Source: a virus
Length of the DNA: 27,304 nt
Reading direction: 5' to 3' (one strand)
IMG/VR virus record: IMGVR_UViG_3300011115_000190
Coordinates: 1 to 27,304 of that record
A program made the position numbers and the translations under genes. Numbering within the stretch: the stretch's first letter is position 1; each line of letters begins with the position of its first letter. This document shows, one piece after another, positions 1 through 27,304 of the stretch. The notes under the pieces are model-generated. The model searched no databases, was not told the origin of the DNA, and saw only the letters and a list, made by a program, of their open reading frames with translations.

Positions 1-243
1 CTCCTTGTTTAATTCATCACACCTACACCCAAACCCATCAAATGCAGGGCAGTCGGGATGGTGTTTGTCCTCTGCGTCCTCCACTTGTAGAATAAATTCC
101 TCGGCGTGTACTAGCTTAGATTCTTCATCCCCTGTGAATTCATTCTTTGCTACTTGCCTTGCGTGTTCTGCATCATCCGCAAGGACTTCTAGAACATAAA
201 CGTGATGCTCTATGCGAGCATACTGAACTACATACTTGGGCAT
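1..243 (-). CDS. Hypothetical acidic protein, partial (3' end beyond window)
   Basis: The frame is open from an ATG at 243 to the window edge with no stop, so 81 residues are visible. It starts MPKYVVQYARIEHHVYVLEV after a good ribosome-binding site (AAAGGAG, 5 nt upstream of ATG). A strand-like N-terminus is followed by an acidic helical stretch rich in Glu and Asp. A Cys/His cluster (HHPDCPAF, then GCRCDE) lies near the visible end and could bind metal, though the pattern is too incomplete to name a fold. It is the last visible gene of the leftward cluster, 56 nt after the amidotransferase stop, with a palindrome between them. Not recognised; no function assigned. Confidence 0.75.
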   Translation of the reverse strand, partial: MPKYVVQYARIEHHVYVLEVLADDAEHARQVAKNEFTGDEESKLVHAEEFILQVEDAEDKHHPDCPAFDGFGCRCDELNKE

Positions 244-267
244 TTACTTCTCCTTTGGTTTTAAAAG

Positions 268-289
268 TCGGGAGAGAAACCTCTCCCGA
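268..289. repeat. Palindrome copy A of the GGGAGAG/CTCTCCC family
   Basis: Perfect 9-bp arms TCGGGAGAG (268-276) and CTCTCCCGA (281-289) flank the loop AAAC. It lies 10 nt beyond the amidotransferase stop codon and before the next leftward start. Read leftward it is followed by ACTTTTAAAA, a weak T-tract at best, so it is not a convincing intrinsic terminator on its own. Confidence 0.8.
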
Positions 290-299
290 TGGATACCTA

Positions 300-1397
300 C
301 TAGCTAAGCAGAGCAGGCAGCGTTTGCTTGACCGCACGATACTCCCAGTTCAGGTAGTAGCAGGCAACCTCGGCAACCGCATCAGCCAAGCCCTCCTCGA
401 GCTTGGTATACAGCGTATCAATGTCACACGCAAGGAATGCGTGGTAGATATCTAAGTCACGATCGGTCAAGTCCTTAGCCTTTACCCACGCTGTTGACTC
501 GGCTTTGAACGTATTACAGAGAGTGTTTATAGTACTTGCTGGCATCTCATCCAAGCAAGCGGTCAGCATATCAACGTCAGCTTCCATCATGCAGTTGAAC
601 AAGTCCTCCTCCTCAATGAAGCCAGCCTCCTCGTCCTCCCATGCGTAGTCATCCTCACTCCAACGTGGGTCGTGGGCTGAGAGCTTGCGTGGCTGTGGTG
701 TGAGGTCAGCAGTGGGTGAGTAGCTGGTATACCCGCCGTAGGTGTCGTCGTAGTCATACGCACTGCTGTACATGGTGGATGAGTAGCGCTTGCCGTAGCG
801 TGTTGACTGGTACGCAGGGATGAGTCGGCTTGGTGACCATGCGTATGTATTGCTGAACCACAGACCATCGTGCTCGATGCCTTGGTCATAGTTGACATGG
901 CTGATCTTGCCCTCGCCATCCATGAACACGAAGCGGTTGTCACCGATGAACTCGGCAAGCATATCGAGGAACTTGTCGTTGTGTACAAGCGCAGGATGCT
1001 CAGCCACTGGGCTGGCGAGGAAGTCTTGGATGAAGTGCCACGTGTCAGACTTAGCCTTGTCAGCGGCATTGCCTGTGTGCAACACGCCGTTGTGCATCAT
1101 GCCGACATAGCCCTTGACGACATCGTAGGGATGGCAGTTCTCCATGTTGGTGTGACCATGCGTAGTCCAGCGGAAGTGGATAGCAAGCTCACGATCATCC
1201 GTGGGTAGCTTGGAGATGAACTGCGTTGCGTCAGCGACAGACTTGGGCAGTACCTTGGTGACCTTGAGTCCCTTGGTTGTGGAGTACATGATGCCGATGC
1301 CGTCAGGGTTGCTTGTGTAGATGTCGCTCAGCATTCCGTGTGTGTTGAGCAGGGTCGAGCGAATGTTGGTAGCTGTACCAGTGATGATTAGACACAT
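300..1397 (-). CDS. Class II glutamine amidotransferase-like protein (Ntn hydrolase fold)
   Basis: 365 residues. It begins MCLIITG, so Met removal would expose Cys2 as the N-terminal nucleophile typical of class II glutamine amidotransferases. Other family landmarks are present: HFRWTTHG around 74-81 (compare the RxxTHG motif), MMHNGVL around 100-106 and SDTW around 117-120. The family hydrolyses glutamine and passes ammonia to a partner synthase or ligase. Here the amidotransferase-like part spans roughly residues 1-190, followed by a Tyr/Ser-rich linker, an acidic segment near 247-275 and a helical C-terminus. No synthase domain is fused, so a separate partner is likely. The gene starts 27 nt after the amidoligase stop on the same strand, making that enzyme the obvious partner. 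Start codon has AAAGGAAAT upstream. The substrate cannot be read from sequence. Confidence 0.82.
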   Translation of the reverse strand: MCLIITGTATNIRSTLLNTHGMLSDIYTSNPDGIGIMYSTTKGLKVTKVLPKSVADATQFISKLPTDDRELAIHFRWTTHGHTNMENCHPYDVVKGYVGMMHNGVLHTGNAADKAKSDTWHFIQDFLASPVAEHPALVHNDKFLDMLAEFIGDNRFVFMDGEGKISHVNYDQGIEHDGLWFSNTYAWSPSRLIPAYQSTRYGKRYSSTMYSSAYDYDDTYGGYTSYSPTADLTPQPRKLSAHDPRWSEDDYAWEDEEAGFIEEEDLFNCMMEADVDMLTACLDEMPASTINTLCNTFKAESTAWVKAKDLTDRDLDIYHAFLACDIDTLYTKLEEGLADAVAEVACYYLNWEYRAVKQTLPALLS

Positions 1398-1424
1398 AAT
1401 GATTTCCTTTGATTGTTTGGTTGA

Positions 1425-3221
1425 TTAAGAGGTGGCGATGTTGTCATCGCAAGTAGATTCAGCAGGGGCAGCGTTCTTAGCACCGACACGGCGGCGTATG
1501 CCGTACCAGTCAGCGAGGTGTGGGTAGCGGTTGTCGGTAGACTTGAGCCACAACAGGAAGCCTTGCTCGTTCAGGTCACGCATACTTGCGACACGACAGA
1601 ACATGACAGCGGCATGGGTGAACTCGATCTGTGCAAGCAGTCGAGCCTTCTTGAGAGATGCCCTGAAGATGCGAAGCTCGATGGTGTTGAAGTCACGCTC
1701 ACCGACAAACTGCACACCCAAGCGGTCAGCCTCAAGACGGCGCAGACAGGTCGTGTTGACCATGTAGTACCGACTGGTGCTCTTGCCCTTGAGCGCCTTG
1801 CTTGCATTTGCCATAGTTTCCTGCCCCTCAACAGCGCAGTAGCTACGAGCCTGATCGTCCCGCAGGGCATGACGACCAGCCAGCTTGCGGATGAAGTCGG
1901 CGTTGCTGTCGGCGTTGATGAACATGATGAACTTGCCAAGAGTCAGCTTGGTGAATGCCTTGGAGTCCATGTGCACGTGCATACCGCACCTACCGCCATT
2001 CCATGCGTAGTAGTCAGAGGCGATGTTCCAGCCCTTGAACTTCTCGATGTGCTCGATCAAGCCACGAGGCGCAGTCACAATCTCAAGCCCACCTCTTGGC
2101 AGTGAGCCATCGGTCTTGCATATGCAGTATCCATTACCAAGCTCTAAGCGTATGTCATCGACCGCATCGTTGACACTGTCTCGTGTGATTAGCTCAAGCT
2201 CGACACCCATGTGGAACTCACCGAACGGAGATGAGAAGAAGCTGTTGTCCTTCTCGAGATGGTCGAGCACGTTGGTGCGGTAAGACATGAGGCTGTCGGT
2301 GTCCTCGTCGTTGTCATCAGGGTCATCGGAGTCAGGCTCTTCAGACAACCAGCGGTCGTTGTAGTCATCGTAGTACGCATACTCTCGGAGTATGTACTCC
2401 TCGGTGTCTTCTGCATAGACCAACACATCCTCGTTCTCACGACACGCTAGGCAGTACTCACGATGACTGCCCCGCACATACACCTCGGTCATTTCATCAG
2501 CGTATTCAACGTGATCGCAGTAACCCTTGGACAGATTTGTGCTGATGCCCTTGTCGTTGAACAACTCGTTAGCTCTGTCAAAGATACGCTCATGTAGTGA
2601 GTTGCCATGTATGTACATATCCATGAAGCTACTCTCGAAGTCGGATGCGTCCTCGTCCTTGATGGCTTGCCTGATAGCCTCGCCCATCATCTTGCACGTT
2701 GCTCGGTGACTTGCAAACGAACTTGATGAGGAGATTTGCATACCCTTGTACTCGACACTTGATTTGTGTCTGTTCTCACCAACCAGCTTCTCGTAGCGTT
2801 CCAGTCGTGCCTTGTGTATGCGGTATCCGATTGAGCGCTTGTTGTTGAACAAGTGGTTGTCGAGCAGGTTGACAAACAGACGACCAGTGTGTGCGCCGTA
2901 TCCGTAGGTCATGAACCATGTACGCTCGTCCCCAGTCACCTCACGCACACTTATCTCACGGAAGCGATCAGCACTTGTGTCCAAGGTGACGTAAGTGTCG
3001 ATAGCCGTTTCGATGTCGTTGTGAATGTCAATCAAAGTGCGTAGGGTCGAGGGCAACCTGTCCCAGTCGTTGTAGCTAGGCGCTACGTTCAGACCGATGT
3101 GGTCTGGGTTGTAGATGGTGTGACCAGTCCTTGAATTGACAAGACTCACAAAGAAAAAGTTCCGTGTGAGTATGTCGCCCGAGCTATTGGCGACGTTCAA
3201 TGTTGCAATGCTTAATTTCAT
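1425..3221 (-). CDS. Putative amidoligase (COOH-NH2 ligase, Amidoligase_2-like) with N-terminal extension
   Basis: 598 residues. The C-terminal part (about 337-540) carries the landmarks of the glutamine-synthetase/GCS-like amidoligase family: GVELEL at 339-344, KTDGSL at 369-374, GLEIVTAP at 378-385, CGMHVHMD at 412-419 and TIELRIFRAS at 513-522. Family members are predicted to use ATP to join a carboxylate to an amine. Residues 1-330 are an extension I do not recognise. It includes a possible zinc site (Cys235, His237, His253, Cys257, Cys260) and a very acidic stretch at 294-310. The amidotransferase gene follows 27 nt downstream, consistent with an ammonia donor and ligase pair. The start is supported by GGAGAAGCATC before ATG, and that site is complementary to the RNA encoded at 6453-6564. 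Ligase activity is from family knowledge; the product is unknown. Confidence 0.82.
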   Translation of the reverse strand: MKLSIATLNVANSSGDILTRNFFFVSLVNSRTGHTIYNPDHIGLNVAPSYNDWDRLPSTLRTLIDIHNDIETAIDTYVTLDTSADRFREISVREVTGDERTWFMTYGYGAHTGRLFVNLLDNHLFNNKRSIGYRIHKARLERYEKLVGENRHKSSVEYKGMQISSSSSFASHRATCKMMGEAIRQAIKDEDASDFESSFMDMYIHGNSLHERIFDRANELFNDKGISTNLSKGYCDHVEYADEMTEVYVRGSHREYCLACRENEDVLVYAEDTEEYILREYAYYDDYNDRWLSEEPDSDDPDDNDEDTDSLMSYRTNVLDHLEKDNSFFSSPFGEFHMGVELELITRDSVNDAVDDIRLELGNGYCICKTDGSLPRGGLEIVTAPRGLIEHIEKFKGWNIASDYYAWNGGRCGMHVHMDSKAFTKLTLGKFIMFINADSNADFIRKLAGRHALRDDQARSYCAVEGQETMANASKALKGKSTSRYYMVNTTCLRRLEADRLGVQFVGERDFNTIELRIFRASLKKARLLAQIEFTHAAVMFCRVASMRDLNEQGFLLWLKSTDNRYPHLADWYGIRRRVGAKNAAPAESTCDDNIATS

Positions 3222-3260
3222 GATGCTTCTCCATTTGATTTATGTTTTGATTGCTTTCAA

Positions 3261-3280
3261 TGGGAGAGGTTTATCTCCCA
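3261..3280. repeat. Palindrome copy B of the GGGAGAG/CTCTCCC family
   Basis: Arms TGGGAGA (3261-3267) and TCTCCCA (3274-3280) flank a 6-nt loop. It lies in the gap between the 77-residue gene stop (3309) and the amidoligase start (3221). No T-tract follows on either strand. Confidence 0.75.
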
Positions 3281-3308
3281 TGTCGTTGACAGACTTGCTG
3301 TGTTTTAT

Positions 3309-3542
3309 TTACTTTCTCCCTTTCTTTACTTCAAAGTATCCAAGCCACTGCGTACCCTCGACTTGGGGTTGGTACATCTGTATGTCGTACTGTGCATCGT
3401 GCGCTACTGGTACAAGGAACAGGTTGTATGAATACCCATCCTTATCCATCAGCTTGAGTAGCTGGCGCAAGTCACGCTCGTCTGTTGTCGTTGCCCATCC
3501 TGATACGCTTGCGGCGTAGAAGTGTTGTACTGGTTCTCTCAT
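3309..3542 (-). CDS. Hypothetical protein, 77 aa
   Basis: Soluble, mixed alpha/beta-looking small protein starting MREPVQHFYAASVSGW, with a basic end (EVKKGRK). Its ATG overlaps the TGA of the upstream 63-residue membrane protein (ATGA), so the two are probably translationally coupled. AAAGGAG lies 7 nt before the start, inside the upstream gene. No recognisable domain. It is the last of three coupled small genes upstream of the amidoligase. Confidence 0.72.
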   Translation of the reverse strand: MREPVQHFYAASVSGWATTTDERDLRQLLKLMDKDGYSYNLFLVPVAHDAQYDIQMYQPQVEGTQWLGYFEVKKGRK

Positions 3543-3730
3543 GCTGTTTCTCCTTTACATTCAATAACTACTAACATGACCTGCATCCCCAAGAGGAACG
3601 CACTACCTAGCGCCATGAACATCCACAGGTATCCACCGCCCTCATCCATCATCTGATTAGCGCCAAGCGCCATTGCGTTGTAGAGCACGAGGCTCAGGAA
3701 TATGTGACTCAGTACTGTCTTTGCTTTCAT
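3539..3730 (-). CDS. Small membrane protein, two predicted transmembrane segments
   Basis: 63 residues with two hydrophobic stretches, about 9-24 (IFLSLVLYNAMALGA) and 34-57 (LWMFMALGSAFLLGMQVMLV), separated by an acidic turn (MMDEGGG). It overlaps both neighbours by ATGA junctions (3539-3542 and 3727-3730) and has AAAGGAG before the start. Its place in an accessory/early block rather than beside lysis genes argues against a holin, but this is only inference. It could act at the host inner membrane. Confidence 0.72.
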   Translation of the reverse strand: MKAKTVLSHIFLSLVLYNAMALGANQMMDEGGGYLWMFMALGSAFLLGMQVMLVVIECKGETA

Positions 3731-3945
3731 TTGTTTTCTCCTTTTGTGTGCTCGTTGAATAACTGCTCGAATGTGTACGGCTCGTCACGCAAGCCAGCGT
3801 CATGCTCTGCTCGCAAGTCTTCCAGCTCGGCAAGGTAAATGCGTAGCTCATCTTGCAAGTACTCAGGTAGTACCTTGACCAAGTCCTCGGTCTTGCCATC
3901 ACTCCATGTGACGACAAGGCTTGTCGGCGTTAGTGTTTTCTTCAT
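3727..3945 (-). CDS. Hypothetical acidic protein, 72 aa
   Basis: Begins MKKTLTPTSLVVTWSDGKTE, which looks like a beta hairpin. A helical acidic region follows (VLPEYLQDELRIYLAELEDLRAEHD). First of three ATGA-coupled genes. Its ribosome-binding region (GGAGAAGCAACA, reaching the A of the ATG) is identical over 12 nt to plus-strand positions 6509-6520, so the minus-strand RNA made from 6564 to 6453 is perfectly complementary to it. No family recognised. Confidence 0.75.
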   Translation of the reverse strand: MKKTLTPTSLVVTWSDGKTEDLVKVLPEYLQDELRIYLAELEDLRAEHDAGLRDEPYTFEQLFNEHTKGENK

Positions 3946-4010
3946 GTTGCTTCTCCATACAGGCTACTATCGGGATGGTCAGCGGCATAGCCCAATCTCC
4001 GCAGACCAGT

Positions 4011-4030
4011 TGGGAGAGGTTTCTCTCCCG
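4011..4030. repeat. Palindrome copy C of the GGGAGAG/CTCTCCC family
   Basis: Arms GGGAGAG (4012-4018) and CTCTCCC (4023-4029) around loop GTTT, extendable by one T-G pair. It sits 13 nt beyond the stop of the 238-residue gene and before the 72-residue gene. Read leftward, the T-run lies upstream of the hairpin, which is the wrong side for a leftward terminator. Confidence 0.8.
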
Positions 4031-4043
4031 AAAAAGGGAATGT

Positions 4044-4760
4044 TTATAGTAGTCCGTGCCATGTCGCAGGCACAGGCTCGTTGGGTTCGAGCTTCTCTAT
4101 CTTGGCAAGCGCCTGCTCAATGTGTCTAACTCGTTCTTGCAAGGGCTCTGCCTCATGTGGGTTCAACAGCACATCTTGCTTGCACTTGACCAGTTCTTTC
4201 TCAGTTCGTCGGACAAGGCGGTCTTTCAACAGGGTGTGTAACTCAGCACCCACGATGCGCTCAAACGGAAGTTTGCGTCTTGCCTTGGGTGTGTGAGGGA
4301 CAGCGTCAAACAGTTGACAAACCCTGTCCTTGATATGTTGCGGTACGAAATCCGACCAGTGCTCGCCGTTGTTGGGCACGTTCTTTGCCTTGATGTACTC
4401 GCTTGGGGTCATGGTCGTGCGTTTGCCGTAGCCATCGGGTAAAACCTTGGCTTCCCTACGCATCCTAAGCAACAACTCATCAATGACTTTGAGGTACGCC
4501 TTGAGTGCCATCTGCCTTGGGTCTGCGTTGTTGCGGTTGTGCGTGGGGTATGCAAGAGATGCGACGACTCGTTTCTTTTCCTCTTGAAGCGGTAAAATCT
4601 TTTCACGCCACATACCCTCGACTTTGATTCGCATGGCATTCAGCGATTTGCGCCTTGCAATTTCATCTAACCCATCACGGCGCATATCTTCGATGATGGG
4701 TTCGGGTACACCTCTACGCCGTGCGGATGCAAGGCTATTCATTAGCTCGGTGCGATTCAT
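4044..4760 (-). CDS. Hypothetical basic protein with C-terminal coiled coil, 238 aa
   Basis: I chose the ATG at 4760 (MNRTELMNSLASARRRG) rather than one 13 codons upstream, because AAGGAG lies 6 nt before it and the sigma70-like promoter (-10 at 4790-4795) would start transcription between the two ATGs. The protein is Arg/Lys-rich and mostly helical. It has a central segment with TMTPSEYIKAKNVPNNGEHW and a heptad-like C-terminus (about 185-230, LVRRTEKELVKCKQDV onward). It looks like a nucleic-acid-associated protein, but no domain is recognised. It is the first gene downstream of the AT-rich origin-like segment, so a replication-linked role is possible and unproven. Confidence 0.75.
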   Translation of the reverse strand: MNRTELMNSLASARRRGVPEPIIEDMRRDGLDEIARRKSLNAMRIKVEGMWREKILPLQEEKKRVVASLAYPTHNRNNADPRQMALKAYLKVIDELLLRMRREAKVLPDGYGKRTTMTPSEYIKAKNVPNNGEHWSDFVPQHIKDRVCQLFDAVPHTPKARRKLPFERIVGAELHTLLKDRLVRRTEKELVKCKQDVLLNPHEAEPLQERVRHIEQALAKIEKLEPNEPVPATWHGLL

Positions 4761-4789
4761 AACAACTCCTTGGGTTAAAAGTGTCCGAG

Positions 4790-4819
4790 ATTCTATCACG
4801 CCGTTGGGTAAAACGACAA
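4790..4819 (-). promoter_or_regulatory. Sigma70-like leftward promoter for the 238-aa gene and following genes
   Basis: Read on the minus strand, -35 TTGTCG (4814-4819, 4/6 match) and -10 TAGAAT (4790-4795, 5/6 match) are separated by 18 nt. Predicted transcription start is about 4783, some 23 nt before the start codon at 4760, leaving room for the AAGGAG site. Confidence 0.55.
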
Positions 4820-5153
4820 GGGCTTTCCTTGGTTTTACTGAATATCCATAGGATAGGACGGCGTGTATGCCACGCCGTTACTGGATGCATTTGAAAACTG
4901 TCCCAACTATCTAGCTTATTTGGAAATAGAAAAAGCCCAAGGATAAAACAAACCAAAGTCAGCCGAGAGGATGAGAGTGCCTGCATATAGATGCCCCTAT
5001 ATATAAATATATTTTTAATTAAGTAGATATATAGGACAGTTTTTGTTTTAACCCCCGCAGACATTGAGCAAATCGCTGTCTTTGGGGGTGGATAGTTGGT
5101 AAAACGATGGACGTCGAAGATTTTACCGAAAATGGGAGATAAATCTCTCCCAG
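4800..5153. other. Noncoding AT-rich segment with inverted repeats; candidate replication origin or control region
   Basis: No convincing gene lies here. The layout is roughly symmetric. An 8-bp hairpin (ACGGCGTG 4858-4865, CACGCCGT 4871-4878) is followed by the left arm of a 10-bp inverted repeat (AAAACTGTCC 4894-4903). Next is a segment ending in a very AT-rich tract with many TATA steps (about 4985-5033), then the right arm (GGACAGTTTT 5034-5043) and a long interrupted hairpin (ACCCCC 5051-5056 with GGGGGT 5084-5089, inner AGACA/TGTCT). CACGCCGTT also occurs at 4797-4805. Such AT-rich unwinding regions with flanking repeats are typical of origins, but no iteron array or known initiator gene was identified. 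Confidence 0.4.
5133..5152. repeat. Palindrome copy D of the GGGAGAG/CTCTCCC family
   Basis: Arms TGGGAGA (5133-5139) and TCTCCCA (5146-5152) with a 6-nt loop. It begins one nucleotide after the stop codon of the 74-residue leftward gene. Confidence 0.78.
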
Positions 5154-5378
5154 TCAGAGCAACCTCATCTGTGCAGGTGCTTGCACCTTGTCGAGCCACG
5201 CCTCGAATGCCTCGTCTGAGGCAAAGGTTTCTTTCAGGCTGTGCTTGATGCTGTAGACAGTCAGGAACTTGTAGTTCCGCATGGATGGGTTGGGGTAGTA
5301 CTCTTGCAAGCGCCACTCTATGCCTTTGATGGTGAGGATGCCACAGTCTTTGAGTAGGGGGAAGTGTGTTGAACGCAT
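5154..5378 (-). CDS. Hypothetical protein, 74 aa
   Basis: Begins MRSTHFPLLKDCGILTIKG and is a compact mixed alpha/beta candidate with a helical C-terminal part (SDEAFEAWLDKVQAPAQM). Good ribosome-binding site AAGGAG 7 nt before the ATG. Palindrome D abuts the stop. Not recognised. A longer overlapping leftward frame through this locus was rejected because it lacks a ribosome-binding site and runs through the noncoding segment. Confidence 0.72.
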   Translation of the reverse strand: MRSTHFPLLKDCGILTIKGIEWRLQEYYPNPSMRNYKFLTVYSIKHSLKETFASDEAFEAWLDKVQAPAQMRLL

Positions 5379-5411
5379 GATGATTCTCCTTATCGGGCAG
5401 GATTGCCCCCA

Positions 5412-5431
5412 AAGCCCACAAGCATGGGCTT
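5412..5431. other. Intergenic hairpin
   Basis: Seven-base arms AAGCCCA (5412-5418) and TGGGCTT (5425-5431) with a 6-nt loop, between the 57-residue gene stop (5447) and the 74-residue gene start (5378). No T-tract follows in the leftward direction, so I call it a structured spacer rather than a terminator. Confidence 0.4.
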
Positions 5432-5446
5432 GGAGAGTTTCCTAGT

Positions 5447-5620
5447 TCACTCCTCTGTAATGGCTTTACGAGCGAAGTATTCGGTGATGAACTGCGGTGC
5501 GCCACACTCACGAGCAAGGGAAGCGGTTGCCCAATATTCATCAGGGGTCATTGCGCCTGTGGTCTTGTGTTCCATGCGAATGAGTGCCGCAAGAATGTTA
5601 TCGAGTTCGGTTTTAGACAT
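5447..5620 (-). CDS. Hypothetical small protein, 57 aa
   Basis: Starts MSKTELDNILAALIRMEHK and ends YFARKAITEE. Largely helical, soluble, single Cys. GGAG lies 9 nt upstream of the ATG. It fills an otherwise empty gap between the 150- and 74-residue genes and is on the same strand. No domain recognised; called mainly on its ribosome-binding site, position and protein-like composition. Confidence 0.62.
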   Translation of the reverse strand: MSKTELDNILAALIRMEHKTTGAMTPDEYWATASLARECGAPQFITEYFARKAITEE

Positions 5621-5663
5621 GGGTAAAATCTCCGTTGTGGTTTGGTTGGGGAAAGACTGGACA

Positions 5664-5693
5664 GGAAAAGAAACAGCGCCATAAAGACGCTGT
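5664..5693 (-). terminator. Probable Rho-independent terminator, leftward
   Basis: Read leftward, a 6-bp stem (ACAGCG with CGCTGT, plus positions 5688-5693 and 5673-5678, 9-nt loop) is followed directly by TTCTTTTCC. It lies 28 nt downstream of the stop of the 150-residue gene. The stem is short, so termination may be partial. Confidence 0.5.
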
Positions 5694-5697
5694 CAGA

Positions 5698-5722
5698 GAT
5701 CGGGAGAGAAATCTCTCCGATC
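5698..5722. repeat. Palindrome copy E of the GGGAGAG/CTCTCCC family, overlapping a stop codon
   Basis: Left arm GATCGGGAGA (5698-5707) faces TCTCCGATC (5714-5722), one C short of perfect. The right end overlaps the TGA of the 150-residue gene (5721-5723). Longest arms of the family. Confidence 0.75.
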
Positions 5723-6173
5723 ATTCAAAGGCAATCGAGTCACGCAATTCAGCGATGAGGGCATCGAACTCTGCCTTGCTCATGCCTGAGTTGATGATCT
5801 CGCTGAACACCGCCTTGAACACCTTGCGAGGTGCAACCACTTTCACGGCACGACCACTTGACTCGGGCTCAGGCTTGGACTCGGGGCGGATGATGTGATA
5901 GCGAAACTTTGAGGATGCTTGGTAGTAGGCGTCCTGTGCATCATCGGTGCGGTCATCTCTCGACTGGGAGAGAATTCTCTCCGCCGCTTCCAAGGTGCAA
6001 GGCTTCTTCTCAGTCGACAATGCACCCATGATGAATTGCACAATGCAGTCTTTCCTTAACTGCTCTTGTTGTTCAGGCGTGGACTTGGTGTACTCCTTGT
6101 GTGCAACAAGGGTAGAGGTGCGAGTCAAACGATGTGCTTGACCCAAGGCGAAGAACAGCTCGGTAGTTTTCAT
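5721..6173 (-). CDS. Hypothetical helical protein, 150 aa; first gene of the leftward block
   Basis: Begins MKTTELFFALGQAHRLTRTS. The N-terminal half looks helical, the middle is charged (SQSRDDRTDDAQDAYYQ), a Pro/Glu-rich linker follows (PESKPEPESS), and the C-terminus is a second small helical segment. AAAGGAAC lies about 7 nt before the ATG. The gene sits directly behind the structured leader and promoter-terminator region at 6174-6614, so it is probably the first leftward product. Copy F of the palindrome family falls inside the coding sequence (residues around AERILSQ). No known domain recognised. Confidence 0.72.
   Translation of the reverse strand: MKTTELFFALGQAHRLTRTSTLVAHKEYTKSTPEQQEQLRKDCIVQFIMGALSTEKKPCTLEAAERILSQSRDDRTDDAQDAYYQASSKFRYHIIRPESKPEPESSGRAVKVVAPRKVFKAVFSEIINSGMSKAEFDALIAELRDSIAFE
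5967..5982. repeat. Palindrome copy F, inside a coding sequence
   Basis: Perfect 16-bp palindrome GGAGAGAATTCTCTCC, matching the core of the intergenic family but within the 150-residue gene. It contains an EcoRI site, so it may be coincidental. Confidence 0.55.
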
Positions 6174-6452
6174 GATGTGTTCCTTTCAAGAACGAGTATC
6201 GTCGTGGGCAATGTGCCCCGAACCGATACCTCTATTGTATGGAAGGGGTATTCAAGGGTACTACAGAGCCGTAAAAACTGAGAACCTTAGACCCCACCTA
6301 CCCCCCACCAACCCATATACAGGGCATACCCCCGTCGTCATATGAACACTATTCCCCAACCATTCTCTGCAACTCAATTTAGTACTTTACAACTAACACC
6401 CCACCCCAAAAAATTTTATAAAAATTTGTGTCAATCGTTGGACAAAGCCAAT
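6174..6452 (-). promoter_or_regulatory. Structured G-rich leader upstream of the leftward genes
   Basis: No gene found. Read leftward it holds, in order, an AT-rich run (6407-6426), a G-rich zone whose runs at 6292-6314 (GGG, GG, GGGGGG, GG, GGGG) could form a quadruplex, a TACAAT box (6235-6240) without a good -35, and a nested hairpin just before the ribosome-binding site. That hairpin pairs GTATCG (6196-6201) with CGATAC (6224-6229), and inside it GGGC (6206-6209) with GCCC (6215-6218). This is a plausible site of translational or antitermination control; function is inferred. Confidence 0.4.
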
Positions 6453-6485
6453 AAAAAAAACCCCCCAGCTTGAGACTGGGGGGTT
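6453..6485 (-). terminator. Strong Rho-independent terminator, leftward
   Basis: Perfect 8-bp arms CCCCCCAG (6461-6468) and CTGGGGGG (6476-6483) with a 7-nt loop. Read on the minus strand, the stem is followed by eight consecutive T. On the plus strand there is no T-run after the stem, so it works only for leftward transcripts. It separates the minus-strand promoter at 6571-6599 from the first leftward gene. Confidence 0.88.
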
Positions 6486-6564
6486 GAACGGCGGAGGAAC
6501 CCGACCGAGGAGAAGCAACAGAACCATCTGTTGGCCAAAGGCCAATGGAGATTTCCCATCACTT
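6453..6564 (-). ncRNA. Candidate small RNA or attenuated leader RNA, about 110 nt
   Basis: Bounded by a sigma70-like promoter (start predicted near 6564) and the terminator at 6453-6485. The transcript has a 6-bp hairpin (TTGGCC, TTT loop, GGCCAA; 6541-6546 with 6532-6537), a short hairpin after it and two pyrimidine-rich stretches (CTTCTCCTC and TTCCTCC) able to pair with Shine-Dalgarno sites. Complementarity is perfect over 12 nt with the start region of the gene at 3945 (3945-3956) and over 9 nt with that of the amidoligase (3224-3232). No start codon with a ribosome-binding site was seen in it. It matches no RNA family I know. Confidence 0.55.
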
Positions 6565-6570
6565 AGAAAT

Positions 6571-6599
6571 AGTATACACTCCGCGCATCGCAGGTACAA
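6571..6599 (-). promoter_or_regulatory. Sigma70-like leftward promoter
   Basis: Minus-strand -35 TTGTAC (6594-6599, 3/6 but with the key TTG) and -10 TATACT (6571-6576, 5/6) are separated by exactly 17 nt. It lies back-to-back with the first rightward gene, so its -35 box overlaps the ribosome-binding site of the gene starting at 6615. Confidence 0.6.
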
Positions 6600-6614
6600 G
6601 GGACTTATGCGCCA

Positions 6615-7238
6615 ATGTTAGATCACCTTATTGATTTTGAACCGGAAGTGGTTGCCCACTCTGGTAAACCTACGCCGCTTGAAAAAGAACATCCGGCGGA
6701 CACTATCGACGCCAAAGTAAAGACAGCAGACTGGCTCAAGAGTATGGGTGCCGCAGACACAGATACCGTGGTCAGCAACGCAGAAGTTCAAGCAGCACGT
6801 GCGTCTTTTACAAATCTCATATCTTCAGCGCCAAGCGAAATCACGCACGAACATCTAGCCCAGATCAAAACACCTGCTGCGGTGCAACATTTAGTTGGGA
6901 TGCTAACGGCCTATGACTGGGAGTTTGTACATCAGGCCAAAGAACTTCGTGGCTACGCGGTCGCCAAACTGTTGGAAGAATGCGAAAACCCCAGCGCCAA
7001 CATACGCCTTAAGGCGCTCACAGCCCTTGGTAAAGTAACCGAAGTGGGGCTTTTCACCGACAAGATAGAAATCAAGAAGACTGACCTCACGGATGAGGAG
7101 ATTGACCGCAAGCTCAAAGACAAGCTGGCTAAGTTCATGGGCGTACAAGACGCTGATGTTATCGAGGACATAGAAGAAGTTAGTACTTACACACAAAAAA
7201 CAGATGAAGCTGAACGACCTGACGCTGAGTCCAACTGA
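6615..7238 (+). CDS. Putative terminase small subunit
   Basis: 207 residues, helical and acidic. It directly precedes and overlaps the large terminase gene by 35 nt. The segment around 115-160 (RGYAVAKLLEEC, then KALTALGKVTEVGLFTDKIE) resembles the core seen in many phage small terminase proteins, which recognise packaging DNA and regulate the motor. A helical tail with DEEIDRKLKDKLAKFM follows. No clear helix-turn-helix could be read, so the assignment rests on position and this core. AAGGGA lies 11 nt before the ATG, slightly far. An out-of-frame 4-codon ORF starts at 6607. No confident rightward promoter was found. Confidence 0.68.
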   Translation: MLDHLIDFEPEVVAHSGKPTPLEKEHPADTIDAKVKTADWLKSMGAADTDTVVSNAEVQAARASFTNLISSAPSEITHEHLAQIKTPAAVQHLVGMLTAYDWEFVHQAKELRGYAVAKLLEECENPSANIRLKALTALGKVTEVGLFTDKIEIKKTDLTDEEIDRKLKDKLAKFMGVQDADVIEDIEEVSTYTQKTDEAERPDAESN

Positions 7239-8742
7239 GATTCAGGCTATCCAGAAAGCTCTCCCAACCTTAAGTTTGGTGGAGAAGGTGGAGCTTATGG
7301 GTATGTTGGAGGAGCGCGAGAAACGCTACCAAGTCAACGTGGGTCGTACAAACATGATCGACTTTGCCAAGCATGTCTACCCCGGATTCAAAGTTGGGCC
7401 ACACCACAAGAAGCTGGCGCGGATATTCCAAGATGTGATTGACGGTAAAAAGAAGAGAGTAATTATCAACATTGCCCCCCGTATGGGTAAGTCCGAGTTC
7501 TCCTCTTACCTGTTTCCTGCGTTCTTCCTAGGTAATTACCCTAACAAAAAGATTATCATGGGGACGCACACTGCGTCGCTGTCTGAAGACTTTGGTCGGC
7601 GGGTTCGTAACTTACTGGATGATGAGCAATACCATGAGCTATTCCCCCAAACACTTGTGGCAGATGATCAGAAGGCCGCTGGAAAATGGTCTACTGCTGC
7701 TGGCGGTCAATACTATGCGGCTGGTGTTGGAGGTGCTCTTGCCGGTCGTGGTGCTGACTTGTTTGTTATTGACGATCCACATTCGGAACAAGACGTAAAA
7801 GCAAACAGTCGTCTAGCGTTTGACACGGCGTGGAGTTGGTTCCAGACTGGCCCTCTGCAACGTCTGATGCCGGGCGGGGCGATCATAGTCATCATGACGC
7901 GCTGGGGGCCGCTGGACTTAACTGGCAGGCTTATCCAGTATCAGGTGAGTAACCCTGACAGCCCACGCTGGGAGATTGTGGAGCTTCCCGCCATCCTGCA
8001 CGAGAACACGGAGAAGGAGAAGTCCCTCTGGCCGGAGCAGTGGCCGCTTGAGGCGCTGAAGTCTGCCAAGTCCTCAATGGATCCCCGGTACTGGAACGCG
8101 CAGTACATGCAGCAGCCGACCTCAGACACGGCGGCGATCATCTCAAGGAAGCACTGGCGGATATGGGAGCCCAAAGAACCCCCCACTTGTGAGTACATCA
8201 TCCAGTCATGGGACACGGCGCATGAGACAAAGACAACTTCCGACTATTCTGCCTGTACTACTTGGGGGGTCTGGTACAACGAGGAGGAGAATGACAAGCC
8301 CCAGCTTATCCTCCTTGACGCTTTCAAAGACCGAATTGCCTTCCCAGAACTCAAACAAGTCGCCTTCAAACACTGGAAAGAATGGCAACCCGATGCCTTC
8401 ATTGTGGAGAAAAAGGCGGCAGGTGGGCCACTGATCCAAGAACTCAGGGCGATGGGTATCCCTGTACAAGAATTTACACCGAGCCGTGGAAACGATAAGA
8501 TGGTGCGTGTGCAGGCCATAGCGGACTTGTTCTCTTCTGGTATGGTGTGGGCACCCGACACTCGCTGGGCACGCGAAGTGATTGAAGAAGTTGCGTCCTT
8601 CCCAGTTGGCGAGCACGATGACTACGTGGACACGACCAGCCAAGCACTGCTTCGATTCAGACAAGGCGGCTTCATCACGCTAGACACGGATGAGCCAGAT
8701 GAACCAAGATTTTTTAAGCGCCGCACTGCGGCGTACTACTGA
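7204..8742 (+). CDS. terL: Terminase large subunit (ATPase and nuclease)
   Basis: 512 residues. The N-terminal ATPase shows a Walker A-like APRMGKSE at 91-98, a Walker B LFVIDDP ending in acidic residues at 190-195, and a MTRW coupling-type motif at 231-234. The C-terminal nuclease has metal-binding acids in QSWDTA (Asp337), VEKKA (Glu402) and HDDYVD (472-475). This is the motor that pumps DNA into the prohead and cuts the concatemer. Length is normal for the family. It overlaps the upstream gene by 35 nt and its TGA shares one base with the next ATG (TGATG). Catalytic residues look intact. Confidence 0.96.
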   Translation: MKLNDLTLSPTEIQAIQKALPTLSLVEKVELMGMLEEREKRYQVNVGRTNMIDFAKHVYPGFKVGPHHKKLARIFQDVIDGKKKRVIINIAPRMGKSEFSSYLFPAFFLGNYPNKKIIMGTHTASLSEDFGRRVRNLLDDEQYHELFPQTLVADDQKAAGKWSTAAGGQYYAAGVGGALAGRGADLFVIDDPHSEQDVKANSRLAFDTAWSWFQTGPLQRLMPGGAIIVIMTRWGPLDLTGRLIQYQVSNPDSPRWEIVELPAILHENTEKEKSLWPEQWPLEALKSAKSSMDPRYWNAQYMQQPTSDTAAIISRKHWRIWEPKEPPTCEYIIQSWDTAHETKTTSDYSACTTWGVWYNEEENDKPQLILLDAFKDRIAFPELKQVAFKHWKEWQPDAFIVEKKAAGGPLIQELRAMGIPVQEFTPSRGNDKMVRVQAIADLFSSGMVWAPDTRWAREVIEEVASFPVGEHDDYVDTTSQALLRFRQGGFITLDTDEPDEPRFFKRRTAAYY

Positions 8743-9242
8743 TGGAACAATTTTTTTACGAACTTCCAGTCACGTCGGCTATTGCAGACACAGCGCTAGC
8801 ATTTGGCAAAAGCAATGAGGTCTGGCACCTTTACTACAACTTTGAGGCGGCACGACTGCCAACAGAGCTTGCGATCAAAGATCCAATGCTCATGTGGTTA
8901 GCCAAAAACCAATTTGACTTTCATGTGGGCGTTATAAAACTACCTCCCAATACCTGCTACAAATGGCACTCGGACACGGACCGGCAGGTTGGCATCAATA
9001 TGCTATTGGAAGATAATGGCAGCAAGTGCTTATTTGCAGAGGACACGGAGGGCGTTTCTTTTCCCATCATTGAACTTGCGTATAAGCCTAGCAAGTATTA
9101 CGTCTTCAACACGAGACGACAGCATACGGTGTTCAACTTTGCTGGAACCCGGTACTTGTTAACAGTTGAGTTTCTTGGCAAAGACCGAGGCTTAACTTAT
9201 ACGGATATTTGCAACGTATTTAAGGATAATCATGGCAACTAA
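8742..9242 (+). CDS. 2-oxoglutarate/Fe(II) oxygenase-like (double-stranded beta-helix) protein
   Basis: 166 residues. It has the iron triad pattern of the cupin-like oxygenases: His76-x-Asp78 in KWHSDTD and a distal His128 in RRQHTV. Arg137 lies nine residues later in GTRYLL, where 2-oxoglutarate binders often place the co-substrate arginine. The segment after HxD (INMLLED) and before the distal His (KYYVFNT) fits beta-helix strands. Family members hydroxylate proteins, nucleic acids or small molecules; the substrate here is unknown. It is translationally locked into the packaging operon, overlapping terL by 1 nt and the portal gene by 11 nt. I see no break or missing residue. Confidence 0.72.
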   Translation: MEQFFYELPVTSAIADTALAFGKSNEVWHLYYNFEAARLPTELAIKDPMLMWLAKNQFDFHVGVIKLPPNTCYKWHSDTDRQVGINMLLEDNGSKCLFAEDTEGVSFPIIELAYKPSKYYVFNTRRQHTVFNFAGTRYLLTVEFLGKDRGLTYTDICNVFKDNHGN

Positions 9243-11730
9243 CATAGACAAAGCCCTGTACCAGCAACCCCAAGGTATGGAAGAACTGGCACAAGATGAA
9301 GATGCCATTGAAATTGAGATCATTGATCCTGAAGCGGTCAACATCAGCGTTGGTGACTTAGAGATCAGCATGATGGAGGGTGAAGGAGAAGATGACTTCA
9401 ACGTAAACTTGGCCGAGGACATGGACGAGGGTGCGATGTCTTCACTGGCAGGAGACTTAAGCGGAGACGTTGAGCAAGATAAGGGCTCACGCAAAGACTG
9501 GGAGAAAGCCTATACCGAGGGACTCAAACTGTTGGGACTCCAGTATGAGGAGCGCACAGAACCTTGGAACGGCGCTTGTGGTGTGTTCCACCCCATGATT
9601 ACAGAAGCGGTTGTAAGGTTTCAGTCAGAAACAATTACAGAGCAGTTCCCAGCCGCAGGCCCAGTGCGCACAAAAATAATTGGTAAAGAGACTCCTGAGA
9701 AACAAGAAGCGGCGGTGCGTGTCGAGGCCGACATGAACTACGAGTTGACAGAGGTCATGCGCGAGTTCCGCCCTGAACATGAGCGCATGTTGTGGAGCTT
9801 GCCAGCTACCGGCTCTGCGTTTAAGAAAGTTTATTTTGATCCCAATTTGGGACGTCAGGTGTCCATGTTCATACCAGCGGAAGACATTATTCTGCCCTAC
9901 GGAACCACCGACTTAGACACTTGCTACCGTTTGACACACGTCATGCGCAAGACCAAGAACGAGATTATTAAGCTCCAGCAAGCAGGCTTTTACCGTGACA
10001 TTGAGTTGCCTGACCCCAGCAAAGATCAAGACAACATCAAGCAGGCTAAGGATAAAGAGACCGGCTTTAGTGATCTGAATGACGAGCGTTACACCCTGTA
10101 TGAGTGCCATGTTGACTTGGTATTAGAGGGAGATGAAGACAAAGACGACGACGGTGAACCTACCGGCGTAATGCAACCATACGTAGTTACCCTAATAAAA
10201 GGAAGTAATGATGTCCTGTCTATTCGGAGGAACTGGGAACAAGATGATCCCCTCAGACTCAAGCGCCAGCACTTTGTCCACTACCAGTACATCCCCGGCT
10301 TTGGAGCCTACGGCTTCGGACTCTTCCACCTCATCGGTGGATACGCCAAGTCGGCCACCAGTCTCATGCGTCAGCTCGTCGATGCTGGGACGCTTTCTAA
10401 CTTACCCGGAGGTCTTAAGACTCGCGGAATGCGCATTAAGGGAGACGACACCCCTATCGCTCCCGGAGAATGGCGAGACGTAGACATTGCCTCTGGGGCA
10501 CTGCGTGACAGCATCCTGCCCTTACCCTACAAGGAACCTTCCATAGTTCTGTCTGGCTTGCTGGACAAGATCGTGGAGGAGGGGCGTAGGTTCGCTGCAA
10601 CCGCAGATATGAACGTGTCGGACATGTCCGCACAGGCTCCCGTGGGTACGACCTTGGCCCTCTTAGAGCGCCAGCTTAAAGTTATGTCTGCGGTGCAAGC
10701 CCGTCTGCACTACACCTTCAAGCAAGAGTTGCGTCTGTTGGCGGCAATCATCCGCGACTACACCGAGCCAGACTACGACTACGACCCCATAGATGCCCCA
10801 CGCAAGGCTAAGCAGTCAGACTACGACCACATAGACATCATCCCTGTAAGCGACCCCAACGCGGCCACAATGAGCCAGCGGGTTGTGCAGTACCAAGCCG
10901 TCATTCAGATGGCGCAGATGGCGCCTGATATTTATGACTTGCCGCAGTTGCACCGCAACATGCTGGAGGTGCTGGGTATTAAGGATGCCGACAAGCTTGT
11001 GCCCCTGCCTGACGACCAGAAACCCAAAGACCCCGTGTCTGAGAACATGGCGGCTCTGCGTATGGAGCCTATGAAGGCGTTCTTCTACCAAGATCATGAG
11101 TCCCATATCAAGGTGCACATGATGGCAATGCAAGACCCCGTCGTCATGCAGTTGATAGGCCAGAACCCTAAAGCGCCACTGATGCAAGGCGCGATGATGG
11201 CTCACGTTGCAGAGCATGTAGGCTTTGCTTACCGTCAGAAGATAGAGCAACAGATGGGTATGCCTCTGCCTCCCGAGGGCGAGAAGATGTCTCCTGAAGT
11301 TGAGATGGCGTTGTCGTCAATGATGGCCCAAGCCGCGCAACAAGTGCTTCAGCAAAGTCAACAGCAGGCTGCTCAACAGCAAGCTCAACAGCAAGCTCAA
11401 GACCCCGTGCTCCAGATGCAGCAACAAGAGTTGCAGTTGCGCCAGCAAGAGGTGCAGATAAAAAGCCAAGAAGTCCAAGGCAAATTGCAGCTTGAGCAAC
11501 AACGCTTGCAGATGGATGCAATGGCCAAGATGGAACAAGCCAAGCAAAACAACAAAAAAATACAAATTGATGCAATGGCAAAAGCGGGTCAACTCAATCA
11601 ACAGAAGAATGCTGAGCAAATAGGCGCTCTTGCTAAAGCGGGTGACATCAAAAACCAGCAACGTCAGATGGGTATGGACTTGGTTAGACAAGCCACACAG
11701 AACCAACAAAAGGAGAAACCAACTAAATGA
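9232..11730 (+). CDS. Portal protein
   Basis: 832 residues, the length and order (after terL, before scaffold and capsid) expected of a large podovirus- or P22-type portal. The N-terminal 85 residues are strongly acidic. The core begins near 86 (KDWEKAYTEGLKLLG, then RTEPWNGACGVFHPM) and contains the wing/stem-like region with VGTTLALLERQLKVMSAVQARLH, a helix common to such portals. Residues about 690-832 are a long Gln-rich coiled-coil tail including QQQAQQQAQ made by short DNA repeats (CTCAACAGCAAG). Portals form the dodecameric DNA gate at one capsid vertex. The start overlaps the oxygenase gene by 11 nt, and the stop overlaps the next ATG (ATGA). Confidence 0.92.
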   Translation: MATNIDKALYQQPQGMEELAQDEDAIEIEIIDPEAVNISVGDLEISMMEGEGEDDFNVNLAEDMDEGAMSSLAGDLSGDVEQDKGSRKDWEKAYTEGLKLLGLQYEERTEPWNGACGVFHPMITEAVVRFQSETITEQFPAAGPVRTKIIGKETPEKQEAAVRVEADMNYELTEVMREFRPEHERMLWSLPATGSAFKKVYFDPNLGRQVSMFIPAEDIILPYGTTDLDTCYRLTHVMRKTKNEIIKLQQAGFYRDIELPDPSKDQDNIKQAKDKETGFSDLNDERYTLYECHVDLVLEGDEDKDDDGEPTGVMQPYVVTLIKGSNDVLSIRRNWEQDDPLRLKRQHFVHYQYIPGFGAYGFGLFHLIGGYAKSATSLMRQLVDAGTLSNLPGGLKTRGMRIKGDDTPIAPGEWRDVDIASGALRDSILPLPYKEPSIVLSGLLDKIVEEGRRFAATADMNVSDMSAQAPVGTTLALLERQLKVMSAVQARLHYTFKQELRLLAAIIRDYTEPDYDYDPIDAPRKAKQSDYDHIDIIPVSDPNAATMSQRVVQYQAVIQMAQMAPDIYDLPQLHRNMLEVLGIKDADKLVPLPDDQKPKDPVSENMAALRMEPMKAFFYQDHESHIKVHMMAMQDPVVMQLIGQNPKAPLMQGAMMAHVAEHVGFAYRQKIEQQMGMPLPPEGEKMSPEVEMALSSMMAQAAQQVLQQSQQQAAQQQAQQQAQDPVLQMQQQELQLRQQEVQIKSQEVQGKLQLEQQRLQMDAMAKMEQAKQNNKKIQIDAMAKAGQLNQQKNAEQIGALAKAGDIKNQQRQMGMDLVRQATQNQQKEKPTK

Positions 11731-11921
11731 TTCAAGACTTCGCACGCGTATTGCGCGAAAAATTACGCTTCGATATGAACAACTACGCAGATGACTGCGC
11801 TGGTGGGGCATGTCGCACTTTTGAAGAGTACCAAAAACTCTGCGGGATTATTCAGGGTCTAGCCCTTGCAGAGCGTTATCTACTTGACCTTGCAGAGAAA
11901 GTTGAAAAATCCGATGACTGA
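11727..11921 (+). CDS. Hypothetical small protein after portal, 64 aa
   Basis: Starts MIQDFARVLREKLRFDMNNY in an ATGA overlap with the portal stop. Helical, with two Cys in DDCAGGACRTF and a second Cys near KLCGII. Conserved placement between portal and scaffold-region genes suggests a head-assembly accessory role, but no domain is recognised. Overlaps the next gene by 8 nt. Confidence 0.78.
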   Translation: MIQDFARVLREKLRFDMNNYADDCAGGACRTFEEYQKLCGIIQGLALAERYLLDLAEKVEKSDD

Positions 11922-12351
11922 ACTTGTTTTAGAACCGGGGCAATATGCCCTGCCTGATGTAATCCAACCCGTCGATGCGCCAGCGCAAGACGCAACAGAT
12001 GAAGAAAAAGCCACCATGTTGCCAGAACCTTCGGGTTGGCGAATCTTGTGTGCCGTGCCCCCAGTCTCTGAAAAGATTGATGGCACTGAGCTTGATCTTG
12101 TGCGCGATACAAGCAGTATGCGTCAAGAAGAAAGCGCAACCACCGTGTTGTTTGTGATGAAAGTTGGCCCTGATGCGTACAAAGATCAGACCAAATTTTC
12201 CACAGGCGCTTGGTGCAAAGAAGGAGATTTTGTACTTGTACGTACCTATTCTGGTACACGGTTCAAGATCTTTGGTAAGGAGTTCCGGCTCATCAATGAT
12301 GACCAAGTGGACGCTGTTGTGCAAGACCCTCGTGGGCTAACCCGCGCTTAA
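11914..12351 (+). CDS. GroES-like co-chaperonin (Cpn10 fold), phage-encoded
   Basis: 145 residues from the ATG at 11914, preferred over one 16 codons upstream that would run deep into the previous gene. After an acidic Pro-rich leader (1-38) the order of elements follows Cpn10. First is GWRILCAVPP at 41-50, then a flexible loop with DGTELDL at 56-62 where the GroEL-binding mobile loop would be. VMKVGPDAYKD follows at 81-91, then GDFVLVRTYSGTRFKIFGKEF at 104-124 and a closing INDDQVDAVVQDP. Cpn10 proteins cap GroEL; phage versions such as T4 gp31 adapt it for folding the capsid protein. Its position just before scaffold and capsid fits that role. Confidence 0.75.
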   Translation: MTELVLEPGQYALPDVIQPVDAPAQDATDEEKATMLPEPSGWRILCAVPPVSEKIDGTELDLVRDTSSMRQEESATTVLFVMKVGPDAYKDQTKFSTGAWCKEGDFVLVRTYSGTRFKIFGKEFRLINDDQVDAVVQDPRGLTRA

Positions 12352-12361
12352 AGGAGCAGAA

Positions 12362-13318
12362 ATGGCAGAGCAATATAAGTTCCCCGACGAACTTGATGAC
12401 AACAAAAGTCAAAAGGTTGAGATAGTTCAGCCCGAAGATGACGTTGAAATTGAGATTGTTGACGATACCCCTATCCAAGACCGTGGCCGTAGGCCATTGG
12501 ACAGAGAGGTGGAAGACCCCACTGATGAAGAGATTGAGTCCTATACAAGAGGGGCACAAGACCGCATCAAGGAGTTAACCCATGCGCGTCACGACGAGCG
12601 CCGTGCCAAAGAAGCCCTTTTTAGGGAAAAACAAGAACTTGAGCGTCTTGCACAACACTACGTCAACGAAAACAACACGCTTAAACAGTACGTCAACAAC
12701 GGCACTCAACAGTATGGCGTTATGGCCCAGACCGCTGCGGGGGCAGAATTAGATAAAGCCCGTCGGGACTACAAGGCTGCGCAGGAGTCGTTTGACACCG
12801 ATGCTATCCTTGCGGCTCAAGAAGCTTTGTTTGAGGCTAAGACAAAATTACAACAAGCGCAAAATTTTCGTCCACCCCCTTTACAAGTGGAAGAAACTGA
12901 GGTACAACCGCGACAACAACAGACCCAATCTGTTCAACCGGACGAAAAAACCCTGCGCTGGCAGGCAAAAAACCAGTGGTTCGGTGCCGATGGGTTTGAA
13001 GAAGTAACCAGCTTTGCACTAGGGCTGCATCAAAAACTAGTCAACTCCGGGGTTGACCCCCGCGAAAACGAATATTTCGAGCAAATTGATGCTCGCGTGA
13101 AGTCGAAATTCCCTGAAGTTTTCGGTGGAAACGACGAAAGGCCTAAGTCGAGTGAGACTCCAAGGCGTCCATCATCCGTGGTGGCCCCTGCATCACGTTC
13201 CACAGGAACAAGGAAAGTGCAGTTAACGCCGTCACAAGCTGCGTTAATTAAAAAGTACAACCTTGACCCTAAGAAATATGTTGCAGAAGTTTTAAAACTG
13301 GAGAATCAAAATGGCTGA
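12362..13318 (+). CDS. Capsid scaffold protein
   Basis: 318 residues, highly charged, with a predicted coiled coil at about 55-180, a Pro/Gln-rich linker near 175-200, a conserved-looking block with KNQWFGADGFEEVTSFALG and GVDPRENEYFEQID, and a basic C-terminus (KVQLTPSQAALIKKYNLDPKKY) of the kind that contacts the capsid protein. The acidic N-terminus resembles that of the portal. Scaffolds shape the procapsid and leave before or during packaging. AAAGGAG lies 5 nt before the ATG; the end overlaps the next gene by 8 nt. Confidence 0.82.
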   Translation: MAEQYKFPDELDDNKSQKVEIVQPEDDVEIEIVDDTPIQDRGRRPLDREVEDPTDEEIESYTRGAQDRIKELTHARHDERRAKEALFREKQELERLAQHYVNENNTLKQYVNNGTQQYGVMAQTAAGAELDKARRDYKAAQESFDTDAILAAQEALFEAKTKLQQAQNFRPPPLQVEETEVQPRQQQTQSVQPDEKTLRWQAKNQWFGADGFEEVTSFALGLHQKLVNSGVDPRENEYFEQIDARVKSKFPEVFGGNDERPKSSETPRRPSSVVAPASRSTGTRKVQLTPSQAALIKKYNLDPKKYVAEVLKLENQNG

Positions 13319-13760
13319 AAACCGTAACCCTCGTGACAATGTGTCACGCGAAAAAACAACTCGATACGTTTATAAACCTTCGAGTGCGTTGCCCGATCCT
13401 ACCCCTGAACCCGGATGGGAGTATCGCTACATAGCGACTCATGTCTTGGGACAGACAATGCCAACCAATGTGTCTAGCAAGATGCGGGATGGCTGGGTTC
13501 CAGTGAAGGCAGCAGACCATCCAGAACTGATGCTTGAAGGTAGTGCTAACGGTAATGTGGAAATTGGTGGATTGATGCTTTGCAAAATCCAAACCGAAAA
13601 ACTCATGGCCATGAAAGAGTACTACGACACGCAAGCGCAGAACCAGATGGATTCAGTGGACAACCACTTCATGAGAAACAATGACCCGCGTATGCCGCTG
13701 TTTGCTGACCGCAAGTCTTCAACCAGTCGCGGAAGCGGATTTGGTACAGGTTCTAAATAA
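13311..13760 (+). CDS. Conserved head-region protein, 149 aa, unknown function
   Basis: Starts inside the scaffold end (8-nt overlap). It has a central beta-like part (GWEYRYIATHVLG, then MRDGWVPVKAADHPEL), a helix with KLMAMKEYYDTQAQNQMDS, and a Gly/Ser-rich tail. Position between scaffold and capsid suggests a minor head or assembly protein. Not recognised as a named family. Confidence 0.75.
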   Translation: MAENRNPRDNVSREKTTRYVYKPSSALPDPTPEPGWEYRYIATHVLGQTMPTNVSSKMRDGWVPVKAADHPELMLEGSANGNVEIGGLMLCKIQTEKLMAMKEYYDTQAQNQMDSVDNHFMRNNDPRMPLFADRKSSTSRGSGFGTGSK

Positions 13761-13772
13761 AGGAGTCCTTAA

Positions 13773-14603
13773 ATGGCTTATCCGGTGATTGATGCCCCCT
13801 ACGGGCTAAAGCCGATCAACTTGATCGGAGGTCAGGTATTTGCGGGTTCTACTCGTAACTATCCGATCACTAACGGTTATTCCACAAACATTTTCTACGG
13901 TGATTACGTAGGTTTGTCTCGTGGTGAAATCGTCCGTCTGTCTGTGTCTACTGGCACAGCAGGTAACCAAACTGGCATCTTTTTGGGATGTAGTTACACC
14001 AACCCCGTCACTAAACAGTTGACCTTCTCGCAATACTGGCCTGCATCAACTGCGGCTGGTGATGCAGTGGCTATTGTTGCTGACGATCCTGACCAAGTAT
14101 TCAAGGGCGTTGTTTGCTCTGCTACTACCGCTATTGCTTCTGGCGCTCGCGCCATGATCGGCCAAAATTTGGCAATGATCAACAATACAGGTAGCACTGC
14201 AACCGGCAACTCCAAGAATGCAATCTTGGCTCCTAGTGATACTCCTGCCACCACTGCTGCCCTGCCCGTTCGCGTGCTTGGCTTGGTGACTGACACGGCT
14301 GTCGCTCTTGGTACGGCAACGTACACCAGCATTTCTACTGCTACTGTGACCTGTTCGGCTCTGCCTTTCGCGTTACCTGTTGGTACTGATGTTGGATCGC
14401 TCGACTCATCTGGAAATTATATTTCCGCCGGGTCGTTTGTTGACACCGCCGCAGCCGCCGGTGCTACATCGTTCATTCTCAACCAAGCCCCTGTTGCTGC
14501 TTTTGGTGCAAGTTCTACACTTGTATTCATGCAGTATCCAGAGATTCTGGTCAAGATCAACTTTGGTCAGCATCAGTATTACGCTGCCACCAGCATCGCT
14601 TAA
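13773..14603 (+). CDS. Putative capsid decoration or head protein
   Basis: 276 residues starting MAYPVIDAPYGLKPINLIGG, followed by repeated small-residue-rich beta strands and few charges, typical of surface beta-sandwich or head-decoration proteins. It sits just upstream of the major capsid gene. The motif order (YGLKPINLIGGQVFAGSTR, then NIFYGDYVGL) looks like proteins I associate with phage heads, but I cannot name the family. AAAGGAG lies 7 nt before the ATG. Confidence 0.68.
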   Translation: MAYPVIDAPYGLKPINLIGGQVFAGSTRNYPITNGYSTNIFYGDYVGLSRGEIVRLSVSTGTAGNQTGIFLGCSYTNPVTKQLTFSQYWPASTAAGDAVAIVADDPDQVFKGVVCSATTAIASGARAMIGQNLAMINNTGSTATGNSKNAILAPSDTPATTAALPVRVLGLVTDTAVALGTATYTSISTATVTCSALPFALPVGTDVGSLDSSGNYISAGSFVDTAAAAGATSFILNQAPVAAFGASSTLVFMQYPEILVKINFGQHQYYAATSIA

Positions 14604-14616
14604 GGAGTAACATAAA

Positions 14617-15528
14617 ATGGCTATTTCACGTGCACAGCTACTTAAAGAGTTGCTCCCCGGACTGAATGCTTTGTTTGGTATGGAGTACAGCCGCTACGGC
14701 GAAGAGCATAAAGAAATCTATGACACTGAGAAATCAGAGCGTAGCTTTGAAGAAGAGACCAAGCTTGCTGGTTTCTCCGCTGCTCCCGTCAAGAACGAAG
14801 GTTCTGCCATTGCTTATGACAATGCGCAAGAAGCGTTCACAGCGCGCTACAACCACGAAACCATTGCCTTGGGTTTCTCAATCACTGAAGAAGCGATTGA
14901 AGATAACTTGTACGACAGCTTGTCTGCTCGCTACACCAAAGCTTTGGCCCGTGCTATGGCGTACACCAAACAAGTCAAGGCAGCTTCTGTTTTGAACAAC
15001 GGCTTCTCTGCTAACTACGTTGGCGGCGACGGTGTTGCTCTATTCAGTACAGCTCACCCCTTGGTTTCTGGTGGCACCAACAGCAATCGCCCAACTACCA
15101 ACGCTGACTTGAACGAAACTTCATTGGAAAATGCAGTTATTCAAATCGCAGCTTGGACAGACGAGCGTGGCCTGTTGATTGCAGCAAAGCCCCGCAAGCT
15201 GATTATTCCTCCTGCTCTGATGTTCGTGGCTACCCGCCTGTTGGAAACCAACCTCCGTGTTGGCACTACCGACAACGACATCAACGCGTTGAAGAACAAC
15301 GGCTCCATCCCAGAAGGCTACACTGTTAATCACTTCTTGACAGACAGCAACGGCTGGTTCTTGATGACCGACGTTCCCAATGGCTTGAAGCATTTTGAGC
15401 GTATGCCTTTGGAGAACAAAATGGACGGCGACTTCGATACTGGTAACGTACGTTACAAGGCTCGTGAGCGTTATTCATTTGGCTGGTCTGATCCATTGGG
15501 AGCCTTCGGTTCCCCCGGTACGGCCTGA
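14617..15528 (+). CDS. Major capsid protein (HK97-type fold, Mu gpT-like class)
   Basis: 303 residues. The pattern is that of compact HK97-fold capsid proteins: an N-terminal arm (residues 1-40), then the sequence GFSITEEAIEDNLYDSLSA with the long spine-like helix, ARAMAYTKQVKAASVLNNGF, a loop with GDGVALFSTAHPL, the A-domain-like stretch KPRKLIIPPALMFVATRLLE, DNDINALK, and a C-terminal strand set ending RYKARERYSFGWSDP. Start supported by TAAGGAG about 8 nt upstream. A strong terminator follows the stop. About 300 residues is usual for this class. No cleavage site or protease gene seen nearby. Confidence 0.9.
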   Translation: MAISRAQLLKELLPGLNALFGMEYSRYGEEHKEIYDTEKSERSFEEETKLAGFSAAPVKNEGSAIAYDNAQEAFTARYNHETIALGFSITEEAIEDNLYDSLSARYTKALARAMAYTKQVKAASVLNNGFSANYVGGDGVALFSTAHPLVSGGTNSNRPTTNADLNETSLENAVIQIAAWTDERGLLIAAKPRKLIIPPALMFVATRLLETNLRVGTTDNDINALKNNGSIPEGYTVNHFLTDSNGWFLMTDVPNGLKHFERMPLENKMDGDFDTGNVRYKARERYSFGWSDPLGAFGSPGTA

Positions 15529-15533
15529 TAGAC

Positions 15534-15562
15534 AAAGGGGGCCTTGTGCCCCCTTTTCTTTT
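15534..15562 (+). terminator. Rho-independent terminator after the major capsid gene
   Basis: Perfect 9-bp arms AAAGGGGGC (15534-15542) and GCCCCCTTT (15548-15556) with a 5-nt loop, running into TTTTCTTTT. It begins 5 nt after the capsid stop. Confidence 0.9.
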
Positions 15563-15659
15563 GGTGTATATTGAACACATTCCGAGATTCATCGGTGTAT
15601 CAAACAGGCTCGGCTGACCTCATGCAGATTGATACGCTACAACGCATGGAGATATAGAC
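15563..15659 (+). promoter_or_regulatory. Leader with stem-loop between terminator and next gene
   Basis: Noncoding. Perfect 7-bp arms GTATCAA (15597-15603) and TTGATAC (15629-15635) enclose a 25-nt loop, and a small CCGA/TCGG hairpin lies before them. The ribosome-binding site GGAG follows at 15649-15652. A new promoter would be expected after the terminator, but none with both boxes in good positions was found. Confidence 0.4.
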
Positions 15660-16157
15660 ATGGGATTCGCAACTCACCTTGGCCCTTGGTTGTTGGGCAC
15701 TGTTAAAAACACCACTGGCACTACCGCTGGCACTATCCGTAACATGGGCGCGACTACTGTTGCCCAGACTTACACAGCCCCCGCTTCCGTCATTTTGGCA
15801 AGCCCCACAGCACAACAGATGTTTGTGCTCCCTGCTGGCGCTAAGATTCTTCGCTTTGGCCTTGAAGTTAATGTTGCCCTGACTGGCGCGTCTAACTGCG
15901 GCGTTACTATTGGTAGTGCTGGTACAGCTAACCTGTACATGGCTACGGTTAACACCGGTACTTCGGCGGTTCAAACTTCTCCAGCCACCATCGCAGCGGC
16001 TACTTCAGGTGTTTATGACAGCATTGGCACAACTGATGCGATCATTTTTGGCACTTTTACCGCAGCCACTGCTGATGCTACTGCCGGTACGATTACTGTC
16101 ACTGTTGAGTACATTGTCCGTGACTCCGACGGTTCTGCCAATCCTTCACAGGCTTAA
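15660..16157 (+). CDS. Putative virion surface protein (beta-rich), 165 aa
   Basis: Begins MGFATHLGPWLLGTVKNTTG. Very rich in Ala, Thr and Gly with alternating strand patterns and few charged residues, as in head fibres or decoration proteins. It is an independent unit flanked by two terminators, directly behind the capsid gene, which suggests separately tuned expression of an abundant virion component. GGAG lies 7 nt before the ATG. No named family recognised. Confidence 0.68.
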   Translation: MGFATHLGPWLLGTVKNTTGTTAGTIRNMGATTVAQTYTAPASVILASPTAQQMFVLPAGAKILRFGLEVNVALTGASNCGVTIGSAGTANLYMATVNTGTSAVQTSPATIAAATSGVYDSIGTTDAIIFGTFTAATADATAGTITVTVEYIVRDSDGSANPSQA

Positions 16158-16164
16158 TTGATCT

Positions 16165-16185
16165 AGGGGGCTTCGGCCCCTTTTT
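16165..16185 (+). terminator. Rho-independent terminator with UUCG tetraloop
   Basis: Stem GGGGC (16167-16171) with GCCCC (16176-16180) around a TTCG loop, extended by a G-T and an A-T pair, then TTTTT. The next gene's AAAGGAG follows immediately. Confidence 0.82.
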
Positions 16186-16200
16186 AAAAGGAGATTGATT

Positions 16201-16482
16201 ATGACGATGCAGTATGACGTTAAGGCCGCGCACGTAGAAGCGACTGGCACAGTGGTATCTGGGCGAAACCGCCTTAAGGCATACCATTGCATTTCTGGCG
16301 GAACAGCGGGTGATGTTATTTATCGTGATGGCGGTGCTTCTGGCACGATTCGTTTGCAATTTAATATTGGAACCGGAACACAACCCGTTTCATTACCCAT
16401 TCCCGGCGAAGGCATTTTGTTCAACACGGACATTCATGTAACTCTGCCTACTTCGGCAAAAATAACGACGTTTTATGGCTAA
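16201..16482 (+). CDS. Hypothetical beta-rich protein, 93 aa
   Basis: Starts MTMQYDVKAAHVEATGTVVSG at the ATG that has AAAGGAG 7 nt upstream (a TTG two codons earlier is rejected). The content (RNRLKAYHCISG, then GDVIYRDGGASG and PIPGEGILFNTDIHV) suggests a small all-beta virion component such as a decoration or joining protein. Overlaps the next gene by 8 nt. Function unknown. Confidence 0.72.
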   Translation: MTMQYDVKAAHVEATGTVVSGRNRLKAYHCISGGTAGDVIYRDGGASGTIRLQFNIGTGTQPVSLPIPGEGILFNTDIHVTLPTSAKITTFYG

Positions 16483-16729
16483 ATCTCCCGCATGGACGCG
16501 CAAGGAAGGGAAATCCGAGAAAGGCGGCTTGAACGCCAAAGGTCGGGCTTCCTACAACAAGGCGAATCCGGGGAAGCCGGGGCTGAAAGCTCCGCAACCC
16601 GAGGGCGGCAAACGTCGCGACTCCTTCTGCGCCCGTATGGAAGGCATGAAGAAGAAATTGACGAGCGAAAAAACCGCCAAGGATCCAAATTCGAGGATTA
16701 ACAAAAGCCTACGGGCTTGGAAGTGCTGA
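16475..16729 (+). CDS. Small basic phage protein, 84 aa, unknown function
   Basis: Very basic (Lys/Arg), low hydrophobicity, Gly/Pro-rich N-terminal half (KGGLNAKGRASYNKANPG) and a C-terminal half with RDSFCARMEGMKKKLTSEKT ending KSLRAWKC. The whole reads like a conserved small protein that I have the impression of having seen near phage head genes; no function is known to me. It overlaps the upstream gene (TATGGC frame shift of ORFs, 8 nt). Possibly DNA- or capsid-binding, inferred only from charge. Confidence 0.75.
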   Translation: MAKSPAWTRKEGKSEKGGLNAKGRASYNKANPGKPGLKAPQPEGGKRRDSFCARMEGMKKKLTSEKTAKDPNSRINKSLRAWKC

Positions 16730-16730
16730 C

Positions 16731-17021
16731 ATGAACGATAAATTCAGAATTACAAAAGACGCTTCAGGAAATCCTGTCTACACCCACCAGAATGAAGTTG
16801 TGTCAAAAGACGTTTTTGACCAAAGAAATGCGCAATCAGCAGCGGAGCAAAAGGAAATGCGTAAGCCCGATGCATTTGATGCTGAATTTGATGACATGAG
16901 AACCAAGGCAGAAATGTTAAAAAAGCCAATTAAACAAGCGCAAGGTGGCAAAGTCTCCAGTGCGTCCAGCCGTGCAGATGGATGTGCTATTAAAGGCAAA
17001 ACAAAGGGTAGGTTTGTATGA
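16731..17021 (+). CDS. Hypothetical protein, 96 aa, with C-terminal RADGxAxKGKTKG motif
   Basis: Soluble and charged, starting MNDKFRITKDASGNPVYTHQ. A helical middle precedes a Gly-rich tail whose motif SRADGCAIKGKTKGRF recurs almost unchanged in the gene at 17208-17543. One-nucleotide gap after the previous stop; ATGA overlap with the next gene. Function unknown. Confidence 0.72.
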   Translation: MNDKFRITKDASGNPVYTHQNEVVSKDVFDQRNAQSAAEQKEMRKPDAFDAEFDDMRTKAEMLKKPIKQAQGGKVSSASSRADGCAIKGKTKGRFV

Positions 17022-17224
17022 CGGAACAAACAGACACCGTAAAAAATGTACTGGATTTCGTAGCAATCTTCAGTACGTTTGGCGCGTTTTTAGAAATGTT
17101 TAACCCACTATTTGCCTTGATCGGTGCAGTAGTGGGTGTCATGCGCATTTACGAGATGGCTACAGGCAAAGAGTTTTCCGCACTGTGGCGCAAAAAGAAG
17201 GCAGATGATGCCGAGCACAAGTAA
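17018..17224 (+). CDS. Holin-like small membrane protein, 68 aa
   Basis: Short N-terminal polar leader, then two adjacent hydrophobic stretches at about 13-27 (LDFVAIFSTFGAFLE) and 30-45 (PLFALIGAVVGVMRIY), then a strongly charged tail (WRKKKADDAEHK). This plan is common for holins, which form lethal membrane holes at lysis. No endolysin or spanin gene was identified in the window, so the lysis role is tentative. ATGA overlap with the previous gene and 17-nt overlap with the next. Confidence 0.55.
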   Translation: MTEQTDTVKNVLDFVAIFSTFGAFLEMFNPLFALIGAVVGVMRIYEMATGKEFSALWRKKKADDAEHK

Positions 17225-17543
17225 GAAACAACACAATTTCATGGAAGCCGTGGCGCACAATGCTGCGTTTGCCAAGAAAGTAGGAGTCCCGCAGTCTGTG
17301 GGCAAGGATTTTTCAAACGCGGACAAGAACCGCAAATTTTCTAAAGGTGGTGATACTATGGCTTCAAAAATGAACCCCGGCTTTATGGCAATGATGGCTA
17401 AGAAAAAAGCCGGAGCCAAAGCAGAAATGCCAATGAAGAAAATGGCTGCTGGCGGCTACACTCGAGCTGCTGATGGCGTTGCTACAAAAGGCAAAACCAA
17501 AGGCAAGCAAATTGTCATGAAAAAAGGCGGCATGGCCTGCTAA
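17208..17543 (+). CDS. Small basic protein, 111 aa; apparent fusion of two short ORFs
   Basis: I place the start at the second of two adjacent ATGs (17208, MPSTSKKQHNFMEAVAHN), 6 nt after AGAAGG; a start at 17205 is equally possible. The N-terminal 45 residues (FAKKVGVPQSVGKDFSNADK) look like a self-contained unit. The following GGDT is encoded by AAAGGTGGTGATACT, a ribosome-binding-site-like string, directly before an in-frame ATG at 17358. The C-terminal half is Met/Lys-rich and carries TRAADGVATKGKTKG, matching the gene before the holin-like ORF. Two products may be made. Function unknown. Confidence 0.7.
   Translation: MPSTSKKQHNFMEAVAHNAAFAKKVGVPQSVGKDFSNADKNRKFSKGGDTMASKMNPGFMAMMAKKKAGAKAEMPMKKMAAGGYTRAADGVATKGKTKGKQIVMKKGGMAC
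17358..17543 (+). CDS. Possible internal in-frame product (61 aa) of the preceding gene
   Basis: ATG at 17358 with AAAGGTGG about 8 nt upstream, in frame with the longer ORF. Would encode a 61-residue Met/Lys/Gly-rich peptide (MASKMNPGFMAMMAKKKAGA onward) ending in the shared KGKTKG motif and KKGGMAC. Internal initiation is inferred from the site only. Confidence 0.35.
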   Translation: MASKMNPGFMAMMAKKKAGAKAEMPMKKMAAGGYTRAADGVATKGKTKGKQIVMKKGGMAC

Positions 17544-17547
17544 ATCT

Positions 17548-17823
17548 ATGAGACCTTCACGCGGTATGGGGGACATCAACCCCTCCAAAATGCCCAAAGG
17601 CGTGAAAAAACCACGCCGGGATGACACTGACTTCACCCAGTTCAAAGAGGGTGGGAGTGTTAACGCGGCTGGTAACTACACGAAACCAAGCCTTCGTAAG
17701 AAGATTGTGTCTCAGGTCAAGGCGGCGGCTACCCAAGGTACTGGTGCTGGTCAATGGTCCGCAAGGAAAGCCCAATTGGTAGCTAAGAAGTACAAGGCGG
17801 CTGGCGGGGGTTACCGAGATTGA
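17548..17823 (+). CDS. Small basic protein, 91 aa, with GQWSARKAQLVAKKYK block
   Basis: Begins MRPSRGMGDINPSKMPKG. The C-terminal half (NYTKPSLRKKIVSQVKAA, then GQWSARKAQLVAKKYKAAGG) looks like a conserved domain of phage small proteins; I recall a DUF with a similar WSARKAQL core but have not verified the accession. Basic, probably nucleic acid- or virion-associated. The stop overlaps the TTG start of the next gene. Confidence 0.75.
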   Translation: MRPSRGMGDINPSKMPKGVKKPRRDDTDFTQFKEGGSVNAAGNYTKPSLRKKIVSQVKAAATQGTGAGQWSARKAQLVAKKYKAAGGGYRD

Positions 17824-18053
17824 AAGCGCCCCAACAATCCCTCAAGGACTGGGGCGACCAAAAATGGAGAACCAAAAGTGGAAAACCGTCTAGTAAAACA
17901 GGTGAAAGATACCTTCCTGAAGCTGCAATTAAAGCTCTTAGCCCTTCTGAGTACGCTGCGACAACGCGTGCAAAACGTGCTGGCAAAGCTAAAGGGAAGC
18001 AGTTCGTAAAACAACCACCCAAAGTGGCAAAGAAAACGGCGGGATTTAGATAA
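17820..18053 (+). CDS. Small basic protein, 77 aa, TTG start
   Basis: Contains no internal Met, so the start must be the TTG at 17820, which overlaps the preceding TGA stop (TTGA), a coupled arrangement. The sequence KSGKPSSKTGERYLPEAAIKAL, then SEYAATTRAKRAGKAKGKQF is coherent and protein-like. A G-rich stretch 8-13 nt upstream could serve as ribosome-binding site. The end overlaps the next gene by one base (TAATG). Strongly basic; function unknown. Confidence 0.75.
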   Translation: MKAPQQSLKDWGDQKWRTKSGKPSSKTGERYLPEAAIKALSPSEYAATTRAKRAGKAKGKQFVKQPPKVAKKTAGFR

Positions 18054-18988
18054 TGGCAACAACTTCTGGGTCAGCAGGCTTTAATTTAGACCTCACCGAA
18101 CTGGTGGAGGAGGCATTTGAGCGTGCTGGTTCAGAGTTGCGCACAGGTTATGATCTGAAAACGGCTCGCCGGTCACTTAACTTACTGTTTGCTGACTGGG
18201 CAAATCGCGGTGTCAATATGTGGACGTTCGAGCAGGGCACGATCACCCTAACTCAAGGCTTGAACACCTATGCAATCCCCACAGATACCGTCGATTTGCT
18301 CGATCATGTCATCCGAACACAGGCAAACGTGGCGGCAACACAGGCTGATTTGACAATTACCCGAGTTAGCGTCTCTACATACGCTACTTTACCTAACAAA
18401 CTGACCCAAGCACGGCCAATTCAGGTCTGGTATCAGCGTTTGGACGGCCAAATTATGCCAACAACGGCAGTTTTGTCTACCAGCATTAGCGCTACTGCAA
18501 ATACGGTTGTTTTGTCCAACGTAGTTGGGCTTCCTGCCATTGGGTACATCAACCTTGACAGCGAAACCATCTTCTACAATTACATTGATGGCAACACTTT
18601 GAGCAATTGCTTCCGTGGACAGAACGGAACAACGGCTGCGGCCCATACTGCAAGCTCCAGTGCCAAGATTTACATCAATAACGTACCCCGCGTGACCATG
18701 TGGCCTACGCCGGACGGCTCCCAGACATACCAGTTTGTCTACTGGCGGATGCGTCGCGTGCAAGATGCCGGTAGCGGTGTAAACGTTATGGATGTGCCTT
18801 TCAGATTTGTGCCCTGCATGGTGGCTGGACTGGCCTATTACATTGCTTTGAAAGTTCCGGGGGGCATGGACAGGCTGATGGTTCTGAAGCAGCAGTACGA
18901 CGAAGCATGGATGTCGGCGGCTGACGAAGATCAGGAACGCGCCGCGTTGCGTCTCGTGCCTAGGCAGATGTTCATTGGGGGCGGATAA
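18053..18988 (+). CDS. Putative head-tail connector or tail-adaptor protein, 311 aa
   Basis: The N-terminus is helical (DLTELVEEAFERAGSELRTG, then TARRSLNLLFADWANRGVNMW), a layout seen in podovirus connector/adaptor proteins. It is followed by a beta-rich insertion (around 140-210, LNSE-like loops SETIFYNYIDG and CFRGQNGTTAAAH) and a C-terminal helical part (YYIALKVPGGMDRLMVLKQQ). Such proteins bind below the portal to join the tail. TAATG overlaps on both sides indicate coupled translation. The exact family is not certain. Confidence 0.68.
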   Translation: MATTSGSAGFNLDLTELVEEAFERAGSELRTGYDLKTARRSLNLLFADWANRGVNMWTFEQGTITLTQGLNTYAIPTDTVDLLDHVIRTQANVAATQADLTITRVSVSTYATLPNKLTQARPIQVWYQRLDGQIMPTTAVLSTSISATANTVVLSNVVGLPAIGYINLDSETIFYNYIDGNTLSNCFRGQNGTTAAAHTASSSAKIYINNVPRVTMWPTPDGSQTYQFVYWRMRRVQDAGSGVNVMDVPFRFVPCMVAGLAYYIALKVPGGMDRLMVLKQQYDEAWMSAADEDQERAALRLVPRQMFIGGG

Positions 18989-19377
18989 TGGGGAACCGGT
19001 TTGCTAGTGGCAAGAACTCAATTGCCGAGTGCGACCGGTGCGGCTTCAGGTACAAGCTCACGGTACTCAAAAAGCTCGTTGTCAAAACCAAGACATACGA
19101 CCTTAAAGTTTGCCCTGAGTGCTGGGAACCAGATCAACCGCAGTTGCAGTTGGGTATGTACCCAGTTGATGATCCGCAAGGGGTGCGCGACCCGCGTCCT
19201 GACCTGAGCTACCAAGTTTCTGGCTTGTTGGCAGATGGTGAGTTGGGTGGTGGTAGTCGAATCTTTCAATGGGGCTGGAACCCTGTTGGTGGAGCAAGCG
19301 GGTTTGACACTCTTTTAACACCAAATAACTTGGTGTTAGCAGTAGAACTTGGTACAGTAACGGTAAGCGTAACTTAG
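18988..19377 (+). CDS. Zinc-ribbon virion-module protein, 129 aa
   Basis: Two CxxC pairs at Cys15/Cys18 (CDRCGF) and Cys42/Cys45 (CPECWE) predict a zinc ribbon in the first 50 residues. A Pro/Asp-rich central block (GMYPVDDPQGVRDPRPDLSY) and a beta-like C-terminus (GWNPVGGASGFDTLL) follow. It overlaps the connector gene by one base (TAATG), so it is probably made in proportion with it. Could be a structural tail/head-joining subunit; function unknown. Confidence 0.78.
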   Translation: MGNRFASGKNSIAECDRCGFRYKLTVLKKLVVKTKTYDLKVCPECWEPDQPQLQLGMYPVDDPQGVRDPRPDLSYQVSGLLADGELGGGSRIFQWGWNPVGGASGFDTLLTPNNLVLAVELGTVTVSVT

Positions 19378-19386
19378 GAGTTGAAA

Positions 19387-19551
19387 ATGGACACAAAGCA
19401 GGTAAAACAAATTGCAGATACTGAGGTGAAAGCCCATGAGAAGCGTATGCACAAAATGGCCAAAGGCGGCAAGACCAATGAAATGATGAAGCAGTATGGT
19501 CGTGGTATGGCTAAAGTTGTGAACCAGCGCGGCAGCGCAAGGGGTAAATAA
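19387..19551 (+). CDS. Small basic protein, 54 aa
   Basis: Starts MDTKQVKQIADTEVKAHEKR and ends RGSARGK. Helical, rich in Lys, Met and Gly (HKMAKGGKTNEMMKQYGRGM). TAGGAG lies 6 nt before the ATG, and the stop overlaps the next ATG (TAATG). It is shorter than common ORF cut-offs, but coupling and composition support it. Same general type as the other small basic proteins in this block. Confidence 0.72.
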   Translation: MDTKQVKQIADTEVKAHEKRMHKMAKGGKTNEMMKQYGRGMAKVVNQRGSARGK

Positions 19552-19793
19552 TGGCTAAGAATAACTTACCTGCTTCGGCTTATGCCAAGCCACACACCAT
19601 GTCTGGCAAGGCTGTTAGTATTTCTTCTAACCCCGGCGCTATGCCAAACCGCAGCAAAGCCGACACAGTTAATATGAGCGTTGGCAACATCAGCAAAGCT
19701 GCTGGTGATGAGCAAGTCAAAACCAGCGGTATTAAAGTTCGCGGCACTGGCGCGGCTACTAAAGGTTTGATGGCAAGAGGCCCGATGGCTTGA
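19551..19793 (+). CDS. Small basic protein, 80 aa, with C-terminal GTGAATKG motif
   Basis: Begins MAKNNLPASAYAKPHTMSGK, low complexity in Ser/Ala/Lys, and ends KVRGTGAATKGLMARGPMA, a variant of the tail motif seen in two upstream genes. TAATG overlap with the previous gene. Function unknown; possibly a minor virion protein. Confidence 0.72.
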   Translation: MAKNNLPASAYAKPHTMSGKAVSISSNPGAMPNRSKADTVNMSVGNISKAAGDEQVKTSGIKVRGTGAATKGLMARGPMA

Positions 19794-19794
19794 T

Positions 19795-20514
19795 ATGAAT
19801 TACACGCAACTGTTCGATACCATTCAGTCGTATACGGAAAATACTTTTCCGGACTTTACTCTTGCCAGTGGCGGGACGGAGACGACTACCGAACAGATTA
19901 ACCGTTTTATTCAACAAGCGGAACAACGCATCTATAACACGGTGCAGTTTCCGTTTTTGCGTAAGAACATGACGGGTAACATTCAGTCCGGCAATAAGTA
20001 CCTCAAGGCTCCTGACGACTACTTAGCTACTTATTCCTTGGCGGTGATTGATGCGTCTGGTAACTACGAGTATTTGTTAAACAAAGACGTAAACTTTATC
20101 CGTCAAGCGTATCCTAATCCAACTACGGATACTGGGATCCCAAAGTATTACGCGTTGTTTGGCCCAGCCATTGTCGGTAGTGCAATCACAACTGAATTGA
20201 CGTTTATTCTTGGCCCAACACCTGATGCGGCGTACACGGCGGAACTGCATTTCTACTACTACCCTGAGTCCATTACGACTGCGGGTACTTCGTGGTTGGG
20301 CGATAACTTTGATACTGTGCTCTTATATGGCTCGCTGGTCGAGGCGTATACGTATATGAAGGGTGAGACAGATCTACTTGCCGTGTACGATGGCAAATAC
20401 AAAGAAGCCCTTGCACAAGCTAAACGCCTTGGTGATGGCCTTGAGCGCTCTGACGCATACCGTAATGGGCAATACCGTATGGCGCCGCTACCTCAAAATA
20501 ATGGGGTAGCATAG
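19795..20514 (+). CDS. Putative adaptor (head-tail joining) protein, 239 aa
   Basis: N-terminal helices (MNYTQLFDTIQSYTENTFPD, then EQINRFIQQAEQRIYNTVQF) precede a beta-rich middle (LKAPDDYLATYSLAVIDASG, GPTPDAAYTAELHFYYYP) and C-terminal helices (VLLYGSLVEAYTYMKGE, then YDGKYKEALAQAKRLGDG). This plan, and the position after the first connector, match phage adaptor proteins that form the ring beneath the portal. Starts 1 nt after the previous stop. Confidence 0.75.
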   Translation: MNYTQLFDTIQSYTENTFPDFTLASGGTETTTEQINRFIQQAEQRIYNTVQFPFLRKNMTGNIQSGNKYLKAPDDYLATYSLAVIDASGNYEYLLNKDVNFIRQAYPNPTTDTGIPKYYALFGPAIVGSAITTELTFILGPTPDAAYTAELHFYYYPESITTAGTSWLGDNFDTVLLYGSLVEAYTYMKGETDLLAVYDGKYKEALAQAKRLGDGLERSDAYRNGQYRMAPLPQNNGVA

Positions 20515-20515
20515 T

Positions 20516-20938
20516 ATGGCATTCACGGGCAACTTCTCTTGCAATACGCTGCGGTCTGGGCTGATTAACGGAACATTGAACTTTGCAACGGACACGTTCT
20601 ACTTGGCGCTGTACACAAACTCGGCCACATTGAGCCAACTGACTACGGCATACACCTCGGATGGTGAAGCTTCTGGGGGCAATTATGTGGCTGGAGGGCT
20701 GGTAGTAACGGCTACGGTCAATACGGCGCTGGACTCAAACGGCAGCACTATCTATGTCAATTTTTCAAGTCCAGCTTGGACTGGCGCAATCACTGCTCGT
20801 GGCGCTTTGATTTATAAGGCTGGTGCAAACGGTGCCGTATGTGTTTTAGACTTTGGCGGCGATAAAACATCAACCAACACTTTCACTGTAACGATGCCTG
20901 CTGACACCAGCACGGCAGCACTCATTCGACTTGTATAA
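20516..20938 (+). CDS. Beta-rich virion protein, 140 aa (paralogue of the gene at 21153)
   Basis: Small-residue-rich beta protein (DTFYLALYTNSATLSQL, GALIYKAGANGAVCVLDFGG) ending TFTVTMPADTSTAALIRLV. The ending and the YxxGG central part match the gene at 21153-21662, which ends TFTLTMPTNNTTNALIRLA. Probably tail or virion surface component; exact role unknown. One-nucleotide gap from the adaptor stop. Confidence 0.7.
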   Translation: MAFTGNFSCNTLRSGLINGTLNFATDTFYLALYTNSATLSQLTTAYTSDGEASGGNYVAGGLVVTATVNTALDSNGSTIYVNFSSPAWTGAITARGALIYKAGANGAVCVLDFGGDKTSTNTFTVTMPADTSTAALIRLV

Positions 20939-20947
20939 AGGAAAAAT

Positions 20948-21142
20948 ATGGCACTGGTCACAACTACCAAAGGCGAAATGGACGAATCTCTTCTTGAGAA
21001 AAAAGAAGGTTTAGTCGATAATGACAACGAGTACACGACTTGGGTCGAGTATTGGTTGGAGGGAGAACTTGTCCACCGTTCGGCGCATGTTCAATTGAAA
21101 AAAGCAGTGTCATTCGTAGCTGAAGCTGCATCTTTTACTTAA
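20948..21142 (+). CDS. Hypothetical small protein, 64 aa
   Basis: Acidic, starting MALVTTTKGEMDESLLEKKE; middle DNEYTTWVEYWLEGELVHRS and a short helical end. AAAGGAAA before the ATG. Lies between the two paralogous virion genes. It may be a small chaperone or joining subunit for them; inference from position only. Confidence 0.72.
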   Translation: MALVTTTKGEMDESLLEKKEGLVDNDNEYTTWVEYWLEGELVHRSAHVQLKKAVSFVAEAASFT

Positions 21143-21152
21143 GGAGCCTAAC

Positions 21153-21662
21153 ATGGCAAATACTCAATCAATGGTCACAGGGTTCATGGGCAAGCTCATG
21201 ACTGGCACTCATAATTTTGGTACAGGCGTTATTCGAGGTGCTACAACTGCGGACACCTTTTACGGTGCTTTGTTGCTGGCAAGCAGCACGTTCAACGCTT
21301 CGTCTTCTAACTATACGGGTACGGTTGGCTCTTCCACCATGTCTGGTGAGGTGTCTGGTACGGGCTATACCGCTGGTGGCGTAGCTATTACCAATGCAAC
21401 TCCTCCTACTGCAACCAATTCGTCTGCAACTGCTGGTGTAGCCTACTGGACTCCTTCGGCCAGTATCACTTACACAGCTGTAACGCTTGCCACTGCGTTT
21501 GATGCGGTAATGATCTACAACTACACGCAAGGTACTGCTGGTGCATATCCTGCTGTGAGTATCCACACATTTGGTTCGCAAACAATTACTGCTGGCACGT
21601 TCACTTTGACGATGCCAACAAACAACACCACAAATGCGTTGATCCGCTTGGCTACAACCTAA
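21153..21662 (+). CDS. Beta-rich virion protein, 169 aa (diverged paralogue of the gene at 20516)
   Basis: Starts MANTQSMVTGFMGKLMTGTH and is Thr/Ser/Ala/Gly-rich. It shares with the upstream protein a GEVSGTGYTAGG-type turn (upstream GEASGGNYVAGG) and the closing strand TFTLTMPTN..NALIRLA. Longer by about 30 residues. TAAGGAG before ATG. Probably a virion surface or tail component. Confidence 0.7.
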   Translation: MANTQSMVTGFMGKLMTGTHNFGTGVIRGATTADTFYGALLLASSTFNASSSNYTGTVGSSTMSGEVSGTGYTAGGVAITNATPPTATNSSATAGVAYWTPSASITYTAVTLATAFDAVMIYNYTQGTAGAYPAVSIHTFGSQTITAGTFTLTMPTNNTTNALIRLATT

Positions 21663-21670
21663 TAGGACTG

Positions 21671-21684
21671 GCGGGGTAACCCGC
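21671..21684 (+). other. Short intergenic hairpin
   Basis: GCGGG (21671-21675) pairs with CCCGC (21680-21684) around GTAA, between two virion genes. No T-tract follows, so it is not an intrinsic terminator; it may shield or space the weak ribosome-binding site of the next gene. Confidence 0.35.
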
Positions 21685-21694
21685 TAGGGTAGCC

Positions 21695-22477
21695 ATGTTT
21701 GGAATAGCCGCATTCGCTGAAGCGCCGTTTGCCTCACTTGCGGGGCAGACGGTAGTCGTTGCCATTACCGGCGTTCAGGCATCTGGCGCGGTAGGTAGCG
21801 TCACGGAGGTTAGTTCTGTAGCGTTAACGGGTGTTACAGCCTCGGGGTTGTTGGGGACGGTAGCAGCGGATGCGGTAACTTCAATTACTGGGGTTGGGGC
21901 GCTTGGCGCAGTAGGGGATGTTACAGAGACTAACAGCCCAACTGAGACTGGGGTGCTGGCTAACGGCGCTGTTGGCACTGTTTCAATAGGTGAGCGGTTT
22001 ATTGCCCTGACGGGTGTTGGGGCAACTGGCGCGGTTGGTAGCGTTGATTTTGCTTACGCTGCGGTCTTGACGGGTGTTGGGGCTTCAGGTGCTGTAGGAA
22101 CAGTTATCCCGGGTAAAGAGTTTGGGCTTAACGGGGTACAAGCATCAGGCGCAGTTGGTACGGTTGACTTCTCTCCTGTTCCAAGCGGTGTTTCAGCCTC
22201 TGGAGCAGTTGGAACTGTTGGGATGGGGGAGCGGTTTGTTGCCCTGACTGGTGTAGAGGCCGCTGGCGCGGTGGGTGATGTCACTGAAGAAAACAGCCCA
22301 ACGGAAGATGGTGTAGTGGCCACTGGCGCAGTTGGCACTATTACAATGGGTGAACGGTTTGTTGCTCTAAGCGGTGTATCGGCAAGAGGTCAAGTTGGAA
22401 CGTTTGATGAGTTTTATTGGACGACAATAGATGACAGCGAGACGCCAAACTGGCAGAATGTCGAAATGACGGTGTAA
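21695..22477 (+). CDS. Repeat protein with eleven TGVxAxGAVGxV repeats, 260 aa
   Basis: After a hydrophobic-start leader (MFGIAAFAEAPFASLAGQ), eleven copies of a unit like ALTGVxAxGAVGxV fill residues about 25-245. Examples include ITGVQASGAVGSV and SGVSASGAVGTV. Larger blocks are duplicated too: GDVTE(E/T)NSPTE and MGERFVALTGV each occur more than once. The fold could be a repetitive beta-solenoid or fibre. The C-terminus (WTTIDDSETPNWQNVEM) is a separate non-repetitive tail. Weak ribosome-binding site. Probable tail-fibre or surface protein; function not proven. Confidence 0.72.
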   Translation: MFGIAAFAEAPFASLAGQTVVVAITGVQASGAVGSVTEVSSVALTGVTASGLLGTVAADAVTSITGVGALGAVGDVTETNSPTETGVLANGAVGTVSIGERFIALTGVGATGAVGSVDFAYAAVLTGVGASGAVGTVIPGKEFGLNGVQASGAVGTVDFSPVPSGVSASGAVGTVGMGERFVALTGVEAAGAVGDVTEENSPTEDGVVATGAVGTITMGERFVALSGVSARGQVGTFDEFYWTTIDDSETPNWQNVEMTV

Positions 22478-22486
22478 GGATTAAAT

Positions 22487-22930
22487 ATGGCCCTTGTAAT
22501 AGCAAATCGAGTAAAGGAAACCACTACCACGGCTGGTACGGGAACGGTGACTCTGCTTGGTGCATCCACAGGGTTTCAGTCCTTTGCCATAATTGGTAAC
22601 GGTAATACAACCTATTACAGTATTGTTGGGCAGACTGGCAACGAATGGGAAGTGGGTATTGGGACATATACCTCCTCTGGCACCACGTTGGCACGTACCA
22701 CTGTTTTGTCCAATAGCTCTGGGACACAGCCATCAGCCTTAAACTTTTCTGCTGGTACTAAAGATGTGTTTGTTACTTACCCAGCAGAGTATTCGGTCAG
22801 TGCAACAAATGATCCCGGAACGGCTGGACAGCTGCTTGTGTCAAATGGCGCGGGGGTTGATCCTACATGGCAAACCTCCACTGCCGCCAGTAAAGCCTAC
22901 GCACAAGCCATGCGGATTCTTGCCGATTAA
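22487..22930 (+). CDS. Putative tail/virion protein, 147 aa
   Basis: Begins MALVIANRVKETTTTAGTGT and continues with a beta-rich pattern (GFQSFAIIGNGNTTYYSIVG, EWEVGIGTYTSSGTTLART, FSAGTKDVFVTYPAEYSV) that is familiar from phage tail-fibre-adjacent proteins. A short helix (AASKAYAQAMRILAD) ends it. TAAGGAT before the ATG. Likely part of the tail-fibre module. Confidence 0.7.
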   Translation: MALVIANRVKETTTTAGTGTVTLLGASTGFQSFAIIGNGNTTYYSIVGQTGNEWEVGIGTYTSSGTTLARTTVLSNSSGTQPSALNFSAGTKDVFVTYPAEYSVSATNDPGTAGQLLVSNGAGVDPTWQTSTAASKAYAQAMRILAD

Positions 22931-22939
22931 GGAGACATC

Positions 22940-23527
22940 ATGGCAGTAACAAACTTCTCCCCCCTACTTGGTCTAGCTCTTCCGACCACAGGTGACCTGC
23001 AAGGTACTTGGGGTACAACAGTCAATGACTCCATCACAAGCCTGATTGATTCGGCGGTTGCGGGGACAACGACACTTTCTGTTGATGTGGATGTAACTCT
23101 TTCCACGACCAACGGCGCAGCTAACCAAGCACGTAATGCGGTCATCTTGTGGACAGCCAGTAACGCAACCACTCGAAATATCACTGCTCCGGCTCAAAGC
23201 AAAGCCTACTTGGTCATCAACGCTGGTACAGGGTCTATTGTTATTCGCGGCTCTGGCCCAACAGCAGGTGTGACAGTTGCTTCTGGTGTTCGCGCCTTGG
23301 TGGCGTGGAACGGCTCTGACTTTGTAAAGATTGTCAGTAACCCAGTGGTGCTGACATCGGACGTGTCTGGCATTTTGCCTGCTGCCAACGGCGGTACGGG
23401 CCTAAGTGCACCGGGTACGGCTGGAAACGTGCTGGCATCTAACGGGACAGCTTGGGTTTCTTCCCCTAGTGCTGGTGGAGTTTCCGCTGGTCAGTCCATC
23501 GCATTTTCACTAATTTTTGGTATATAA
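22940..23527 (+). CDS. Putative tail-fibre-type protein, 195 aa
   Basis: Contains GLALPTTGDLQGTWGTTVND at the start, then beta strands with NAVILWTASNATTRNITAPAQS, and a fibre-like linker NGGTGLSAPGTAGNVLASNG near the end. Such Gly/Ala/Thr-rich linkers are common in phage tail fibres. The ending (GQSIAFSLIFGI) is hydrophobic. TAAGGAG before the ATG. No chaperone or catalytic residues recognised. Confidence 0.72.
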   Translation: MAVTNFSPLLGLALPTTGDLQGTWGTTVNDSITSLIDSAVAGTTTLSVDVDVTLSTTNGAANQARNAVILWTASNATTRNITAPAQSKAYLVINAGTGSIVIRGSGPTAGVTVASGVRALVAWNGSDFVKIVSNPVVLTSDVSGILPAANGGTGLSAPGTAGNVLASNGTAWVSSPSAGGVSAGQSIAFSLIFGI

Positions 23528-23536
23528 GGAACCATC

Positions 23537-23935
23537 ATGGCAAATCCCAATATCGTAGCTGTAACCGCAATTTATGGTGTTACAACGTACCTCACACCCA
23601 GCGGTACAGCCGCCGTAGTGTTGTTGCCTAATGCTGCTGCATCCGGCCTGGTCTTTAAGATCAATCAGATTGTGTGCGCAAACGTCAACGGCACAAGCGC
23701 AGTCAACGCAACAGTGGCTGTATATACAAACGGCGCTGTGGCTCAAGGCGGCACTCCTTCAAGCGGTACGGCTTACCCTGTCATCTCTACGATTGCAGTG
23801 CCAGCCAGTGCCTCTGTGATTGCTGTGGACAAGACAACTGCCATCTACTTGCAAGAGGGCACGTCGATCACAGTGACATCGGGTACTGCCAGCGGCATCA
23901 CATACACCATCAGTTACGAATCCATCGCAAGCTGA
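23537..23935 (+). CDS. Beta-rich virion protein, 132 aa
   Basis: Starts MANPNIVAVTAIYGVTTYLT with alternating strand patterns and a low charge (AVYTNGAVAQGGTPSSGTAY, VIAVDKTTAIYLQEGTSITV). Likely a small decoration or fibre-associated subunit; no named family. AAGGAAC lies about 7 nt before the start. Confidence 0.7.
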   Translation: MANPNIVAVTAIYGVTTYLTPSGTAAVVLLPNAAASGLVFKINQIVCANVNGTSAVNATVAVYTNGAVAQGGTPSSGTAYPVISTIAVPASASVIAVDKTTAIYLQEGTSITVTSGTASGITYTISYESIAS

Positions 23936-23949
23936 GATTGGAGTAGCCA

Positions 23950-25086
23950 GTGAGCATACGCCAATACAATTTAGGGAGCATCGTTAAGCCGGGGTTTAAT
24001 CCGCTCGGGGCGCAGACGAGCGTGACTACGTATACGCCGTATTTGTATACTTGGGGTCAAAATAATCAAGGAGAGTTAGGGTTAAGTAACACAACATATT
24101 ACTCTAGTCCCAAACAAGTAGGTTCACTCACTGATTGGCTTAATATTGCCGCGGGGTATCACCACAGTATTTCGGTTAAAAACGACGGCACTATGTGGGC
24201 ATGGGGTTCTGGAAACGCTGGGCGGCTTGGGCTTGGAAATACTACAAATTATTCAAGCCCTAAACAGATTGGCGCTTTAACTGGATGGGCTTCAACTTCT
24301 GGTGGGAACTCATTTACTTTAGCCATCAAAACTAACGGCACTCTTTGGTCTTGGGGACAAAACGCTTATGGTCAGCTAGGTCTTGGCAATCTTACATATT
24401 ACTCATCCCCTAAACAAATTGGCGCATTGACTTCATGGTCAACTGCTGTTTGTGGTTTTAATTTTTCAATTGCGGTAAAAACAGACGGCACTCTTTGGAC
24501 TTGGGGGCAAAATGCCAATGGACAATTAGGTTTAGGAAACACTGTTAGCCGTTCTAGCCCTGTGCAAGTTGGTTTACTCACTACGTGGCTTAATATAGCA
24601 GGCGGAAGTTACCACACCATAGCTATTAAAACAGACGGCACTATGTGGACATGGGGGTCTGGCTATCAAGGTAGTTTGGGTCTTGATAACACCACTAGCT
24701 ACTCCAGCCCAAAACAAATAGGCGCTTTAACCTCTTGGTATAAAGTTTCTGGTGGAGCCAATTACACCATAGCTACCAAAACAAACAACACATTTTGGTC
24801 GTGGGGGGTTAATGGTTCTGGGCAGTTAGGTTTGGGCAATATAACTAATTATTCTTCCCCTAAACAAGTGGGGTCACTTACTACTTGGTTAAATGTATCG
24901 GCAGGTCGTTATCATTGTCTTTCAATTAAAACTGATGGTACTCTTTGGACTTGGGGTAAGAATAATGCTGGTCAATTGGGTCTTAACAACAGAACCAATT
25001 ACTCATCCCCTAAGCAAGTAGGCTCATTAACTACATGGCTTAGTATTGCTGGTGGTGGTTATTTTTCCACGGCCCTACTCTACTAA
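23950..25086 (+). CDS. RCC1-repeat protein, seven repeats, probable beta-propeller (first copy)
   Basis: 378 residues from a GTG start at 23950 (GGAG 7 nt upstream). A 30-residue leader (SIRQYNLGSIVKPGFNPLGA) precedes seven repeats of about 50 residues, each with WGxNxxGxLGLxN, YSSPKQVG and a closing strand then KTDG; they cover residues about 33-378. RCC1 repeats fold as a seven-bladed propeller, so seven copies would give one complete propeller. In phages a surface propeller would suit host or glycan binding. DNA here is visibly richer in A and T at third positions than the capsid genes. A similar gene follows 9 nt downstream. Confidence 0.85.
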   Translation: MSIRQYNLGSIVKPGFNPLGAQTSVTTYTPYLYTWGQNNQGELGLSNTTYYSSPKQVGSLTDWLNIAAGYHHSISVKNDGTMWAWGSGNAGRLGLGNTTNYSSPKQIGALTGWASTSGGNSFTLAIKTNGTLWSWGQNAYGQLGLGNLTYYSSPKQIGALTSWSTAVCGFNFSIAVKTDGTLWTWGQNANGQLGLGNTVSRSSPVQVGLLTTWLNIAGGSYHTIAIKTDGTMWTWGSGYQGSLGLDNTTSYSSPKQIGALTSWYKVSGGANYTIATKTNNTFWSWGVNGSGQLGLGNITNYSSPKQVGSLTTWLNVSAGRYHCLSIKTDGTLWTWGKNNAGQLGLNNRTNYSSPKQVGSLTTWLSIAGGGYFSTALLY

Positions 25087-25095
25087 GAACACATC

Positions 25096-26253
25096 ATGCC
25101 ATCAACCACAATCACATCAGGCGTTCAATACTCAGGCATCTGGACAATGCAACAGGTGAACTCTGCTATATCTGCGGGGACTTGGCCTGTTGTTGGGCCA
25201 AAGCTTTATAGCTGGGGGAGTGGAACCTCTGGAGCGCTGGGTCTTGGTAATACAACAGCCTATTCTTCACCTAAGCAAGTGGGATCATTGGCTACATGGT
25301 CAAAAGTAGCCGAAGGCGCTAACGTCTCTTTAGCAGTCAAAACAGATGGAACTTTGTGGTCTTGGGGAGATAATGCTTATGGCCAACTTGGTCTTGGGAA
25401 TACAACTTTTTACTCATCCCCCAAACAAGTCGGATCTTTAACTGCATGGTCTTCTATAAGTTGCCTTAATGCATCCGTTCTTGCTATTAAAACTGACGGC
25501 ACTCTGTGGGCGTGGGGTTATGGGGGGCAAGGTGCGTTAGGCTTGGGAGACGTTTCCAGCCGCTCTAGCCCAGTCCAAGTTGGCGCATTAACCACTTGGT
25601 TGCAAGTATCTGCTGGTTTTTATTCTACTGGCGCAGTTAAAACGGATGGTACTTTATGGACTTGGGGATTTAACGCTTATGGGCAATTGGGTTTAAGTAA
25701 TTTTACGTATTTTTCCAGCCCAAAACAAGTTGGCGCATTAACCACTTGGTCAAGTGTTTCGATGGCAAATGGGTATTTTGGGCTTGCAATCCAAACCAAC
25801 GGCACATTGTGGTCGTGGGGCCAAAATGCAGATGGGCAGTTAGGCATTGGAAACACTAGCAATGTTAATAGTCCAAATCAAGTTGGTGCTTTAACTACTT
25901 GGTCTAAAGTTAATTGTGGCGCGGCAATTGTTGTTGCTTTAAAAACTGATGGAACACTATGGTCTTGGGGCTCTGGAAGTAGCGGCGGGTTAGGTTTGGG
26001 CAACACTACAAGCTATTCATCCCCAAAACAAGTTGGGGCATTAACAACATGGTCAATAATAGATGCTGGCAATTCTTTTGCGTGTGCCATCAAGACTGAC
26101 GGCACACTTTGGTCGTGGGGGCAAAATTCATCTGGTCAGCTTGGCTTGGGTAATACCACCTCTTATTCATCGCCAAAACAAATTGGTGCAGTAACTTCTT
26201 GGCAAACAGTCTCAGCCGGAACTAATTTGGTTCTTGGTATTGCCGTTGCGTAA
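25096..26253 (+). CDS. RCC1-repeat protein, seven repeats, probable beta-propeller (second copy)
   Basis: 385 residues. A different 35-residue N-terminus (MPSTTITSGVQYSGIWTMQQ) precedes seven repeats of about 50 residues with WGxxxxGxLGLGNT, SSPKQVGALTTW and AxKTDG signatures. One repeat has IGNTSNVNSPNQVG, showing divergence. Same fold prediction as the preceding gene, so probably a gene duplication in the host-contact module. Weak ribosome-binding site (AAGAA). The sulfotransferase gene starts 20 nt downstream. Confidence 0.85.
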   Translation: MPSTTITSGVQYSGIWTMQQVNSAISAGTWPVVGPKLYSWGSGTSGALGLGNTTAYSSPKQVGSLATWSKVAEGANVSLAVKTDGTLWSWGDNAYGQLGLGNTTFYSSPKQVGSLTAWSSISCLNASVLAIKTDGTLWAWGYGGQGALGLGDVSSRSSPVQVGALTTWLQVSAGFYSTGAVKTDGTLWTWGFNAYGQLGLSNFTYFSSPKQVGALTTWSSVSMANGYFGLAIQTNGTLWSWGQNADGQLGIGNTSNVNSPNQVGALTTWSKVNCGAAIVVALKTDGTLWSWGSGSSGGLGLGNTTSYSSPKQVGALTTWSIIDAGNSFACAIKTDGTLWSWGQNSSGQLGLGNTTSYSSPKQIGAVTSWQTVSAGTNLVLGIAVA

Positions 26254-26273
26254 ACTCAAGATAAACTAAACAA

Positions 26274-27304
26274 ATGAACAAAACACTACATTTTCTCAGT
26301 GGAATCCCAAGATCCGGAAGCACCGTCTTGGCGGCTATCCTGAACCAGAACCCCGCAACCCACGTCTCTACGACATCTGGCTTAGTCCATGCTTTGGACG
26401 GACTTGCAAATGTATGGCATTCCGCTGGTCTACTAAACGAGAACGACCCCGAACGGCACAAGTTAGCGCAGACAATGCGTGGCTGTATTGATGCTTTTTA
26501 CGAAGACACAGACAAGCCTGTCATCATTGACAAGTCCCGTGGATGGCCTATCCCCCAGATCATGGGTGCTATGGCTCAAGTGCTGAACCGTCCTTGCAAG
26601 GTCATTGCTACTGTGCGTCCTGTGCCTGACTGCATGGCTTCTTTTGTGCGTGTGGCAAAGCCTGATGACCTAGATAAATTCATGTACTCGGGGCAGTTGG
26701 CTGACCATTTGAAGGCGGCTTACCTGTCCCTAGACGCAGGCTACAGAGCCATGCCAGAGAACTTCCTGTTTGTTGTGTATGACGAACTCCTTGCCGATCC
26801 AAAGGGTCAGCTAGACCGCATCCATGAGTTCTTGGGTCTGGAGCCATACGCCTACGACTTCTCCAACATCGACGGCTCATCGGTCAAGGAAGACGACGAG
26901 AACCTGCACGGCTACGCTGGTATGCACGATGTCAAGCCTGTTCTTGCTAAACAGCACGATGACAAGTCCAAAGACCTGTTGAAGCACCACTACAACCAAT
27001 TCTGTCAACCTGAGTTCTGGAATGACAACGCACGCACGATGCCCGAGCTAGATGACCTAGACCTCCAAGTGGCGGCTGGCAAGATGGGTGACTTTACCGA
27101 AGGCTGGAGACTCTCAGAGAAGCTCAATGCCGAGCGCCCCAACGACCATCGAGCCGCATACAACCGTAGCTGGTACTTGCTCAAGCAGGGCAAGGTCGGT
27201 GAGGGCTATAGAGAGATGAACAGAGGGCGCTTCTGTGGAATCATTGGTGAGAAGTTCCCAGACACCCCAGCCCCAGAGTGGGACGGCAAGACAAAAGGCA
27301 CGAT
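26274..27304 (+). CDS. P-loop sulfotransferase with TPR-like C-terminal region, partial (3' end beyond window)
   Basis: ATG at 26274 opens a frame with no stop to the window edge; 343 residues visible. FLSGIPRSGSTVLAAILNQ contains the phosphosulfate loop PRSGSTVL (12-19). Arg115 and Ser123 (RPVPDCMAS) match the Arg-x7-Ser 3'-phosphate site of PAPS-using sulfotransferases. YDELLADPKGQLDRIHEFLGL is a typical C-terminal helix of the fold. Residues about 297-330 (RLSEKLNAERPNDHRAAYNR) look like TPR helices, and PAPEWDGK resembles the linker before a glycosyltransferase domain, so a longer fusion is possible. It may sulfate host or virion carbohydrate. No clear ribosome-binding site. Confidence 0.8.
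   Translation, partial: MNKTLHFLSGIPRSGSTVLAAILNQNPATHVSTTSGLVHALDGLANVWHSAGLLNENDPERHKLAQTMRGCIDAFYEDTDKPVIIDKSRGWPIPQIMGAMAQVLNRPCKVIATVRPVPDCMASFVRVAKPDDLDKFMYSGQLADHLKAAYLSLDAGYRAMPENFLFVVYDELLADPKGQLDRIHEFLGLEPYAYDFSNIDGSSVKEDDENLHGYAGMHDVKPVLAKQHDDKSKDLLKHHYNQFCQPEFWNDNARTMPELDDLDLQVAAGKMGDFTEGWRLSEKLNAERPNDHRAAYNRSWYLLKQGKVGEGYREMNRGRFCGIIGEKFPDTPAPEWDGKTKGT

Follow-up and report, generated by a model that had tools for sequence, protein, structure and literature searches.

Organization of the locus

The stretch of DNA analyzed here, referred to as the window, is a 27,304-base IMG/VR virus record, a fragment that ends 300 bases past the amidotransferase gene. From about 6.6 kb onward its plus strand carries terminase, portal, major-head, and tail genes, and the minus strand between 1 and 6.2 kb forms a leftward arm of non-structural genes, which contains an amidoligase gene followed by the gene of a stand-alone class II glutamine amidotransferase (Table 1). 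Both ORFs are present with the spacing reported in the first-pass annotation, the gap of 27 nt comparing with a median of 46.5 nt across homologous loci. Chance or mis-framed ORFs are ruled out, the catalytic residues being kept from close homologues to distant phages.

Table 1. Features of the amidoligase-amidotransferase locus in the window.
Feature	Position	Strand	Basis
Amidoligase_2 (PF12224) protein, 598 aa, ATG start	1425..3221	(-)	Pfam, PHROGs, conservation, model
Class II (Ntn, N-terminal Cys) glutamine amidotransferase, 365 aa, ATG start	300..1397	(-)	Profiles, motifs, model
Intergenic gap, 27 nt	1398..1424	(-)	Sequence; AAGGAA, ribosome-binding-like, ahead of the amidotransferase ATG
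Catalytic amidoligase domain, aa 331-575	1497..2231	(-)	Motif conservation
Zinc-ribbon-like module, aa 226-295	2337..2546	(-)	Conserved putative ligands C235, H237, C257, C260
Palindrome copies	270-287, 3262-3279, 4012-4029, 5134-5151, 5702-5719, 5966-5983		Sequence

An 18-bp near-perfect palindrome, GGGAGAGrttTcTCTCCC, occurs in six copies in the window, all within the leftward gene arm, one of them lying directly after the amidotransferase stop codon and another about 40 nt ahead of the ligase start. With up to three mismatches, 12 matches were found on both strands against 0.26 expected, and copies are also present in the related loci L007, L008, L055, and L058. These palindromes are possibly RNA hairpins or operators between the leftward genes.

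Two further observations concern the rest of the window. Beside the portal gene, positions 11866-12351 encode a 161-aa protein whose C-terminal part is GroES co-chaperonin-like (PHROG 4.5e-8, NCBIfam 2.9e-5). At 23950-26253, on the plus strand, consecutive proteins of 378 and 385 aa have strong hits in the RCC1-like “regulator of chromosome condensation” families of phages and weaker ones in tail-protein families; with the ORF from 26274 on noted alongside, these are probably tandem tail or fibre proteins.

The ligase combines a glutamine-synthetase-like catalytic domain with a zinc-ribbon-like module

The window ligase alone falls just short of the curated cut-off of Pfam Amidoligase_2 (E = 1.8e-4, 21.9 bits against a cut-off of 22), and its partner just misses that of GATase_4 (E = 6.4e-4, 19.2 bits against 23). 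Among the homologues, 54 of the 55 aligned ligases hit PF12224, the best at 3.3e-8, and 38 of 47 amidotransferases match GATase_4, which removes the doubt left by the borderline scores of the window proteins. In line with these assignments, a PHROGs search matched the ligase to amidoligase families and its partner to amidotransferase families.

Across the 55 ligases, the motifs G-V-E-L-E, K-x-D-G-S, E380, C-G-M-H-V-H, N489, and T-x-E-L-R are invariant or nearly so, the invariant columns including G339, E341, E343, D371, S373, E380, C412, G413, H415, and H417, as well as K430, N489, T513, E515, and R517; thus, the putative metal- and ATP-binding residues (GxExE, DGS, HxH, ExR) are retained throughout. 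AlphaFold models were built on the alignments of 55 ligases and 47 amidotransferases. The ligase model, with a mean pLDDT of 85 and values mostly above 90 over the catalytic domain, matched glutamine synthetase 5dm3 in Foldseek (E = 4e-4), with the predicted carboxylate-amine ligase 1tt4 also listed, and many phage amidoligases among viral structure models resemble it. Because nothing in the matched structures corresponds to the N-terminal part, TM-scores over the whole chain are low, so the fold assignment is based on E-values, secondary structure, and motifs combined. On these grounds, the catalytic domain is predicted to have a glutamine-synthetase-like fold; no solved structures related to the ligase by sequence were found. 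In locus L091 (4249-5973), the ligase is split into two ORFs, 4249-5010 and 5107-5973, possibly through a frameshift, an insertion, or an assembly error.

Ahead of the catalytic domain (aa 331-575) lie a variable part (aa 1-225), a CHCC module (about aa 226-295), and an acidic linker (aa 296-330) that carries a Y-x-T-N-V-L motif and leads into the catalytic domain. Residues 1-225 evolve fast, with a mean identity to the window residue of 0.16 vs 0.59 in the catalytic domain, and matched no family; likewise, a search of the N-terminal part (1-329) against phage records gave no match. The C-x-H...C-x-x-C pattern of the module is kept at C235 in 51 of 55 sequences, H237 in 49, C257 in 54, and C260 in 53; in more distant ligases, several Cys-rich motifs occupy this position. 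As a conserved pattern, residues 226-295 thus constitute a zinc-ribbon-like module with putative zinc ligands. The first-pass annotation had described a 330-residue extension with a possible zinc site and no recognizable family: the zinc site is borne out as a conserved pattern, and the lack of a family holds for residues 1-225 but not for residues 226-295.

The amidotransferase is a predicted Ntn hydrolase with an intact active site

The amidotransferase comprises a catalytic domain (aa 1-196), a low-confidence linker, and a poorly conserved C-terminal helical domain (about aa 259-356). Its nucleophilic cysteine candidate sits directly after the initiator Met, and Cys2, R76-x-x-T79-H80-G81, H102-N103-G104, and S117-D118-T119 are invariant in 47 homologues. 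The AlphaFold model (mean pLDDT 80) has the GlmS glutaminase domain 1xff as its best Foldseek match (2.9e-6), EgtC and PurF being matched too, which points to an Ntn-hydrolase fold like that of GlmS and EgtC.

The initial family assignments, an amidoligase beside a class II amidotransferase with Cys2, RWTTHG, and HNG motifs, are therefore upheld by homologue profiles, intact and invariant motifs, and predicted folds alike; profile searches placed neither protein in an unrelated family, and no loss of catalytic residues was seen in close homologues.

The two genes remain adjacent across distant phages

The homologue set comprises, from viral contigs, 38 loci found with the ligase profile and 80, out of 123 confirmed, found with the amidotransferase profile, to which were added two contigs of bacterial MAGs bearing the labels Comamonadaceae and Oxalobacteraceae. 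After removal of redundancy, 55 of the 63 loci found via the amidotransferase carry the ligase, the remaining 8 being cut off upstream, and 30 of the 33 found via the ligase carry the amidotransferase, with 2 cut off and 1 (L044, the weakest match) lacking it; these counts are not independent, as most loci are related. The pair also recurs across very different hosts, being present in phages of OM43 methylotrophs, in one phage of Acinetobacter, and in Marvin-like mycobacteriophages. Six divergent loci show the reverse gene order with ligase and amidotransferase still adjacent, which argues that the genes are functionally coupled. Persistence in distant phages and reversed order make a stronger case for coupling than the locus counts do. 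In a Christensenellales phage record, an annotated amidoligase lies about 1.1 kb upstream of the amidotransferase, and a Clostridioides phage with a related ligase is an exception to the pairing, no amidotransferase being detected in the 10.6-kb stretch read. The conserved neighborhood anticipated at first pass from other amidoligases is thus observed here as a near-obligate pairing across homologous viral loci.

The commonest third gene, downstream of the pair in 63 of 91 loci (e.g., L008:10477-10971), encodes a winged-helix-like protein of about 217 aa with weak matches only, to phage transcription regulators. Further conserved neighbors are a VRR-NUC-like endonuclease, a DNA polymerase, and small unknowns; the endonuclease and polymerase place the pair in the replication arm, and expression would be early, before the structural genes. 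A biosynthetic third gene was considered and rejected in view of these commonest neighbors. In the window, two leftward genes at 4044-4799(-) and 5721-6173(-) have conserved counterparts close to the pair, the former in 37 related loci and the latter in 28; neither has a significant Pfam or PHROG match, and the former has no PADLOC or NCBIfam match.

Proposed function and alternative readings

An intact ligase of glutamine-synthetase-like fold beside an intact stand-alone glutaminase-type Ntn enzyme is most simply read as forming an amide from glutamine-derived ammonia, and we lean toward regarding the gene pair as a two-protein, glutamine-dependent amidating enzyme. The amidotransferase would hydrolyze glutamine via Cys2 and free ammonia, which would pass to the amidoligase; the latter would use ATP to turn a carboxyl group into an activated acyl phosphate and couple it to the ammonia, or an amine, to give an amide. 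Transfer of ammonia between the proteins is suggested by their near-obligate pairing. No signal peptide is evident in either protein, and the mature N-terminus has to be Cys2, so the target is probably cytoplasmic. As substrate, our first guess would be a precursor peptide of peptidoglycan, whose modification would shield the infected cell, although small molecules or host proteins come close behind in likelihood. For phage cassettes of this kind, a cell-wall target with superinfection exclusion has been predicted in the literature (PMC10580990, PMC5498523), and a cell-wall precursor would fit both this prediction and the functional parallel with MurT-GatD. Counted against glutamine-dependent amidation are the lack of a fused ligase-amidotransferase protein among the homologous loci and of a recognizable cell-wall gene among the conserved neighbors, as well as the Clostridioides phage ligase with no amidotransferase detected in its 10.6-kb stretch.

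A further point bears on the main rival. EgtC-like Ntn enzymes hydrolyze gamma-glutamyl amides without an ammonia acceptor, so the amidotransferase need not feed the ligase, which also weighs against the amidation reading. The ligase might instead attach an amino acid, a polyamine, or the amine of a peptide to a carboxyl group, yielding a peptide tag or gamma-glutamyl linkage, with its partner working independently as an EgtC-like gamma-glutamyl hydrolase to trim the product or undo its formation, an alternative to which we assign a minor though substantial chance. In its favor, EgtC ranks high among the structures matched by the amidotransferase model. GS-fold enzymes related in type to glutamate-cysteine ligase accept other amines in place of ammonia, and 1tt4 is one of the structures matched by the ligase model. 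Further ligases and a gamma-glutamyl cyclotransferase are also part of the LUZ24 and RIO-1 cassettes. However, the GlmS glutaminase domain is the best match of the amidotransferase, whose full set of glutamine-binding residues (R76, D118, T79, N103-G104) is invariant, and the cyclotransferase was not found in the window subfamily across 23 related records.

Two other readings appear improbable to us. The location of the pair in the non-structural arm, near DNA replication genes, together with the precedent of class II amidotransferases known in phage 7-deazaguanine pathways, would suit a role in making modified bases or nucleotides that go into phage DNA, or in making an anti-defence small molecule. 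Against this, the thymidylate synthase and QueC families are absent from 15 related records, with control genomes positive in both searches, which led us to reject DNA hypermodification; a QueC domain with an amidotransferase (Gat-QueC) was found in 0 of the 15 records and in 12 of 14 control genomes, and neither protein matches any PADLOC model (E up to 0.01). With a similarly slim chance, the pair could modify host or phage proteins by side-chain amidation or ligation and bind them through its zinc module and N-terminal part. The contrast between the fast-evolving N-terminal part and the conserved zinc module beside it resembles a target-recognition region; yet no target, substrate peptide gene, or conserved small acidic partner was recognized, and it is distribution and architecture that suggest this reading.

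Returning to glutamine-dependent amidation, a more specific proposal, which we put forward tentatively and regard as rather unlikely in its full form, is that the pair constitutes a minimal, self-sufficient two-gene amidation module belonging to a distinct subfamily, in which a zinc-ribbon amidoligase with a fast-evolving target-recognition part would draw ammonia from its own amidotransferase. Such a module, widespread in aquatic phages, would act on a protein or cell-wall precursor of the host for which amidation by phages is not yet known.

Comparison with known systems

Phage amidoligase-amidotransferase pairs are already known, and the amidation idea has likewise been published. The predictions reportedly originate with Iyer et al. 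2009, as cited by later papers. Such pairs have been published for UFV-P2/LUZ24-like phages (PMC3890496), phage tf (PMC3517423), and RIO-1-like phages (PMC5498523), and our literature search found no paper testing the function of a phage amidoligase-amidotransferase pair. What the present analysis adds is the placement of the window pair in a large aquatic-phage subfamily with a minimal two-gene form and a zinc-ribbon-like module, the observation that gene order can flip while adjacency is retained, and the reassignment of mycobacteriophage gp113 from an amidotransferase annotation to the amidoligase family.

The published pair of OM43 phages MEP401 and MEP402 (PMC10580990) is adjacent and in the same order as that of the window, with 26-32% identity in the catalytic domains and all key motifs present, but differs in having another N-terminal part, a zinc module only partly kept, and an amidotransferase missing most of the C-terminal helical domain. 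In the Marvin-like phage Blackbeetle, gp113 and gp114 are also adjacent and in the same order, and the window-subfamily profiles match them at 8e-25 and 2.5e-25, respectively. Although gp113 (L128:2489-3853) is annotated as a “glutamine amidotransferase domain protein,” its match to the amidoligase profile assigns it to the amidoligase family, the profiles identifying the next gene, gp114, as the real amidotransferase. Unlike the window ligase, gp113 has a short Cys-rich N-terminus and its own C-terminal extension. A phage Tesla protein named like gp113 is among the viral structures that match the ligase model.

The “peptidoglycan modification” cassette of LUZ24, UFV-P2, and RIO-1 shares with the window an Amidoligase_2 gene beside, or nearly beside, a class II amidotransferase gene in the early/replication region. 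LUZ24 encodes an additional PF14395 COOH-NH2 ligase, an annotated RimK-type ATP-grasp protein, and a gamma-glutamyl cyclotransferase; its ligase is unmatched by the window-subfamily profile, and its amidotransferase is matched weakly. The PF14395 ligase and the cyclotransferase were found in 0 of 23 related records, including MEP401, MEP402, and MW202733, annotated as complete genomes and all with an adjacent pair; the same searches were positive for LUZ24. The window subfamily thus differs from the LUZ24 cassette in having the zinc module and in lacking, in these 23 records, the second COOH-NH2 ligase and the cyclotransferase. The two-gene form, which is free of the LUZ24 extras and is carried by cultured OM43 phages and by mycobacteriophages, is the simplest setting in which to learn the targets of these enzymes.

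Compared with EgtC and the GlmS glutaminase domain, the window amidotransferase shares the predicted Ntn fold and the catalytic residues, but it is stand-alone, has its own C-terminal helical domain, and is encoded beside an amidoligase. MurT resembles the Mur ligases, and its partner GatD is an amidotransferase of the class I type. According to PMC3267633, Staphylococcus MurT-GatD is encoded by two co-transcribed genes for glutamine-dependent carboxyl amidation, a two-gene, two-protein arrangement to which the window pair would be analogous but non-homologous.
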